Below, piece by piece: positions 1 through 64,000 of a DNA stretch of 64,000 bases. The notes under the pieces are model-generated. The model searched no databases. It was not told where the DNA came from and saw only the letters and a program-made list of their open reading frames with translations. Numbering within the stretch: position 1 is the first letter of the stretch; each line of letters begins with the position of its first letter. The position numbers and the translations under genes were made by a program. The DNA lies in contig JAVVHA010000006.1 of assembly GCA_032249735.1 (NCBI GenBank), positions 1 to 64,000 of the forward strand, read 5' to 3'. Origin of the DNA: Dehalococcoidia bacterium (GTDB lineage: Bacteria > Chloroflexota > Dehalococcoidia > SM23-28-2 > HRBIN24).

Positions 1-981
1 CTTGGTGGCGATCCAGTTCTTGCCCCACAGGGTGATGAGTTTGGCGTTCTCGGCGGTGTAGAGGTCGAAGTCCACCGTCTGCTGGCCGGTGACCATGGGG
101 TGGCCCGGGGGGAGGTCGGTGTGCCAGGAGTAGGAGTCCCAATGACGGGCCCCTTTGGCCTCATCGGGCCCCACCTTGCGCACGTAGGCGTCCAGGAGGG
201 CTAACATGTTGGCGAAGCGGTAGGCGCCGGCGATGCGGATAGGCCCGATGAGGGGCATGCCGCCCCGCAGCTTGATGGTGCGGGTGCCTGCGCCCTCCAG
301 GGCGTCCAGCATGGCCGGGTCGTAGCCCTGCTTCTCCAGGCGGGCCCGCCCCGCTGGGCCGCTGTAGGTCTGGGCCACGTTGATAAGGGTCTTGGCCACC
401 AGGGTGAAGGCCTCCTCCCAGCTCACCTGCTGGAAGTCCTCTTTCCCCCGCTGGAAGTACTCCGCAGGGGGCTGGCCCGTCTCCGGGTCGCGGGGGAAGC
501 CGTCCTCCACCCACCGCTTGAACCCCTTGCGCACGAAGGCCCCCTTGACGCGTCGCTCGGAGTAGAAACGGCGCACGTAAGCGAGGCCACTTATGCATAT
601 GCGCGGGTCCCACCGGGAGGAGGCGGTGTTGCCGTAGATGTCCCGGGCCTTGCCGTAGCCGAAGCTAGGGTCCACATACACCACTACCCCGTTCTTGACG
701 TTGGCCTTGAGGAGGCAGCCGTGGGTATCGTTGGGGCCACAAAGATAGTGGTAGGTCAGGTCAGGGGTGTAGAGGTCGCGGTAGACCTTCTCCTAGTCCC
801 GGTTGGGGTAACTCTGCAGGGGGTTGTGCCCAGGCTCTATGGGCTGGAGGAAGGAGAAGCGCAACAGCTCCCATGGCAGGTACATAGCACCTGCGGCCCC
901 TGCTATTCCTTTGGGCAAGGCCGAGAGGAATTGGCGTCTGGTAAGGCGCAGGTGGGTTTTTTGCTCCGGAGAGCCCATCAT
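1..981 (-). pseudogene. Molybdopterin oxidoreductase catalytic subunit (NarG/DMSO-reductase type II-like), N-terminal part, interrupted by TAG
   Basis: The start at 981 gives a twin-arginine signal (TRRQFLSAL, residues 14-22). The frame then meets a TAG at 793-795 (codon 63) and stays open from 792 to the window edge. The downstream reading has the iron-sulfur and molybdopterin entry features of the NarG/Nxr/DMSO-reductase group: H78, C81 and C89 in a CGPNDTHGC stretch, then C129 and SSRWDPRICISG. The family carries a bis-molybdopterin-guanine-dinucleotide and an N-terminal [4Fe-4S] cluster and acts outside the membrane after Tat export. The residue at the stop falls in YPNRD-stop-EKVYRD, where I expect Trp, so one G-to-A change from TGG would explain it. 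The start overlaps the Rrf2 gene stop by 4 nt (ATGA), suggesting coupling. The C-terminal part lies outside the window. The substrate cannot be told. A sequencing error or readthrough is possible. Confidence 0.8.
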
Positions 982-1421
982 TTCCCTCCTTTCGCGCCCT
1001 GCAGCTGCCTCGCCATGGCGCCTATGCTTACCTGTTTGAACACCCTCTCCACGCTTAGGCGGGCCCTCTCCAACATGGACTTAAGAGGGCAGGCGGAAGC
1101 TAGGGGACATGTGGAACAGGAGGGTAACACCAGCTCGTCGCCGCTGCGGCCCCACCCTCCCCGCAGGGCAAGGGCTACGTCCCAGAGGGTGATCTCGTCC
1201 GGCGGAAGGGCCAGGGCGTAGCCGCCCCGGCGCCCCCTTTGGCCGGCCACCAGGCCCGCGTGGGCCAGATATTGTAGCAACTTGGCCATATAGGCCATGG
1301 GCACGCCTAGGGCCCGGGCCACCTCCCCCGCCGAGACCGCTCTTCCATCCTTGGCCATCAGGAGGAGAGCATGGAAGGCGTAGTTGAGGCCTCTGTCGAT
1401 ACGAAGGGTACTCGCAGGCAT
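978..1421 (-). CDS. Rrf2-family transcriptional regulator with Fe-S-type cysteines
   Basis: 147 residues from an ATG with GAGGGG upstream. The N-terminal winged helix (about residues 5-70, with AGEVARALGVPMAYMAKLL as recognition region) matches Rrf2/IscR/NsrR proteins. The C-terminal half has three cysteines in a C-x2-C-x5-C arrangement (SCSTCPLASACPL). Members with such cysteines bind an Fe-S cluster and sense iron-sulfur status, NO or redox state. An in-frame upstream extension exists but lacks a better ribosome site. The gene overlaps the following Tat-exported molybdoenzyme by 4 nt, so it probably controls that respiratory enzyme. The spacing differs from that of IscR (C-x5-C-x5-C), so the signal sensed is not predictable. 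Confidence 0.85.
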   Translation of the reverse strand: MPASTLRIDRGLNYAFHALLLMAKDGRAVSAGEVARALGVPMAYMAKLLQYLAHAGLVAGQRGRRGGYALALPPDEITLWDVALALRGGWGRSGDELVLPSCSTCPLASACPLKSMLERARLSVERVFKQVSIGAMARQLQGAKGGK

Positions 1422-1526
1422 TGCCGACCCCTCGTGTCCAATTTCCCGCCCCCCTCTTCTCCTAGGAAGGGCCGATTGACCCAAAGCGCCTGGGCCAGAA
1501 GTCATGTCTTGGCGTAGGGATTTTCT

Positions 1527-2837
1527 TTACGGGCTAGGGGGCCTGCCGAGGGACTCGGGCCCATCTCCGGCCGTCTCTAGGGGAGGAGCGGTGCGCATGA
1601 TGGGGAAGGGGCGCAGGCGGTAGGCCAGCCCGAGGGCGGCTCCTACACCGCACAGGAGGCCAAAGAGGGCCACCGCTACCGAGATGCTCGTCATGCTGGC
1701 CACTGCCCCCAGGAGGGCGCTGCCTATGGGCGTGCTGCCGGCGAACAGGAGGAACCATACGCTTAGAACGCGGCCCCGCAGGTGGTCAGGGGAAAGGACC
1801 TGCAGGCGAGCGTTGCCTGTGGCTGTGAAGGTTATGCCGGCCAGGCCTAGAAGCACCAGCACCACTAAGGAGAGGGGATACCAGGGTGAGAGCCCTAGCG
1901 CCACCAGCAGGGCGCTAAAGGCCCACGCACCCACCAGCAATCTGGTCTCCGTGGCCCGGCCGCCGGCGGCTAAGAGGAGGGCCCCCAATATGGACCCGGC
2001 GCCGATGGCCGAGCTCATAAACCCGAACTGCACTGAGCCCACGTGCAGTGACTGCCGTGCCAGCAGGGGCAAGGCCACTGTGAAGTTGTAGCCGAAGGTG
2101 CCGATAAAGGCCATCATGAGGATGGGCTGCAGGACCGAAGGCGTGGCCAGGATGTATTGCAACCCCTCCGCCACCTCTCGCCAGATGGCGCCCCCGCCCC
2201 CTTGCGGGGCGTAGTGCAGCTCCTCCCTCCGCAGGGAGGCGAGGGCCATCACCGCTGGCACCACTAGGCCCCCTTGGACCAGGAAGGCGGCCCCCACCCC
2301 GGCCCCGGCGATGACCGCCCCCGCCAAGGCCGGCCCCACCAGACGGGCGGTGTTGAAGGCCATGGTGTACAGGCCCACGGCGTTGGGCACCAATTCCCTC
2401 CCCACCAGCTCGGAGATGAACGTCTGGCGAGCGGGCTGGGCGAAGGCGTTGATGGTCCCCAAGGCGGCGGCCAGGAGGTAGAGGTGCCATAGTTGTATGG
2501 TCCCCGTCACCACTAAAAGCCCCACCGTCAGGGCCTGGGCCATAGCTGCCAGCTCCATCGCCATGAGGAAGCGGCGCTTCTCTACCCGGTCGATGACCGC
2601 CCCCGCCACCAGGGCCAGGAGGAGGATGGGCAAAAACTGGACCGTGATGACTGTCCCTACCACCGCTGGCGAATCGGTGAGCTCCGTCACTAGCCAGCCA
2701 TTGGCAGCCGTCTGCATCCAGCGACCGGTGGTGGAGAAGGCCTGGCCCGTCCAGTAAAGGCGGAAGTTGGGGATGCGTAGGGCCAAGAGGGCGGTCTGCC
2801 ACCGCCATGGTAGGTGAAGATGCCTGCGCATAAACAT
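1527..2837 (-). CDS. MFS transporter (EntS/MFS_3-like exporter)
   Basis: 436 residues with about 12 hydrophobic segments and typical MFS loops (AGAVIDRVEKRR after TM2, GRVLSVW in the C-terminal half). It resembles the drug or siderophore exporter group around EntS (MFS_3). The ATG at 2837 is chosen because longer readings run back into the Fur-type gene. It starts about 50 nt downstream of that gene's stop on the same strand, so both may be co-transcribed, which would fit a metal- or peroxide-responsive exporter. The substrate is unknown. Confidence 0.85.
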   Translation of the reverse strand: MFMRRHLHLPWRWQTALLALRIPNFRLYWTGQAFSTTGRWMQTAANGWLVTELTDSPAVVGTVITVQFLPILLLALVAGAVIDRVEKRRFLMAMELAAMAQALTVGLLVVTGTIQLWHLYLLAAALGTINAFAQPARQTFISELVGRELVPNAVGLYTMAFNTARLVGPALAGAVIAGAGVGAAFLVQGGLVVPAVMALASLRREELHYAPQGGGGAIWREVAEGLQYILATPSVLQPILMMAFIGTFGYNFTVALPLLARQSLHVGSVQFGFMSSAIGAGSILGALLLAAGGRATETRLLVGAWAFSALLVALGLSPWYPLSLVVLVLLGLAGITFTATGNARLQVLSPDHLRGRVLSVWFLLFAGSTPIGSALLGAVASMTSISVAVALFGLLCGVGAALGLAYRLRPFPIMRTAPPLETAGDGPESLGRPPSP

Positions 2838-2889
2838 AGCCGCCGCCCCTAAGTATACGGGCGGCGGCCCTCCCAAGCTAACGGAGCTG

Positions 2890-3309
2890 CTAGCTGGCGC
2901 AGGCGGCGCAGAATCCGTAGATGTCCATGTGCTGGGAGACGATGTGGAAGCCGGCCTTCCGGCTCGCCTCTTGTGCCAGGCGCTGGAGCGACTCCTTCTC
3001 GTCCTCGTAGTCCTCGATGTGCCCACACCGGATGCACACCAGGTTCACGTGGGGCTCCAGGTTGGTGTCGTACCGAGTGCCTCTGGGGAAGGGCAGGGGC
3101 TGGACGATCCCCGTGGCTGTGAGCACCTCCAGGGTGTTGTAGATAGTGCCGATGGTGATGTGGGGGAATCGCTCCCTCACCCGCTCAAAGATCTCCTGCG
3201 CCGTGAGGTGCTCATGGGTGCCCACCACCGCCTCCGCCACCGCCAGCCTCTGGGCCGTCACCCGAATGCCCCGGCGCCGTAGCTCCTCCGCTAGACGTGC
3301 TCTCTCCAT
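2890..3309 (-). CDS. Fur-family regulator (PerR/Fur-like)
   Basis: 139 residues, the family's usual length. The N-terminal winged helix (about residues 1-80) includes RVTAQRLAVAEAV and the recognition helix region ITIGTIYNTLEVL. The C-terminal dimerisation and metal domain has the two structural zinc pairs CIRCGH and CAAC. GGAGG lies 7 nt before the ATG. It represses metal-uptake or peroxide-defence genes when metal-loaded. PerR and Fur cannot be separated safely, although the short form ending in CAACAS is PerR-like. It has its own promoter just upstream, with a dyad that may be an autoregulatory site. Confidence 0.9.
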   Translation of the reverse strand: MERARLAEELRRRGIRVTAQRLAVAEAVVGTHEHLTAQEIFERVRERFPHITIGTIYNTLEVLTATGIVQPLPFPRGTRYDTNLEPHVNLVCIRCGHIEDYEDEKESLQRLAQEASRKAGFHIVSQHMDIYGFCAACAS

Positions 3310-3331
3310 CCTTCCACCTCCTCACAGTGCC

Positions 3332-3359
3332 ATTATAGGCTTTCTAAATGGAAAACCAA
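3332..3359 (-). promoter_or_regulatory. Promoter of the Fur-family gene with a dyad over the -10
   Basis: On the minus strand TTGGTT (plus 3354-3359) is followed after 16 nt by TATAAT (plus 3332-3337). The start codon is 22 nt downstream of the -10. The imperfect inverted repeat CCATTATAG/CTAAATGG (3330-3351) covers the -10 and spacer, the usual place for a Fur or PerR box. Confidence 0.6.
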
Positions 3360-3383
3360 TCGGGCAAAACCTTACATCTAGGG

Positions 3384-4184
3384 TTAGGCGGGGGAGGCTG
3401 GTTGCTCTGGGATGGGGCGAGGCTTATCTCGAGGCTCCACTGCCCAGGCCAGCCCCACCCCGAGAAAGTAGAGGGCTATGAGGGGACCCGCTACCAGGGA
3501 CTGGGTGACGGGGTCGATGCTGGGGGTGACGATTGCTGCCAGGACGAAGGCCCCCACCACTGCCAATCGCCACCACCGTAGCAGCTGGCGCCAATGGACT
3601 ATCCGGAAGCGGGCCAGATAAGTGATCACTAAGGGGGCCTCGAAGGATACCCCTGTCCAGAAGATGAGGCGAACCACGAAGTCCACGTAGCTGCCGATAC
3701 GTATGTTGGGCTCCGCTATATCCCTGCCAAACTGCAAAAGGAACTTGAGGGCTGGTGGCAGGGCCACGTAGTAGGCAAAGGCACAACCTCCTAGGAACAA
3801 GAGGGAGGCCCCAAGCACTGTGCCCCAGACCCACCGCCGCTCCTGGCGGGTCAGGCCCGGGCTTACGAACATAAGCAGCTGGTAGACCACCATAGGCATG
3901 CCGAAGATCAGCCCCCCCAGGAGGGAGACGCGAAAGTAGGTCATGACGAACTCGAAGGGCTCGATGTACTGGAGCTTGAAGTTGGCCTGATGGGCTTCTG
4001 CGGGCTGCCGCAGGAACTCGATGATGCGGTCACCGAAGGCTGCTGAGAGGGCCAACCCTATCACCACCCACAAGGCGCCCATGAAGAGCCGACGGCGCAG
4101 CTCCTCCAGGTGCTCCAGGATGGTCATATACTTGCCCTCCGCCTCCTCAGGCGGGGGGGCCCGCTGCTCCATCTGCCCCCTCAT
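3384..4184 (-). CDS. tatC: Sec-independent protein translocase TatC
   Basis: 266 residues with six predicted membrane segments. Family marks are the N-terminal HLEELRRRL motif (residues about 25-33), GGLIFGMPMVVYQLLMFVSPGL after TM2 (reported in short here: FGMPMVVYQ), and F-E-P-LVITYLAR in TM5. TatC binds the twin-arginine signal peptide in the membrane and recruits TatA. It overlaps the tatB-like gene by 4 nt (ATGA) and ends about 75 nt before the fur promoter. The broken molybdoenzyme 2.5 kb away has a twin-arginine signal and would be a natural substrate. Confidence 0.95.
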   Translation of the reverse strand: MRGQMEQRAPPPEEAEGKYMTILEHLEELRRRLFMGALWVVIGLALSAAFGDRIIEFLRQPAEAHQANFKLQYIEPFEFVMTYFRVSLLGGLIFGMPMVVYQLLMFVSPGLTRQERRWVWGTVLGASLLFLGGCAFAYYVALPPALKFLLQFGRDIAEPNIRIGSYVDFVVRLIFWTGVSFEAPLVITYLARFRIVHWRQLLRWWRLAVVGAFVLAAIVTPSIDPVTQSLVAGPLIALYFLGVGLAWAVEPRDKPRPIPEQPASPA

Positions 4185-4552
4185 GGACGATGCGCCTCGG
4201 GGGGTGGCTCCTTAGGGAGTAATTCGGCGCTGGTCTCGATGATGTGCTGACGAGGAAGGGAGGCCTCGGCCTGGCGGGCGGCCTCCGTCAGCTCCTGCTC
4301 CATGTAGGCGGCCTGCTCCCGGAGCATCTGGCGCAGCTCTCTTAGCTCGGCCCGCATCTGTTCTATCTCCTCATAGGCCTCCCGAAACTCACGGCGGAAC
4401 TCAGCGGTCATGGTAGCCACATACCTGCGGATGGCTCGCAGGGCCCTTGCCAGTTGCACTGCCACCTCAGGCAACCTTTGCGGCCCCAACACCAGCAGGG
4501 CCACTAGGAGGACCATGAGCAACTCAAGGGGGCCGATGCCGAAGAACTGCAC
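4181..4552 (-). CDS. tatB: Tat translocase subunit TatB/TatA
   Basis: 123 residues: a very short N-terminus, one membrane segment with the hinge (FGIGPLELLMVLLVALLVLGPQ region, residues 4-25), then an amphipathic helix and a long charged coiled-coil tail. TatA and TatB share this plan. The length, the Pro at the hinge (GPQRLPE) and the long acidic helix favour TatB. It probably bridges TatC and the TatA ring. It is directly upstream of tatC with overlapping stop and start. No separate tatA is visible in the window, so this protein may serve both roles. Confidence 0.85.
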   Translation of the reverse strand: MQFFGIGPLELLMVLLVALLVLGPQRLPEVAVQLARALRAIRRYVATMTAEFRREFREAYEEIEQMRAELRELRQMLREQAAYMEQELTEAARQAEASLPRQHIIETSAELLPKEPPPEAHRP

Positions 4553-4589
4553 CTACCTCACCACCATCCCCCAGCCATGCCTTGCCACC

Positions 4590-4859
4590 CTAGTCCGGCT
4601 CGTCCTCGGCGATACCGTGCTCGATGATGTAGTTGACGGCATCCTGGACGGTGACGATCTTCTCGGCGTCCTCGTCGGATATCTCGAAGGTCCTCCCCTC
4701 TTTGCTGAACTCCTCCTCCAGGGCCATGATGAGCTCCACCAGGTCTAAGGAATCGGCGTTGAGGTCCTCCACGAAGGAAGTCTGGGGGGTGATCTGGCTC
4801 TCGTCCACCCCTAGCTGCTGGGCGATGACTCGACGCACCCTCTCAAATACAGTAGCCAT
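4590..4859 (-). CDS. acpP: Acyl carrier protein
   Basis: 89 residues, slightly longer than the usual 77-80. The phosphopantetheine attachment site is Ser37 in [10 protein letters not shown]. The protein is acidic and four-helical as expected. AcpP carries growing acyl chains as thioesters in the cytoplasm. It follows fabD-fabG-nusB on the same strand with a ribosome site GGAGG before the ATG. The C-terminal EDEPD tail and an insertion around residues 50-56 (SKEGRTF) are mild oddities. Confidence 0.95.
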
Positions 4860-4881
4860 GGCTCACCTCCTGCTACCGAGA

Positions 4882-5292
4882 TCAGCGCGGGGTCGCCAAG
4901 AGGCTGACGGAGCCCAGGACCCCGTTGACGAAGCGGGGTGAGCTGTCGTTGCCGTACCGCTTGGCCAGCTCCACCGCCTCGTTGATGGCTGCCCGCACCG
5001 GCACTTTATTATCGACGAGGATCTCAAAGATGGCAATGCGGAGGATATTACGATCCACAGGGGAGAGGTGCTCCAGAGGGAAGAGGGGAGCCTTGCGCCG
5101 TATGACCTGGTCTATGCGGCGGCGGTGGGCCAGGACGCCCCGCACCAGGTAGCGGGCGTATTCGGCCGCCTCCCCTCCGGCCGCCTCCTCGGTAATGAGG
5201 CGCTCCAGCACCTGGGACGCGTTATGGCCAGCCACGTCTGCCTCGTACAGCGCCTTGAGGGCTAGGACGCGGGCCTTGCGCCTTCCTCCCAT
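4882..5292 (-). CDS. nusB: Transcription antitermination factor NusB
   Basis: 136 residues from the ATG at 5292, placed 1 nt after the fabG stop; a GTG-type extension into fabG is unlikely. NusB signatures are RKARVLALKALYEAD at the N-terminus, SPVDRNILRIAIFE, and the C-terminal VPVRAAINEAVELAKRYG followed by FVNGVLG. It binds boxA RNA with NusE during rRNA antitermination. Its position inside a fatty-acid synthesis run, between fabG and acpP, is unusual. Confidence 0.93.
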   Translation of the reverse strand: MGGRRKARVLALKALYEADVAGHNASQVLERLITEEAAGGEAAEYARYLVRGVLAHRRRIDQVIRRKAPLFPLEHLSPVDRNILRIAIFEILVDNKVPVRAAINEAVELAKRYGNDSSPRFVNGVLGSVSLLATPR

Positions 5293-5293
5293 A

Positions 5294-6040
5294 TCAGAGG
5301 ACCAGCCCCCCATCCACGGCTATGACCTGCCCCGTGATATATGATGCCTCTTCAGATGCCAGGAAGGCCACGATGCCGGCCACGTCCTCTGGTCGGCCTA
5401 GGCGGCCCAGGGCGGTGCGGCGGATGGCCTCCTCCCGCAGCTCCTGGGGCAGGTCCTTTATGAGCTCTGTCTCGATGAGGCCGGGGGCCACCACGTTGGC
5501 CGTGATGCCCCGTGCTCCCATCTCCCGGGCCACCGATTTGGTGAAGCCGATGAGCCCAGCCTTAGCAGCCGCATAGTTGGCCTGCCCGGCGTTGCCCGCC
5601 ATCCCCGAGAGGCTAGCGATGCATATGATGCGTCCCCACCGCTGGCGCATCATGGGCTTGAGGGCGGCTTTGGTGGCTAGAAAGGCCCCCTTAAGGTTGA
5701 CGTTCATGACATCGTCCCAGTCTTGCAGGGACATGCGCAATACCAAGGCATCGCGGTGGAAGCCGGCGTTATTTACCAGGATGTCTAGACGACCGAATGT
5801 CGCTACCACCGTCTGCACCATCCGCTCCACGTCCTGGGGGTTGCTGACGTCACCGGGCACCAGTATGCAGCGTCGGCCGCGGGCTTCCACCTCCCTCTGG
5901 CATGCTTGGGCGGCCTCGTGGTTGCAAAGATAGTTGATGGCCAGGTGGGCCCCGGCTTCCGCCAGGCGCAGGGATATGGCCCGCCCGATGCCCCGGGAGC
6001 CGCCGGTCACCAGGGCCACCCTGTCCTGTAGCCCTCTCAT
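5294..6040 (-). CDS. fabG: 3-oxoacyl-ACP reductase FabG
   Basis: 248 residues. Classical SDR layout: nucleotide site TGGSRGIG (12-19), NNAG (90-93), and the catalytic set N115, S143, Y156, K160 (YAAAK), with a C-terminal ITGQVIAVDGG typical of FabG. It reduces 3-oxoacyl-ACP with NADPH in fatty acid elongation. The ATG at 6040 overlaps the fabD stop by 4 nt (ATGA), fixing the start; the upstream extension is fabD sequence in another frame. Confidence 0.95.
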   Translation of the reverse strand: MRGLQDRVALVTGGSRGIGRAISLRLAEAGAHLAINYLCNHEAAQACQREVEARGRRCILVPGDVSNPQDVERMVQTVVATFGRLDILVNNAGFHRDALVLRMSLQDWDDVMNVNLKGAFLATKAALKPMMRQRWGRIICIASLSGMAGNAGQANYAAAKAGLIGFTKSVAREMGARGITANVVAPGLIETELIKDLPQELREEAIRRTALGRLGRPEDVAGIVAFLASEEASYITGQVIAVDGGLVL

Positions 6041-7002
6041 CCTGTTACCTCCGTGAGAAGGTGGGCTTCCAAGGCCTGGGCAGTGGCTTTGGGCAGGGTG
6101 CGCTTCACCAGGCCTGTCAGCACTTGTCCAGGTCCCACTTCCAGGAAGGTGTCCACGCCTTGAGAGGCCATGAATTGTAAGCTCTCGAGCCAGCGCACAG
6201 GAGTGGTGAGCTGGATGGCCAGCTCCCGCCGGATCTCGGTGGCGGCGGAGAGGGCCCATGGAAAGGCGTTGCCCACTACTGGGATCCGGGCGTCCCTGAT
6301 GGGGGCTTCGGCCAGGGCCTGGGCCAGCCCGGCAGCGGCGGAGGCCATGAGGGAGGTGTGAAAGGCCCCGGACACGGCTAAGGGCACCGCCCGCCCTCCC
6401 CGTTCACGGGCCAGGCGGGCGGCTGCTGCCACCACCTCCTGGGGCCCGCCGATCACCGTCTGTTGGGGGGCGTTGTAGTTGGCCGGCTCCGCCCCCGTGA
6501 GCTGGCAGATCTCATCTACCTCTTGGGTGGTGAGGCCCATGATGGCCACCATGGTTCCTGGCCTCTCCCGACTGGCCTGGGCCATGAGCTCCCCTCGCCT
6601 GCGCACTAGGCGGAGGGCCGAGGCCATGTCCAAGGCGCCTGCTGCCACAAGGGCGGTGTATTCTCCTAGGCTGTGGCCAGCCACCAGGGCGGGACGTCCC
6701 CTCAGGATGTCTGCATCGAGGGCTGCCGCCAGGTAGGCGAGGGAACAGGCCAGGATGGCTGGCTGGGCGTTGGCGGTGTGAGTGAGCTCGTCCTCGGGGC
6801 CATGGAACATGAGGCGGCTTAGGGGCCATCCCAGCACCTGGTCCGCTTCCTCCAGCACCAGGCGGGCCACACGAGATGTACCCCACAAATGGCGTCCCAT
6901 CCCTAACCTCTGGCTGCCCTGACCAGGGAACAGCAGGGCCAGGCGAGGCTGTGGCTCCCTCTCCCAGAGCCCCTCCAAAAGGCGTGCCAATTCGCCGCTC
7001 AT
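6037..7002 (-). CDS. fabD: Malonyl-CoA:ACP transacylase FabD
   Basis: 321 residues. LFPGQGSQ at 24-31, the nucleophile Ser111 in GHSLGEY, and the catalytic His215 in SGAFHTSLM mark the malonyl transferase family. It loads malonate on ACP for elongation. The start overlaps the end of the small zinc-ribbon gene by 4 nt, and the end overlaps fabG by 4 nt, so the three are translationally coupled. The N-terminal 20 residues (SGELARLLEGLWEREP) are a short extension before the usual start of the fold. Confidence 0.95.
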   Translation of the reverse strand: MSGELARLLEGLWEREPQPRLALLFPGQGSQRLGMGRHLWGTSRVARLVLEEADQVLGWPLSRLMFHGPEDELTHTANAQPAILACSLAYLAAALDADILRGRPALVAGHSLGEYTALVAAGALDMASALRLVRRRGELMAQASRERPGTMVAIMGLTTQEVDEICQLTGAEPANYNAPQQTVIGGPQEVVAAAARLARERGGRAVPLAVSGAFHTSLMASAAAGLAQALAEAPIRDARIPVVGNAFPWALSAATEIRRELAIQLTTPVRWLESLQFMASQGVDTFLEVGPGQVLTGLVKRTLPKATAQALEAHLLTEVTG

Positions 7003-7199
7003 GGCGCTGCTTCAGAGGTCAAGTGCTTGAGGCCACAGTCGGGGTTAGGACACCGTCCGAAGGGGTCCAGGCGGGAGCGGCAGAGGATACAGTGGGTGGC
7101 GTCCCACCACAGAAAATAGGCCACCAGGAGGGCAGCTGCTGCGATCATGCCCAAAGGCACCAGGGCGAAGAGGAGGTATCGGCGTCCCAAGGCCCGCAC
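6999..7199 (-). CDS. Small membrane protein with a zinc-ribbon-like tail
   Basis: 66 residues from a GTG with AAGG close upstream. One hydrophobic segment (about 8-30) is followed by CILC (about 37-40) and a second pair (GRCPNPDCG, about 49-56), so four cysteines could bind zinc. I do not recognise a named family. Its overlap with fabD (4 nt) and a good promoter just upstream make it a real first gene of the fab transcript. The cysteines follow directly after the membrane helix, on the cytoplasmic or outer face; orientation is uncertain. Confidence 0.7.
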   Translation of the reverse strand: MRALGRRYLLFALVPLGMIAAAALLVAYFLWWDATHCILCRSRLDPFGRCPNPDCGLKHLTSEAAP

Positions 7200-7223
7200 G
7201 TCCTTATAAGGCTAGCCAGCCGC

Positions 7224-7252
7224 AGTATAGCACGGCCCCCCACCGGTGAAAA
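7224..7252 (-). promoter_or_regulatory. Promoter of the fabD-fabG-nusB-acpP run
   Basis: On the minus strand TTTTCA (plus 7247-7252) is spaced 17 nt from TATACT (plus 7224-7229). It lies between rpmF and the small membrane protein gene, 25 nt before that gene's GTG. Confidence 0.5.
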
Positions 7253-7258
7253 GCGGAG

Positions 7259-7453
7259 CTAGCGGGTCCCCTCCACGGGCAGGACCTGACGGCCGCGATA
7301 TGTCCCACACACAGGGCAGACGTGATGGGGCATCTTGGGGCTGCCGCAGCGAGAACAGCGCACCAGGGCAGCCACCTGCGCGTGCCAGTGGGCCCGTCGT
7401 TGCCGAGTCTTGGCCTTGGAGGGCTTCTTCTTGGGGACGGCTCCCACGGTCAC
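7259..7453 (-). CDS. rpmF: Ribosomal protein bL32
   Basis: 64 residues. It has the typical basic start VPKKKPSKAKTRQRRAHW and a zinc ribbon with CSRCG and CPVCGTYRGR. It belongs to the large ribosomal subunit. The start is a GTG that overlaps the DUF177 stop by 4 nt (GTGA), a conserved yceD-rpmF coupling found in many bacteria. Confidence 0.95.
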   Translation of the reverse strand: MTVGAVPKKKPSKAKTRQRRAHWHAQVAALVRCSRCGSPKMPHHVCPVCGTYRGRQVLPVEGTR

Positions 7454-7974
7454 TCCTCCCTAAGTCGAGCGGCCAGGGCCTTTAGGGCTGCCCAGCGGCT
7501 GTCCATGGGGGCTGGGCAACGGCACTTCCCGGCGTTAAGATCGCCCCCACACTGGGGACAGAGGCCACGACAGTCGGGTCGGCACAAGGGGGCCAGGGGC
7601 TGGGCCATGATGGCATATTGACGCACCGACTCGTGCAGGTCTAGCACAAAGTCGGGCCCAATGGTGAAGTTGTCAGACTCCTCAGGCAGAGGGATGGGGG
7701 CGCCTGTAAGGACGTCCACCACGGGCAAGAACTCCTCCTCGAAACCCAGGTCCAGGGGGTAGTCCACCTCCGCCAAGCAGCGGGCGCACTGACCATGGCT
7801 TATGCCCTTTAGCGAGGCCCGCACTAGGATGCCACGGTTGGTGCGCACTAGCTCCACCATACCCGCCATCTGCCACAGGGTCACGTCCTCTAACTGCAGT
7901 ATCTCCTCCGAGAGCTGGTAGCGGGTGCAAGTTCCCACCGGTTGCTTCAGCAGGTATGTGACACGGAACCGCAT
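7450..7974 (-). CDS. DUF177 (YceD-like) protein
   Basis: 174 residues from the ATG at 7974, preferred over the upstream GTG because AGGTGGGG lies at better spacing. DUF177 marks are the CARCL motif near the middle (QCARCLAEVDYPL) and the C-terminal CRPDCRGLCPQCG, giving two cysteine pairs. The family is linked with 23S rRNA and large-subunit accumulation and nearly always precedes rpmF, as here. Divergently oriented to the zinc-ribbon operon at 8075. Confidence 0.9.
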   Translation of the reverse strand: MRFRVTYLLKQPVGTCTRYQLSEEILQLEDVTLWQMAGMVELVRTNRGILVRASLKGISHGQCARCLAEVDYPLDLGFEEEFLPVVDVLTGAPIPLPEESDNFTIGPDFVLDLHESVRQYAIMAQPLAPLCRPDCRGLCPQCGGDLNAGKCRCPAPMDSRWAALKALAARLREE

Positions 7975-8005
7975 AAACGACCCCACCTAGGGGCTCTCTT
8001 GTTCC

Positions 8006-8035
8006 TTGTCAGTGGCCCTCTGCTCAGTTTATAAT
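8006..8035 (+). promoter_or_regulatory. Promoter of the zinc-ribbon/recombinase-like/rnhA operon
   Basis: TTGTCA (8006-8011), an 18-nt spacer and TATAAT (8030-8035), about 40 nt before the start codon at 8075. Confidence 0.6.
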
Positions 8036-8074
8036 CCCTTCGCAGGCCTTGTCCAGCCCCCTCGGGAGCCCGGC

Positions 8075-8776
8075 ATGAGCTCTATATCCCGACTTTATGC
8101 CTTGCAGGAGACAGACCTAGCCATTGATGCCCTCAGGCAACGCCTTTCCGACGTCATCTCCCAGCTAGGGGAGTGGGAGGAGGTGAAGGCCCTCAGGGAG
8201 GAGGTGGATAGCAGGAGGCGTCGCCTGGAGGGGTTGCGACGTCAGCAACGGGATCTGGAGCTGGAGTTGGGGGGTCTGCGGGACAAGGCCAAGGCGGTGG
8301 AGCGCAAGCTCTACGGGGGTGAGGTGCGCAATCCCAAAGAGCTGCAGAGCCTGCAGGACGACCTGCATGCCCTGATGCGCCAGATCTCCCACAAGGAGGA
8401 CATGGTCCTGCAGCTCATGCTGGAGGCGGAAGAGGAGGAAAAAGCGTTACAGGAGGCCCAGGCTCACCTCTCCAGCCTTCTTCAAGAGTGGGAAAAGGAA
8501 CAAGAGGCGTTAACCGCTGAGAAGGTGAGGCTGGAGCAGGAGCTGGGGCGGCTGGAAGAGGTGCGAGCGGGCCAGGCGAGGCAAGTGGACCCCCCTCTTC
8601 TCGCCCTGTATGAGGGGCTACGATCCCGCCGCCAGGGCAGGGCCGTCGCCAGGGTGGAGCGAGGCCTGTGCGGGGGGTGCCACATCGCCCTGCCCACTTA
8701 CCTGGTGCAGAAAGCACGGGCTGGCAACGCCCCCGTGCAGTGTACCAGCTGCGAGCGCATCCTGTTTGCAGGCTAG
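8075..8776 (+). CDS. Coiled-coil protein with C4 zinc ribbon (DUF164/CT398-like)
   Basis: 233 residues from an ATG with GGGAG upstream. A long heptad-rich helix (about 10-185) is followed by a C4 zinc ribbon with CGGC (LCGGCHIALP) and CTSC (QCTSCERILF), the plan of the DUF164/COG1579 family. The family is thought to act in nucleic-acid or nucleotide handling, but its exact role is unknown. The recombinase-like gene starts 2 nt after its stop, and rnhA follows, so the three are one transcript. Confidence 0.88.
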   Translation: MSSISRLYALQETDLAIDALRQRLSDVISQLGEWEEVKALREEVDSRRRRLEGLRRQQRDLELELGGLRDKAKAVERKLYGGEVRNPKELQSLQDDLHALMRQISHKEDMVLQLMLEAEEEEKALQEAQAHLSSLLQEWEKEQEALTAEKVRLEQELGRLEEVRAGQARQVDPPLLALYEGLRSRRQGRAVARVERGLCGGCHIALPTYLVQKARAGNAPVQCTSCERILFAG

Positions 8777-8778
8777 AG

Positions 8779-10002
8779 ATGCGAGGCTGGGGCTTCTTTC
8801 CCGGTGCCCTTCCTGGCCAGCAGCAGGCCTTCCTGGCTCTCTGCCGCAAGAAGGGTCTTGAGCCGGGGCCCTGGCTCACCGAGGGCAGACCTGAGGAGGT
8901 GGTGCGTGGCCTTGGGCCCGGCGATGTGCTGGTGGTGCCTGGACCTGAGGCCCTGGGCCCCGACGCCGCGTCCGCCTCCTGGGCCTATTTCCAGGCCCTA
9001 GCCGCCGGTGCTCAGGTGGTGGACTTGGCTGGCCAGGACTTGGCAGCTCATATCGTGAGCATGGGAGCAGACCCCCGAGGTGGGCAGGTGCGGGAGGCTA
9101 TGGCGCGACGGGCCGTGCGAGGCCAAGTGCTGGGGCGCCCCCCTTTTGGCTACCGCATAGGCCCCCAGAGGCGGCTAGAGGTGAACCCCCAAGAGGGGGA
9201 GGTGGTCCGCCTCATCTTCCGCCTTTACGTGAGGCAGCGGCTGGGCCTGCGCCGCCTGGTGCAGCACCTCAATTCCCTGGGCCTCCCCACCCGCACAGGC
9301 AGGGCTTGGACGGTGGCTGCTGTGCGAGATGTCTTGCGCAACCGGGCCTACGTAGGCACATATCGCCGATTCGGCGTCAGGGTGCCAGCCAGCCACCCGC
9401 CCCTGGTATCTCACGAGGAGTTCCAGCAGGCCCAGGAGCGGCTGCAGCAGGGGTCCAAGGGCCGACTCCGCCAAAGCTCGGGCGATACGTTTGCCCTGGC
9501 GGGGATGGCCTTCTGCGCCTATTGTGGTGGGAGCATGGTGGGGGTAAGACGTCGTCAAGTTTGGCGGCGCCACGATGGGACGCCCCAGGAGGGCCTCTAT
9601 CGCTACTACCAGTGTGGCTCTCGCCTCAACCGCAGCATGTGCGACTACCACACCTGGCGGGCCGATGAGCTGGAGCGTGAGGTGGTCCAGGCCCTACTAC
9701 AAGGCACGGCCCAGCCTGGCACGAGGCCCCTGCACGCCGAGGCTCAGCAAGAGCGCTTGCGCCGCAGCCTGCGGCGTCTTTTGCAGATGGTGGCCCGTGG
9801 GGACATCTCCCTGGAGGAGTGGCGTCAGGAGGGGATAGAACTGGTGACCCAAGCGGAAATCCCCCTGGCCTCTCAGGAAGCCAGGTCGCTATTGGCCTCC
9901 TGGGACTCCCTTTCACCTCCAGACCGTAGGCGTGTGCTCCTAACTCTGGTGGAAAGGGTGGAGGTCTGGGACGACCATGTGGAGGTGGTGGCCCGTCCAT
10001 GA
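8779..10002 (+). CDS. Serine-recombinase-like protein lacking the catalytic serine
   Basis: 407 residues. Residues about 105-225 match the Recombinase domain (GRPPFGYR, VVRLIFRLY, LNSLGLPTRTG, VRDVLRNRAYVGTY), followed by a zinc-beta-ribbon with C246, C249, C279, C288 and a C-terminal helical part. In active members an N-terminal resolvase domain has YxRxS and LDRLSR motifs. Here the corresponding stretches read GFFPGALPG (5-13) and GPEALGP (55-61), so the nucleophile Ser and the Asp-Arg pair are missing. It sits 2 nt after the zinc-ribbon gene and overlaps rnhA by 4 nt, with no flanking att-like repeats or mobile genes. I infer a domesticated DNA-binding protein, not an active integrase. The ATG at 8779 is chosen as the first after the preceding stop. 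Confidence 0.85.
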   Translation: MRGWGFFPGALPGQQQAFLALCRKKGLEPGPWLTEGRPEEVVRGLGPGDVLVVPGPEALGPDAASASWAYFQALAAGAQVVDLAGQDLAAHIVSMGADPRGGQVREAMARRAVRGQVLGRPPFGYRIGPQRRLEVNPQEGEVVRLIFRLYVRQRLGLRRLVQHLNSLGLPTRTGRAWTVAAVRDVLRNRAYVGTYRRFGVRVPASHPPLVSHEEFQQAQERLQQGSKGRLRQSSGDTFALAGMAFCAYCGGSMVGVRRRQVWRRHDGTPQEGLYRYYQCGSRLNRSMCDYHTWRADELEREVVQALLQGTAQPGTRPLHAEAQQERLRRSLRRLLQMVARGDISLEEWRQEGIELVTQAEIPLASQEARSLLASWDSLSPPDRRRVLLTLVERVEVWDDHVEVVARP

Positions 10003-10409
10003 CCAAGGTGGTGGCCTATGCCGATGGCGCCTCTCGTGGCAACCCAGGCCCAGCGGCCATCGGTGTCGTCCTGATGGACGAAGCTGGGAAGGAGCTGTAT
10101 ACTGTTTCCAAGCCTATTGGGGTGGCCACCAACAATCAGGCCGAGTACCGGGCGGCCATCGCCGCCCTGGAGGCTGCCCTAGCGTTGGGCGCGACCAAGG
10201 TGGAGCTGCGTATGGACTCCCAGCTGGTGGTGCGCCAGATCCAGCACCGCTACCGCGTGCGGGACCCCAACCTGAGGCCCTTGTTCCATCGGCTGCTGGA
10301 GCTGAGGCGCCGCTTCCAGGAGTTCGTGGCCGTGGACATCCCCAGGGAGGAGAACAGGCGGGCCGATGCCCTGGCTAATGAGGCCTTGGATAGAGGAGCG
10401 CAGCCATAA
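9999..10409 (+). CDS. rnhA: RNase HI-like ribonuclease
   Basis: 136 residues. Catalytic acids are D9 (AYADGASRGNPG), E49 (NNQAEY), D73 (RMDSQ) and D123 (RRADALAN). The sequence lacks the basic protrusion of E. coli RNase HI, as in many short archaeal-type or Gram-positive enzymes. It cuts RNA in RNA-DNA hybrids. The start overlaps the recombinase-like gene by 4 nt. Confidence 0.93.
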   Translation: MTKVVAYADGASRGNPGPAAIGVVLMDEAGKELYTVSKPIGVATNNQAEYRAAIAALEAALALGATKVELRMDSQLVVRQIQHRYRVRDPNLRPLFHRLLELRRRFQEFVAVDIPREENRRADALANEALDRGAQP

Positions 10410-10431
10410 ATAAGGATAGGGAGGTTGGGCC

Positions 10432-11223
10432 ATGAGCTATCAGCGCATCACATATGAGAAGAGGGATCGGGTCGCCCTCATCGTCCTCAACCGCCCGGAG
10501 GTCCTCAACGCCATGGACCCGTTGATGGGCGATGAGCTGGTCATGGCCCTTAAGGAGGCGCGGGAGGACAAGGGGGTAGGGTGCGTGGTCATCACCGGCG
10601 CTGGCCGCGCCTTCTGCTCCGGTGCTGATGTCAAGGTCTTCCGCCAGATGATCGAGGGGCAGGTGCAGAGGCGGACGGTGGTGGACGAGGACCTGTTCGA
10701 CGTCATCTTCGACCACCCCAAGCCCATCATCGCTGCTGTCAACGGCCCCGCTGTGGGCATCGGCGCCACCATGACCTTGCCCTGCGACATCCGCCTGGCC
10801 TCGGAGCAGGCCCGATTCGGGTTCATATTCGCCCGCGTGGGCCTCATCCTGGAGTTTGGCAGCACCTTCCTGCTGCCCCGCATCATCGGCCTGGGCAAGG
10901 CGCTGGAGCTGGCCATGACCGCCCGCCTCATCGATGCTCACGAGGCCAAGGAGATAGGTTTGGTGAGCCAGGTCTTCCCCCAGGACCGCTTCCTGGAGGA
11001 GGTGATGGCTTACGCTTCCCAGATCGCCAATGGCCCCACCCGCACCCTGGGCTGGATGAAGGAGGCGGTGCACAGGTCCATCCAGGCCGATCTGCCCACG
11101 GCCCGCCGTATCGAAGGCGAGATCCTGGACCGGTGCCGGCGCTCTCCCGAGCACCGGGAGGGGGTCATGGCCTTCCTGGAGAAGCGCCAGCCCCGCTGGG
11201 CGGAGATAGCAGAGCAGTCCTAG
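10432..11223 (+). CDS. Enoyl-CoA hydratase/isomerase family protein
   Basis: 263 residues from an ATG with GGGAGG upstream. Crotonase fold signs are NRPEVLNAMD (20-29), the oxyanion loop FCSGADVK (about 60-67) and the second loop GPAVGIGATMTLPCD (AAVNGPAVG). A usual catalytic Glu is at FARVGLILEFG rather than in the first loop, as in other hydratases acting on straight-chain enoyl-CoA. It shares a 4-bp CTAG palindrome as stop with the convergent fumarase gene. The substrate is not predictable. Confidence 0.88.
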   Translation: MSYQRITYEKRDRVALIVLNRPEVLNAMDPLMGDELVMALKEAREDKGVGCVVITGAGRAFCSGADVKVFRQMIEGQVQRRTVVDEDLFDVIFDHPKPIIAAVNGPAVGIGATMTLPCDIRLASEQARFGFIFARVGLILEFGSTFLLPRIIGLGKALELAMTARLIDAHEAKEIGLVSQVFPQDRFLEEVMAYASQIANGPTRTLGWMKEAVHRSIQADLPTARRIEGEILDRCRRSPEHREGVMAFLEKRQPRWAEIAEQS

Positions 11224-12635
11224 CCCGATACAGGCCCCACCCCCAGCCCTGGCTCCGTCATGCGGGCTGGGTCCAGGAGGCGGTCCAGCTCCTCCTCTGA
11301 GAGCTGGGTGCGCTCGCGGGCCACCTCCCTTATGGTGCGCCCTGTCCTGGCCGCCTCTTTGGCCACCTCGGCCGCAGCATCGTATCCGATGGCTGGGGCC
11401 AGGGCGGTGGCCAGCATGAGCCCCTTCTCTACCATCTCTGGCCCTTTGGCGGTGGCCTCCAGGCCTTCCACGCACTTCTCCCGGAAGTTTCGGGCGGCGT
11501 TGGCGAGGATGTCGATGGCCTGCAGGAGGTTATAGGCGGCCATGGGCATCATCAGGTTCAGCTCAAAGTAGCCCCCTTGCCCCGCCTGGGCCACCGCCAT
11601 ATCGTTCCCCAAGACCTGGCCGCAGACCTGGATAAGGGACTCGGCGATGACGGGGTTCACCTTGCCGGGCATGATGGAGCTGCCGGGCTGGACCTCTGGC
11701 AGCTGTAGCTCTCCCAGGCCGGCCCGCGGCCCCGAGGCCATCCAACGGATATCGTTGGCTATCTTCTGCAGGGAGATGGCCACGGTGCGCAGGCAGCCGC
11801 TGGCCATCACCACGTTGTCCAGCGTGGCTTGGAGAGCGAAGTGGTTGTCCGTCTCATGCACCTCCAGCCCCAACTCCTGGGACAGGAGCCGGCAGACACG
11901 GCCTGCAAACTCGGGGTGGGTGTTGACCCCTGTGCCCACGGCCGTGCCGCCCAAGGGCAGCTCCGACAGCTCTTCCATGGCGTAGCGCACACGTCGGATC
12001 CCCCGCGCCACTTGGCCGGCGTAGCCCTGGAACTCCTGGCCGAGGCGAATGGGGGTGGCATCCATGAGGTGGGTGCGCCCCGTCTTGATGATGCCCCAGA
12101 ACTGTCGCGCCTTGGCCATAAGGGCCTCCTGCAGCCCCTCCAGGGCGGGGATGAGGCGGCGGGCCATGCCCTCCAGGGCTGCCAGGTGGAGGGCGGTGGG
12201 GATGACATCGTTGGAGGACTGGCCCAGGTTTACATGGTCGTTGGGGTGGACAAGCCTCGTCCCGCGCTGGCCCCCCAGGATCTCGGTGGCCCGGTTGGCG
12301 ATGACCTCATTGGCGTTCATGTTGGTGGAGGTGCCCGAGCCCGTCTGGAAGACGTCCACCACGAACTGATGGTCGTGGTGGCCCTGGTAAACCTCCCACG
12401 CGGCCTGTTGGATGGCCTGGGCCAACCGGTGGTCTAATAGGCCCAGCTGGGCATTGACCTGGGCCGCTGCCCACTTAATGAGTCCCAGCATGCGCACGAA
12501 GGAGGTGGGCATGCGCAGGCCCGATATGGGGAAGTTGAGGACAGCCCTCTGAGTGGAGGCTCCGTAGTAGGCGTCGGCGGGAACCTCCATGGGGCCCATG
12601 GAATCGCGCTCGATGCGGCTCCTTCCCTCGGCCAC
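11220..12635 (-). CDS. fumC: Class II fumarate hydratase
   Basis: About 471 residues from a GTG at 12635 with GAGGTGAG five bases before it; longer readings have no homologous sequence. Family marks are RIERDSMG and PADAYYGASTQRA at the N-terminus, SSNDVIPTALHLA, GRTHLMDATP, and the mobile signature loop GSSIMPGKVNP. It interconverts fumarate and malate in the TCA cycle. The end overlaps the hydratase gene in convergent orientation. Aspartase is a related alternative, but GRTHLMDATPIRLGQE and the fumarase context favour FumC. Confidence 0.92.
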   Translation of the reverse strand: MAEGRSRIERDSMGPMEVPADAYYGASTQRAVLNFPISGLRMPTSFVRMLGLIKWAAAQVNAQLGLLDHRLAQAIQQAAWEVYQGHHDHQFVVDVFQTGSGTSTNMNANEVIANRATEILGGQRGTRLVHPNDHVNLGQSSNDVIPTALHLAALEGMARRLIPALEGLQEALMAKARQFWGIIKTGRTHLMDATPIRLGQEFQGYAGQVARGIRRVRYAMEELSELPLGGTAVGTGVNTHPEFAGRVCRLLSQELGLEVHETDNHFALQATLDNVVMASGCLRTVAISLQKIANDIRWMASGPRAGLGELQLPEVQPGSSIMPGKVNPVIAESLIQVCGQVLGNDMAVAQAGQGGYFELNLMMPMAAYNLLQAIDILANAARNFREKCVEGLEATAKGPEMVEKGLMLATALAPAIGYDAAAEVAKEAARTGRTIREVARERTQLSEEELDRLLDPARMTEPGLGVGPVSG

Positions 12636-12714
12636 GTCTCTCACCTCGCGAAAGGTCTTCGGCCAAGGCCATATTAGGCCTTCAGAAGGGCGAGGGCTAG
12701 GCCTCCTGGCCTCC

Positions 12715-14211
12715 TCAGAGAGAGAAGAGGTTCCTGCCGCTCTCCTTATGGTGGCGGACGTGGCCCTTGCGGCCGATGAACTCCTCGCGGCACATGAGCC
12801 AGAGGAGCTCGCGGTCGGGGCCCACGTTGGCCCAGAAGCGGGGACCTTCCTCCAGGCGGCCCACCACGATGCCCTCCTCGGGCTCACCGTCCCGCCCAAA
12901 GACCACGGTGTACGCTTCCACGATGCCGGTGCCCTGGGCCTCCTCGGCCAGGGGTGGCGATGGCTGGGCGGCGATGCGGGCCTCGTCCTCCCTGGGGTCG
13001 TAAGGGTGGAACGTCCTGGGTGGGCGGCCGGAGTAGATGCCAGCCGAGTGCTTGGTGAAGTACCACCCCATGCCTGTGATCATGGCCTTCTTCTCGGGCT
13101 CCCTGCGCAGCCTCTCCACGGCCGTGGCGATGGAGTGAGAGCAGTAGTTGTTGCCGGGCCCTCCGGCGTAGGGGAGGCCGCCGGTGAGGGTGTAGGGGCG
13201 GGGGTCATCCAGATCCATGCCCAGGCAGAGCATGGCCGCCTGCACCGCCGAAGGGAAGCAGGAGTAAAAGTCGAACATGTCCACCTCCTCAGGGGAGAGG
13301 CCGGCCAGCTCCAGGGCCCGCTGCAACACCAGCTCCTGTGCTAGAGAGCCGTGGAAGGATGGGCGCTCGCTCATGAACCATTTGTCGGTCAAATAGGTAC
13401 CCGCCCAAATGTAGACCCATCGTTCTTGGGGGATGCCCAGCTGCCGGGCGGCATCCACGCTGCAGAGGATAAGGGCCGCCCCCTGGTTCACCTCCATGAT
13501 GGCGTTCATGTACTTGGGATAGGGGAAGCAGATCATGCGGTTCTGGGGGGTGACGGTGACGATCTCCTCCGGTGTACGGCGGATAGGGAACCAGGCGTAG
13601 GGGTTTTGGGCGGCCACCTCTGTCATACGGGCGCATAGTAGGCCCAGGCGGCGCTGGTGCTCTTCCAGCGAAAGGCTCATACGGGCGCGGATGGCGTTCT
13701 CATACAATGGGTACACGCGGATAGGCAGGGTGGCCCCGTGGCGTTGCTCTATTTCGTTGGTGGGCACCCTCGTATCCTCTATCTGTCTGGGGGTGGATCG
13801 GGGCGTCCACGGGAGGGTCTTGCCTTGGCGGCGGGCGGACATGAAGGAGTCCATGGCCTCCGCTCCCGCGATGAGGCATACGTCCATCTCTCCTCGCCAG
13901 ATGGCCGCTGCCGCCTTTCCCACCAGACGCTGGGGCGTCTCGCCGCCGATGCCGGAATAAAGGGTGTGGCCAGGGGTGGCTCCCAAGCGCTGGGCCAGCA
14001 TGCCAGGGGCGTCCTCATAGGCCCAGGAGATGATGTTCACCACCTGTAAGGAGTCCAGGCGGGCCAGTATTTGGGGACGGCCAGTGTCGGCGGCAGCCGC
14101 CCTGGCCGCCATCTCCATCAGCTCCAAGGGCTCCTTGGCCTCCTGTAAGGTGGCCGGCCTGTCCACTACCTGTCCTACGCCCACGATGATGGGAAGACGG
14201 GCTTGGTCCAT
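12715..14211 (-). CDS. Thiolase-like protein (acetyl-CoA acetyltransferase family, extra C-terminal domain)
   Basis: 498 residues from an ATG with GGGAGGAG. The N-terminal part has the thiolase fold (GVGQVVDRP, LYSGIGGETPQRLVGKAAAAI, LIAGAEA) and the later GGLPYAGGPGNNYCSHS, near the position of the GHP/CG motifs. A classical active-site Cys in the first half (GGN-x-CAS) is replaced by YSGIGGETPQR, so catalysis resembling ordinary thiolases is doubtful. The C-terminal 80 residues match the extra beta-rich domain of type-1 thiolase-like proteins (EAYTVVFGRDGEPEEGIVVGRLEEG). It may act in acyl-CoA or sterol metabolism. A promoter lies just upstream. Confidence 0.8.
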   Translation of the reverse strand: MDQARLPIIVGVGQVVDRPATLQEAKEPLELMEMAARAAAADTGRPQILARLDSLQVVNIISWAYEDAPGMLAQRLGATPGHTLYSGIGGETPQRLVGKAAAAIWRGEMDVCLIAGAEAMDSFMSARRQGKTLPWTPRSTPRQIEDTRVPTNEIEQRHGATLPIRVYPLYENAIRARMSLSLEEHQRRLGLLCARMTEVAAQNPYAWFPIRRTPEEIVTVTPQNRMICFPYPKYMNAIMEVNQGAALILCSVDAARQLGIPQERWVYIWAGTYLTDKWFMSERPSFHGSLAQELVLQRALELAGLSPEEVDMFDFYSCFPSAVQAAMLCLGMDLDDPRPYTLTGGLPYAGGPGNNYCSHSIATAVERLRREPEKKAMITGMGWYFTKHSAGIYSGRPPRTFHPYDPREDEARIAAQPSPPLAEEAQGTGIVEAYTVVFGRDGEPEEGIVVGRLEEGPRFWANVGPDRELLWLMCREEFIGRKGHVRHHKESGRNLFSL

Positions 14212-14253
14212 CTCTCCTCCCTCACTTTTACGCGCAGGTAATACGCCACACCA

Positions 14254-14282
14254 AAGATAAGGCCCCAAGGGCCCATGGTCAA
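14254..14282 (-). promoter_or_regulatory. Promoter of the thiolase-like gene
   Basis: TTGACC (plus 14277-14282), 17 nt, TATCTT (plus 14254-14259) on the minus strand, between the clpC stop and the thiolase-like ATG. Confidence 0.5.
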
Positions 14283-14286
14283 CGCC

Positions 14287-16731
14287 TCAGGGGGTGGCGG
14301 TGGCCAAGGCCTTTTGGAAGGTGTACTGGCCGTCGCGGTAGTCCACCAGGACGGTGTCCCCCTCCTGGAATTGGCCCGCCAGGACCTGGAGGGCCAGGGG
14401 GTTGGCGATACGCCGCTCAATGGTGCGGCGGAGGGGGCGGGCGCCGAAGTTGGGGTCGTAGCCCTCCCGCACCAGGGCCGCCTTGGCCGCCTCGGTCAGC
14501 TCCAGCCCCAGGCCTCTCTCTTGCAGCCGCTCCCGCAGGTCCTTGAGCATGAGCTCCACGATCTGCTTCAGGTCCTCCTCGGTGAGGGGGTCGAAGACGA
14601 TGATCTCGTCGATGCGGTTGAGGAGCTCGGGGCGGAAGGTCTGGCGGAGAGCGCGCTCGGCCGCCTCCTTGAGGCGCTCCTTCTCCGCCTGGGAGGGCTT
14701 GGCTTGGGCGATGAAGCCGAAGGCGGGCCGCTGGAACTCCTCGGTGCCCAGGTTGGAGGTCATGATGATGATGGTGTTGCGGAAGTCCACAGTACGGCCG
14801 TGGCCGTCGGTGAGGCGCCCGTCCTCCAGCACTTGCAGGAGGATGTTCCACACGTCGGGATGGGCCTTCTCCACCTCGTCGAAGAGGATGACGCGGTAGG
14901 GGCGGCGTCGCACTGCCTCGGTGAGCTGACCGCCCTCCTCATACCCCACGTATCCGGGGGGGGCGCCGATGAGGCGGGAGACGGTGTGTTGCTCCTGGTA
15001 CTCGGACATGTCGATGCGCACCATGGCCTCCTCATCGTCGAACAGAAGCTCGGCCAAGGCCTTGGCCAGCTCCGTCTTGCCCACCCCTGTGGGACCCAGG
15101 AAGATGAAGGAGCCGATGGGGCGCTTGGGGTCCTTGAGGCCTGCCCTGGCGCGGCGGATGGCGTTGGCCACCGCCTGCACTGCCTCGTCCTGGCCCACGA
15201 TGCGCTGGTGGAGCCGCTCCTCCAGGTGGAGGAGCTTCTCGTCCTCTCCCTCCATGAGGCGGGCGACGGGGATGCCGGTGGCCTGCGAGACCACTTGGGC
15301 GATGTCCTCGGCATCCACCACCAGGTCGATGTGATGCTTCTGGGCCCACTGGGCGCGGGCCTGGGCCAACTCCTCCTCCTTCCTCAAGCGCTCCGCCTTG
15401 AGGTTGGCCGCCCGCTCGTACTCGCCACGGGTGGCGGCCGCCTCCTCCTCCCGCTTGAGGCGCTGCACCTCCTCCTGGAGCTGGCGCAGCTCAGGTGGGA
15501 GCATCTGGGCCTCGATGACATGGCGGGAGGCGGCCTCGTCGATGAGGTCGATGGCCTTGTCGGGCAGGAAGCGGGAGGTGATGTAGCGGTGGGAAAGCCT
15601 GGCCGCCGCCTCCAGGGCGTCATCGGTGATCTTCACCTTATGGTGGGCCTCATAGCGGGGGCGAAGGCCCTTGAGCATCTCGATGGTCTCCTCCACCGAG
15701 GGCTCTTCCACGTATACGGGCGAGAAGCGGCGCTCCAGGGCGGGGTCGGACTCGATGTACCTGCGGTAGTCATCCAGGGTGGTGGCGCCGATGCACCGGA
15801 GCTCGCCGCGGGCCAAGGCCGGCTTCATCATGGTGGAGGCGTCGATGGCGCTCCCCTCGGCCGAGCCCGCCCCCACCACCTGGTGGATCTCGTCGATGAA
15901 GATGATGACCTCCCCTTGGGCCTGCTTGATCTCGTCCAGGACGGCCTTCATGCGCTCTTCGAACTCGCCCCGGAATTTGGACCCGGCCACCATGGCAGCG
16001 ATGTCCAGGGCCAACAGCCGCTTGCCCTTGAGGGAGTCGGGGACATCACCTTGGACCATCTTCTGGGCCAGCCCCTCCACGATGGCCGTCTTCCCTACGC
16101 CCGGCTCGCCGATGAGCACGGGGTTGTTCTTGGTGCGGCGGTTGAGGATCTGCATCACCCGCTTTATCTCCTCTTCGCGCCCGATGACGGGGTCCAGCTT
16201 GCCCTGGCGGGCGGCCTCGGTGAGGTCCACCGAGTAGCGCTCCAGGGCGCGATAGCGGGTCTCCGCCCTAGGGGAGTCCACCCGATGGGCGCCCCGGATC
16301 TCGGCTAGGGCGCGGTAGACCTTCTCCTTGTCGATGCCGAACTGGCGCAGGATGCGGGCCGCTTCCCCATCCCGCTCATCGGCCATGGCGATGAGGATGT
16401 GCTCCACGCCTATGTACTCGTCCCTGAGGCGCTGCGCCTCGGCCTCCGCTCGTTCCAGGAGGCGCACCACCCTGGGGGTCATATAGATCTGGGGGGTGTC
16501 ATAGGCCAGTTTGGGGGTGCGAAGGAGAGCCTCTTCCGCTCGCGAGCGCATGGCCTCCAAATCCACCCCCAGGCGACGGAAGACCTCCTGGGCCAGGTTG
16601 CCTTGGTGGGAGAGCATGGCCACCAGGATGTGCTCCACGTCCCATTGGGCGTGGCGCATCTGGCGCACCAGCTGCTGGCTTTCCGCCAGCACCTCCTGGG
16701 CCTGCTCGGTGAACCGGTCTTGCCTCATCAT
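14287..16731 (-). CDS. clpC: ATP-dependent Clp protease ATPase subunit ClpC
   Basis: 814 residues. Two N-terminal Clp repeats (about 4-75 and 80-145), AAA domain D1 with Walker A GEPGVGKT at 208-215, a short M domain (about 412-465) and D2 with GPTGVGKT at 546-553. The short middle domain and an AFGF tripeptide in D2 (before IAQAK), at the position of the ClpP-docking loop, mark ClpC rather than ClpB. It unfolds proteins and feeds ClpP. It starts 11 nt after hspR in the operon dnaJ-hspR-clpC, so heat-shock control by HspR is expected. clpP is not in the window. Confidence 0.92.
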
Positions 16732-16742
16732 AGCCTATCACC

Positions 16743-17129
16743 TCACTTGGCGGATTCAGCGGACGGGAAGCCCGAGTAGGGCGCTGGCAGGAGGCGGTCG
16801 CGATAGGCCTGCAGCTCCCGCTGCAGGGCCGCTATCTCCCTCTCCAGGGCTTGGATGTGCTCCCGGAGCTTTAAGATGGCCTCGGCCCCCGCCAAGTTCA
16901 CCCCTAGCTCGTCCATGAGCCGCTGGATCTGGCGCAGGCGCTCAATGTCTGCCCGCGAGTAGAGGCGGGTCCGCCCCTTAGAGCGGGCAGGCCTGATGAT
17001 GCCCATGCGCTCGTAGTATCGAAGGGTCTGCTCGTGCATGCCCACCATACGGGCAGCCACCGAGATGACGTATACAGGCTCGTCCTCCGTTGGCTCGTGC
17101 TCCCGCCTGCGCCTGGGCACTGGGGTCAC
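16743..17129 (-). CDS. hspR: Heat-shock repressor HspR (MerR family)
   Basis: 128 residues. The MerR-type winged helix (about 18-90) reads [19 protein letters not shown], then [16 protein letters not shown] and DIERLR, followed by the HspR mark [12 protein letters not shown] and a coiled-coil dimerisation helix (91-120). HspR represses dnaK, dnaJ and clp genes, usually with DnaK as corepressor. It starts 4 nt after dnaJ and precedes clpC, so it is autoregulated in this operon. DnaK and GrpE are not in the window. The classical HAIR site is not visible here; see the intergenic octamers. Confidence 0.93.
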
Positions 17130-17133
17130 CTCC

Positions 17134-18144
17134 TTAGCGCCTCACGGCGGAGCGGCGCAGCTCCCTCAGGCGGCGGTACAGCTCCCGCTCCTCCTCGGTG
17201 ATGTGCTCGGGTATGCGCACCTTTACGGTGACATACATATCGCCATATCCGCCCCCTTCTAGATGGGGCATGCCTAGCCCAGCTAGGCGAAAGATGCGCC
17301 CATTCTGGGTGAGAGGCGGTATCCTGAGGAGGACGCGGCGGCCGGAGATGGTGGTCACCTCCACCTCCCCACCGAGAACGGCGTCCTCCACCGGCACCTC
17401 CACTTCCGTGTGCAGGTCATCCCCTTCTCTACGGAAGCGGGGATGGGGACGGATGCGCACCACCAGGTAGAGGTCACCCTTGGGGCCGCCCATGGGCCCT
17501 GGCCTGCCCTCGCCAGCCACCCGCACGCGAGAGCCGTCCCTCACCCCGGGCGGGATGCGCACCTCCAGCCGCTTGGGGCGCACGAGCACCCCCAGCCCGC
17601 GGCAGGCCTGACAGATGGCGCCCAAGGCGCGGGCCCGCCCCCGACAGGCGGGGCATACGTCCTCCTCGGTTACTTGGACGATGCGGCTGGTGCCGGTGTA
17701 GGCCTCCTCCAGGGAGAGCTCCACCTCCTGCTCCACGTTCTGGCCCCTGCTGGGGCCTCGCCGGCCCAGGCCGAAGAAGCCCTCCAGCAGGTCTTCGAAG
17801 ATGGAACCCCGCAGCAGATCCCCCAGGTCACCGAAGATGTCGCCTGTACGCCAGGTAAATGTCGCCTCCCCGGGGCCAGAGGCGCCCGCCTCCCGCTGGG
17901 CCCTTTGAAAGGCGGCCACCTGCTCCCATTTCTCCCCATAAAGGTCATAAAGGCGCCGCTTCTCGGGGTCAGAGAGCACCTCGTAGGCCTTGTTGATCTC
18001 CTTGAAACGCTCCTCGGCCTCCTTGTCCCCGGGGTTGAGGTCGGGGTGATACTTGCGGGCCAGACGCCTGTAGGCCCGCTTTATCTCCTTCTCGGAGGCG
18101 TCCCGAGAAACGCCAAGGATCTCGTAATAGTCCCGACCAGCCAT
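17134..18144 (-). CDS. dnaJ: DnaJ-type co-chaperone with a reduced zinc domain
   Basis: 336 residues from an ATG with AAGGTGGGG. The J domain (1-70) has HPD at 33-35. A Gly/Phe-rich linker (about 90-130) follows. The cysteine-rich domain keeps only two CxxCxG motifs (C164/C167 and C178/C181) instead of four, so one zinc site is possible. The C-terminal substrate domains ([31 protein letters not shown]) are intact. It stimulates DnaK. First gene of the dnaJ-hspR-clpC operon. It could be called a CbpA/DnaJ intermediate. Confidence 0.9.
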
Positions 18145-18180
18145 AGCCCCACCTTCCACCCTACCCCATGTCTATGGAGC

Positions 18181-18244
18181 TGTCAAGAGCCATGTGGCAA
18201 ATCTTGACAACGTCATTGTAAAAAACCTTTACACCGTCTTGACA
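18181..18244. promoter_or_regulatory. Putative heat-shock operator region: three TCTTGACA octamers between dnaJ and hsp20
   Basis: TGTCAAGA (18181-18188) and TCTTGACA (18202-18209) form a perfect inverted repeat with a 13-nt spacer. A third TCTTGACA is at 18237-18244, where it supplies the -35 of hsp20. Between them lies another inverted repeat, TGTAAA/TTTACA (18217-18222 and 18228-18233). The first octamer on the minus strand supplies a TTGACA pointing at dnaJ. The region is AT-richer than its surroundings. Binding by HspR is inferred from context; the HAIR consensus CTTGAGT-N7-ACTCAAG is not present. Confidence 0.55.
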
Positions 18245-18267
18245 GCCCCGCCGATGGGGCGTATAAT
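18239..18267 (+). promoter_or_regulatory. Consensus sigma-70 promoter of hsp20
   Basis: TTGACA (18239-18244), exactly 17 nt, TATAAT (18262-18267): both hexamers are perfect. The start codon of hsp20 lies 62 nt further on. A promoter this strong needs a repressor to be heat-inducible. Confidence 0.85.
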
Positions 18268-18329
18268 TGAGAGGCGGAAGGGCCCCCGGGTGATGAAGGG
18301 GGCACCAAAAAGAGGAGGAGGTGAAGGGT

Positions 18330-18770
18330 ATGACGCTAGTGCGTTGGGATCCCTGGGAGGAGTTCCGGTCCATCCGCCGGGCCATGGACCGTCTGTGGGA
18401 TGAGCTCATGGGCCGTCGGGAGCCCGTGGTGGTGGAGGAGGCCATGACCTTCCCGGTGGACATGTACGAGACGGACGAGGCCCTGGTGGTGAAGGCCGCC
18501 CTCCCTGGCCTGCGCCCTGAGGATGTGGAGATCTCGGTGCAGGGAGACCTCCTCACCATCAAGGGCGAGCTGAAGCGGGAGGAGAAGGTGGAGCGGGAGA
18601 ATTATCACCGCCGCGAGTTGCGCTATGGCATGTGCTCCCGCACCATCTCTCTGCCCGTGGCGGTGGACGCTGAAAAGGCCGAGGCCACCTTTGAGCACGG
18701 GATCCTGACGGTGACCCTCCCCAAGGTCCCCGAGGCCCGGGCCAAGGTCATCCGGGTCAAGGCCCGCTAG
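18330..18770 (+). CDS. Small heat-shock protein Hsp20
   Basis: 146 residues from an ATG with GGAGG upstream. The alpha-crystallin domain (about 40-135) includes FPVDMYETDEALVVKAALPGL, ISVQGDLLTIKGE, and the C-terminal GILTVTLPKVPEA with the IxV-like tail VIRVKAR. It holds unfolding proteins for DnaK/ClpC refolding. Transcribed divergently from dnaJ-hspR-clpC from a consensus promoter, and ended by a strong terminator. Confidence 0.93.
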   Translation: MTLVRWDPWEEFRSIRRAMDRLWDELMGRREPVVVEEAMTFPVDMYETDEALVVKAALPGLRPEDVEISVQGDLLTIKGELKREEKVERENYHRRELRYGMCSRTISLPVAVDAEKAEATFEHGILTVTLPKVPEARAKVIRVKAR

Positions 18771-18778
18771 CTCAGTCA

Positions 18779-18821
18779 GCGGGGGCGAGGGGGGCTCCCG
18801 TCGCCCCCGCCCTCTTTTTTT
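18779..18821 (+). terminator. Rho-independent terminator of hsp20
   Basis: GCGGGGGCGA (18779-18788) pairs with TCGCCCCCGC (18801-18810), a 10-bp GC stem, followed by a run of eight to nine T (18813-18821) in the plus strand. Confidence 0.9.
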
Positions 18822-18832
18822 ACCGGTACTGT

Positions 18833-18869
18833 GGCTGTGATGGCTGGGGCCATCACAGCCTTGTATAAT
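18833..18869 (+). promoter_or_regulatory. Perfect 28-bp palindrome overlapping the promoter of an enoyl-CoA hydratase gene
   Basis: GGCTGTGATGGC (18833-18844), TGGG, GCCATCACAGCC (18849-18860): perfect 12-bp arms. TATAAT follows at 18864-18869, and the expected -35 would fall inside the left arm, where the sequence is poor (TGGCTG). The arrangement is that of an operator or activator site for a dimeric regulator. It is not a terminator, since only short T tracts flank it. Confidence 0.65.
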
Positions 18870-18901
18870 GTCAGGGAAAGTTCTACTAAGGAGGGAGCGC
18901 C

Positions 18902-19696
18902 ATGGCCATCGTTGGGGCGCCTTACAAGAACATCCTGGTGCAGCAGGATGGTGACATCGCCATCGTCACCATGAACCGGCCGGAGCGGCGTAACGCCCTC
19001 TCGTTGGAGCATATGCAGGAGCTGCGCCACTGCCTACAGAGCATCGGCGAAGACAAGGGCACGAAGGTGGTGGTGCTGAGGGGCAACGGCCCCCACTTCT
19101 GCGCCGGGCATGACCTCTCGGAGATGGTGGGGCGGGACGTCTCCTTCTATCGACTTTTGTTCCGCACCTGCGTTTCCCTGATGCAGACCATTCAGGAGAT
19201 ACCCCAGCCGGTCATTGCCCAGGTACATGGCATGGCCACCGCTGCCGGCTGCCAGCTTGTGGCTACCTGCGACCTAGCGGTGGCAGCGGAGGACGCCCGT
19301 TTTGCCACCCCGGGCGTGCGTATCGGCCTTTTCTGCTCTACGCCCATGGTGGCCCTCAGCCGCAACGTGCCCCGCAAGAAGGCCATGGAGATGCTACTCA
19401 CGGGCGAGCCCATATCGGCCCAGGAGGCGTTGCTGGTGGGCCTGGTCAACAAGGTGGTGCCCGGGGAGAGGCTGGAGGAGGAGACCATGGCTTTGGCCCG
19501 GCGCATCGCCCGCGCTAGCCCCCTGGTGGTTGGGATTGGCAAACAGGCCTTTTACCGCCAGCTGGATATGCCTCAGCCTCAGGCCTACGACTACACCCAG
19601 GAGGTCATGACCCTCAACGCCCTGGCGCAAGATGCCCAAGAGGGGATATGCGCCTTCCTGGAGAAGCGGGAGCCACGCTGGCCCAGCTGCGCTTAA
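18902..19696 (+). CDS. Enoyl-CoA hydratase/isomerase family protein
   Basis: 264 residues from an ATG with GGAGG. Crotonase marks are NRPERRNALS (24-33), FCAGHDLSEM (oxyanion loop) and HGMATAAGCQLVATCDLA. A second loop residue and APSLGRL-type hydratase glutamates are not clearly present, so it may be an isomerase or a hydratase with unusual substrate (ECHDC3-like by the FCAGHDLSEM-x-GRD motif). Expressed from a promoter carrying a palindromic site. Its stop shares a TTAA palindrome with the convergent membrane gene. Confidence 0.85.
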   Translation: MAIVGAPYKNILVQQDGDIAIVTMNRPERRNALSLEHMQELRHCLQSIGEDKGTKVVVLRGNGPHFCAGHDLSEMVGRDVSFYRLLFRTCVSLMQTIQEIPQPVIAQVHGMATAAGCQLVATCDLAVAAEDARFATPGVRIGLFCSTPMVALSRNVPRKKAMEMLLTGEPISAQEALLVGLVNKVVPGERLEEETMALARRIARASPLVVGIGKQAFYRQLDMPQPQAYDYTQEVMTLNALAQDAQEGICAFLEKREPRWPSCA

Positions 19697-19974
19697 TACC
19701 TTCGTAGCGAGGTGCGACGCATCTGGCGGTAGCGGGAGACCATCTCCTGTTCCGCCCGTCGCCCCACCTCTTGCGCCTCTCGCCAGGCCTCACGCGCCGT
19801 CTGGGCCAGGTTCTCCATCCTTTCCCGCAGGGAGGCCTGCAGGCCCTCCATCTCCCGCTCCTGGAGGACGGCGCGGAGGCGGCGCCGCACCTCCTGTTGT
19901 CGTACAGGCTCCAATAGGGTATAAATGGCGAACCCTAGGGCGAGCCCTACCGCAAGACCGATAAGGAAACGCAT
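19693..19974 (-). CDS. YtxH-like small membrane protein
   Basis: 93 residues. An N-terminal membrane segment (about 3-20, FLIGLAVGLALGFAIYTLL) is followed by a basic, helical tail with many Arg and Glu (QEVRRRLRAVLQERE). This is the plan of YtxH-type envelope proteins, whose function is unknown. It follows the next small membrane gene by 10 nt in an mnmA transcript. Its stop overlaps the convergent hydratase stop. Confidence 0.7.
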   Translation of the reverse strand: MRFLIGLAVGLALGFAIYTLLEPVRQQEVRRRLRAVLQEREMEGLQASLRERMENLAQTAREAWREAQEVGRRAEQEMVSRYRQMRRTSLRRY

Positions 19975-19984
19975 AGCTCCCCTC

Positions 19985-20311
19985 CTAACGACGCCTACGA
20001 GCCAAAAAGCCTAGTAGCGCCCGTGCCATGGCTAAGGCAGCGTAGGTCTTGGCCACCGGCCTCACCACCGTCTCCGATACGAAGGCGGCGGTGGAGCGGA
20101 CGGTATCCACTGTGTCCTGAACCCCGCGCAGGGTGGGGCCCAAGTGGTCGCCGATGGTCCTGGCCATCTGGGAGACCACTGCCCTCACCGCCAGCAACAC
20201 CCACATGCTCACCAAGGTGGCGAGGATGCCCAACAGGAAGAGGACAGTGCCCGCGATGGTGAAGGCAACGATGGTAACATCCCTCAGGTCCTGCAGGTTA
20301 TTGATGCCCAT
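19985..20311 (-). CDS. DUF948-like membrane protein
   Basis: 108 residues from the ATG at 20311 with GAGGTGGAG upstream. An N-terminal segment (about 13-43: IVAFTIAGTVLFLLGILA and more) is followed by an amphipathic helix rich in Val/Thr (GVQDTVDTVRSTAAFVSETVV) and a short basic end. The pattern is that of DUF948/YtxH pairs, which are often adjacent as here. The start overlaps the mnmA stop by 14 nt. Function unknown. Confidence 0.65.
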   Translation of the reverse strand: MGINNLQDLRDVTIVAFTIAGTVLFLLGILATLVSMWVLLAVRAVVSQMARTIGDHLGPTLRGVQDTVDTVRSTAAFVSETVVRPVAKTYAALAMARALLGFLARRRR

Positions 20312-21458
20312 CTCCACCTCCTGGGGCCGCTGAATGCTTGGCAATTATAGCATGGGCCTCTTCCCCTGCCCAACCCCGGCGGGCGATGATGCCACCTCCT
20401 ATTACCCTCTCCCCTTGATAGAACACGATGGCCTGGCCGGGGGTCACCGCCCGCAGGGGCCTAAGGAGGCGGACCCTCCCCTGGCCATCCAGCACCTCCA
20501 GGAGGGCAGGCACCGTCTCTCCCCGGTAGCGGGCCTTGGCCTCCACTGCTAGCGGGCCCTTGGGGGGCACATCATCTACGAAGGAGAGGGCGCGGCAGGT
20601 GAGCTCCCAGCATAGGAGCTCCTCCTCCGGGCCTACCACCACGGTGTTGGTGGGGGCGTGGATGTCCACCACGTAGAGGGGGCGCCCATGGCTGCTGTGG
20701 GGCAGGCCCCGCCTCTGGCCCACCGTGAAGTCGATGATACCCTGGTGGTGCCCCAACACCCGGCCATCCAGGTCTACGATGGGCCCTGGGCTGGGGGACA
20801 AGTACCGGCGCAGGAAGGACCGGTAATCGCCATCGGGGATGAAGCAGATGTCTGAGGAATCGGGCTTGTCGGCGTTGGGGAGGCCCAGGCGACGGGCGAG
20901 CGCCCTTACCTCCGCCTTAGTGTACTCCCCCACGGGAAAAAGAGAACGGGACAGCTCTCGCTGTCCCAGCATGTAGAGGACGTAGGACTGGTCCTTGGCC
21001 GCGTCCACCCCCTTCAGGAGGAGGAAGCGGTCCCCCTGGCGGCGGACGCGCACGTAATGGCCGGTGGCCACATAGTCACAGCCCAGGGCGAGAGCGTACT
21101 CCAGCAGGGGGCCGAACTTGACGTGCTGGTTGCAGGCGATGCAGGGGTTGGGGGTGCGGCCCTGGGAGTACTCGCGCACGAAGTAGTCCACCACCATGGC
21201 CTTGAAGGGGCGCTCGAAGTTGAGGATGTAATGGGGGATGCCCAGGACCTGAGCAGCCGCTTGGGCATCCACCACGTCCTCCACCGAACAGCAGCGACGG
21301 TGGAAACGGGGTGCCGTGGGGTCCTCGATGGTCCACAGGCGCATAGTGACCCCCACCACCTCGTAGCCTTGCTCCAGGAGGAGGGCAGCAGCCACCGAGG
21401 AGTCCACGCCCCCAGACATGGCCACCAAAACACGCTTTCGGCCCATTCCATCATCCAT
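20298..21458 (-). CDS. mnmA: tRNA-specific 2-thiouridylase MnmA
   Basis: About 386 residues. The PP-loop SGGVDSS (residues about 13-19), the catalytic Cys in TPNPCIACN and the second Cys in SSDICFIPDGDY are all present. It makes the 2-thiouridine of U34 in tRNA-Glu, -Gln and -Lys, with ATP. The ATG at 21458 (MDDGMG) or 21446 (MGRKR) may be the start; neither has a clear ribosome site. Divergent from rsfS. The two small membrane genes follow. Confidence 0.93.
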   Translation of the reverse strand: MDDGMGRKRVLVAMSGGVDSSVAAALLLEQGYEVVGVTMRLWTIEDPTAPRFHRRCCSVEDVVDAQAAAQVLGIPHYILNFERPFKAMVVDYFVREYSQGRTPNPCIACNQHVKFGPLLEYALALGCDYVATGHYVRVRRQGDRFLLLKGVDAAKDQSYVLYMLGQRELSRSLFPVGEYTKAEVRALARRLGLPNADKPDSSDICFIPDGDYRSFLRRYLSPSPGPIVDLDGRVLGHHQGIIDFTVGQRRGLPHSSHGRPLYVVDIHAPTNTVVVGPEEELLCWELTCRALSFVDDVPPKGPLAVEAKARYRGETVPALLEVLDGQGRVRLLRPLRAVTPGQAIVFYQGERVIGGGIIARRGWAGEEAHAIIAKHSAAPGGGDGHQ

Positions 21459-21504
21459 GTTATAATGGCGGCGAGAGTGCCCCAAGGGCCTAGGAGGTGA
21501 GAGA

Positions 21505-21861
21505 CTGGCATCACACATCGATGTGCAGGCCTTGGCTCGCAGGCTGGTGGACGTGCTTTCAGAAAAGCAAGCAAGCGATATCCTCTTGTTAGACCTGCGC
21601 GGCGTAGCTTCCTTCACTGATTATTTCGTCATCGCCACAGGGGAGACGCGACGGCAGCTGGAAGCCCTCTTGTCCCACTTAGAGGAGGAATTGGAAAGGG
21701 ATGGGGTGAGCCTTCTGGGCCGGGAGGGCGACCCCGAGTCTGGGTGGGTGCTGCTGGACTTGGGGGACATCGTGGTTCACATCTTTGGTCCCGAGGAGAG
21801 GTCATACTACGACCTGGAGGGGATGTGGCATCGAGCGAGGCCAGTAGTCCGCATCCCCTGA
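21505..21861 (+). CDS. rsfS: Ribosomal silencing factor RsfS
   Basis: About 118 residues from a CTG at 21505, or 112 from a GTG at 21523. The only good ribosome site, GGAGG (21493-21497), sits 7 nt before the CTG, giving LASHIDVQALARR, whereas the GTG is 25 nt away. RsfS marks are KQASDILLLDLRG, TDYFVIATGETRRQ, and the C-terminal DLGDIVVHIFG, YYDLEGMW. It binds uL14 and blocks subunit joining when nutrients are low. A possible -10 TATAAT is at 21461-21466. Confidence 0.9.
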   Translation: MASHIDVQALARRLVDVLSEKQASDILLLDLRGVASFTDYFVIATGETRRQLEALLSHLEEELERDGVSLLGREGDPESGWVLLDLGDIVVHIFGPEERSYYDLEGMWHRARPVVRIP

Positions 21862-21957
21862 GGTTAGCGCCGTTTTAAGATGGGCCGTTAGCACTTACCG
21901 TGGTAGCCTGCTGGTGGATATGGCCTCTTTAGGGGGCGCGCTCTCGGCCCGGCTCCT

Positions 21958-24435
21958 TTAGGCCTCCTCCCCTGGGGGCTCCTTCTCCTGCCCCTCCTCT
22001 TCTTTTTCCCTAGGCTCCTTGGGGCGGCCGGCCCGCCGCAGGGCCTCCCCCATCTCCTGCAGCCGCTTGTCTACCAGGGCGTTGAGGGTACCCTCGGGGT
22101 AGGTGCCATCGGGGCCGCGCTCCCCCGCCGGCATGCCCGTCAGCAACTCCAGGGCCTCGTCCACGGTGTTGACGGCGTATACGTGGAACTCCCCTCGCTC
22201 TACCGCCTCCACCACCTCCTCCCGCAGGTTGAGGTGGCGAACGTTGCGGGCGGGGATGATGACGCCCTGGCGACCGGAGAGGCCCATAGCCCGGCACACC
22301 TCGAAGAACCCCTCCACCTTCTCGTTGACGCCGCCCACGGGCTGCACCTCCCCCTTTTGGTTGACGGAGCCGGTGACGGCCAAGCCCTGCCGCAGGGGCA
22401 CCTGGGCGATGGCCGATATGATGGCGCACAGCTCGGCCAGGGAGGCCGAGTCACCCTCCACGGGCTCATAGGCCTGTTCGAAGGAGATGGTGGCCGAGAG
22501 GGAGAGGGGTTTGTCCTGGGCGTACTTCCACCCCAGATAGCCGCTTATGGTAAAGACGCCCTTATCGTGGATGCGGCCAGAGAGCTGGGATTCCCGGTCG
22601 ATGCTCACTACCCCCCGCTGCCCCAGGAAGGTGCGAGCGGTGATGCGGGAGGGCCGGCCGAAGCGGTAATCGCCGAAGTCCAGCACGGCCAGGCCGTTGA
22701 CCTGCCCCACCACCGCACCGTCCACGTCCACCATGATGACCCCCTTGGCGATGAGCTCCCGCACCCTTTCCTCCACCAGGTTGAGGCGGTAGTAGCGGGC
22801 GCGCAGGGCCTTCTGCACGTGGGAGGCCTGGACCACGGGCGCTCCCTCTTGCCCCGCCCAGTAATCGGCCTCCACCAGCACATCCCTTAGAAGGCCGAAG
22901 CGGGCGGTGAGCTTCTCCTGGTCGTCCACCATGCGGGAGGCGTGCTCGATGACCTTGGCCACCGCCCCAGCATCGAAGGGGCGCAGCTGGTCGCGCCGAC
23001 AACAGCCGGAGATGAAGCGGGCGTAGGCCTCCAGCGTCTCGGGCGTGAGGGAGATCTGGTAGTCGAAGTCGGCCTTCACCTTAAACAGCTCCCAGAAGTC
23101 TGGGTCGTAGGTGGAGAGGTAGAAGTAGAGGAGGGGGTCGCCGGTGATAATAACCTTCAGGTCCACCGGTATGGGCTCCGGCTGCAGCCCCTGGGGCATG
23201 AGCCAGCCGAAGCTCTCCAGGGGGTCCTCCAGGCGCACCTCCCGGGTGCGGATCACCCGCTTAAGGCCGTCCCAGGAGCCGGGGCGAAGGGCTAAGGTGT
23301 TCAAGTCCAGGATGAGGTAGCCACCATTGGCCCGGTGGACGGAGCCAGCCCGCAGCTGGGTGTGGTCGCTGAAGTAGGCCCCCATGAAGGCCCGCCGCTC
23401 GATGCGCCCAAAGAGGTTGCTCCATGTGGGGTTGTGCTCGATGATGACCGGCGGCCCCTGGGTCTGGGAGTTGTCCACAAACAGATTGCACCGGAAGGCC
23501 AGGAAGGGGTCAAGGGGCGACTCCCGCCCAGGGAGCCTTGGCATGGGCTGGGGCATCTCTGTGTCCCGGAAGAGGTCTAGGTGGGCCAGGGTGTACTCCC
23601 GAAGCTCCTCCAGGAAAGAGGCCACCTGGGGAAGGTGGCGGAACTGATCCACTACGGCGCGAAAGAGGCCGTTGACGGCTGCCTCACCCACCTGACGGTC
23701 CAGCTCCCTGAGACGGGCCTGGATATCGCGCTCCAGGGCTCGCAGCCGGTCGCCCACCTCGTTGACCATCTCCATGATCTGGCGTTGGCGCTCCTCTATC
23801 TGCTTACGCACGAGAGGGTCCAGGGCGGCCATCTCCTCCGGCCCCAGGGGGCGGCCGGCCAGGACGGGGATGACGGCCACGCCCAGGGGGGAGAAGCGGA
23901 GCATGAAGCCCGCCCGCTGGGCCTCTTGCTGGGCGGCCTCCATTAGCCGCTGGGCCTCCTGTTGCCCTCCCTCCATCAACTCGCGACGGCGATGCTCATA
24001 GTCCTCGCTGGTGAAGGCCCTCCTGACGGCCGTGCGCACCGCCTCCAAAAGGTCCTCCATGACCTGGTGCAGCCGCCTCCCCTCGCCGGCTGGCAGGCGG
24101 AGTGCGCGGGGCCGGTCGGGCTCGCGGAAGTTGTAGACGTAGCACCAATCGTCGGGGATGCGTGTCCGTCCCGCCTCCCGCTGGCGCTCGATGGCCCTTT
24201 GCACATATGCCTGGATGGCGCTGGTGCGCCCGGTGCCCGTGAGGCCGCTGACGAAGATGTTGTAGCCGGGGCGGTCCACGCTCAGGCCGAACTCCAGGGC
24301 CTGGATGGCCCTATCCTGGCCGATGAACTCCTCTAAGGGGGCCACCTCATCGGTGCGGCCAAAGCGGAAGCGGGAGGGGTCTATCCTCAGCCGCAACTGG
24401 GAAGGAGGAACGCGAAGACGCTCCATATCGACCAT
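21958..24435 (-). CDS. Lon-like ATP-dependent protease (AAA_32/YcbZ-LonB type)
   Basis: 825 residues. An N-terminal AAA core with a Walker A-like GLTGTGRT (about 64-71), a long helical insert (150-260), then AAA_32 regions (LAFRCNLFVDNS, HRANGGYLILDLNTL) and a C-terminal Lon protease domain. The Ser-Lys dyad is S663 (GDSASLA) and K706 (NEKVEG), 43 residues apart as in Lon. The acidic tail after 800 (KEEEGQEKEPPGEEA) is low-complexity. It starts 11 nt after ndk on the same strand. The role is probably protein quality control. Distinct from the canonical Lon at 29.4-31.8 kb. Confidence 0.9.
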   Translation of the reverse strand: MVDMERLRVPPSQLRLRIDPSRFRFGRTDEVAPLEEFIGQDRAIQALEFGLSVDRPGYNIFVSGLTGTGRTSAIQAYVQRAIERQREAGRTRIPDDWCYVYNFREPDRPRALRLPAGEGRRLHQVMEDLLEAVRTAVRRAFTSEDYEHRRRELMEGGQQEAQRLMEAAQQEAQRAGFMLRFSPLGVAVIPVLAGRPLGPEEMAALDPLVRKQIEERQRQIMEMVNEVGDRLRALERDIQARLRELDRQVGEAAVNGLFRAVVDQFRHLPQVASFLEELREYTLAHLDLFRDTEMPQPMPRLPGRESPLDPFLAFRCNLFVDNSQTQGPPVIIEHNPTWSNLFGRIERRAFMGAYFSDHTQLRAGSVHRANGGYLILDLNTLALRPGSWDGLKRVIRTREVRLEDPLESFGWLMPQGLQPEPIPVDLKVIITGDPLLYFYLSTYDPDFWELFKVKADFDYQISLTPETLEAYARFISGCCRRDQLRPFDAGAVAKVIEHASRMVDDQEKLTARFGLLRDVLVEADYWAGQEGAPVVQASHVQKALRARYYRLNLVEERVRELIAKGVIMVDVDGAVVGQVNGLAVLDFGDYRFGRPSRITARTFLGQRGVVSIDRESQLSGRIHDKGVFTISGYLGWKYAQDKPLSLSATISFEQAYEPVEGDSASLAELCAIISAIAQVPLRQGLAVTGSVNQKGEVQPVGGVNEKVEGFFEVCRAMGLSGRQGVIIPARNVRHLNLREEVVEAVERGEFHVYAVNTVDEALELLTGMPAGERGPDGTYPEGTLNALVDKRLQEMGEALRRAGRPKEPREKEEEGQEKEPPGEEA

Positions 24436-24446
24436 GGCTTTCCTCC

Positions 24447-24917
24447 TTACTCGCCGGAGCCGAAGGCCCAGCGGTCTATATCTCGCTCATAGCTTAGGAT
24501 CTCGTCCTCTTGGAAGAAGAGGGCTATCTCCCGCTGGGCCGTCTGGGGGGAATCGGACCCATGGACGAGGTTGTGGGTGATGTCCAGGCCCAGGTCGCCG
24601 CGGATGGTGCCAGGGGCTGCCTTTTTGGGGTCGGTGGCCCCCATGGTCTGGCGCACCACTTCTATGGCGTGGGGACCCTCCATCACGCAGGCGATGAGGG
24701 GGGCGGAGGTGATGAACCGCACCAGGGATGGGAAAAAGGGCTTTTCGCGGTGCTCGGCGTAGTGGCGGTGGGCCAGGGACTGGTCCAGGCGCATCATTTT
24801 CATGGCCACGATGCGCAGGCCTCTGCGCTCCAGTCGCGATATGATCTCCCCTGCTAGGCCCCTTTGTATGGCGTCAGGCTTTATGAGCACCAGGGTTCGC
24901 TCCATATTTTGAGCCAT
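24447..24917 (-). CDS. ndk: Nucleoside diphosphate kinase
   Basis: 156 residues from the ATG with GGAGG at 7 nt. [13 protein letters not shown] and the catalytic His119 in [10 protein letters not shown] identify the family; the phosphohistidine relays phosphate from ATP to NDPs. Slightly longer than usual because of the C-terminal [17 protein letters not shown] tail. Between tsaB and the Lon-like gene. Confidence 0.95.
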
Positions 24918-24953
24918 GTTACCACCTCCTGACTGCATGGCTCCCCAGACGAC

Positions 24954-25595
24954 TCACACGGCCTCCCGCAGGTAGATGGGCCGTAGCTGCCAAGGGGGCA
25001 CGCCCTGGCCGATGCGCCAGCGCCTGTAGCCTAGCTCGGCGATGTAGGCGGCGCGGCGCTGGCCCCGCGCCCCCTCCACCACCCTCCCGCCCCGGGCGGC
25101 GATGGCCTCCGCCGTCTCCTTAGGGACCTCGCCACAAAAGAGGGCCTGCGGGGGCGCTTGGGCTAGCGCCTCGTCCAGGGTGGAGAGGCGGGGTGGCACC
25201 ACCTCCTCTCCAGTTGGGGCATAGGCGGCCCAGGCCACCTGCCCCCTCCCCGCCCGGTGGAGGGCCACCACCGGCCGGCCGCACAGAAGGTGAGGGTATG
25301 CTTCCGCCTCCAGGCGTCCCACACCCACCACGGGCAGGCCCAGGGCGTAGGCCAGGCCTTGGGCGGCGGCGATGCCCACTCGCAGTCCCATATAGCTGCC
25401 GGGGCCCGAGCAGACGAAGATGGCCTGCAGGTCCCCTGGGCGGCGCCCCACCTGCCGCAGGAGGAGATCGATGGACGGCAGGAGCTGCACAGTGTGGGTG
25501 CGGCCGCACCGCCAGGAGAGCTCAGCCACCAAGGCGCCATCCTGTGACAGGGCCAGCGATGCCATCTCCGAAGCGGTGTCTATGGCTAGCTCCAA
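24954..25595 (-). CDS. tsaB: tRNA threonylcarbamoyladenosine biosynthesis protein TsaB
   Basis: 213 residues. The ASKHA nucleotide-binding start LAIDTASEMASLAL and the characteristic GPGSYMGLRVGIAAAQGLAYAL mark TsaB, the inactive partner of TsaD in t6A37 synthesis. It overlaps the end of tsaE by 10 nt. tsaD is absent from the window, as expected from the partial cluster thiL-tsaE-tsaB. Confidence 0.92.
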   Translation of the reverse strand: MELAIDTASEMASLALSQDGALVAELSWRCGRTHTVQLLPSIDLLLRQVGRRPGDLQAIFVCSGPGSYMGLRVGIAAAQGLAYALGLPVVGVGRLEAEAYPHLLCGRPVVALHRAGRGQVAWAAYAPTGEEVVPPRLSTLDEALAQAPPQALFCGEVPKETAEAIAARGGRVVEGARGQRRAAYIAELGYRRWRIGQGVPPWQLRPIYLREAV

Positions 25596-26077
25596 CCCCG
25601 TCCCTCCAAAGAGGCCAGAAGCTCAGCGCTACGGGGACCCGTGGCTTTAAGAGTGATGCGGCGCGTGCGCTCCCCCGTGATCTCCAGGAAGATGAGGAGG
25701 GCGTCTTGGGGCAAGGCCCGCCACGCCCGTTCCGGCCACTCCACCGCCAGGACGCCATCGCCGCAGTACTCGTCCAGGCCCAGGTCCTGGGCCTCCGCTG
25801 GCCCCTCCAGACGGTAGAGGTCGGCGTGGTAGAGCTTGATGCGCCCCCGATATTCCCCCAGCAGGACGAAGGACTTGCTGCTGACCCCCTCGCGGATGCC
25901 CAGGGCTCGGGCCAGGCCCTGCACCAGTACCGTCTTGCCCGACCCCAGGGGGCCTGAGAGGAGGAGGACGTCGCCTGGCCGCAGGGCCCGGGCCAGACGT
26001 TGCCCTAAGCGCCGCGTCTGTTGGGGCCCGCGGGACTCCAGAGTCACCGTCTTCACCGTTGGCGCAAGTGGTTCCAT
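25586..26077 (-). CDS. tsaE: tRNA threonylcarbamoyladenosine biosynthesis ATPase TsaE
   Basis: 163 residues from the ATG at 26077, which lies within the thiL end (25-nt overlap) after AGGAACGGGG. Walker A GPLGSGKTVLVQGLARALG (short form GSGKT), the SKSFVLLGEYRG region and HADLYRL with WPERA mark the family. It is the ATPase of the TsaBDE complex. Confidence 0.93.
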   Translation of the reverse strand: MEPLAPTVKTVTLESRGPQQTRRLGQRLARALRPGDVLLLSGPLGSGKTVLVQGLARALGIREGVSSKSFVLLGEYRGRIKLYHADLYRLEGPAEAQDLGLDEYCGDGVLAVEWPERAWRALPQDALLIFLEITGERTRRITLKATGPRSAELLASLEGRGWS

Positions 26078-27021
26078 CCCCGTTCCTGAGGGGTCACGTC
26101 GTGGCCTCGTTCGTCCAATACCCTTACCCCTTCCCCCTCTATGACGCGGCCGATGACCGTGAGAGGGGGCGTGAGGGAGAGGACGATGTCCTCCCTTCCT
26201 ACCAGGGCCAACTGGTAGTCCTCGCCCCCGGCGCAGGCCAGGGTCAGGGCCTCCCGGGAGAAGGCTGACCACACCTCCTGGGGGATGGGGATACGGTGGG
26301 CCCAGAGCTCGATGCCCACGCCGCTCATGCGGGCCACATGCCCCAGGTCCTGCAAGAGGCCATCAGAGATATCGATGGCACAAGGGATGCCCTTGCGGGC
26401 TGCCTCTTGCCCTAGGGCTAGGGGGGGATGGGGGCGCAGGTGAACCCGTACTAGGGGGTCGTCGGCGGGGGCGCCGGCCAGAAGGCGTCGCAGCCCGGCT
26501 GCCGACCCCCCCAAGGGCCCGGAGACGGCCACCACATGCCCAGGGCGCGCTCCATCCCTTCTCAGCAGCAGAGGCCCCTCTGGCCCCTCCAGGGCACGGC
26601 CCACCAGGGCTACGCCTATGCTCACCTGGGGCGCTTGCACGATGTCGCCACCTGCTAAGGTCACATCGTAGGTACGGGCGCACTCCTCCAGCCCCTGGTA
26701 TAGGGAGTCGACATGGTCCAGAGGCATATCTGGCGGCAGGGCAAGGGCCACCACCGCCACCTCCGGCACCCCTCCCATGGCCATGATGTCGCTGATATTG
26801 ACGGCCAGGGCCTTCCACCCCACGTCCTCCCACGGATGACGTCCGGGGAGGAAGTGGACGCCCGACACCAGGCTATCGATGGTGAAAAGGAGAAATCGCC
26901 CCTCTGCCCGCCAGACAGCGGCGTCGTCCCCAATGCCCACCAGGAGTCGGGGATGGCCCCCCGTCAGGGCCCGCCTGAGCCTCTCGATGAGCCCGAACTC
27001 GCCTATCTCCCGGACTTCCAC
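26053..27021 (-). CDS. thiL: Thiamine-monophosphate kinase ThiL
   Basis: 322 residues. PurM-like ATP-binding fold: GIGDDAAVW (29-37), TIDSLVSGVHF, GWKALAVNISDIMAMGG, TLAGGDIVQ, and AIDISDGLLQDLG. It phosphorylates thiamine monophosphate to the diphosphate cofactor. First gene of the thiL-tsaE-tsaB-ndk-Lon-like run, divergent from the phosphoesterase. Confidence 0.93.
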   Translation of the reverse strand: MEVREIGEFGLIERLRRALTGGHPRLLVGIGDDAAVWRAEGRFLLFTIDSLVSGVHFLPGRHPWEDVGWKALAVNISDIMAMGGVPEVAVVALALPPDMPLDHVDSLYQGLEECARTYDVTLAGGDIVQAPQVSIGVALVGRALEGPEGPLLLRRDGARPGHVVAVSGPLGGSAAGLRRLLAGAPADDPLVRVHLRPHPPLALGQEAARKGIPCAIDISDGLLQDLGHVARMSGVGIELWAHRIPIPQEVWSAFSREALTLACAGGEDYQLALVGREDIVLSLTPPLTVIGRVIEGEGVRVLDERGHDVTPQERGWNHLRQR

Positions 27022-27099
27022 CGCTTGTCATTATCCCACCGCTGCAATGAGAGCGGGAGGTGACCCAGCTCCTCTCGGCTAGGTATCATGGTGGGGCGG

Positions 27100-27843
27100 A
27101 TGCGTATCGCCATCATCTCCGACGTCCACGCTAACTTGGCCGCTCTGGAGGCTGTCCTCCGGGATGCGGAGCAAAGGAAGGCCCTGGACGCCGTATGGTG
27201 TCTGGGGGACATGGTGGGCTATGGCCCTCAGCCCCGGGAGTGTCTGGCGCGCCTGCGGGAGGTGGTGTCCGTATGCGTGGTGGGCAATCATGACCTGGCA
27301 GCCATCGGCCACCTATCTACCGAGGACTTCAACCCGGATGCCGCCGCTGCCGCCCGCTGGACCGCCCGCCAGCTGGCGGAGGCTGATAGGGAGTATATCT
27401 ATAGCCTCCCCCAGGTGGTGAGGGAAGGGGATTTTACCCTAGTGCACGGGACCCTGCGGTGGCCGGTCTGGGAGTACCTGTACTCTTATGAGGCGGCCCA
27501 GGCCCATCTGCGGCGCCAGCAGACGCCTTTCAGCCTGGTGGGCCATACCCACGTCCCCACGCTAGTGGTGGAGGACGGGCGTTATCCCTACGGCTGCGAG
27601 CTCTTCTACCTGGAGGATGGAGCCACCGTGACCTTGGATCCCTCGCGGCGTTTGGTCATCAACCCAGGGGGCGTGGGGCAGCCTCGCGACGGCGACCCCC
27701 GCGCATCTTACGCCGTTTACGACGTGGAGCAAGGGACTATCACCATCCACCGTGTGGAGTACGAAATCGAGGCCACGCAGCGGCTTATGATGGAGGCCGG
27801 CCTGCCCCGTTGGCTTATCCAGCGCCTGTCCCTGGGCCGTTAG
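27100..27843 (+). CDS. Metallophosphoesterase (YfcE/diadenosine-type, MPP superfamily)
   Basis: 247 residues from the ATG at 27100 with GGTGGGGCGG; a start 12 nt earlier is possible. Metal site motifs are ISDVHANLAAL, CLGDMVGYGPQP, VGNHD, HGTLRW and VGHTHVP. The set GDMVGYGP/GHTH belongs to calcineurin-like enzymes acting on small phosphoesters or nucleotides. The substrate is unknown. Its end overlaps the convergent CDF gene by 29 nt. Confidence 0.88.
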   Translation: MRIAIISDVHANLAALEAVLRDAEQRKALDAVWCLGDMVGYGPQPRECLARLREVVSVCVVGNHDLAAIGHLSTEDFNPDAAAAARWTARQLAEADREYIYSLPQVVREGDFTLVHGTLRWPVWEYLYSYEAAQAHLRRQQTPFSLVGHTHVPTLVVEDGRYPYGCELFYLEDGATVTLDPSRRLVINPGGVGQPRDGDPRASYAVYDVEQGTITIHRVEYEIEATQRLMMEAGLPRWLIQRLSLGR

Positions 27844-28750
27844 GGCAGTCTCGATGGTGCCCTTCTGGCTCCACGTATACCACGGCATCCTGGACCTGGG
27901 GCAGCTCCCTGCGGATGCGCTGTGAGATGCGGCAGGCCAACTCGTGGGCCTCCTTCAGGGAGGCGTCGCCCGGGATATCCAGGGCCACGTCTAGGCAGAT
28001 CCACGGTCCGGCCTGGCGCATGCGCAGGGAGTGGTAGCGGGCGCCCTTGGCCTCCTCCTGGAGGATACGGCGAACCGCCACCTCCACGGCCACCGCAGGT
28101 GCTGCGTCCAGTAGGCCATGGCTGGCCCGCCAACCCAGCCGCACCACGATGAAAAGCATGAGGGAGGCCACCACCAGGGCCCCGGCAGGGTCCAGCCATG
28201 GCATGCCCATGGCCGCCCCCAGCAGCCCAGCCATGGCAGCTATCTTGGCCCAGAGGTCGGTGGCGAAGTGGGCGGCGTCAGCCTCCAGGGCGTAGGAGCG
28301 ATAGGTCATGGCCACCCGTCGCAGATACCGGGACATGACGAAGTCTACCACCATGGTGAGGGCGATGACCCCCAGGCCCAACAGGGGCATCCTCACCTCG
28401 TAGCCCAGAGCCAACTTCAGGCCCACCTCCACCACGATGCCTAAGGCCAGCATGGCCAGCAGGCCCATCTGCAACAGGGACGATAGGTTCTCGAACTTGG
28501 CATGGCCGTAATGGTGGTTGGCATCAGGTGGCCTGGCGGCCATGGACACCCCCCAGTAGGAGAGAGCGGCAGCTGTCAAGTCGTTGAGGGAGTGGGCAGC
28601 GTCACCTAGGACGGCCAAAGAGCCGGTGAGCAAGTAGACCCCCACCTCCACCGACAGCAGCGATAGGGTGACCAGCACAGAGAGAAGGGCGGCCCAGCGC
28701 TTCTTGGCCTCCCCTTTCTCGTCCAGTGTCTGTCCCCAGCTAGTGGTCAT
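27815..28750 (-). CDS. Cation diffusion facilitator (Zn/Fe/Co/Cd exporter)
   Basis: 311 residues with six membrane segments. Metal sites HSLND (in LGDAAHSLND, about 50) and HFATD (in ADAAHFATDLW, about 160) are H-x3-D as in zinc-type CDF proteins. The C-terminal cytoplasmic domain (about 215-305) is typical. It exports divalent metals with proton exchange. A GTG 15 nt upstream is an alternative start. The 29-nt overlap with the convergent gene is real, as both frames stay intact. Confidence 0.9.
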   Translation of the reverse strand: MTTSWGQTLDEKGEAKKRWAALLSVLVTLSLLSVEVGVYLLTGSLAVLGDAAHSLNDLTAAALSYWGVSMAARPPDANHHYGHAKFENLSSLLQMGLLAMLALGIVVEVGLKLALGYEVRMPLLGLGVIALTMVVDFVMSRYLRRVAMTYRSYALEADAAHFATDLWAKIAAMAGLLGAAMGMPWLDPAGALVVASLMLFIVVRLGWRASHGLLDAAPAVAVEVAVRRILQEEAKGARYHSLRMRQAGPWICLDVALDIPGDASLKEAHELACRISQRIRRELPQVQDAVVYVEPEGHHRDCPNGPGTGAG

Positions 28751-28773
28751 GGCCTCACCCTGCACGCGTCATT

Positions 28774-29367
28774 CTAGATGAATGTGCTGGCCCCCTCCAA
28801 TATGAAATCCACGGCGATAGCCATCAGAAGGATGCCTACCAACCGGGTGAGCAACCTGAGGGCAGCCTCCCCCAGGAGGCGAAATACGAGGTCTGAGCCC
28901 ATGAAGGCGGCCCAGGACGCAGCCAATACGGCCCCCGCTCCTATCACGGGCACCTCTGGCCCCATGCTCTGGGAGAAGGAGACGGTGGCTGCCAGAGCGC
29001 CGGGTCCCACCAGAAGGGGAGTGGCCAGGGGCACCAGGGCTATCCCTAGCATGGCCTCCTCTCCCTTGCCTCCCTGCACCTCGATGCCCTCTCCTCTTTC
29101 CACCATGCGATATGCTGGCAAGACCAGGAGGACCCCTGCTGCCACCTGGAAGCTGGAGGGGGATATGCCCAGGAAGTCCAGAACCTCCACCCCACTAAGG
29201 CTAAAGATCACCACCAGCACGAAAGCAGCTGCCACGGCGGCGGTGGCCACCGTGGCCTTCTGCCTGGCGCCCATCCCTTGCGTCAGCAGGTGGAAGACCA
29301 AGACGTTGCCTAGAGGATCGATGATGGCGAAGAAGGACACTAGGGCGCGGGCCAGGTCACCCCACAT
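28774..29367 (-). CDS. MarC-family membrane protein
   Basis: 197 residues with six hydrophobic segments. The family opening ALVSFFAIIDPLGNVLVF and the later GIALVPLATPLLVGPGALA are the two conserved half-repeat motifs. Function is not known (it was once linked to drug resistance). It follows lon by 9 nt on the same strand. Confidence 0.88.
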   Translation of the reverse strand: MWGDLARALVSFFAIIDPLGNVLVFHLLTQGMGARQKATVATAAVAAAFVLVVIFSLSGVEVLDFLGISPSSFQVAAGVLLVLPAYRMVERGEGIEVQGGKGEEAMLGIALVPLATPLLVGPGALAATVSFSQSMGPEVPVIGAGAVLAASWAAFMGSDLVFRLLGEAALRLLTRLVGILLMAIAVDFILEGASTFI

Positions 29368-29376
29368 GCCGACGCC

Positions 29377-31755
29377 TTAGGGGGTGCCGGCCGCCGGCGC
29401 GGGCTCCTCCTGCGCCTCAGGGTGGAGGGCGGCTGCCAGGACCTCGTCCATGTGGGACACCAGCAACACCTCCATCTGCTGCCTCACCTCCGCTGGCACC
29501 TCTTGCAGGTCCTGCTGGTTGTCTCGGGGGATGATGACACGACGGATGCCAGCGCGGTGGGCGGCCAGGACCTTGTCCCTTATGGCCCCCACGGGCAATA
29601 CCCGACCTCTCAGGGTGATCTCACCTGTCATGGCTATCCCCTTACGCACGGGGCGCCTTGTGACCGCCGATACCAAAGCGGTGGCCATGGTGATGCCCGC
29701 CGATGGCCCATCCTTGGGGATGGCCCCTGCCGGCACGTGGATGTGCACGTCGTGTCTTTCGAAGAAGGCGGGGTCGACGCCTAGGGCCTGGGCGCGGCTG
29801 CGAGCATATGTCAGGGCCGCCTGCCCCGACTCCTGCATCACCTCCCCCAGCTTGCCGGTGAGGATGAGGCGGCCCTTGCCGGGGACCACCGTCGCCTCCA
29901 CGTAGAGGATGTCGCCTCCAAAGGGGGTGGCAGCCATGCCTGTGGCCACCCCCACCTCGTCCTCCTCCTCCGCCATCTGCCAGCGGTATCGGGGTGGCCC
30001 CAAAAACTCCTGTAAGGAAGCGGCGGTGACCACCACTGGCTCCCCGCGTCCCTCGGCGATGCGCTGCGCCACGCGGCGGCATATGGCCCCTAGCTCCCGT
30101 TCCAGCTGCCTGACCCCAGCCTCCCGGGTGTAGGAGCGGATGAGCTCCAGTATGGCCTCATCTGATACCTCTAGCATCCCTTCAGGGATACCGTTCTCCT
30201 GGAGCTGGCGTGGGAGGAGGTAGCGGCGGGCTATCTCCAGCTTCTGGCCCTCGGTGTAGCCGGGGATCTCGATGATCTCCATGCGGTCCCGCAAGGCTGG
30301 CGGTATGGTGTCCACCACGTTGGCGGTGGTGATGAAGAAGACCTGGGAGAGGTCGAAGGGGACGTCCAAGTAGTGGTCCACGAAGGCATGGTTCTGAGCG
30401 GGGTCCAGCACCTCCAGGAGGGCGGCTGCCGGGTCGCCCCGGAAGTCGACGCCCAGCTTATCCACCTCGTCCAACATGAAGAGGGGGTTCTTGGTGCCGG
30501 CCCGCCTTATCTCCTGGATGATGCGCCCAGGCAAGGCGCCGACGTAGGTGCGGCGGTGGCCACGGATCTCGGCCTCGTCCCGCACCCCACCCAGGGATAT
30601 GCGCACGAATCGTCGGCCAAGGGCCCTGGCGATGGACTGTCCCAGGGATGTCTTGCCCACGCCCGGTGGCCCCACGAAACACAGGATGGGCGACCGCGTG
30701 TCCCAGCCCTTGAGCTTGCGCACCGCCAAATAGCCCAAGATGCGCTCCTTCACCTGCTCCAGGTCGGCGTGGTCCTCGTCCAGGATCTGGCGGGCACGGG
30801 CCATGTCTAAGTTGTCCTCGGTGCGGCGGTCCCAGGGGAGGTCGGCCAGCCACTCCAGGTAGGTGCGGGCCACCTGGTACTCGGGGGACTGGGGAGGGAT
30901 GGTGCGCAACCGCTCCAGCTCCCGCTCCGCCTCACGGCGGGCCACCTCCGGCAGGTGGGCGGCATCGAGGCGTTCTTTCAGCTCCACCAGCTCCGGTGGC
31001 AGCTCCCCCTCCCCCAGCTCCCGCTGGATGGCCCGCAACTGCTCCCGCAGGATGACCTCCCGCTGGCGCCGCTCCAGCTCTGAGCGCACCTTCTGCTGGA
31101 TCTGGGTGGTCACCTCCAGCACCTCTAGCTCGTGCTCCAGGAGGCGGAGGACGAGGGAGAGGCGTTCCCGCAGGTCTAGGGTCTCCAGCACTTGCTGCCG
31201 CTCCTCGGGTCGCAGGGGGAGGTTGGCGGCTACGAAGTCGGCCAGGGGGCCTGGCTCCACGATGCCCGCCGCCATGAGGGCCAGCTCCTTAGGTGCCTGT
31301 TCTGACATCTGCACTATCCGTTGGAAGAGCTGGAGGACTTGTCGCTGTAAGGCCTCCACCTCCACGGAGCGCTCCCCTGGCTCCGCTAGCACCTCCACCC
31401 GGCCCTTGAGCCACGGCTCCCTCTGCTCCAGGGAGACGAGGCGCACCCGGGCCATCCCTTGGAGGATGGCATGGACTGCCCCCTCAGGGGTCTTGGCCAT
31501 GCGGGCGATGATGGCGGCAGTCCCAATCTGGTAGATCTCCCCCCGGTATTGGCCGTCTTGGGGGCGCTGGGCGAAGATACCTACTACCTTGCCCACGTTG
31601 ATGGCGTCGTCGATGGCCTGGACCTCCGGTGGCTCGGTGGCCACCACCGGCACCATCTGGGAAGGGAAAAGGACGTTGGGCCCGCTGGCGATGATGGGGA
31701 TCACCTCGGGCACCTTCACCACTGCCCGACGGGACGTGACCTCTGTCGACTCCAC
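29377..31755 (-). CDS. lon: ATP-dependent protease Lon
   Basis: 792 residues. N-terminal LON substrate domain (about 12-205), coiled coil (220-300), AAA domain with Walker A GPPGVGKT and Walker B MLDEVDK, and protease domain with S685 (DGPSAGI) and K728 ([12 protein letters not shown]), 43 residues apart. Follows hsp20 by 14 nt, so the two are co-transcribed and heat control is plausible. Degrades misfolded and regulatory proteins. Confidence 0.95.
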
Positions 31756-31769
31756 CTCTCCCCTGCCCC

Positions 31770-32210
31770 TTACTGGGTCATGATACGCATATGCCTGGTG
31801 GCCTTGCGGCGCACCTTCGGCAGAACGATCTCCAGGAAGCCGTCGTTGTATTTCACTTCTACGCTTTCTGGGTCCACATCGGTGGGGAGGGCGAGCTGGC
31901 GCTGGAATGCGCCATAGCAGACCTCCACCTGATAATAGACGCGGCCCTGGGGCCCCCTGGGCATCTCCCTCTCCCCACGCACGGTCAGGGAGCGGCCGTC
32001 TAAGGTCAGCTCCACCTCTTGGTCGCGGATGCCCGCTACCTCCAGCACCACCACTACTGCGTCCTCCGTCTCATAGATGTCGGCTGGAGGCTCGAAGATG
32101 GGGGGGCAGAAGCGGGTGGGTGCGGTGGTGCCCATGAGCTGCTGCCAGGTGCGCTCCATCCTCTCCCGGAATCGCTCCATCTCTTGGAAGAGCTCCTCGT
32201 CCAAGCGCAT
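31770..32210 (-). CDS. Small heat-shock protein Hsp20 (second copy)
   Basis: 146 residues; alpha-crystallin domain about 40-140 with [20 protein letters not shown] and the C-terminal [10 protein letters not shown] motif. It begins [19 protein letters not shown], a helical N-terminus different from the first copy. It is the first gene of hsp20-lon-marC, about 40 nt after gyrA, with a perfect 12-bp palindrome in that gap. Confidence 0.92.
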
Positions 32211-32235
32211 CTTCTCACCTCACCAGGACAGACGT

Positions 32236-32247
32236 CATGATATCATG
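32236..32247. promoter_or_regulatory. 12-bp palindrome in front of hsp20-lon
   Basis: CATGATATCATG lies between the gyrA stop and the second hsp20 gene, about 26 nt before its start. It could be an operator for hsp20-lon; no clear -35/-10 pair is visible there, so the genes may also be read through from gyrA. Confidence 0.35.
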
Positions 32248-32250
32248 TCT

Positions 32251-34752
32251 TTAGCTCAGGTCTCCCCCTCTGTCCATGGGCACCACTGCCATGCCCACCA
32301 CCCGGTCCTGGGGGGAGAGTTCCATGATCTTCACGCCTTGGGTGGAGCGCCCCTGGAGGGGCACATCGGCCACCGCAGTGCGCAGGGCCACCCCGTCCTG
32401 GGAGAGGATGACCAGCTGGTCGTTGGGGAAGACCAGGCGGGCGGTGGCCAGGGGGCCGGTGCGGGGCCCCGTCTTATAGGTGATGACCCCCTGACCTCCG
32501 CGGTGGTGGGTGGGATAATGGGCGATGGGGGTGCGTTTGCCATAGCCGCGGGCGCTGACCACCAGCAGCTCCCCTCCCTGTTCCACCACCTCCATGGCCA
32601 CCACCTCGTCCCCTGGGGCCAGTCGGATGCCCCTGACCCCTCCCGATTTGCGGGAGGCCAGGCGCAGTTGCTCTACTGGGAAACGGAGGGCCTTGCCTTG
32701 GGCGGTGACCAGGATCACCTCCTGGCCGTCGTGGGCGAGGCGGGCCGAGACCAGGCTATCCCCAGGCTCCAGGTCCATGACCACGATGCCCCGGCGCCCG
32801 GCAGCGGACAAGGCCGTAAGGGGCGTTCGCTTCACCTCTCCCAACCTGGTGGCTAGGACGAGGTAGTCGTGGTCGGCGCCTTGGGGATGGCGGACCACGG
32901 CAGTCACCCTTTCCCCCTGGTCCAGGCCCACGAGGTTTACCAGGGCTTGGCCGCGGCCGTGACGTCCCTCCTCGGGCACCTCGTAGGCCCGCACCTGGAA
33001 GCAGCGGCCGCGGTCGGTGAGAAAGAAGAGGTCGTCGCGGGTGTCGGCCACCACTAGGTGGGCTAGGGCGTCGTCATCGCGTGTGCGCATGGAGGTGACC
33101 CCTTTCCCGCCGCGCCTCTGGGCCCGGTACGAGGAGAGGGGGACTCGCTTTATGTACCCCCTGGCGGAGAGGACTACCACCACCGTCTGGTGGGGCACCA
33201 GGTCCTCTTCGCTCATCTCCTCCGGCTCCTGCTCCAGGATGAGGGTGCGGCGGGGGTCACCATACTGCTTTTTCAGCTCACGCATCTCCTCCTGGATGAT
33301 GTGGTCCACCTTGCGGGGGTTGGCCAGGAGGTCCTCTAGATAGGCGATCTCCTTGATGACCTCTTCATACTCTTGGCGTAGTTTCTCCCGTTCTAGCCGC
33401 GCCAAGCGCCGCAACTGCATGTCCAGGACGGCCTGGGCCTGCCGCTCCGTGAGATGAAAGGGGGGAGCCATAAGGCGACTGCGGGCCTCCTCCGCGGAGG
33501 AGGCCTCCCTGATGGTGCGGATGACCTGGTCCAGATGGTCCAGGGCGCGCATAAGCCCCTGCAGGATGTGCTCACGCTCCTGGGCCCGCGCTAGGTCGAA
33601 CTGGGCACGGCGGCGCACCACCTCCCGCCGGTGCTCCACGAAGGCGGTGAGCATGCCCTTGAGGCCCACGGTGCGGGGCTGGCCTCCCACCAGGGCCAGC
33701 ATGTTGACGTTGTAGGCCATCTGCATTGGGGTGTGCTTGTAGAGGGCGGCCAGCACCTGGCGGGGGTTGGCGTCCCTCTTGACCTCCACCACGATGCGCA
33801 GGCCCTCCCGGTCCGATTCGTCGCGCACGTCGGCGATGCCCTCGATGCGGCGGTCGCGGGCCAGCTCGGCGATGCGGGCCACTAAGGCGGCCTTAGCTAC
33901 CCGGTAGGGCAACTCCGTGACCACGATCTGATGCCCACGGGCGGTGGGCTCGATGCGGGCGCGGGCCTGCATCACGATGCGCCCCCGTCCCTCAGCGTAG
34001 GCGCGGGCGATGGCGTCTTCCCGACGCTCCACTCGATGGCCATCGCCGGCGATGGCCTTCACCTTCTCGTAGCGGAAGACGATGCCCCCCGTGGGGAAGT
34101 CGGGGCCGCGCACGATGCGGGCCAGCTCCTCGGTGGTGGCATCGGGGTGGTCGATGAGGTAGGATACAGCCTCACAGATCTCGCCCAGGTTATGGGGGGG
34201 TATGTCTGTGGCCATACCCACAGCGATGCCTGAGGCCCCGTTGACCAGGAGGTTGGGCAGCCGTGTGGGCAGGACCGTGGGCTCCCTGAGGGTGTCATCG
34301 AAGTTAGGTACGAAGTCCACCGTCTCCTTCTCGATGTCCGCCAGCATCTCCTCGGCGATGGGGGCGAGGCGGGCTTCCGTATAGCGCATGGCGGCGGGGG
34401 GGTCGTCGTCGATGGAGCCGAAGTTGCCTTGTCCGTCCACCAGGGGGTAACGCATGGTGAAGGGCTGGGCCATGCGCACCATGGCCTCGTATACTGGGTC
34501 GTCGCCATGGGGGTGGTACTTGCCCAACACCTCCCCCACGATGCGGGCGCTCTTCTTGAAAGGCTGGCCAGGGCGGAGCCCCAGCTCCCACATGACGTAT
34601 AGGATGCGTCTTTGCACGGGCTTGAGGCCATCGCGCACATCGGGCAACGCCCTAGAGACGATGACGCTCATGGCGTAATCGAGATAGGCTGCCCGCATCT
34701 CATCCTCGATGCGTACAGGCCGTACCTCGCGGGCGATGCGCTCCAGGGTCAT
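32251..34752 (-). CDS. gyrA: DNA gyrase subunit A
   Basis: 833 residues from an ATG with GAGGAG. Catalytic Tyr124 in [10 protein letters not shown], the breakage-reunion domain (about 1-490) and six blades of the C-terminal beta-pinwheel. The GyrA box QRRGGKG identifies GyrA rather than ParC. The quinolone-determining region reads [11 protein letters not shown]: the position equal to E. coli Ser83 is Asp (D85 here) and Asp87 is Glu (E89). gyrB is not nearby. Confidence 0.96.
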
Positions 34753-34800
34753 AGGCTCCTCGGGTGATTGGGATGTTATCCTACGACTCCATCATAAGGG

Positions 34801-35517
34801 CTAAGGAGGGGGGAGTCCAACGTCCTCCGCCACGGCGGCGCAGGCGGCCACAAAGGCTCGGAAGAGGGGGGCGGCATGGGCCAGGGGCGCGGCTTTGGGC
34901 CCCTCCGCCCGCATCTCTGGTCGCTCGGGATGCCACTGCACACCTACTGCCCATGGGTGTCCCTCCAGCTGCACTGCCTCCACCAGCCCATCGGGGGAGA
35001 GGGCCAGGGGGCGGAGGCCAGGAGCTAACCCCTCGGGGGTCACTGCCTGGTGATGACGAGAGTTGACCAAGAGGGACTGGGTGCCATAGAGGGCCGCGAG
35101 GAGCCCTTCAGTCAGCACCACCAGGTGCCAGGACGAGGCGCCTCCCTCCTCTGCCTCATGGCCCTCCACATGCTGCAAAAGCCTCCCCCCTAGGGCCACG
35201 TTCAGCAGCTGATGCCCCCGGCAGATGCCCAGGATGGGGATCCCCCGTCGCAAGGCCTCCCGCAGAAGGGCCAGCTCATGGCGGTCTCGCTCCCGATTGG
35301 GGGGCTGGGTGCGGGGGTGCCGGGGCTGCCCGTAAAGGGCAGGGTCCACGTCCACCCCACCGGTGATGAGGAGCCCTTGCACCCCCAAAAGGCCCTGTCC
35401 GGGGGGCAGGCGCACTGGCTCCCCGCCGGCGTGGGCTATGCTTTCTTCATAGTGGCGGAACCGCTCACCCACCGGCGCTCGCCACAGGGGGATGCCTATG
35501 CGGGGCTTTCGACTCAT
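34801..35517 (-). CDS. Class-I glutamine amidotransferase-like hydrolase (PuuD/peptidase C26)
   Basis: 238 residues. The nucleophile Cys is in GICRGHQLLNVALGG and the His/Glu in VQWHPERPEM; the start RIGIPL and GVDVDPALYG match gamma-glutamyl-GABA hydrolase-type proteins. It cleaves a gamma-glutamyl bond, with a natural substrate unknown here. 15 nt upstream of the ABC permease stop on the same strand (the permease is upstream in the transcript), so it may be co-transcribed. Confidence 0.87.
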   Translation of the reverse strand: MSRKPRIGIPLWRAPVGERFRHYEESIAHAGGEPVRLPPGQGLLGVQGLLITGGVDVDPALYGQPRHPRTQPPNRERDRHELALLREALRRGIPILGICRGHQLLNVALGGRLLQHVEGHEAEEGGASSWHLVVLTEGLLAALYGTQSLLVNSRHHQAVTPEGLAPGLRPLALSPDGLVEAVQLEGHPWAVGVQWHPERPEMRAEGPKAAPLAHAAPLFRAFVAACAAVAEDVGLPPP

Positions 35518-35532
35518 TGCTTCTCCTCCTCA

Positions 35533-36315
35533 TCAGCGGATAAGACGTCGCCTCATCAGGACCAGGGCTAGGAAGTAAAACAGCAGGGCGACGACGCACA
35601 CCCAGGCCAGGTCCCAGGCCGCCTCCCAGCTCACCCGGCCTGTCACCAGGGCCCGGTGGACCTGGGCCACGTGGGCCGCTGGCACCCACCAGGCCGCCTT
35701 CTGCACCCATCCCGGCATCTGCTCCAGGGGGAAGAAGGCCCCCGAAAGCCAGAACTGGGGGGTGATGTAAACAGCGAAGAAGTAGTTGAGAGAGCTGATG
35801 GAGCGGGCTACCGTTGTGTAACATAGAGCTACAGAGCCGAACAGGGCCCCAGATGCCACGGCCATGGCTGGCACCAGGACGGCCCACGCCGACTCCACAG
35901 CGTTGAACGCTGTAATAACTATGAGGATGTACACGCTGGAGATGACGCCCCGGGTGGCCGCCCACATGATCTCGCCGGTGGTCACATCGTCCACAGAGAG
36001 AGGGGTGGCTAGGACGGCATCGAAGGTGCGCAGGTTCTCCATGCGGAAGTAGGAGCCCCATCCCGCTTCAGCGGAGGCTGCCCACATGGGGTAAACGGCC
36101 AGGAGGCCTGGGGCTACGAACTTCAGGTAGCTCTCCGCCTCTTGCAGCTCCACGAATCCTCCCAGCCCCAGTCCTAGTGCCACCAGGGTTACCACGGGCT
36201 CCACCAGCCCCCAGATGGCCTCCGACCACCAGATGTTTAAGAAGACATCGCGGTTGCGCTGCCACATGCGTAGGGCGCGGTAGGACACCTCTGGTCTGGG
36301 CAGGGCAATGGTCAT
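35533..36315 (-). CDS. ABC-2 type transporter permease (NodJ/DrrB-like)
   Basis: 260 residues with six membrane segments, and the ABC-2 end motif AWWVPAAHVAQVHRALVTG. Overlaps its ATPase by 4 nt (ATGA). Acts as exporter of polysaccharide, lipid or drug with the ATPase; the substrate is not known. Confidence 0.88.
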   Translation of the reverse strand: MTIALPRPEVSYRALRMWQRNRDVFLNIWWSEAIWGLVEPVVTLVALGLGLGGFVELQEAESYLKFVAPGLLAVYPMWAASAEAGWGSYFRMENLRTFDAVLATPLSVDDVTTGEIMWAATRGVISSVYILIVITAFNAVESAWAVLVPAMAVASGALFGSVALCYTTVARSISSLNYFFAVYITPQFWLSGAFFPLEQMPGWVQKAAWWVPAAHVAQVHRALVTGRVSWEAAWDLAWVCVVALLFYFLALVLMRRRLIR

Positions 36316-37235
36316 TCCACAAGCGCCCTCCCCGTCAGGCGCAAGAAGACGTCCTCTAAGTTAGCCCGCCGGTACACCACTTGCATCCCCATCCCCCGCA
36401 TTGCCGCGGGATCGAGTCCATCGGGGCGGCGCAGGTAGAGGTAGACCACATCCTCCGTCTCCTCCACCTCCACACCGCTGGTGCGGGCAGCGAGGGCGCA
36501 CAGATATCTCCTCTCCTTGGGGGTGGGAGAGCGGACCTCTACCACCTCCCTTCCAGCGTAGGCCTCTATTAGCTCCCGTGGGCTGCCTTCGGCCAGGATG
36601 CGCCCCTGGTGGAGGATGATGAGGCGGTCACACAGCTGTTCGGCCTCCTCCATGTAATGGGTGGTGAGGAGCATGGTGATGCCCTGGCTCTGCAGCTGGC
36701 GCAGCTTCTGCCAGACTAGATGTCGCGCTTGAGGGTCCAGCCCAGCCGTGGGCTCGTCCAGGATGAGGAGGCGAGGGGCGTTGATGAGGGCGCGGGCGAT
36801 GATGAGCCGCCGCCGCAGCCCTCCGGAGAGGGAGTCGATGCGGGCGTTCTCCCGCTCCTTTAGGTGGAAGAGCTGTAGGACCTCCTCAATGCGTTCCTCG
36901 GCCAACTTTCGGGGCAGGTCGAAGTAGCGGCTGTAGACGAGGAGGTTTTGGCGTACCGTCAGCTCGGGGTCCAGGTTATCATGCTGGGGCACCAGGCCCA
37001 AACGAGCCCTTATGCGACGGCCGTAGCGGGAGACATCCAGGCCGTCCACCAGCAGCTCTCCGCCGCTGGGCGGGGAGAGACCGGCCACCATGCGGATGGT
37101 GGTGGTCTTGCCGGCCCCATTAGGGCCTAGGATGCCAAAGACCTCCCCCTCCTCCACTTGGAAGGAGATGCCGTCCACAGCCACTACGGAGCCGAAGGAT
37201 TTGCGAAGGCCCCGTGCCACCACCAGGGTCCCCAT
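36312..37235 (-). CDS. ABC transporter ATPase (NodI/DrrA-like)
   Basis: 307 residues. Walker A GPNGAGKT (39-46), signature LSGGLRRRL, Walker B LLILDEPTAGLDP and H-loop TTHYMEEAEQ. The C-terminal 80 residues are the extra domain of DrrA-type exporters. Partner of the downstream permease. Confidence 0.92.
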   Translation of the reverse strand: MGTLVVARGLRKSFGSVVAVDGISFQVEEGEVFGILGPNGAGKTTTIRMVAGLSPPSGGELLVDGLDVSRYGRRIRARLGLVPQHDNLDPELTVRQNLLVYSRYFDLPRKLAEERIEEVLQLFHLKERENARIDSLSGGLRRRLIIARALINAPRLLILDEPTAGLDPQARHLVWQKLRQLQSQGITMLLTTHYMEEAEQLCDRLIILHQGRILAEGSPRELIEAYAGREVVEVRSPTPKERRYLCALAARTSGVEVEETEDVVYLYLRRPDGLDPAAMRGMGMQVVYRRANLEDVFLRLTGRALVE

Positions 37236-37261
37236 CCCAATTGCATGATATCAGGGTGGAA

Positions 37262-38125
37262 CTAGCCCAGCTCGTCGTCGGGGGCCTCTTCGTCTTCGGG
37301 CTCCGCCACATCCGCCAGGTCCAGCCCTAGCTGCTCGGCATCGGCCAGGCGGTTGCGGGCCCGCTCCCACTCCCCCTCCTCGGCCTCCTCTAGGAGCTCC
37401 TCGTCCAGGATGGGCTCCCCTTCGGCATGGTATACAAGGGTGGGGCGGACATAGGGGCGGAAGGGCTCCCCTTCCGTCTCTGGCGGGAAGGATAGCTTGC
37501 CCGCCTGGCTTGGATCCTGGTACACCTCGCGGATGAAGACCCGTACGTCTCCTGTATCGGTGATCTGGCTTACAGCTGCCACATAGCGGTTACCGCCCTG
37601 CATCAGGCGCAGGAGGCGCTGGGCCAGGCGCGGCTCCACCTCCCCCAGGTAGTGGCCCTCAGGCCACTCCACCACCAGAGAGTCCTCCTTGGGGCGCAGG
37701 AACACCTCGTCGCCGGCCGAGAGCTGGGCGGCCAGCTCGCGGTTGGGGCGCAAAAGGGTGGTAATGCCCGTCTTGCCTGTCTCCTCGATGAACATATCAG
37801 GGGGGAGCTTGCGGGCCCGTTTCGCCCCCTCCGGCCTCCCTTCGGCTTCCAGGATGGCCAGGCGGGACAGGTTGCGACGGGCGATGACGTTGTTGGGGTC
37901 TAGCTCCAAGGCCTTGGCGTAGGCCTCCCGCGCCTCCTTATAGCGACCCAGCTCCAGCAGGGCCTTGCCTAGACGGTTATGGGCCTCCACATCATTGGGG
38001 AAGGCCTCCACGATGGCCTCGTTTACGCGCACTGCCTCCTCCCATCGCTCGTTGCGGGCCAGGCGCACCGCTAGCTCCGTCATCTGCCGTCGCAGGGATT
38101 CCCTCCCCGCCAGCTCATCCGTCAT
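37262..38125 (-). CDS. TPR protein with a beta-rich C-terminal domain
   Basis: 287 residues. Two or three tetratricopeptide repeats (about 13-98, e.g. AHNRLGKALLELGRYKEA) are followed by a beta-rich part (110-230) with GDEVFLRPKEDSLVVEWPEG-like barrel strands and YLGEVEP-x-LA, reminiscent of HIRAN-like domains. The tail (240-287) is very acidic. I do not recognise a named family. Divergent from gltX. Perhaps a scaffold in translation or stress; function unknown. Confidence 0.75.
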   Translation of the reverse strand: MTDELAGRESLRRQMTELAVRLARNERWEEAVRVNEAIVEAFPNDVEAHNRLGKALLELGRYKEAREAYAKALELDPNNVIARRNLSRLAILEAEGRPEGAKRARKLPPDMFIEETGKTGITTLLRPNRELAAQLSAGDEVFLRPKEDSLVVEWPEGHYLGEVEPRLAQRLLRLMQGGNRYVAAVSQITDTGDVRVFIREVYQDPSQAGKLSFPPETEGEPFRPYVRPTLVYHAEGEPILDEELLEEAEEGEWERARNRLADAEQLGLDLADVAEPEDEEAPDDELG

Positions 38126-38243
38126 CGCTTCATCACCTCACCTTTTCATGCCGCCTCCACACCACATGCGAAGAAATATTTTAAGGGCAAGGGGGAGCGT
38201 GGAGGCAAGGGGTGCTGCTTGCTTGGTAGAATGGGAATAGGTC

Positions 38244-39731
38244 ATGACGGTTAGGGTCCGTTTCCCTCCTTCTCCCACCGGGGAGCCGCACGTGGGCAAC
38301 CTGCGCACCGCCCTCTTCAACTGGCTTTTTGCCCGCCACCATGGGGGCGTCTTCATCCTCCGTATCGAGGATACGGACCGCGAACGTCAGGTGCCGGGGG
38401 CGGTAGAGGCCATCATGGACGCCCTCCTCTGGCTGGGCTTGTCATGGGATGAGGGCCCCCATCCTCAGGACCCGTCGCGGGATGTGGGGCCCTTCGGGCC
38501 GTATGTGCAGTCTCGCCGTCTCGAGCTTTATCAGCGTCACGCGCGTCTGTTGGTGGAGGCCGGCCACGCCTACTATTGCTACTGCTCCCCTGAGCGGCTA
38601 GAGCGGGTGCGGCAGGAGATGATGCGTAGAAGGCTCCCGCCTCGCTACGACCGACATTGTCGCGACCTGAGCCAGGAGGAGAGGCAGGCCCTGGAGGCCA
38701 GTGGCGTCACGCCGGTGGTGCGCTTCAAGACCCCCCTCTCCGGGGAGACATCCTTCCACGACCTCATCCGCGGCCAGATCACGGTGCGCAATGAGACGCT
38801 GGACGACTTTGTGCTCCTAAAGTCTGATGGCTATCCCGTCTATCACCTGGCCAGCGTGGTGGACGATCACTTCATGCGCGTAAGCCACGTCTTGCGGGGG
38901 GAGGAGTGGATCCCCTCCACCCCCAGGCACGTGCTGCTGTATGAGGCCTTCGGTTGGGAGCCTCCCAAGTTCGCTCACCTCCCCATCATCTTGGGCCCAG
39001 ACCGTGCCAAGCTCTCCAAGCGCCACGGTGACACCTCCGTGCGGGAACTGCGGGAGCGGGGCTATCTGCCAGAGGCCCTCTTCAACTTCCTAGGCCTCTT
39101 GGGCTGGTCCTTGGACGATCACACCGAGATCATCTCTCGGGAGACCTTCATCCGCCATTTCGATCTGGACCGGGTATCCCCCAGCCCGGCCATCTTCAAC
39201 CGTGAGAAGCTGGACTGGATGAACGGCGTCTATATCCGCTCCTTGTCCTCCCAGGAGCTGGCACAACGCCTTAAGCCCTACCTGGCCCGTGCCCTAGGCC
39301 CTGTGGACGATGAGCTCCTCCTGCGGGCTACGCCCCTCCTGCAGGAGCGTATCCGTACCTTGGCCGAGGCGGTGGAGATGGCTGCCTTCCTCTTCCTGCC
39401 TGGGGAGGTGGAGTTCTCCCTGCAGGACCTCTTAGGCAAGCGGTTCGCCGACTCTCCCCAGGAGGCGGCGCGGGCTTTGGCGGCGGCCATCGAAGGCTTG
39501 GAAACATTGGCCTCCTGGGATGCCCAGGCCCTAGAGGCCCTTTTGCGCCCTATGGCCCAAAAGCTGGGCCTCAAGACGGGGGACTTCTTCATGCTCCTAC
39601 GGGTGGCGGTCACGGGCCGCACCGTCTCTCCTCCCTTGTTCCAGAGCATGGAGCTGGTGGGCAAGGAGCGCACCCTCCTGCGTCTGCGCTCCGCCGTGGC
39701 TCGCCTTCAGCCATACGTTTCGGCCTCATAA
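38244..39731 (+). CDS. gltX: Glutamyl-tRNA synthetase
   Basis: 495 residues. Class I signature PHVGN (15-19) and KLSKR (246-250), Rossmann and stem-contact domains. A zinc-type cluster C112, C114, C139 is partly kept. A -10 TAGAAT (38227-38232) is only 12 nt before the ATG, and no clear ribosome site is seen, so the transcript may be nearly leaderless. It charges tRNA-Glu; with GatCAB it could also charge tRNA-Gln. Confidence 0.95.
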   Translation: MTVRVRFPPSPTGEPHVGNLRTALFNWLFARHHGGVFILRIEDTDRERQVPGAVEAIMDALLWLGLSWDEGPHPQDPSRDVGPFGPYVQSRRLELYQRHARLLVEAGHAYYCYCSPERLERVRQEMMRRRLPPRYDRHCRDLSQEERQALEASGVTPVVRFKTPLSGETSFHDLIRGQITVRNETLDDFVLLKSDGYPVYHLASVVDDHFMRVSHVLRGEEWIPSTPRHVLLYEAFGWEPPKFAHLPIILGPDRAKLSKRHGDTSVRELRERGYLPEALFNFLGLLGWSLDDHTEIISRETFIRHFDLDRVSPSPAIFNREKLDWMNGVYIRSLSSQELAQRLKPYLARALGPVDDELLLRATPLLQERIRTLAEAVEMAAFLFLPGEVEFSLQDLLGKRFADSPQEAARALAAAIEGLETLASWDAQALEALLRPMAQKLGLKTGDFFMLLRVAVTGRTVSPPLFQSMELVGKERTLLRLRSAVARLQPYVSAS

Positions 39732-39732
39732 C

Positions 39733-39761
39733 TTGTCAGCGGGGCTTGACGGAGCTATAAT
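39733..39761 (+). promoter_or_regulatory. Promoter of the glycosyltransferase pair
   Basis: TTGTCA (39733-39738), 17 nt, TATAAT (39756-39761) directly after the gltX stop. Confidence 0.65.
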
Positions 39762-39883
39762 TATCTACGCTGAGATGCAAGGTGTGTGTGAGGGGTGGTG
39801 ATGTTTCCTTGCGTCCAGTCCCCTTTGGCTTAGGCACAGAGCCTCAGGGCGCTTTAGGCGTCGGTCAGAAAAGGGATGGCTTA

Positions 39884-40747
39884 GTGTCGGTAACCATCCC
39901 CACCCGCAACGCCGCCGCCACTCTGGGGCGGTGCTTGGAGTCGGTGCGTCGGCAGGCGTATAAGGCGGTGGAGGTGTTGGTGGTGGATGGTGGGTCCTGT
40001 GATGGCACCCAAGAGGTAGCGGCGGCGTATGGGGCGACGGTGGTGGAGGTGAAGGGTGGGCTGCTAGCCGCCCGCATCGCCGGCGCCCAGATGGCTCGTG
40101 GGGAGTATGTCCTGCTGCTGGATGCCGACCAGGTATTAGCGCCCGGGGCCCTAGAGAGGGCGGTGGCCATGGCAGAGCAGGGGGGTTACGACATGCTAGT
40201 CCTGGAGGAGGTGTCCCTACCTCCGCGCAACTTTTGGCAGAAGCTCTTTGCCGCCCACCGCCGCCTCATCCATTTCTATCTCGATGAGAAGGCTCTGGAC
40301 CCCATTAAGGGCACCGTCCTGCCCCGCTTCTTCCGTCGCCGTCTGTTGTTGGAGGCGATGGATGCCATACCCGAGGGGCTACGCAAGGAGGTGGTGCATC
40401 ACGATCATGCCATCATCTACCTGGAGGCCCGGCGGCTCTCCTCCAAGGTAGGGATCCTGCCACGGGCCGTGTTCCACCAGGAGCCTGCCAGCCTGAGGGA
40501 GATAGTGGCCCGCAACTTCCGCTACGGCCGTAGCCTGGCCGCCCTAGAGGGGCCCAATCCCTATTCTCGTCTGGTGCGGCGGCGGGACGGCTACATCTGG
40601 CCTCGTGGCTTGGCCTGGCGCCATCTACCCCTGGTGGTGCAGTCGGCCCTCCTTCTCACCATGTTGAAGGCCATACAACAGGCCGGGCTCTTGTGGGAGA
40701 AGGCACGACGGGCTGCCTTGGCAAGGCCGCTAAGGTTAAGGGGGTGA
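39884..40747 (+). CDS. Family 2 glycosyltransferase
   Basis: 287 residues from a GTG with AAGGGA at 7 nt; earlier in-frame starts would add an unconserved leader of about 34 residues. GT-A fold marks are VSVTIPTRNAAATL at the start, VVDGGSCDGT and LLLDADQVL (DxD-like metal site). It transfers a sugar from NDP-sugar in cell-surface polysaccharide or lipid synthesis. Ends in a TGATG overlap with the next gene. Confidence 0.86.
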   Translation: MSVTIPTRNAAATLGRCLESVRRQAYKAVEVLVVDGGSCDGTQEVAAAYGATVVEVKGGLLAARIAGAQMARGEYVLLLDADQVLAPGALERAVAMAEQGGYDMLVLEEVSLPPRNFWQKLFAAHRRLIHFYLDEKALDPIKGTVLPRFFRRRLLLEAMDAIPEGLRKEVVHHDHAIIYLEARRLSSKVGILPRAVFHQEPASLREIVARNFRYGRSLAALEGPNPYSRLVRRRDGYIWPRGLAWRHLPLVVQSALLLTMLKAIQQAGLLWEKARRAALARPLRLRG

Positions 40748-41844
40748 TGAGGATGACTTTCGTGGTCACCGTAGGTCGGGGGTCCATGGATCTTTATTCC
40801 CGCAAGTTGGCCCAGCACCTGCGGGTGCCCAAGTTCTTCTCCGACATCTACCAGCGGGTGGCGGAACAGTTCAACGTGCCACTTTTCAGCTGCGCTTCCC
40901 TGCGCAGCCTGTGGGAAGACATGCGCTTCCTGTGCGCCCTTAAGCGGCTGGGGGATGCGGTGCACTTTCCCAATCACCATATGGGCCGCTATGCCCTCTT
41001 CCTGGGGCGGCCCTACATCATCACTGTCCACGATCTCATCCGGTACTTTGACCTAAGGGGCCGCACCGTCCTCATCCACCGCCCCAACCTGCGCGACCGG
41101 ATATATCTGAGCCTCGACTACGCAGGGATCCGCCGTGCTCCGGCCATCATCGCCATCTCGCACACCACTAAGCGCGATCTGGTGCGGCATTTAGGCATAC
41201 CCGAGGAGCGCATATTCGTGGTTTATCATGGTGTTGACCATGACCTCTTCCGGCCAGTGGAGGAGAGGCCTATAGACGAGCCCTACATCTTGTTTGTGGG
41301 CTCGGAGCATCCCCGCAAGAACCTCTTCACCCTTCTCAAGGCCTTCAAACTCCTGAAGGGAATGGACAGGCGTTTCCGTCACCTCAAGCTAGTAAAGGTG
41401 GGGGCAGCGGGGGGTGGTGAGGCCCCCTTCCGTGAGCGCACCCTCAAGGCCATAGCCCAACTGGGGCTGGACGGGGATGTGGTCTTCGCCGGCGTGGTGT
41501 CCGATGAAGAGCTGCCCGCCTATTATTCGGGCGCCGAGTGCCTCGTCTTCCCATCCCTTTATGAGGGGTTTGGTTTCCCCGTGTTGGAGGCCATGGCCTC
41601 TGGGTGTCCTGTAATCGTCAGCAGCGCTGGGTCCCTGCCAGAGGTGGCCGGTGACGCCGCCCTGGTGGTGGAGCCTCTCGATGCCCGGGCCCTGGCCGAG
41701 GCGATGCATGCGCTGCTCACAGACGGGTCGCTGCGGCGCCGTCTCGTCCAGCAAGGGCTCAAGCGCGCCTCTCAATTCACCTGGGAGAAAGCGGCGCGGG
41801 AGACAGAGGCCGTCTACCAACAGGTGGAGGCCAAGGCGGCCTAG
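40747..41844 (+). CDS. Family 4 glycosyltransferase
   Basis: 365 residues. GT-B fold with GVDHDLFRP, the glycine-rich FVGSEHPRKN, and the donor-site PSLYEGFGFPVLEAMASGCPV (E-x7-E) motif. Works with the neighbouring family 2 enzyme on surface glycans. The TAG stop shares a CTAG palindrome with the convergent epimerase gene. Confidence 0.9.
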   Translation: MRMTFVVTVGRGSMDLYSRKLAQHLRVPKFFSDIYQRVAEQFNVPLFSCASLRSLWEDMRFLCALKRLGDAVHFPNHHMGRYALFLGRPYIITVHDLIRYFDLRGRTVLIHRPNLRDRIYLSLDYAGIRRAPAIIAISHTTKRDLVRHLGIPEERIFVVYHGVDHDLFRPVEERPIDEPYILFVGSEHPRKNLFTLLKAFKLLKGMDRRFRHLKLVKVGAAGGGEAPFRERTLKAIAQLGLDGDVVFAGVVSDEELPAYYSGAECLVFPSLYEGFGFPVLEAMASGCPVIVSSAGSLPEVAGDAALVVEPLDARALAEAMHALLTDGSLRRRLVQQGLKRASQFTWEKAARETEAVYQQVEAKAA

Positions 41845-42740
41845 CTGCGACCTAGCAGATGGTGGAGGGCCTCCTCCAGCCGCGGGAACCGGAATTGGAA
41901 GCCAGAGTCTAGCAACCTCTTTGGCAGGGCGCGCTGACCAGAAAGGAGGGTCTCCTGGGCCATCTCCCCCAGGGCCAGGCGCAGAAGGAACCCAGGGACG
42001 CGGAGGAAGGCCGGACGCCCCAGTACCCGGCCCAAAGTTTGCGCCAGCTCGGCGAAGGTTACCGGTTCAGGTGAGGTAACGTTGAAGGGCCCCGTCAGCT
42101 CTTCCTTCTCCAGAAGCCAGAGGAAGGCGGCCACCACGTCGTCTAGGGCCACCCAGCTCACGTACTGCTGCCCGCTCCCCACTGGCCCTCCCAGCCCTAG
42201 GCGGAAGATGGGCAAAAGGCGGGCCAAGGCGCCGCCCCGAGCGCTTAAGACCACCCCCATGCGCGCCAGGACCACTCGCACCCCCATCTCATGGGCAGCC
42301 ATGGCTGCTGCCTCCCACTCCTGGCATACCCGGGCCAGGAAGCCTTGCCCCGGCCCCGCCTCCTCGGTGATGGGCTCATGGCCGCGAGGGCCGTAATAGC
42401 CCACAGCTGAGGCCGATATGAAGACGCGGGGCCGCTGTGGAGCCTCCTTCATGGCCCGGACTAACATGGCCGCCCCCACCACCCGGCTGCGGTGAATGCG
42501 CTCCTTCGCCTGGCGCGTCCACCGCTGGCCGATATTCTCCCCCGCTAGGTGTATTACGGCCTCCACCCCCTCTAACGCCCGCCAGTCCATCTGCTCTACA
42601 AGGGGGTCGAAGTAGTATTCCCCAGCCTCAGCACGGGGGTTTCGACGCACCAGCCGAATGATCTCGTGCCCCTGAGCCGCCAGAGCAGGCGCCAAAGCGG
42701 AGCCGATAAGGCCTGTGGCCCCGGTCATGGCGATGCGCAT
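41841..42740 (-). CDS. NAD-dependent epimerase/SDR-like protein (TIGR01777/YfcH type)
   Basis: 299 residues. Rossmann motif GATGLIGSALAPAL at 8-21, IHLAGENI, SASAVGYYGPRG, and a C-terminal DUF1731-like part with GRPAFLRVPGFLLRLALGEMA. The family is often called cell division inhibitor SulA-like by mistake. Follows a ferredoxin gene by 18 nt. Substrate unknown. Confidence 0.88.
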   Translation of the reverse strand: MRIAMTGATGLIGSALAPALAAQGHEIIRLVRRNPRAEAGEYYFDPLVEQMDWRALEGVEAVIHLAGENIGQRWTRQAKERIHRSRVVGAAMLVRAMKEAPQRPRVFISASAVGYYGPRGHEPITEEAGPGQGFLARVCQEWEAAAMAAHEMGVRVVLARMGVVLSARGGALARLLPIFRLGLGGPVGSGQQYVSWVALDDVVAAFLWLLEKEELTGPFNVTSPEPVTFAELAQTLGRVLGRPAFLRVPGFLLRLALGEMAQETLLSGQRALPKRLLDSGFQFRFPRLEEALHHLLGRS

Positions 42741-42758
42741 CTTGCCACCCCCAGAAGT

Positions 42759-43235
42759 CTACCGACGGGGAGGTACCTCTACTTCCTCGTATAGCTTCTT
42801 CTTAAGAGCCTCCCGCGGCGGGTCCACGAAGATGGCCCCCCAGTTGCAAACGTCCTCGCACAGCCGGCAACCCGTGCACCTTCGCTCAATGACGGTGGCT
42901 ACGCCGAAGAAGTCGCTTACCCGCTCCCCAGAGGTGTCCAAATATAGGGCCTCGAAGGGGCAGATGTTGATGCATTGCTCGCATCCAGAGCCGATGCAGT
43001 TCTCCTCGATAACGTACGCCCGCGGCCACTCCCGCCGAGGGAACCCCTTGCAGATGTCCCCCTCCTCGTCGGCTATGCACTCCACGGGGCACACCACGCC
43101 ACAGGCGCCGCAGTCGATACACTTCGCGGGGTCGATGACGTGAAGCTTGTTGCGCTGTCCCGAGATGGCCTCAGTGGGACATCGCTTAGTGCAGGCCGTG
43201 CACCCTATGCACCAGTCCAGGATCTTGTAGGCCAT
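42759..43235 (-). CDS. Ferredoxin with four [4Fe-4S] motifs
   Basis: 158 residues with sixteen cluster cysteines: C9-C12-C15-C19, C39-C42-C45-C49, C80-C85-C88-C92 and C120-C123-C126-C130. The third motif has C-x4-C at its start (CIGSGCEQC), not the usual C-x2-C. Two extra Cys (53, 62) are present. It likely carries electrons for a 2-oxoacid:ferredoxin oxidoreductase, as it stands 66 nt downstream of sucCD; no oxidoreductase subunit lies in the window. Confidence 0.88.
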   Translation of the reverse strand: MAYKILDWCIGCTACTKRCPTEAISGQRNKLHVIDPAKCIDCGACGVVCPVECIADEEGDICKGFPRREWPRAYVIEENCIGSGCEQCINICPFEALYLDTSGERVSDFFGVATVIERRCTGCRLCEDVCNWGAIFVDPPREALKKKLYEEVEVPPRR

Positions 43236-43301
43236 CTCTGCCCCTCCGTTCTAGTCTATCCCCTCAGTGGGGCATGGGCAAGTTGCTCCATCTCTAACTT
43301 C

Positions 43302-44186
43302 TCAAATGATGCCCCGCTCCTGGAGGACACGCTTGGTGGCGATGCCGATATCAGCAGGGCTATCCACCACCACTGCCCCCGCCTGGGCCAGGGCCCGCTT
43401 CTTGGCCTGGGCGGTGCCCGCCTCACCTACGATGATGGCCCCGGCATGGCCCATGCGCCGACCCGGGGGGGCGGTGGCGCCAGCCACGAAGGCGATGACC
43501 GGCTTCTCCAGGCCCGACGCGATGAACTCGGCCACCTCTTGCTCGAAGGTGCCCCCGATCTCCCCTACCAGCACTATGGCCTTGGTCTCCGGGTCCTGGG
43601 CGAAGAGGCGCATGGCCTCCACCGGGGGGGTACCCACGATGGGGTCGCCCCCCACACCCACGCAGGTGCTCTGCCCTATCCCCAGGGCCGTAAGCTGGGC
43701 CACCGCCTCATAGACCAGGGTGCCGGAGCGAGAGACGACTCCTACTGGCCCGGGCATGAACACGTCCCCGGGCATTATGCCCACCCGTGCTTGACCAGGG
43801 GTGATGACCCCTGGACAGTTGGGGCCGATGAGGCGGATGCCCGAGCCGCGCAGAAAACGGCGCACCCGCACCATGTCCAGAACCGGTATCCCCTCTGTGA
43901 TGCACACAATAAGGGGAATCTCGCAGTAGGCAGCTTCCAGGATGGCGTCGGCAGCGGCCGGGGCAGGGACGAAGATGAGGGCACAATTGGCGTCCGTCTG
44001 GGACACCGCCTCTTTCACGGTATCGAAGATGGGCACGTGGTCCAACATCTCGCCGCCGCGGCCAGGGGTCACACCGGCTACCACCTTGGTCCCGTACTCG
44101 ATGCAACGGCGGGTCTGGAAAGAGCCTTCCCTTCCTGTGATCCCCTGCACCACCACCTTGGTGTTGCGGTCCACCAGGATGCTCAT
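43302..44186 (-). CDS. sucD: Succinyl-CoA synthetase alpha subunit
   Basis: 294 residues. CoA-binding [32 protein letters not shown] and phosphohistidine H247 in [10 protein letters not shown]. Forms succinyl-CoA/succinate interconversion with ATP or GTP. Ninth neighbour of the TCA-like set with fumC far away. Starts 64 nt after sucC. Confidence 0.95.
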
Positions 44187-44250
44187 GCCTTCCTCCTCTT
44201 TCGCCCTTGGGCCTGCCGCGACTTATTGAGGTGTCTCAAGGCGGTCCCTC

Positions 44251-45423
44251 TCAGGCCAAGGCGCCACGGGCGGCGGCCACCGCCTTCTCGGCTGCCTCCC
44301 CCAAATGGCGGGCCCGAATGACAGGAAGGCCCGATTGGGCCAGGATTCGCTCCCCCGCCTCCAGGTTGGTGCCGGCCAGTCGCACCACTACCGGCACCCT
44401 CACCTCCACCTCTTGGTAGGCGCGCACGATCCCCTCGGCGATGACGTCCACCCGGGCCATGCCGCCAAAGATGTTGATAAGGATGGCTCGCACCCGCTCG
44501 TCGGATGTAAGGATGCGGAAGGAGTTGACCACCCGCTCCACATTATTGACGGTGCCGATATCCAGGAAGTTGGCAGGCTCTCCCCCTGCCAGTTTGATGG
44601 CGTCCATGGTGGCCATTGCCAGCCCTGCCCCGTTGACCACGCATCCTATATCGCCGGAGAGGCGGACATAGTTGCTGATGCCCATCTGCTGGGCCTGCAC
44701 CTCTAGAGGATCCTCCTCGTGGGGGTCCCGAAGGGCGGCCACCTCAGGGTGGCGGAAGAGGGCGTTATCGTCGAAGTTCACCTTGGCGTCGGCGGCTAGG
44801 AGGCGTCCCTCCTCGGTGACCACCAGGGGGTTGACCTCCACCAGGGAGCAGTCCTTCTCCACGAAAAGTCTGTACATGCCGGCCATGGCTGTCACCGCCT
44901 CCTTGAGGGCCTCGCCGTGGAGGCCTATGGCCAGGCCCAGTTGGCGGCCCATGAAGGGCTGGAAGCCCACGGCCGGGTCCACTGGCAAGCGGTGGATGCG
45001 CTCTGGGCTCTGGGCGGCTACCTCTTCTATATCCACGCCGCCGGCATCGGAGGCCATGAGGATGGGCATGGCTAGGGAGTTGTCCAGGACGACGCTCAGG
45101 TAGAGCTCGCGCGTAGGGCGTAGGGCCTCTTCTACAAGGACCATGCGCACCAGTCGGCCCTCGGGCCCTGTCTGGTGGGTCACCAGGCGACGGCCCAGCA
45201 TCTGGGCGGCCGCCTCGTAGGCCTCGGCAGGGGTGTTGGCCAGGCGGATGCCGCCAGCCTTTCCCCGGCCCCCGGCGTGGATTTGGGCCTTGACAGCCAC
45301 GGCGGTGCCAAGCTCACGGGCGATCTCCGCTGCCTCCTCAGGCGAGCTGGCCTCGCGACCTCGGGGCACAGGCACCCCGTGTTGCTCCAGCAGTCTCTTG
45401 GCTTGGTACTCGTGGATCTTCAC
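44251..45423 (-). CDS. sucC: Succinyl-CoA synthetase beta subunit
   Basis: 390 residues. ATP-grasp domain starting KIHEYQAKRLLEQHGVPVPRG, VKAQIHAGGRGKAGG, and the C-terminal LVNIFGGMARVDVIAEGI. The complex with SucD acts in the TCA cycle. The start follows GGAGG at short spacing. A possible extended -10 TATGGT lies about 40 nt upstream. Confidence 0.95.
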   Translation of the reverse strand: MKIHEYQAKRLLEQHGVPVPRGREASSPEEAAEIARELGTAVAVKAQIHAGGRGKAGGIRLANTPAEAYEAAAQMLGRRLVTHQTGPEGRLVRMVLVEEALRPTRELYLSVVLDNSLAMPILMASDAGGVDIEEVAAQSPERIHRLPVDPAVGFQPFMGRQLGLAIGLHGEALKEAVTAMAGMYRLFVEKDCSLVEVNPLVVTEEGRLLAADAKVNFDDNALFRHPEVAALRDPHEEDPLEVQAQQMGISNYVRLSGDIGCVVNGAGLAMATMDAIKLAGGEPANFLDIGTVNNVERVVNSFRILTSDERVRAILINIFGGMARVDVIAEGIVRAYQEVEVRVPVVVRLAGTNLEAGERILAQSGLPVIRARHLGEAAEKAVAAARGALA

Positions 45424-45528
45424 CGCCTACCTCCAGGAAGGGGGATGGCAGAACACACGGGCAACATTACCATACCACATCTGCAGGGATGGGGAAACGC
45501 AGTCCCCAGCGGGGGCAGCACCACATGC

Positions 45529-46362
45529 TCAAGCCCTTTCAGAGGCCCTTCTGCCACGGCTCTCGTCCAGGACCTCCCCGTGCCCTTGGGCGGGGGAGAT
45601 GGGAAAGCAGACCCTGCTGCCGTCGGGGAGGTGGGCCACCGTCGCCTCCACCCCGAAGACCGCCTGCAGGAGCTGTGGGCTCAGTACCTCCTCTGGCGGG
45701 CCCACGGCAGCGCACTCTCCCTGGTGGAGGACCACCAGACGATGGCAATGTCGGGATGCCAGCCATAGGTCGTGGATGGCAATGGCGACAGCGGCGCCCT
45801 CTTGGCAGAGACGTCGGAGGAGGTCCAACACCTCCATCTGGTGGCGATAGTCCAGGTGGGAGGTGGGCTCGTCCAGCAGCAGAACCCTGGGGCGCCTGAC
45901 CAGGACGAAGGCGAGCCAGGCCCGTTGGCTCTCGCCGCCGGAGATGGTCGAGAGCCGCTGGTGTGCCAGCCCCTGCAGCGCACACAGTTCCAGGACATCG
46001 TTCACCGCCCTGGACGCTACGTGGGAGGGCAGATGTCCCAAAGGCAGAAGGCCTCTTCTCGCCAGCTCATGCACCGTCAGGTCCTCGTAGGAGGAGCGCA
46101 CCTGAGGCAGATAGCCTATCTCTCGGGCTACCTCACGGGCCGAAAGGGATTGTAGGTTCCTGCCCCTCAGGAGGATGACCCCTCGCTGGGGCCGGACGAT
46201 CCCCGCCAGGGCCCGCAGGAGGGTGGTCTTGCCGGCGCCATTGGGCCCGACGATGCCTATTAGCTCGCCTGGCTGCAGGTCCAGCTCGTCCAGGCGCAGG
46301 ACGACCCGGCCACCCCAGGACACCTCTAGGCCGCGGACTATGAGTATGGGGTTGTCCGCCAT
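45529..46362 (-). CDS. ABC transporter ATPase of an iron-siderophore/cobalamin importer (FecE/BtuD-like)
   Basis: 277 residues from the ATG at 46362; longer readings have no homologous sequence and run into the permease. Walker A GPNGAGKT, signature STISGGESQR and Walker B LLLDEPTSHLD. It overlaps the permease stop by 25 nt. Third gene of the binding protein-permease-ATPase set. Confidence 0.9.
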   Translation of the reverse strand: MADNPILIVRGLEVSWGGRVVLRLDELDLQPGELIGIVGPNGAGKTTLLRALAGIVRPQRGVILLRGRNLQSLSAREVAREIGYLPQVRSSYEDLTVHELARRGLLPLGHLPSHVASRAVNDVLELCALQGLAHQRLSTISGGESQRAWLAFVLVRRPRVLLLDEPTSHLDYRHQMEVLDLLRRLCQEGAAVAIAIHDLWLASRHCHRLVVLHQGECAAVGPPEEVLSPQLLQAVFGVEATVAHLPDGSRVCFPISPAQGHGEVLDESRGRRASERA

Positions 46363-47354
46363 GTGGCCCTCCACGCTACCCAGGCCAGAACGGGCAGGCC
46401 AACGGAAGCCGTCACCGTGCCCAGAGGCATCTCCGCTCCCGGCAGGACGGAACGGGAGAGCACATCGGCTGCCAGGACTAGGATAGCACCCAACAAGGCC
46501 GAACCTGGCACCAGGGAGGCGTAGCTGTGTCGCCACAGACGCCGCGCCCCCTGGGCGCAGGCCAGCCCCAGCAACGGCACGGCTCCCGCCACCCAGGTGG
46601 CTGGCCCCACCAAGAGGGCGGCCGCGGCCACGGCCGCTCCTCTGGTGAGGGCGGGCGAGAACCCCAACGAGCGGGCCACCTCATCGCCCAAGGCCAGGGC
46701 ATCCAGGGGCCGCACCAAGAAGGGCACCGCCGCCAAGGCCGCTGCCAGGTACATGGCCAGGACCGCCGCCTCATCCCATCCCCTGCCGGCGAGGGAGCCG
46801 CCTAGGAAGGCGAGGGATGGGGCAAAGAGGAACCCAGCGGAGGTGAGGATGGCCAACACCAGCACCGCCCATAGGTAACTCAGCCCTACCCCGATAAGGG
46901 CTACCCCCGCGCCGGAGACGATGCCACGCCCGGCCAGGACTGTCGGTGGCGCTGCCCCCAGCAGGGCGCCCACGGTGCCTAAGGCCATAGCCACAGCTGG
47001 GCCTAAGTCCAGGGCGGCCACGGCCATGGCTGCCGAGGCCAATAGCGCCCCCCCTGATACGCCCATGAGATGGGGGTCGGCCAGGGGATTACCGGTGGCC
47101 CCCTGCAACACGGAGGCAGCCGCTGCCAGGGATGCCCCCGTCAGGATGGCCAGCACCGCCCGGGGGAGCCGCAGCTCCACCACCAATTGGCGGGCAAGGG
47201 CGTCGTCGCCCAAAATGCCCGCCCATACCCGCCCAGGCGATAGGGGCATGGCCCCCAAGCAGAGTTCCAGGGCGAAGGCGGTCACCGATAGCGCGGCCAG
47301 GGTCCAATAAAGCCAGATGCGCGTGGCCCCTCTGGCCACCACCCGTGGCCCCAC
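46338..47354 (-). CDS. FecCD-family ABC permease
   Basis: 338 residues with about ten membrane segments. Conserved RLPRAVLAILTGASLAAAASVLQGATGNPLADPHLMGVSGGA near the N-terminus and the C-terminal GLACAQGARRLWR are typical of BtuC/FecCD permeases. Imports a metal chelate, heme or cobalamin together with the binding protein. Confidence 0.92.
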   Translation of the reverse strand: MGPRVVARGATRIWLYWTLAALSVTAFALELCLGAMPLSPGRVWAGILGDDALARQLVVELRLPRAVLAILTGASLAAAASVLQGATGNPLADPHLMGVSGGALLASAAMAVAALDLGPAVAMALGTVGALLGAAPPTVLAGRGIVSGAGVALIGVGLSYLWAVLVLAILTSAGFLFAPSLAFLGGSLAGRGWDEAAVLAMYLAAALAAVPFLVRPLDALALGDEVARSLGFSPALTRGAAVAAAALLVGPATWVAGAVPLLGLACAQGARRLWRHSYASLVPGSALLGAILVLAADVLSRSVLPGAEMPLGTVTASVGLPVLAWVAWRATWRTTPYS

Positions 47355-47356
47355 CC

Positions 47357-48319
47357 TTATGGCACTCCCTCCAAGGCCTGTTTTAGTTGCTTAGCTGCCT
47401 CCACCACCCGGGGCCCAGGCGCTTGCGCGAATATGACAGGGTCGAGCTCTACCACCCGCCCTGAGCGCACCGCCCGTAAGGCCCCGAACCCCGGGAGGCG
47501 AGGGAGGAGCTGGGACAGCCGCGGTGCCGGTGGGGGCGCTGGGGTGATGGTCAGCACCACGTCCGGGTCGAGGTTGCTGGCCGTCTCGGCGCTTATTTGG
47601 GAGAAGCCTGGGAAGGGGCCCGTCTGGGGTAGCTCAGCAGCTACATTCTGGGCTCCCAGGAACTGGACGATGGAGCCCACATACGCATCGTTGCGGGCAG
47701 CATAAACGTTACCCTGGGCATCGGCGATGATGGCCAGCACCCGCGGTCTTTTGGCCGCCAGGCTGCCCCGCAGTGTCTCCAGCTCCCTTTCCAACCTGGC
47801 AGCTGCCTCCTCACCGGCGTCGCGACGACCGATGGCCTGGCCCACCAGCCGCAAGGCGCGGGGGACGTCCTCCACCCGCTCGATACCCACCATCAGCACT
47901 GGCACACCTAGCGTTTCCAGCCTTTGGACCAGGCCACGTTGCAAGACGCTGTCTGCCAGGATGAGGTCGGGGTTGTAGGAGGCGAGGCGCTCCAGGCTGG
48001 GGGAGTAGGACGAGCCGACGCTTGGGAGCTCCAGCGCCTCCGGCGGGTAGGTGACTCCATCCGTCCTGACCACGGACTTGCCGCCCACCATATAAAGCAG
48101 CTCTATGGCGGTGGGGCTGATGGCTGCCACCCGCTCTGGCGCCGGCGGGGGCTGCACACGCCGTCCCATGAAGTCGGTGAGCACTGTCGGCTGGGTGGGG
48201 CGGGACGGCGTTGGCGAGGCGGGGGCCGACTCTCCACGGGCAGCCCAGAGGTGGGCAAAAGCCACCAATACCGCTACCCCCGCCATGAAGGTAGCGCGTC
48301 TAAGGCTCAGGGTCATCAT
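47357..48319 (-). CDS. Periplasmic binding protein (BtuF/FepB-like)
   Basis: 320 residues from the ATG at 48319. An N-terminal signal or anchor segment lies at about 8-26 and no lipobox Cys is seen. The type III binding fold has RVAAISPTAIELLYMVGG, SYSPSLERLASYNPDLILA, and AYVGSIVQFLGAQNVA. It captures a metal complex or cobalamin for the downstream permease. No cobalamin riboswitch was seen upstream. Confidence 0.87.
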   Translation of the reverse strand: MMTLSLRRATFMAGVAVLVAFAHLWAARGESAPASPTPSRPTQPTVLTDFMGRRVQPPPAPERVAAISPTAIELLYMVGGKSVVRTDGVTYPPEALELPSVGSSYSPSLERLASYNPDLILADSVLQRGLVQRLETLGVPVLMVGIERVEDVPRALRLVGQAIGRRDAGEEAAARLERELETLRGSLAAKRPRVLAIIADAQGNVYAARNDAYVGSIVQFLGAQNVAAELPQTGPFPGFSQISAETASNLDPDVVLTITPAPPPAPRLSQLLPRLPGFGALRAVRSGRVVELDPVIFAQAPGPRVVEAAKQLKQALEGVP

Positions 48320-48356
48320 AGCTGCCTCGTTGGGGGGTGTTGTCCCTCTCCCTTTC

Positions 48357-48384
48357 AAGATAGCATGGGGCTCTTCTGGCGCAA
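48357..48384 (-). promoter_or_regulatory. Promoter of the metal/B12 ABC importer
   Basis: TTGCGC (plus 48379-48384), 16 nt, TATCTT (plus 48357-48362) on the minus strand, about 38 nt before the binding-protein ATG. Confidence 0.4.
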
Positions 48385-48482
48385 GGTCACTTGGCTACCC
48401 TTTCCAGGAGAAGGGGGACGCAGGCCCGTTCCCTAGGCCCAGATTGGTCATCATGGGGGTGTAATATGCCCTTAGTGGCGCC

Positions 48483-48512
48483 TTGTCCCATGGCGACGGT
48501 GGGCTGTATAAT
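48483..48512 (+). promoter_or_regulatory. Promoter of the luciferase-like/OsmC operon
   Basis: TTGTCC (48483-48488), 18 nt, TATAAT (48507-48512), 61 nt before the start codon. Confidence 0.5.
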
Positions 48513-48573
48513 GGCTCCTACCCGACCCGATGGTGTCAGGGCAGCGGGCAGTCCGAGGACGAGGGAACATGGT

Positions 48574-49824
48574 ATGAAGTTCGGCCTTTTCTATGAGTTG
48601 CAGCTCCCCAAGCCCTACGATGCCGACCAGTGGCATGATGACCAGGAGCATCGCATCGTCAAGGAGGCGCTGGAGCAGATCGAGCTGGCGGACAGGCTCG
48701 GCTTCGACTACGTCTTCATCGTCGAGCACCACTTCCTTGAAGAGTACTCTCACTCGTCAGCGCCGGAGGTGTTCCTCGCGGCGGCCAGCCAGCGCACTAA
48801 GAACATACGGCTGGGCCACGGCATCGTCCTCATGCCCCCGCCCTATAACCACCCGGCGCGGGTGGCCGAACGCATCGCCATGCTGGACCTGGTATCTGAC
48901 GGCCGGGTGGAGTTCGGCACGGGCGAGTCCTCCTCCGAGATGGAGATGGGGGGCTTTGGGGTGCGGCGCGAGGAGAAGAAGGCCATGTGGGAGGAGGCCA
49001 CCCGTGAGTGCCTGCGCATGATGACGGAGATGCCCTATCCAGGCTACGAGGGCACTTACTTCGCCATGCCCTCCCGCAACGTTATCCCCAAGCCTTTGCA
49101 AAAACCTCACCCGCCGGTGTGGGTAGCCGCTGCCCGCCGCGAGACCACCATGGTGGCAGCGCGACTGGGCGTCGGCTCCCTCGGGTTCAGCTTCGAGACG
49201 GCCGATGAGGCGAGGGAGCGGGTGGAGGAGTATTATCGCCTCATCCGTGAAGAGTGTTTCCCCATTGGCAAGGCCATCAACCCTGCTCTGGCCGTGCTCT
49301 CTGTCCTCTCCTGCTTCGACAGCGAAGAGGAGGCCATCGCCAAGGGGCTGGAGGGGGCCCAGTTCTTCTCCTACTCCCTGGGCTACTACTACAGCCCCTT
49401 CACCGGTGGCGCCCACAAGCCGGGGCGCGTCCACCTGTACCGCCAGTTCAGGGACACGCCGCCTGAGCAGCGGTGGGGCGCCCTGGCCGAATGGTTTCGG
49501 GGGTTCGCTGGCTATCGCGGGGGCTTCGGTGAGGAGCCCCAGGACGAGGTAGGGCGCGCCCTCTGGCGGGCGGCTCAACGGGGCGGCTGCATCGGCACGC
49601 CCGAGTTCATCCGCGAGACGCTCCTGCGCTATGAGGAGGCCCACCTGGACGTGATGCTGTTCGTGGCCCAGTGTGGCGCCCGCAAGCACGAGGACATCAT
49701 GGACTCCCTGTACCGATTTGGCACCAAGGTGCTGCCCGAGTTCAAGGAGCGGCATGAGCAGCACCAGCGGTGGCGACGCCAGCAACTGGCACCCGTTGAC
49801 TATCCCATCGTCTCTTCCATATGA
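48574..49824 (+). CDS. LLM-class (luciferase-like) oxidoreductase
   Basis: 416 residues. It starts MKFGLFYELQLP, then LADRLGFDYVFIVEHHFLEEYS, RVAERIAMLDLVSDGRVEFGTG and RKPLQKPHPPVWVAAAR-like motifs (KPLQKPHPPVWVA). The TIM-barrel family uses reduced FMN or F420. Followed by a 108-aa protein and OsmC in one operon, so it may act in xenobiotic or sulfur oxidation. Substrate unknown. Confidence 0.88.
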   Translation: MKFGLFYELQLPKPYDADQWHDDQEHRIVKEALEQIELADRLGFDYVFIVEHHFLEEYSHSSAPEVFLAAASQRTKNIRLGHGIVLMPPPYNHPARVAERIAMLDLVSDGRVEFGTGESSSEMEMGGFGVRREEKKAMWEEATRECLRMMTEMPYPGYEGTYFAMPSRNVIPKPLQKPHPPVWVAAARRETTMVAARLGVGSLGFSFETADEARERVEEYYRLIREECFPIGKAINPALAVLSVLSCFDSEEEAIAKGLEGAQFFSYSLGYYYSPFTGGAHKPGRVHLYRQFRDTPPEQRWGALAEWFRGFAGYRGGFGEEPQDEVGRALWRAAQRGGCIGTPEFIRETLLRYEEAHLDVMLFVAQCGARKHEDIMDSLYRFGTKVLPEFKERHEQHQRWRRQQLAPVDYPIVSSI

Positions 49825-49831
49825 TGCGGCC

Positions 49832-50158
49832 GTGGCGGGCAAGGTAGACCGCATCCAGGACCCGGAGCTACGCGCATCGCTGCAGGCGGCTCAGGAGTCC
49901 CTGCGCAAGGGGGACTACCGTGATGTGGTGCGGCGCTCAGCCGAGGCCTTCCTGGAGCTAGTGCGCCGCAGGCCAGAGCTGCTGGAGGGGCAGGAGGGCA
50001 TCAGGAGGCTCTTTATGTTTCCCCGCTTGGGGGTAGATCTGGCCGTCTCCCCTGGCAGCCCTCCCACCCTTAAGTGGGAGCGAGAGCGCTTCAGCTTCTC
50101 CGAGGCGGTGACCTACCTGGAGTTCGCCACGGAACAGCTTTTGCAGGCAGGCATGTGA
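49832..50158 (+). CDS. Hypothetical helical protein, 108 residues
   Basis: Starts at a GTG 7 nt after the LLM stop; earlier in-frame starts lie inside the LLM gene. Mostly helical with IQDPELRASLQAAQESLRKGD, VVRRSAEAFLELVRR and, at the end, VTYLEFATEQLLQAGM. I do not recognise a family. It lies between the LLM oxidoreductase and OsmC on one strand and is probably their partner. Confidence 0.65.
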   Translation: MAGKVDRIQDPELRASLQAAQESLRKGDYRDVVRRSAEAFLELVRRRPELLEGQEGIRRLFMFPRLGVDLAVSPGSPPTLKWERERFSFSEAVTYLEFATEQLLQAGM

Positions 50159-50170
50159 AGGGGGGAGCCT

Positions 50171-50611
50171 ATGGGCGAAGAGGAGCTCCTGGTCACGCGG
50201 GTGCAGTCGCGGTCCAGCGGCGTGCCGGGCCGCTCGCTGAATAGCGCCCGTAACCACCATTTCGTCATCGATGAGCCAGCCTATGCAGGGGGGCCAGGGG
50301 AGGAGATCACTCCTGCCGAGGCCTTTCTAGCGGGGATTTCGGGCTGTGGTGTCCTTCTGGTGGAGGCCTTCGCTCGCCACTGGGGGGTGCCCTTGACGCT
50401 GGTGGAGGTGGACATCGAAGGCGTGCGCCACCCAGAGACGCCCCAGGAGTTTCAGCGGGTGGACATGCGCTTCCGCCTTCACGGTGTAAACGAGGATGAG
50501 GCCCGGCGGCTGGTAGAGAGGTATCAGGGGCGTTGCCCGCTCTACCGCGCTTTGGCAGCGGCGACCCAGGTGAACATTGAGATAGAAGCCGTGCCCGCTC
50601 AGAAGCTGTAG
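50171..50611 (+). CDS. OsmC-family protein
   Basis: 146 residues. The OsmC/Ohr redox cysteines are in ISGCGVLLVEAF (about Cys59) and RCPLYRAL (about Cys117). Members reduce organic hydroperoxides or bind ligands. The first gene in the operon is a flavin/F420 oxidoreductase, consistent with oxidant metabolism. Confidence 0.87.
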   Translation: MGEEELLVTRVQSRSSGVPGRSLNSARNHHFVIDEPAYAGGPGEEITPAEAFLAGISGCGVLLVEAFARHWGVPLTLVEVDIEGVRHPETPQEFQRVDMRFRLHGVNEDEARRLVERYQGRCPLYRALAAATQVNIEIEAVPAQKL

Positions 50612-50706
50612 CTCACTCCCCAAGCATCGCCCGACGGCGGGCTTACGTTCTGCCGAGGGAGGCATCCTCTGGCCTGGCCAGGGTAGATGGCGTCGAGGGA
50701 GAGTGG

Positions 50707-51042
50707 TCAGCGCCTCTGCCCCTCGATGGCGTTTATCCAACCCTGCCTGCCGAACACTACTAGCCGGTATTCCGTGCCATCGCTGGTGGAGACAGCGATG
50801 GAGTTGGGGAATACCGGCAGGATGTTGAGGAACTTGGTCCAGCACTTGCGCACGCCTACGACCCTTTCTAGAGGTATCTCCGCCACGTCCCTCTGGACGT
50901 TGAAGGCGTGGGGCTCGAATATCAGGCGGCGGTTGGTGAGATAGAGGCGCCCGCCCACTGCCTCCCAGCCGCGCTGTAGATTAGCGCGCCCATCTTTGAT
51001 AACCGTCTCCCCGGGAAGAAGAGGTGTCCTGGGCTGTCGCAT
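50707..51042 (-). CDS. GRAM-domain protein
   Basis: 111 residues from an ATG with GGAGG. The fold reads LLPGETVIKDGRANLQRG, GRLYLTNRRLIFEPH, and VVGVRKCW with the end YRLVVFGRQGWINAI, typical of bacterial GRAM/PH-like proteins which bind membranes or phosphates. Alone between OsmC and tRNA-Leu. Function unknown. Confidence 0.82.
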   Translation of the reverse strand: MRQPRTPLLPGETVIKDGRANLQRGWEAVGGRLYLTNRRLIFEPHAFNVQRDVAEIPLERVVGVRKCWTKFLNILPVFPNSIAVSTSDGTEYRLVVFGRQGWINAIEGQRR

Positions 51043-51110
51043 GCTGACCTCCTGCGCCTCAGGGATGTTCTCTCCCCTCCACTCCTCTGCCGTAGATAGC
51101 CGCTTCCCAA

Positions 51111-51139
51111 GTATTATTCCAACCCCCAGAGTATTGCAG
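51111..51139 (-). promoter_or_regulatory. Candidate promoter of the GRAM gene
   Basis: CTGCAA (plus 51134-51139), 17 nt, TAATAC (plus 51111-51116) on the minus strand. The -35 is weak. The rest of the 257-bp gap 51043-51299 shows no gene. Confidence 0.35.
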
Positions 51140-51299
51140 GACTTGCTGAGCGTTTCAATCCCCGGCCGGAGGGAGGTGGCCTTTTTTCGGACAGATGGGC
51201 TGTCCAGCCTCATGGCGGCAGCGGTCGCTCTCGGTATCAGCCCCTTCCCCGTCATGTGGAGGGTGGATGAGGGTGGGACCGGCGCTACGCAGGAGGTTT

Positions 51300-51388
51300 T
51301 GGTGCCGGGGGTGGGGCTCGAACCCACACGCCGGGAGACCGGCAGCGGATTTTAAGTCCGCCGCGTCTGCCGATTCCGCCACCCCGGC
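51300..51388 (-). tRNA. tRNA-Leu(UAA)
   Basis: 89 nt on the minus strand including an encoded CCA (plus 51300-51302). Acceptor stem GCCGGGG/CCCCGGC with A73, a long variable arm (TGCCGGTCTCCCGGCGTG region) and T arm GGGTTCGAGCCCC. The anticodon loop CTTAAAA gives anticodon TAA, reading UUA and UUG. Confidence 0.96.
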
Positions 51389-51433
51389 ACTAGGGCCTAG
51401 GCAGGCCCCTTCTCCATGTTAGCATGGTCGGCG

Positions 51434-52336
51434 TCACGGAGGGCGCCTCAGGGCGCGGCGCACCTTGCCGTCTAGAGGCCTGCCCACTAGCTCCTCGGCG
51501 AACCAGGAGACCTCCACCAAGGCGTGCAGGTCCACGCCCGTGCGTATGCCCATGGCCTCGGCCATGGCCACCAGGTCCTCGGTGGCCACGTTGCCTGAGG
51601 CCCCTGGCGCGTAGGGGCATCCCCCCAGGCCACCCACAGAGCCATCGAACTGGGTAGCCCCTGCCTGCATAGCCGCCACCACGTTAGCGAGGGCCACCCC
51701 GCGCGTGTCGTGGAAATGGAGGCGTAGCTCCACCCCTGGCACTTCCTTAAGGAAGCGGGAGACCAGCTCGTAGACCTGACGAGGGTTGGCCACCCCAATG
51801 GTGTCCCCAAGGCTCACGGCGTAGGCCCCCAGGCGGCGCAAGGCCTGGCCCAAAGAGATGACCACGTCGGCGTCCACCTTGCCCTCATAAGGGCAGCCGA
51901 AGGCTGTGGATATGTAGCCGGCCCAGGGAAGGCCTGCATCCTTGGCCAAGGCAGCTATCTGGGCGATCTGGGCCAGGGTCTCCTCGATAGTGGCATTGAG
52001 GTTGGCCCGGTTGTGGGACTGGGATGCCGACACCACAGTGGCCAGCTCGTCCACGCCGGCGGCCACGGCCCTCTGGGCGCCCTTTAGGTTGGGGACCAGG
52101 CCAATATACGTCACCCCAGGGTGGCGGCGCAGGGAGGCCATGACCTCCTCGGCGTTGGCCATCTGGGGCACCGCCCTGGGGTGGACGAAGGAGACTGCCT
52201 CTATGCGCCTGAGACCTGTCTGGGCGAGCCTCTCGATGAGGGCCACCTTCCCCTCCACAGGTATGGGGCGGGCCTCGTTCTGAAGGCCATCGCGAGGCCC
52301 CACCTCGGTGATGACGATGCTCTCAGGCCACTTCAC
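51434..52336 (-). CDS. mvaB: Hydroxymethylglutaryl-CoA lyase
   Basis: 300 residues. EVGPRDGLQNE at 11-21, SFVHPRAVPQMAN and the C-terminal GLGGCPYAPGASGNVATEDLV (with catalytic Cys GGCPYA) identify the enzyme. It splits HMG-CoA into acetyl-CoA and acetoacetate, the last step of leucine degradation (LiuE). Overlaps the biotin carboxylase gene by 4 nt. Confidence 0.95.
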   Translation of the reverse strand: MKWPESIVITEVGPRDGLQNEARPIPVEGKVALIERLAQTGLRRIEAVSFVHPRAVPQMANAEEVMASLRRHPGVTYIGLVPNLKGAQRAVAAGVDELATVVSASQSHNRANLNATIEETLAQIAQIAALAKDAGLPWAGYISTAFGCPYEGKVDADVVISLGQALRRLGAYAVSLGDTIGVANPRQVYELVSRFLKEVPGVELRLHFHDTRGVALANVVAAMQAGATQFDGSVGGLGGCPYAPGASGNVATEDLVAMAEAMGIRTGVDLHALVEVSWFAEELVGRPLDGKVRRALRRPP

Positions 52337-54306
52337 GGCTCCTCACCCCCTAATGGGGCCAGCTCTACCAGCACCTGGCCTTCCTCCACCTGCTGGCCCT
52401 CACGACAGCGGACTCGCCACACCCGCCCCGAGACGGGGGCCTCCACGTTATGCTCCATCTTCATGGCCTCTATTATCACAAGCACCTGGTGGGCTTGCAC
52501 CACGTCCCCCTCGCGGGCCATGACGCGGATGACGGTGCCGTTGAGGGGGGCGCGTAGGTCGTGGCCGAGGCGGTGCTTAAGCCCTGCTGTGGCTGCCCGG
52601 CGCGCGGGGTCGGGCCAGCGGAAGAGGAACGAGCGGTCGCCTATGGTCACCCAGAGACCCCGGCCCAGGGCCTCCACCTGGGCGGTGTAGGTGCTCCCCT
52701 CCCCCTCCACCACCACCTGGCCCGGCCGAGGAGATGAGAGGCGGGCCCGCAGCTTGTGTTCGCCCAGGGCTAGCGTCCACCACCCTTCCCATTCCCGCTG
52801 GGCTTCCAAGGTGAGCTCCTCTCCTGCGTGCTCCATGACAAGGTGCATCCGTCCCCCCACTCGCCAGGGGCCTAAGGCCAGCCAGGGGTCGTGAAAGCCC
52901 AGGGCGCCAGTGGCCAAGGCCGCCAAGAGGGCCAGCAAGGCCTCTGCAGGGGGCGCCAGAAAGGTTGCCATATCCAGCCCCTCCACCATGTCTACCGTCA
53001 CCGACCCCGTCTGGACGGCAGGGTGGCGGAGGACGGCCTGAAGGAAGGCCAGATTGCTCTGGACTCCATCGAGTCGGTAATGGGATAGGGCCCAGGCCAT
53101 GCGTATCAGAGCCTGCTGGCGATCGCTCCCCCAGGCCAACACCTTGGCCAACAAGGGGTCGTAATATGGGGACACCTCCACCCCCTCATAGATCCCCACA
53201 TCGTGGCGGATGTTCTCCCCTTGCGGGGGCCGGAAGACGTGGATACGTCCGCTACGGGGCAAGAAGCCCCGCAGGGGGTCCTCGGCGTAGATGCGGCATT
53301 CGATGGCGTGCCCCCGTATCCGCAAATCCTCCTGGTGAAGAGGTAATGGCTCGCCGGTGGCGATGGCTAGCTGCATGGCCACCAGGTCCAGCCCGGTCAC
53401 CATCTCGGTGACGCCGTGCTCCACCTGCAGGCGCGTGTTCATCTCCAGGAAGTAGAAGCGGCCCTGGCTGTCCACCAGGAACTCCACCGTCCCCAGGTTG
53501 CGGTACCCTATGGCCCTGGCGATAGCCGTGGCCGCCTCCCCGAGGCGATGGCGTAGCCCTTCGTCCACCGAGGGGGAGGGGGCTTCCTCCATGACCTTCT
53601 GGTGGCGGCGCTGCAGGGAACAGTCCCTCTCCCCCAGGTGGATGACGTGGCCATGGGCATCGGCAGCTATCTGCACCTCGATGTGGCGGGCGCCGGCGAT
53701 GGCCCGTTCCAGGAGGAGGCGGCCGTCGCCGAAGGCCCCCTGGGCCTCACGACGGGCGCTTTCGAGGGCCTGGGGTAGCTCTTCGAGGCGGCCTACTAAC
53801 CGCATGCCCCGGCCTCCGCCCCCAGCGGCGGCCTTCACCATGATGGGGAAGCCCAGCTCCTGGGCCGCCCGCAATAGGTCCTCGTCGCGTTGCAGGTGGT
53901 CGTCGTAGCCGGGTATGACGGGTATGCCCAGGGAGGATACAAGGCGACGGGCGGCGGCCTTGTCGGCCATGGCCCGCATGGCCTGGGGCGGAGGCCCAAC
54001 GAAGACGATGCCGGCCTCCTGGCAGGCCTGGGCTAGCTCTGGGTTCTCGGCCAGAAGGCCATAGCCGGGGTGCAAGGCCTCTGCCCCTGTGCGCCGGGCG
54101 GCCTCCAGGATGGCCCGGATGTTGAGGTAGCTCTCCTGGGCAGGTGGCGGGCCGATGAGCACTGCCTCATCGGCCTCCATGGTGTGCAAGGCCTGCCTAT
54201 CGGCCTCCGAATAGACGGCTACCGTGCGGATCCCCAGGGCCCGGCAGGTGCGGATGATGCGGACAGCTATCTCGCCGCGGTTGGCGATGAGGACCTTCCT
54301 AAACAT
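52333..54306 (-). CDS. liuD: Acyl-CoA carboxylase biotin-containing subunit (methylcrotonyl-CoA carboxylase alpha)
   Basis: 657 residues. Biotin carboxylase (about 1-445) with MFRKVLIANRGEIAVRII and KAAAGGGGRGMR, a BT-like linker (450-590) and a biotinyl domain with K616 in AMKMEHN. It carboxylates biotin with ATP. Context (liuB, liuC, HMG-CoA lyase) assigns it to 3-methylcrotonyl-CoA; acetyl- or propionyl-CoA is less likely. Confidence 0.92.
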   Translation of the reverse strand: MFRKVLIANRGEIAVRIIRTCRALGIRTVAVYSEADRQALHTMEADEAVLIGPPPAQESYLNIRAILEAARRTGAEALHPGYGLLAENPELAQACQEAGIVFVGPPPQAMRAMADKAAARRLVSSLGIPVIPGYDDHLQRDEDLLRAAQELGFPIMVKAAAGGGGRGMRLVGRLEELPQALESARREAQGAFGDGRLLLERAIAGARHIEVQIAADAHGHVIHLGERDCSLQRRHQKVMEEAPSPSVDEGLRHRLGEAATAIARAIGYRNLGTVEFLVDSQGRFYFLEMNTRLQVEHGVTEMVTGLDLVAMQLAIATGEPLPLHQEDLRIRGHAIECRIYAEDPLRGFLPRSGRIHVFRPPQGENIRHDVGIYEGVEVSPYYDPLLAKVLAWGSDRQQALIRMAWALSHYRLDGVQSNLAFLQAVLRHPAVQTGSVTVDMVEGLDMATFLAPPAEALLALLAALATGALGFHDPWLALGPWRVGGRMHLVMEHAGEELTLEAQREWEGWWTLALGEHKLRARLSSPRPGQVVVEGEGSTYTAQVEALGRGLWVTIGDRSFLFRWPDPARRAATAGLKHRLGHDLRAPLNGTVIRVMAREGDVVQAHQVLVIIEAMKMEHNVEAPVSGRVWRVRCREGQQVEEGQVLVELAPLGGEEP

Positions 54307-55078
54307 GGCGCCACCTGGGGGCCCGCTTCTCCAGGAAGGCCTGGACCCCCTCCTTCCCCTCCTCCCCAGCTCGCAGCTGGGCGATGAGGCGAGAGGTATA
54401 CTCGTCCACCTGGGGCGATGGGTCGGCAGCGACGCGGGCTACCAGCTCCTTACATGCGGCCTGGGCCTGTGGCCCTCCCTGCAAGATGGCCCGCACTGTT
54501 TCCGCCACGGCGGCGTCCAGCTCCGCTGGGGGGACTATCCGATAGAGGAGGCCCAACTCATAAGCGCGGCGCGCCGAGATGGGCTCGCCGGTGAGGAAAA
54601 GGCGTCGGGCCCAGGCCGGGCCTATCTTCTCGATGACGTAAGGGGAGATGGTGGCTGGGGCCAGCCCCAGGCGCACCTCGGTGAAGGCGAACTGGGCATC
54701 CTCGGCAGCGATGGCCAGGTCGGCGGCGGCTATAAGCCCCACTCCCCCGCCGTAGGCCCCGCCTTGCACACGCGCTACCACCGGGCGGGGGAAGGTGGCC
54801 ACCAGCCTGAGCATGGAGGCCAGGGCTAGAGCATCACGTCGGTTCTCCTCCTCGCTCCAGGAGGCGGCCCGACGCATCCACTCCAAGTCGGCGCCAGCGC
54901 AGAAGGTGGGCCCCTCCCCCTGCAGCACTACCACCCTCAGCCCCTCCTGGTCTCGCAGGGCCATGAAGGCCTGGGCCAGGAGGGCTATGACCTCCTCATT
55001 GAAGGCGTTGCGGACCTCCGGTCGGCACAGGGTGACCGTGGCCACTGGACCATCGCGGCTCACCTGGACGGCGCTCAT
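54299..55078 (-). CDS. liuC: Methylglutaconyl-CoA hydratase (LiuC-like)
   Basis: 259 residues. Crotonase fold: NAFNEEVIALL, FCAGADLEWM, GGAYGGGVGLIAAADLA and EVRLGLAPATISPYVIEKIG, the pattern of LiuC/AtuE hydratases. It hydrates 3-methylglutaconyl-CoA to HMG-CoA, the step between liuB/liuD and mvaB. Overlaps liuD by 8 nt. Confidence 0.9.
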   Translation of the reverse strand: MSAVQVSRDGPVATVTLCRPEVRNAFNEEVIALLAQAFMALRDQEGLRVVVLQGEGPTFCAGADLEWMRRAASWSEEENRRDALALASMLRLVATFPRPVVARVQGGAYGGGVGLIAAADLAIAAEDAQFAFTEVRLGLAPATISPYVIEKIGPAWARRLFLTGEPISARRAYELGLLYRIVPPAELDAAVAETVRAILQGGPQAQAACKELVARVAADPSPQVDEYTSRLIAQLRAGEEGKEGVQAFLEKRAPRWRHV

Positions 55079-55080
55079 GG

Positions 55081-56748
55081 CTACATCCTGAACACACCGA
55101 AGCTAGGTTCGGGGATGGGAGCATTGAGGGACATGCTTATGCCCAAGGCCAGGGCCTGGCGCGTCTCCAGAGGGTCGAGGATGCCATCGTCCCACAGGCG
55201 GGCGGTGCTGTAATAGGCGTTGCCCTCCTCCTCGTACTTCTGGAGGATGGGGCGCATGAACTCCTCCTGCTCCTTGGGGCTCATGTCCTTACCCTGGGCG
55301 CGTAAGTTGTCCAGGCGGACCGTGAGGAGGACTTGGGCTGCCTGTTGCCCTCCCATGACCGAGATCCGGGCGTTGGGCCACATCCAGAGGAGGCGAGGCG
55401 CATAGGCCCGGCCGCACATAGCGTAGTTGCCGGCACCGAAGGACCCGCCGATGATGACGGTGAACTTGGGCACCTGGGCACAGGCCACGGCGGTGACCAT
55501 CTTGGCCCCATGCTTGGCGATCCCTTCGTGCTCGTAGCGCTTGCCCACCATGAAGCCGGTGATGTTCTGCAGGAAGATGAGGGGGATCTTGCGCTGGGCG
55601 CATAGCTCGATGAAGTGGGCCCCCTTAACGGAGCTCTCCGAGAAGAGGATACCATTGTTGGCCACTATGCCCACCGGGTATCCCATGATGCGGCCAAACC
55701 CGCACACCAAAGTGGTGCCGTAGTTGGCCTTGAACTCCTGGAAGCGGCTGCCGTCCACCAGCCGGGCGATGACCTCTCGCACGTTGAAGCTTTGGCGCAG
55801 ATCTGAGGGGACGATGCCGTATATCTCCTCGGGGTCGTAGAGGGGGGGCTCAGGAGGGGTCACTGGCCAGGGGATGTGCTTCTGGGCCTGGCCCAGGTTG
55901 GCCACCACGCTGCGGCAGATGGCCAGGGCCTCCTCATCGCTCTGGGCGTAGTGGTCAGCCACGCCGGAGATGTAGGTGTGGACGTAGGCCCCGCCCAGCT
56001 CTTCGGCGGAGACCTCCTCGCCGGTGGCTGCCTTCACCAGGGGCGGGCCGCCGATGAAGATGTTGCCCGTGCCCTGGACGATAATGGCCTCATCGCTCAT
56101 GGCCGGGACATAGGCCCCGCCGGCAGTGCATGGCCCCATCACCACGGCGATCTGGGGTATGCCCTGGGCCGACATGCGCGCCTGGTTATAGAAGATGCGC
56201 CCGAAGTGGTCACGGTCGGGGAAGACCTCCGCCTGCAGGGGGAGGAAGGCACCCCCGGAGTCCACCAAGTAAATGCAGGGGAGGCGGTTCTGTTCGGCTA
56301 TCTCCTGGGCCCGGAGGTGCTTCTTGACGGTGATGGGATAGTATGTGCCCCCCTTCACTGTGGCGTCGTTGGCTACGATGACCACCTCTCGCCCACATAC
56401 CCGGCCGATGCCGGTAACGATGCCTGCCCCAGGGGCCTCATCCCCATACATCCCCCAGGCAGCCAGAGGGGAGAGCTCCAGGAAGGCCGTGCCGGGATCT
56501 AGGAGACGTTCGATGCGCTCCCTGGCGGTGAGCTTGCCGCGGGCGCGATGGCGGCGTATCTGCTCCTCTCCCCCTCCTCGCCGCACCAGCTCCAGCCTGT
56601 GCCGCAGCTCGGCCACCAGATGGCGCATGCGGGCCATGTTCTCTTGAAAGCGGTGATCGCGCACGTCCACGCTGGTGGGCAAGATGGGCACCTGCCCTCC
56701 TTCCAGGACGCGGTCCAGGGCGGCGTCCTGTCTTTCCATAGCCTGCAT
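55081..56748 (-). CDS. liuB: Acyl-CoA carboxyltransferase (methylcrotonyl-CoA carboxylase beta)
   Basis: 555 residues. Two crotonase-like carboxyltransferase halves: [17 protein letters not shown], then [46 protein letters not shown], and in the second half [19 protein letters not shown] with [16 protein letters not shown], typical of methylcrotonyl-CoA carboxylases. First gene of the liu operon, with an upstream promoter. The isovaleryl-CoA dehydrogenase gene (liuA) is not in the window. Confidence 0.93.
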
Positions 56749-56768
56749 CTTTCGCCCTGAGCAGTCAC

Positions 56769-56798
56769 ATTATCAGACCCCGCGGCCGGTGGAGGCAA
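56769..56798 (-). promoter_or_regulatory. Promoter of the liuB-C-D-E operon
   Basis: TTGCCT (plus 56793-56798), 18 nt, GATAAT (plus 56769-56774) on the minus strand, 20 nt before the liuB ATG. Confidence 0.5.
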
Positions 56799-56864
56799 GG
56801 TGGGTATAGTGAAGCCTGCTCTTAGGCCTTAAGATGGTGAGAAGAACAAGGCTAGGAGGGGGCT

Positions 56865-57809
56865 ATGGAGTTCGGTGTCCAGAGTAGCCAGGCCAATGCC
56901 AGCTGGCAGGATCTCCATGACCTGTGGCGGGAGCTGGACCGCAACTCCCGCTTTACGTCCCTTTGGGTGGTAGACCATTTCGTCACCGGCTTCGGCACGG
57001 CCTTCAACGCCTATGGCCCGCACCTTGAGGGGTGGACGTTGCTTGCTGCTCTGGCCTATGCCACCTCGCGGGTGCGGGTGGGCGTCCTGGTAAGTGGGGT
57101 GACATATCGGCACCCAGCGGTGCTTGCCAAGATGGCCACCACCGTCGACCACATCTCGGGTGGGCGTCTCAACTTCGGCATAGGGGCTGCCTGGCATGAG
57201 TTCGAGCACCGCTGCTACGGCATACCCTTCCCGCCGGTGCGTGAACGCATGGACCGGCTGGAGGAGGCCTTGCATATGATAAAGCTCCTATGGACCAGCG
57301 GCCAGCAGCCTGTGAGCTGGAAGGGGCGCTACTACCAGCTGGAGGGCGCCCCATACAACCCACCCAACGTCCAGCAGCCCCACCCACCCATCTACGTGGG
57401 AGGAGGGGGTGAGAGGCGGACCCTGCGCATAGCTGCCCAGTACGCGGATGCCATGAACGTGTTCGGCTCCCCACAAGAGGTGGCCCGTAAGGTGGAGGTG
57501 CTGCATCGGCACTGCCAAGAGGTAGGGCGGGACCCCTCCCAGATCCGCATCACCGTCACCATGCCCTTCCTGCCCACCGAGGACGAGGAGCGCATTGGCC
57601 GCATGGTCTCAGGTATGGCCGCCTACCAGGGCATAACGCAGGAGGAGGCCCGTCAGCGCATTCTGGCCGGCTCCTTCTCCCAAATGCGGGAGCACCTGGC
57701 CCGCTATGTCGAGCTAGGTGTGCACGAGGTCTACCTGCAGCCCTTCGTCCGCCTCCACCCCCAGCCCTTCCTCCTCTTCTCCGAGGAGGTCATCGCCCAC
57801 TTCTCCTGA
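56865..57809 (+). CDS. F420-type LLM oxidoreductase
   Basis: 314 residues from an ATG with GGAGGGGG. TIM-barrel LLM marks: [56 protein letters not shown], and [17 protein letters not shown] (quoted in pieces). The LLM F420-dependent type (TIGR03560-like) uses reduced coenzyme F420. Divergent from the liu operon and upstream of copA. Substrate unknown. Confidence 0.87.
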
Positions 57810-57850
57810 CCCCGGGAAGGCCTTATGGGGGGGAGGCTCCCGGTAGTAAG

Positions 57851-60442
57851 ATGGGAGCTGAGATGAAGGGAATGAAGGGGGTTGCCGCCCAGGACGGGAG
57901 ACGGCAGCTCGTCGTTCCAGTGGTAGGGATGACGTGTGCTGCCTGCGTCAGGCGGGTGGAGAGGGCCCTTAGGCGCCTGCCCGGGGTGGAGGAGGCCTCG
58001 GTCAACCTGGCGGCGGCCAAGGCGGCGGTGGTGGTCCGCCCCGCGGTGGGGCTAAGGCAGATAGAAGAGGCGGTACGTGAGGCGGGGTACCATGTGCCCC
58101 TGGCCACCGTCCGCTTCCTAGTGGTGGGCGCGACACGCGAAGGCGATTGGGAGCGCATACAGGAATCCCTAGGAAGCATGGACGGGGTAGCGGATGTGGA
58201 GGTGAACGGGGACACCTCGGTGGTCACCGTGCGTTATCTGCAGGATATGGCCTCCCCTGGGGCCATGAAGAGGATGTTGCGGGCCCTCGGCTACCAGGTG
58301 GAGGAGCTGGGCGAGGGGGAGACGGCCCTTGACCGGGAGAGATGGGCGCGCCAAGAGGAGGTGCGCCGCCAGCTCATCAACCTCATAACTGTGGTACCCC
58401 TAGCTGTTTTGGTGATGTTGGGCTCCTTCCGCGACATGTGGGCCCTGCAAGGGGTGGTGCCGGCGGTCTTGGCCAACAAGTGGGTCCTCATGGCCCTGAC
58501 AACCCCCATACTGGTGGGGCCGGCCCGTCAGTTCTTCGTCAGCAGCTACAACGGCCTACGCCATGGTGTAGCTGACATGAACCTCCTCTATGCCACGGGC
58601 ATAGGCTCGGCATACCTTATAGCGGTCATCAACACCGTCTGGCCTGAGGCCGGCTTCGGCGGGGAGCGGGCGGTGTTCTATGAGTCGGCGGCCTTTCTCA
58701 CCACCTTCATCGTCCTTGGGAGGTATTTGGAAGCCCTCACCCGTGGCCGGACCTCGGAGGCCATAAGACGGCTCATGCGCCTGCAGCCGCGGCGGGCCCA
58801 TGTCCTTAGGGATGGCCAGGAAGTGGAGGTCCCCATTGATGAGCTGGAGGTGGGAGATACATGCCTGGTGCGGCCCGGGGAGGCAGTGCCTGTGGATGGG
58901 GTGGTGGTGGAAGGCTATTCGGTGGTGGACGAGTCCATCATGACTGGTGAGAGCATGCCGGTGGAGAAGGGGCCCGGCGATGCGGTTCTGGGCGGCACTA
59001 TAAACCGGACGGGGGCCTTCAAGATGCGGGCCACCCGCGTGGGCAGGGAGACGGTCTTGTCCCAGATGATCCGGCTGGTGGAGGAGGCGCAAGGGAGACG
59101 AGCCCCTATCCAACGGCTGGCCGACTGGGTGGCGGGCCATTTCATCCTGGGGGTACACGCCTTAGCTCTGTTGACCTTCCTCTTCTGGTTCTTCGTGGGC
59201 TACCAGCGGTGGTTCCAGCCCCAGACTCGCCTCTTGCTGGGGGCGGGGGAGCTAGCCCAGATGGGCGCCTTTGGCTTCGCTTTCCTAGTCTCGGTGACGG
59301 TGCTGGTCATCTCCTGCCCGTGCGCTGTGGGCCTGGCCACGCCTGCGGCCATGATGGCCGGCTCGGGCATCGCTGCCACCCGGGGAATCCTCTTCAGGGG
59401 GGCCGACGCTATAGAGGCGTCGGCCAGAGTGCAGGCAGTGGTATTGGACAAGACGGGTACCCTCACCGTCGGCTCTCCCTCCGTCACGGAGGTGGTGGCC
59501 GTCCCAGGTGCGACCCCCGAGGAGGTGTTACGTTGGGCGGCCATCAGCGAGAGGTCGTCGGAGCATCCTCTGGCAGCGGCTATTATCCGGGAGGCCCGCA
59601 CCCGGGGTTTGGACGTGCCCGAGCCTGATGGCTTCCAGGCCCTGCCTGGGCAAGGGGTGGAGGCCACATATGGAGGGCATCGGGTGGTCCTGGGCAATCG
59701 CTCCCTCATGATGGACGCAGGAGTGGACCCATCTGCCCTGGAGGACCAAGCCCGGCGATTGGAGGAGGATGGCAATACGGTGATGTTTGTGGGCGTGGAT
59801 GGAAGGCTTTTAGGGCTGGTGGCCGCGGCCGATACCCTCAAGCCCACCTCCTTTGAAGCGGTGCAGGAGCTGAAGCGCATGGGCCTTCAGGTCTTCCTTC
59901 TCACCGGCGATAATTGGCGCACGGCGCAAGCGGTGGCGCAGCGCCTGGGCATAGAAGAGGTGCTGGCGGAGGTGAGGCCCCAGGACAAGGTGGAGAAGGT
60001 GAAGGAGCTGCAGGCCCAGGGCCTGCGCGTGGCCATGGTGGGCGATGGCATCAACGATGCCCCAGCCCTGGCCCAGGCGGATGTAGGGATGGCCCTGGGC
60101 TCGGGCGCTGACGTGGCCAAGGAGACGGGCCATGTCATCCTGGTGAGGGACGATCCTCGCGATGTGGTGACTGCCATCCGCATAGCCCGCTTCACCATGA
60201 GGAAGGTGAAGGAGAACCTGGCCTGGGCCTTCATCTACAACGTTGTTACCATCCCCATCGCGGCCGGCGTCCTCTATCCCCTCACCGGGCGGCTGGTGGG
60301 GCCGGAGGTGGCCGCCCTGCTCATGGCCCTCAGCTCCCTCTCGGTGACCCTCAACTCGGCCACTATGCGGGCCTGGCGGCCGCCATCGTGGGGCCCTTCT
60401 CCATCACCAGCTGCTATGCCCCTTGCTAGGGGGGAGCTCTGA
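57851..60442 (+). CDS. copA: Copper-transporting P-type ATPase
   Basis: 863 residues from ATG 57851 (ATG 57863 with GGGAG is also possible). First heavy-metal domain with GMTCAAC (C29, C32); a second domain (about 95-155) has no CxxC. Membrane ion path CPC at 489-491, phosphorylation D533 in [13 protein letters not shown] hinge, and MALSSLSV with NS in the last TMs as in Cu(I)-ATPases. Exports Cu(I). Followed by a small membrane protein and a YHS protein. Confidence 0.94.
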
Positions 60443-60443
60443 G

Positions 60444-60632
60444 ATGGGCTGGGCGCTGGTGTGGGCTGTGGCCTTGGCAGGGGGGATGGCCTTCCTCTTG
60501 GCCACCCTGCCGGGCGATTATACGTGGGCAGCCCGCTTGGGGGGCGCGGCCTGGGTGGCCTTTTTGCTCCTCATCATCCTCTCGCCCATCATACCGCCTC
60601 TGCTGGTGCGCAGGCGCCGTGGTGGCCGGTAA
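60444..60632 (+). CDS. Small membrane protein after copA
   Basis: 62 residues starting 1 nt after the copA stop. Two hydrophobic segments (about 4-21 and 30-52) and a basic tail (RRRRGGR). No family recognised. May help copper efflux; only the position supports that. Confidence 0.55.
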   Translation: MGWALVWAVALAGGMAFLLATLPGDYTWAARLGGAAWVAFLLLIILSPIIPPLLVRRRRGGR

Positions 60633-60713
60633 CGCCTTGGGCATGTCAGCCGCTAGGGCCAGCTGCTATCATACGCTTGGGAACGCTAGTCATGGCCTCT
60701 TGGAGGTGGGAGG

Positions 60714-60869
60714 ATGGTCAAGGACCCTGTATGTGGCATGGAAGTGGAGCCCCAGACGGCCCCTGCCTCCACCATATACGCTGGCCACGTATATTACTTC
60801 TGCGGTGAGGGGTGCAAGAACAAGTTCCAGCAGGACCCAGGGCGATATATTCTGAAAGGCCACCGCTAA
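60714..60869 (+). CDS. YHS-domain protein, 51 residues
   Basis: ATG with GGAGGTGGGAGG. Reads MVKDPVCGMEVEPQTAPA, then HVYYFCGEGCKNKFQQDPGRYI: the YHS fold (DPVCGM and YFC-x3-C) known from metal-binding proteins and the N-termini of copper ATPases. Too short for ordinary gene callers. Downstream of copA and the small membrane protein, it may be the copper chaperone of this set. Confidence 0.82.
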   Translation: MVKDPVCGMEVEPQTAPASTIYAGHVYYFCGEGCKNKFQQDPGRYILKGHR

Positions 60870-60954
60870 CGCTTTACATAGGGGATTCAGGGGGCGGCGT
60901 CAGCGTTCGGGCGCCGTTCAGTTGGGCCTCCCCGAAGCTCGAGGCCTTTGGAGG

Positions 60955-62097
60955 TCACGGCTCTCTCTTAGAGAGAAGTCTATAGATAGCTGTGTCGTCG
61001 GAAAGGTAGAGGGAGCCGGCGGGACCCTGCTTGACGTCCAGCGAACAGGGGTAGCCGGTATCGATGGGGTCCACCGTCCTCCGCAGACCGTTACGTAACT
61101 CCTCCAGTTGTGGTGCGGGGACGCGTAGGAGGGTCTTTAGACTCCAAGAACAGAAGAGGAGGTCGCCCCGGAAGGGGAGGGCATCTGACCAGTAGACGGT
61201 CATACCTGTGGGGACGGTGGCTACGGGGCCCGAATCGTATACAGGGTCTATAAACCTCGGGTCTCGGGCCAGGCCGAAAACCACCGGCCACCCGTAATTG
61301 CCCCCGGCCACGATGATGTTCAGCTCGTCGTGGCCGCGGGGACCATCGCCGCCGCTGGGCCCGTTATCGCTCGCCCAAAGCTCGCCGGTGCCAGGGTGGA
61401 AGGCGATGCCGAAGACGTTACGCAGGCCATAGGCGAAGACGGGTGAGCCTGGGAAGGGGTTGTCAGGGGGCACTGAGCCATCGGGGGCCAAGCGCAGGAG
61501 GGTGCCCTCCAGGGTGGTTGGGTCCTGGGCCATGTGGCGGGCCTCCGCGTCCCCTAAGGTGACATAAAGCATGCCATCGGGTCCAAAGGCAAGGCGCCCC
61601 CCATTGTGACAACACCTACGGCCTGTGGGAAGACCATCGATGATCACGTCCTGCTGTACGGCCGAGTTCCCCTCCAGACGGAAGCGCACTACCCTTTGGC
61701 TGGCCGGCCGACCTTGGTCATCGGGCACCGTGTAGAAGGCGTAAAGGTATGGCTTCTGGGGGAACTGGGGGTGGAGGGCAAGGCCCAAGAGCCCATGCTC
61801 GGAGTAGCCAGGAGGGCGGGCCACCGACAGGGTGGCGACGGGCGTCTCCAGAAGGCGCCCATTAGAATCTATGACTCGAATACGACCCGTCACCTCGGCG
61901 AAGAAGAGACGGCCATCGGGGGAGGGGGCCAGGGCCACGGGCATCTGCAGCCCCCTCACCACCACCTCCAGCACCGGATGGCTTATGGGGGTAGAGGTGA
62001 TGGTGGGCATGGGTTCAGATTCCGGGCCCCCGTCGCCGCAGGCGCTCCAGGCCATTAGCAGGGCCAGGGCCCAGGTTGCCCTCCTTAGGAGGCCCAT
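60955..62097 (-). CDS. Glucose/sorbosone dehydrogenase-type beta-propeller protein
   Basis: 380 residues. An N-terminal lipoprotein-like signal with Cys20 (AWSACGDGG) and an extended linker precede a six-bladed PQQ-glucose dehydrogenase fold: LFFAEVTGRIRV, LLGLALHPQFPQ, YLYAFYTVPDD, GGRLAFGPDGMLYVTLGDA, YGLRNVFGIAFHPGTGELWASDNGP, NYGWPVV. It probably oxidises sugars or related alcohols at the outer membrane face or periplasm with PQQ. Its start overlaps the MFS gene end by 13 nt. Confidence 0.87.
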   Translation of the reverse strand: MGLLRRATWALALLMAWSACGDGGPESEPMPTITSTPISHPVLEVVVRGLQMPVALAPSPDGRLFFAEVTGRIRVIDSNGRLLETPVATLSVARPPGYSEHGLLGLALHPQFPQKPYLYAFYTVPDDQGRPASQRVVRFRLEGNSAVQQDVIIDGLPTGRRCCHNGGRLAFGPDGMLYVTLGDAEARHMAQDPTTLEGTLLRLAPDGSVPPDNPFPGSPVFAYGLRNVFGIAFHPGTGELWASDNGPSGGDGPRGHDELNIIVAGGNYGWPVVFGLARDPRFIDPVYDSGPVATVPTGMTVYWSDALPFRGDLLFCSWSLKTLLRVPAPQLEELRNGLRRTVDPIDTGYPCSLDVKQGPAGSLYLSDDTAIYRLLSKREP

Positions 62098-63425
62098 GGC
62101 TTCCCGTGGTGCCCACGCACCAGACGCCAGTTGACAGCAGCCATGGCCATCATCACGGCGGCGATGAGCCCCAGGACGAGCACGATGCCAGGAGGGCCGG
62201 CGAGGGCATCCAGGAGGTCAGTGAGGGCACCCATGAATATCACAGGTGCCAGCGAGAGGGACTGGGCCACCATCGCCTGGGTGGTGAATATGCGCCCTCG
62301 CATATGGCTGGGGGCCCGCTCATGCAGCACCGTCTGGGCGGGGGCGTTGAGGAAAGCATAGCTTAGGCCCAGAGGGCCAGCGAAGACCATGGTAAGGGAC
62401 TGGAGAAGGGAGAGGCCCAACAACTTCTCGGGGTTCAAGGGCCCTGAAGCCCGACGCATAAAGGCCGCCAAGGGCTCCACCATGGCCAGCAGGACTAGGC
62501 AAAGGGCAATGCCTACCATCCCGGCAGGGACCAGCCTCTCCTTGCCGAACCGCCTGGCTGCCCAGGGCAGCACCCGTAGCCCTACTAGAGCTCCCACCCC
62601 TGTGGGGGCGAAGACGAAGGCGGCGTTACTGGGAGAGATGTGCAGCACGTCCTTCATGTACCTGGGCATAAGCGTCACGAAAAGCAGGACAAGGGCGTTG
62701 CCCACCGTTAGCTGCGCCAAGGCCACGGCCGATGGTCGGTCGCGGGCCAGAAGACCCAGAGCTTGCCTGAGCTCCCCAGGGATGGCCCTCAGGCGACCGT
62801 TTCCTCCCCCACCGCCCAGGCGCATCAGGGGCGAGAACCAAAAAGCGGAGGCGGCGAACATGCCGCTGCCCACCAAGAACATGGCCTCCCTCCCCACCGA
62901 GCCTCCCAGCTTTAGAACGGTGGGAGCCAAAAAGACCAGCCCCACCAGCTGGGAGCCAATGATGGTGAAGTTGTAGAGGCTGTTGGCGCTTACTAGCTGC
63001 TCCTTAGTGACCACCGATGGTATAAGGGCCATGACAGCGGGATTGAATAGCAGGTTGCCAGTGGAGAAGAAGAGGGCCAGCGGGTATAAAGCCCATACGT
63101 GGCGGTAACCCAAAGCCAGCAGAACGCAGGTCACGGCCCTCAACACGTTGGCGGCCAACACCACCTTCCCCTTGGCCCAGCGGTCCATCAGCGCGGCCAC
63201 CAAGGGGCCCAAGACCAAGGTGGGCATGACCAGAGTGATGATGAGCAAGCTGGTCTGGGTGCTGGAGCCCGTGGCCTCTAGCACTACGATGAGCATAGTG
63301 AAGAGCAGAGCGTTGTAGGCTGTGTGCGCTAGGCCGGAGCCTACCCATAGGGCCAGGAAGCGGCGGTCCCTGAGCAAGGGTGGAGCCCGCCCCACGGGTA
63401 CTACGGTGGCGCCATCAAAACTCAT
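62085..63425 (-). CDS. MFS transporter
   Basis: 446 residues with about 12 membrane segments. MFS loop DRWAKGKVV after TM2, and GRIFTTQAMVAQS in the C-terminal half. Different from the first MFS gene. Substrate not predictable. Overlaps the DUF951 gene by 11 nt and the dehydrogenase gene by 13 nt, so all belong to one transcript. Confidence 0.85.
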   Translation of the reverse strand: MSFDGATVVPVGRAPPLLRDRRFLALWVGSGLAHTAYNALLFTMLIVVLEATGSSTQTSLLIITLVMPTLVLGPLVAALMDRWAKGKVVLAANVLRAVTCVLLALGYRHVWALYPLALFFSTGNLLFNPAVMALIPSVVTKEQLVSANSLYNFTIIGSQLVGLVFLAPTVLKLGGSVGREAMFLVGSGMFAASAFWFSPLMRLGGGGGNGRLRAIPGELRQALGLLARDRPSAVALAQLTVGNALVLLFVTLMPRYMKDVLHISPSNAAFVFAPTGVGALVGLRVLPWAARRFGKERLVPAGMVGIALCLVLLAMVEPLAAFMRRASGPLNPEKLLGLSLLQSLTMVFAGPLGLSYAFLNAPAQTVLHERAPSHMRGRIFTTQAMVAQSLSLAPVIFMGALTDLLDALAGPPGIVLVLGLIAAVMMAMAAVNWRLVRGHHGKPWAS

Positions 63426-63624
63426 GACCCCCGCTGCTCTCCTTGGGGCTGCGCGCCAACACGCGGCGCAAGCGGCGCTCTAGTTGGCTAGGGCTCAAAA
63501 GGATACGGCGCCCACACCCCAGGCAGCGCAGCCCGATGTCTGCACCAGTGCGCACCACCTCCCAGCGGTCGCTCCCGCAAGGGTGGGGCTTGCGCAGCTG
63601 CACGACGTCACCCACCTCCAGCAT
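63415..63624 (-). CDS. DUF951 protein
   Basis: 69 residues. It starts MLEVGDVVQLRKPHPCGSDRW, then LGCGR (CLGCGR at 34-37), with C16, C34 and C37 as possible zinc ligands. The function is unknown (DNA- or RNA-related by its neighbours in Firmicutes). Overlaps pyrF by 17 nt and the MFS gene by 11 nt. Confidence 0.85.
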   Translation of the reverse strand: MLEVGDVVQLRKPHPCGSDRWEVVRTGADIGLRCLGCGRRILLSPSQLERRLRRVLARSPKESSGGHEF

Positions 63625-64000
63625 GGCCTTGGGTGCTGCTGGCCTTCTGTCTCGCCCTCTCGATCTCGTCCCGCAAGGCCTGGGCGCGACGGCGAACGGC
63701 CTGGGGTTCCAGGGGACGGCCCTCAGCATACAGCACGCGGCGGGCGGCCACCACTATGAGCCCTCCCCCCTCCCTATCCAGGCCAGCCGCCACCGCCGCC
63801 TCCAGGTCACCACCCTGGGGCCCCACCCCTGGGACGAGAAGGGGCATATCGGGACACAGGCGGCGCACTGCTGCGATGTCGTCGGGGGCGGTGGCGCCCA
63901 CCACCAGCCCAGCGTTGCCCCTGTCTAGGGCCCGCACCATATCGGCCACCACCAGGAAGAAGGGGCGGCCGTCGGCCGTAGGGAGGGCCTGCAGATGCCC
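63608..64000 (-). CDS. pyrF: Orotidine 5'-phosphate decarboxylase (partial, C-terminal part)
   Basis: The last 130 residues are present; the N-terminus lies outside the window (the start in the listing is 64000, the end of the window). VGATAPDDI and PLLVPGVGPQGGDLEAAV are the phosphate-loop motifs of the decarboxylase, and the length and motifs match the PyrF subfamily 2 (TIGR02127-like). It makes UMP from OMP. Confidence 0.88.
   Translation of the reverse strand, partial: GHLQALPTADGRPFFLVVADMVRALDRGNAGLVVGATAPDDIAAVRRLCPDMPLLVPGVGPQGGDLEAAVAAGLDREGGGLIVVAARRVLYAEGRPLEPQAVRRRAQALRDEIERARQKASSTQGHAGGG

Follow-up and report, generated by a model that had tools for sequence, protein, structure and literature searches.

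Large serine recombinases, such as SPbeta YokA and the integrases of phiC31, Bxb1 and Listeria A118, are the best fold matches of the protein studied here (REC), which shares their domain order of resolvase fold, Recombinase domain, four-cysteine zinc ribbon with coiled coil, and closing hairpin. In the Listeria integrase-DNA structure, bases are contacted by the regions corresponding to the helix after Trp177 of REC and to its zinc hairpin (PMC3783163). Unlike these enzymes, REC appears to have lost catalysis, its DNA-reading residues are fixed instead of variable, and it is encoded in a core-chromosome operon with no element, att site or phage genes. Retention of a serine-recombinase relative without catalysis has been described for vaccinia F16, which PMC11980589 presents only as a serine recombinase that is predicted to be inactive and is targeted to nucleoli (Senkevich 2011); unlike REC, F16 is viral, and the likeness of the two is that of this description.

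The upstream partner of REC is a member of the DUF164/COG1579 proteins (HP0958/FlgZ, CT398/CdsZ, MSMEG_4306, and Wcw_1456), a widespread and poorly understood family for which REC offers a concrete handle. A DUF164 protein is reported to be essential in Mycobacterium tuberculosis (PMC5947703), and DUF164 relatives bind sigma factors (CT398-RpoN and FlgZ-RpoN), this work concerning distant DUF164 proteins and being partly specific for RpoN. The Waddlia homologue Wcw_1456 gave 835 ChIP peaks, with promoters of translation genes prominent, and pulled down RpoD (PMC6426960). A recombinase-derived partner sets the REC system apart; none is mentioned in the passages on DUF164 proteins that were consulted, and the word "recombinase" does not occur in the FlgZ paper. 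A description of such a family was not found in a search of the open-access literature. What appears new here, next to the viral precedent, is a conserved two-gene module that includes a domesticated and apparently dead large serine recombinase.

The REC locus

The window (the whole 64,000-nucleotide stretch of Dehalococcoidia DNA that was analyzed) contains the features listed in Table 1. The REC frame opens with an ATG at 8779 and closes with a TGA at 10000 to 10002 (protein-coding part, 8779 to 9999). The TAG of the DUF164 gene (8774 to 8776) leaves a gap of 2 nt to REC, and the start of rnhA at 9999 produces a 4-nt ATGA overlap; coordinates and gene joints were as given in an earlier note on this DNA.

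Table 1. Coordinates of features at the REC locus in the window
Feature	Position	Strand	Basis or remark
yceD (DUF177), divergent neighbor	7450..7986	-	With rpmF, fabD, and fabG, conserved core-chromosome context
Sigma-70-type operon promoter, TTGTCA-N18-TATAAT	8006..8035	+	
TATAATCCCTTCGCAGGCCTTGTCCA, conserved order-specific element at operon promoter; candidate operator	8030..8055	+	
DUF164/COG1579 (CT398/FlgZ-like) coiled-coil zinc-ribbon protein	8075..8776	+	Pfam; 5' of REC in 77/77 named loci
REC, large-serine-recombinase homologue, predicted catalytically dead, 407 aa	8779..10002	+	ORF, Pfam, alignment, AlphaFold2
Degenerate resolvase (catalytic) domain, aa 1-85	8779..9033	+	Alignment and model
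Recombinase (RD) DNA-binding domain, aa 137-224	9187..9450	+	Pfam; helix after Trp177 nearly invariant in family
Recombinase zinc-ribbon (ZD) domain, aa 240-306, Cys246/249/279/288	9496..9696	+	Pfam, alignment
Shortened coiled coil and closing beta-hairpin, aa 318-407	9730..9999	+	Alignment, model
rnhA, ribonuclease HI (RVT_3 type)	9999..10409	+	Pfam; adjoins REC in 41/75 loci

Pfam recognized the Recombinase (E = 7.8e-21) and Zn_ribbon_recom (E = 2.3e-13) domains in the window REC and found no Resolvase domain there. The DUF164 product matched PF24481 (3.5e-15) and PF02591 (2.5e-8), corresponding to a CT398-type coiled-coil hairpin and a C-terminal CXXC...CXXC ribbon, in which all four cysteines (two CXXC pairs) were invariant. 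REC was the sole Recombinase-domain protein of the 1.73-Mb window genome, in which no Resolvase-domain protein, and hence no serine recombinase besides REC, was found.

Loss of active-site residues and retention of the fold

The presence of the catalytic residues S10, R8, R45, R68, and R71 was scored in an alignment of 90 distinct REC members and 34 other recombinases. All five residues were present in 32 of the 34 other recombinases, whereas S10 together with R68 was found in none of the 90 REC members, no member had more than three of the five, and R68 and R71 were missing in nearly all. Nor was any relative with an intact active site found at the REC locus among the 90. Judged by these columns, catalysis is lost in REC, and the loss that the earlier note had claimed for the resolvase part extends to all members. 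Recombination through an unusual active site, or a role as accessory subunit of another recombinase, could draw on the Ser or Thr that some members have near the catalytic column; in eight, a Ser occupies the S10 column or lies close to it. We consider this very improbable, as R68 was absent from all eight and never coincides with Ser, the recurring neighbors of REC are housekeeping and not mobile genes, and, with no second serine recombinase in the window genome, there is no active one there to which REC could belong as a subunit. Naming by domain would label REC proteins recombinases, though DNA cutting is not to be expected of them.

PF00239 was recognized in 39 of 77 REC relatives, from which the N terminus of the window member is identified as a degraded resolvase domain; it is shorter than in relatives, its fold is kept in the model, and its active-site residues are gone. 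The DNA-binding part was intact, as had been proposed: PF07508 and PF13408 were both present in 77/77 members, and the zinc cysteines C246, C249, C279, and C288 were invariant in the 77-sequence alignment. The AlphaFold2 model of the window REC was confident (mean pLDDT, 90.7), with large serine integrases as its structural matches, and modeling of the N-terminal domain, suggested in the earlier note, indicated that the resolvase fold is kept. The confident model of a full-length relative matched serine integrases, including TP901-1, and resolvase catalytic domains, the resolvase-fold match of the N-terminal domain being weaker for the window member, in whose family the N terminus and coiled coil are shortened further (407 versus about 465 aa). 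A REC member at L039 (genome G044) was without three of the four zinc cysteines, the rest of its zinc-ribbon sequence being kept.

Distribution, ancestry, and selection

Of 61 genomes searched, 38 gave strong REC matches; among these were 3/3 relatives of the same genus or family and 24 of the 25 genomes from the order. REC proteins were present in the majority of the sampled families belonging to the window's order, as well as in many further families of the class Dehalococcoidia (Chloroflexota). A phylum sample and a survey of 84,980 species genomes placed the REC family in Dehalococcoidia, including SAR202, Tepidiforma, HRbin24, and HRbin29; the cultured species Tepidiforma flava has a REC (L129). 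Profile scores exceeded 430 bits within the REC family and were at most 211 bits for other recombinases, with the divergent member L062 in between; in the tree, the REC family and L062 formed one clade (support, 1.0). REC was single copy and vertically inherited. Close relatives were not found in IMG/VR, which held only distant ones (best, 5e-14), and an origin of the present-day copies from phage was rejected on this basis. Together with the core fab/rpmF context and a tree that agrees with that of the partner gene, these results speak against carriage of REC by a mobile element, in line with the lack of att sites and phage genes stated in the earlier note. A defense system was also rejected: PADLOC gave no match for REC, and the matches of the DUF164 coiled coil to JetC/LmuB were generic.

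Close-pair dN/dS was 0.06 to 0.32 for whole REC and 0.07 to 0.38 for the N-terminal domain, so that the dead domain is itself constrained; distant pairs (extreme GC) were left out, their values near 1 being attributable to synonymous-site saturation and codon bias. The loss of the catalytic residues and the further shortening in the window's family are what a functionless, decaying relic of an integrated element would display. This reading, or that of a pseudogene, is barely conceivable and is refuted by the selection data and the distribution: in the relatives examined, the frame was open and not interrupted by stops, dN/dS was well below 1, the dead domain included, and REC was kept in many families with a conserved operon. 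The single clade and the purifying selection that the earlier note had proposed to look for were both observed, and neither kind of contrary evidence that it had named was encountered, a relative with an intact active site and signs of decay both being absent.

Conservation of the DNA-reading surface

Mean identity in the REC family was 64% and 59% in the two DNA-binding domains and 36% in the N terminus, whereas in active Chloroflexota enzymes it was 41% and 46% in the two DNA-binding domains and 49% in the N terminus. In active integrases, variation in the DNA-reading domains is no less than in the catalytic domain, and in the REC family the reverse holds. At matched N-terminal identity (25 to 35%), RD+ZD identity averaged 0.57 in the REC family versus 0.28 in active recombinases. 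Recognition-helix positions 178, 180, 183, 184, and 187 were 91 to 99% fixed in the REC family and variable in active enzymes (commonest residue, 18 to 35%), and R258, Q260, W262, Q278, N284, Y290, and T292 were 97 to 100% fixed in REC. Since the DNA-reading helix and zinc hairpin are nearly invariant in REC and hypervariable among active integrases, we infer from the sequences that REC has a single conserved DNA target, and with a surface so frozen, one binding experiment should suffice to reveal the target site. REC domains may also find use as stable site-specific DNA binders that do not cut.

Genomic neighborhood and the link to DUF164

A fixed arrangement, in which fabG-fabD-rpmF-yceD is divergent from DUF164-recombinase(-rnhA), recurred across the class, and this recurring cluster makes the REC locus a fixed core locus, while the recurrence of the three-gene order makes the REC arrangement more than chance. 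The DUF164 gene was directly 5' of REC on the same strand in 77/77 named loci (those with a complete or near-complete REC gene); the median gap was 3 nt, and in 69 loci the two genes were within 10 nt. The trees of REC and DUF164 had 44 of 74 splits in common, against at most 2 after permutation. The constant partner of REC is DUF164, not RNase HI; of the two neighbors to which the earlier note had tied REC, the zinc-ribbon gene is thus the constant one.

DUF164 was present without REC in many Dehalococcoidia. In two genomes, a REC homologue was present and a DUF164 gene was not detected: G025 (L038), where the locus was otherwise conserved (fabD and yceD), and G030 (L037), where REC was relocated and its N terminus hardly recognizable. 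The partnership is therefore not obligatory.

The rnhA gene was immediately 3' of REC in 41 of 75 loci, and 33 of the 75 had no rnhA in the flank. Among 20 Dehalococcoidia loci lacking REC, 7 had rnhA immediately after DUF164, and a link between DUF164 and rnhA is reported from other bacteria (PMC3372290); REC most simply entered this older pair. For REC members without a neighboring rnhA, the RNase HI of the genome was mostly unlinked and of a different type; such a replacement of the operon type was seen in G040, G054, G055, G272, G279, G025, and G030, and no RNase HI was detected in the REC-carrying genome G049 (99% complete). Cognate rnhA is thus not obligatory for REC, since many REC loci are without it, and because members without an adjoining rnhA have the unlinked type or none, the RNase HI link is probably a neighbor effect.

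The earlier note had suggested that REC acts on R-loops together with RNase HI. Joint action with RNase HI on R-loops or RNA-DNA hybrids that are bound by REC and DUF164 would suit the order DUF164-REC-rnhA in 41/75 loci with its 4-nt overlap in the window, the nature of all three products as nucleic-acid proteins, and the correlation of the REC and RNase HI trees (rho, 0.63). We nevertheless regard it as unlikely, and the suggestion is weakened: DUF164 and rnhA are adjacent in loci that lack REC, REC is kept in genomes that have lost the cognate rnhA, and the frozen base-reading residues are a better fit to sequence-specific duplex DNA than to hybrids.

Proposed role of REC

In the mechanism that we propose, a large serine recombinase would have been domesticated in an ancestor of (part of) the Dehalococcoidia, would have ended up between the already adjacent DUF164 gene and rnhA, would have lost DNA cutting, and would then have been retained. 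With its Recombinase and zinc-ribbon domains, REC would bind a single conserved sequence in double-stranded DNA and leave it uncut, and the resolvase-fold N terminus may serve as a dimer or partner-docking domain. REC and DUF164 presumably form a complex in which REC would be the DNA-targeting subunit, with a predicted role in regulating transcription (or, less likely, in organizing the chromosome); the proposal draws on the contacts that DUF164 relatives make with sigma factors and promoters. Ancient domestication of REC into a site-specific DNA binder that does not cut and that works together with DUF164, probably in transcription, is the likeliest of the readings considered and in our estimate an even bet. 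If so, the REC family would be a clear example, in bacteria, of an integrase whose domestication led to a fixed DNA-binding role throughout a class.

The bolder version, in which the whole class uses a phage-type integrase as the DNA-reading subunit of a sigma/RNA-polymerase-associated DUF164 complex at the same sequence in every genome, is put forward tentatively; if true, an integrase-derived DNA-reading subunit of a DUF164 complex, made from a dead large serine recombinase, would represent a novel type of core DNA-binding module in bacteria. RpoN (sigma-54) was not found in the window genome; DUF164 as an RpoN chaperone was accordingly rejected here, and a link of DUF164 to the primary sigma factor would be the likelier version.

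Alternatively, REC might mark one or a few fixed sites for chromosome organization or for replication and segregation, in the manner of ParB or MatP, with the DUF164 coiled coils bridging them. A single-copy protein with a DNA-reading surface frozen class-wide and a coiled-coil partner always adjacent would be suited to this, but no site was found, and par, ori, and ter genes were not seen in the REC neighborhood; we consider such a role doubtful, though less so than one at R-loops, and prefer transcription as the setting in which REC would act.

Operon promoter and candidate operator

Upstream of the operon, the TATAATCCCTTCGCAGGCCTTGTCCA block was conserved well beyond the -10 box. With two mismatches allowed, the pattern of promoter plus TATAATCCCTTCGCAGGCCTTGTCCA had at most one match per genome and was found in 17 of 26 genomes, just 5' of the DUF164-REC operon in nearly all 17; in G018, a two-mismatch match was on another contig. 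The element could be an operator or a leader element and, being order specific, could serve a regulator other than REC. No motif common to different orders was found 5' of the operon, and palindromic dyads at the operon promoter were not above those in shuffles. A CTAANNCTA motif in common with Tepidiforma-type loci was picked after looking and was discounted as evidence.

In the Tepidiforma-type loci L119, L125, L141, L145, L152, and L159, a GGCTAACCCTAGC-like sequence was observed just 5' of the DUF164 start; it may be a GC-rich -10 element belonging to a leaderless mRNA, or an operator. On the divergent side of the locus, the interval between rpmF and fabD in the window (6999 to 7199, minus strand) encodes a 66-aa protein that appears to have a single membrane stretch and ends in a zinc-ribbon-like CXXC...C tail, and a similar small protein recurred in five other loci.
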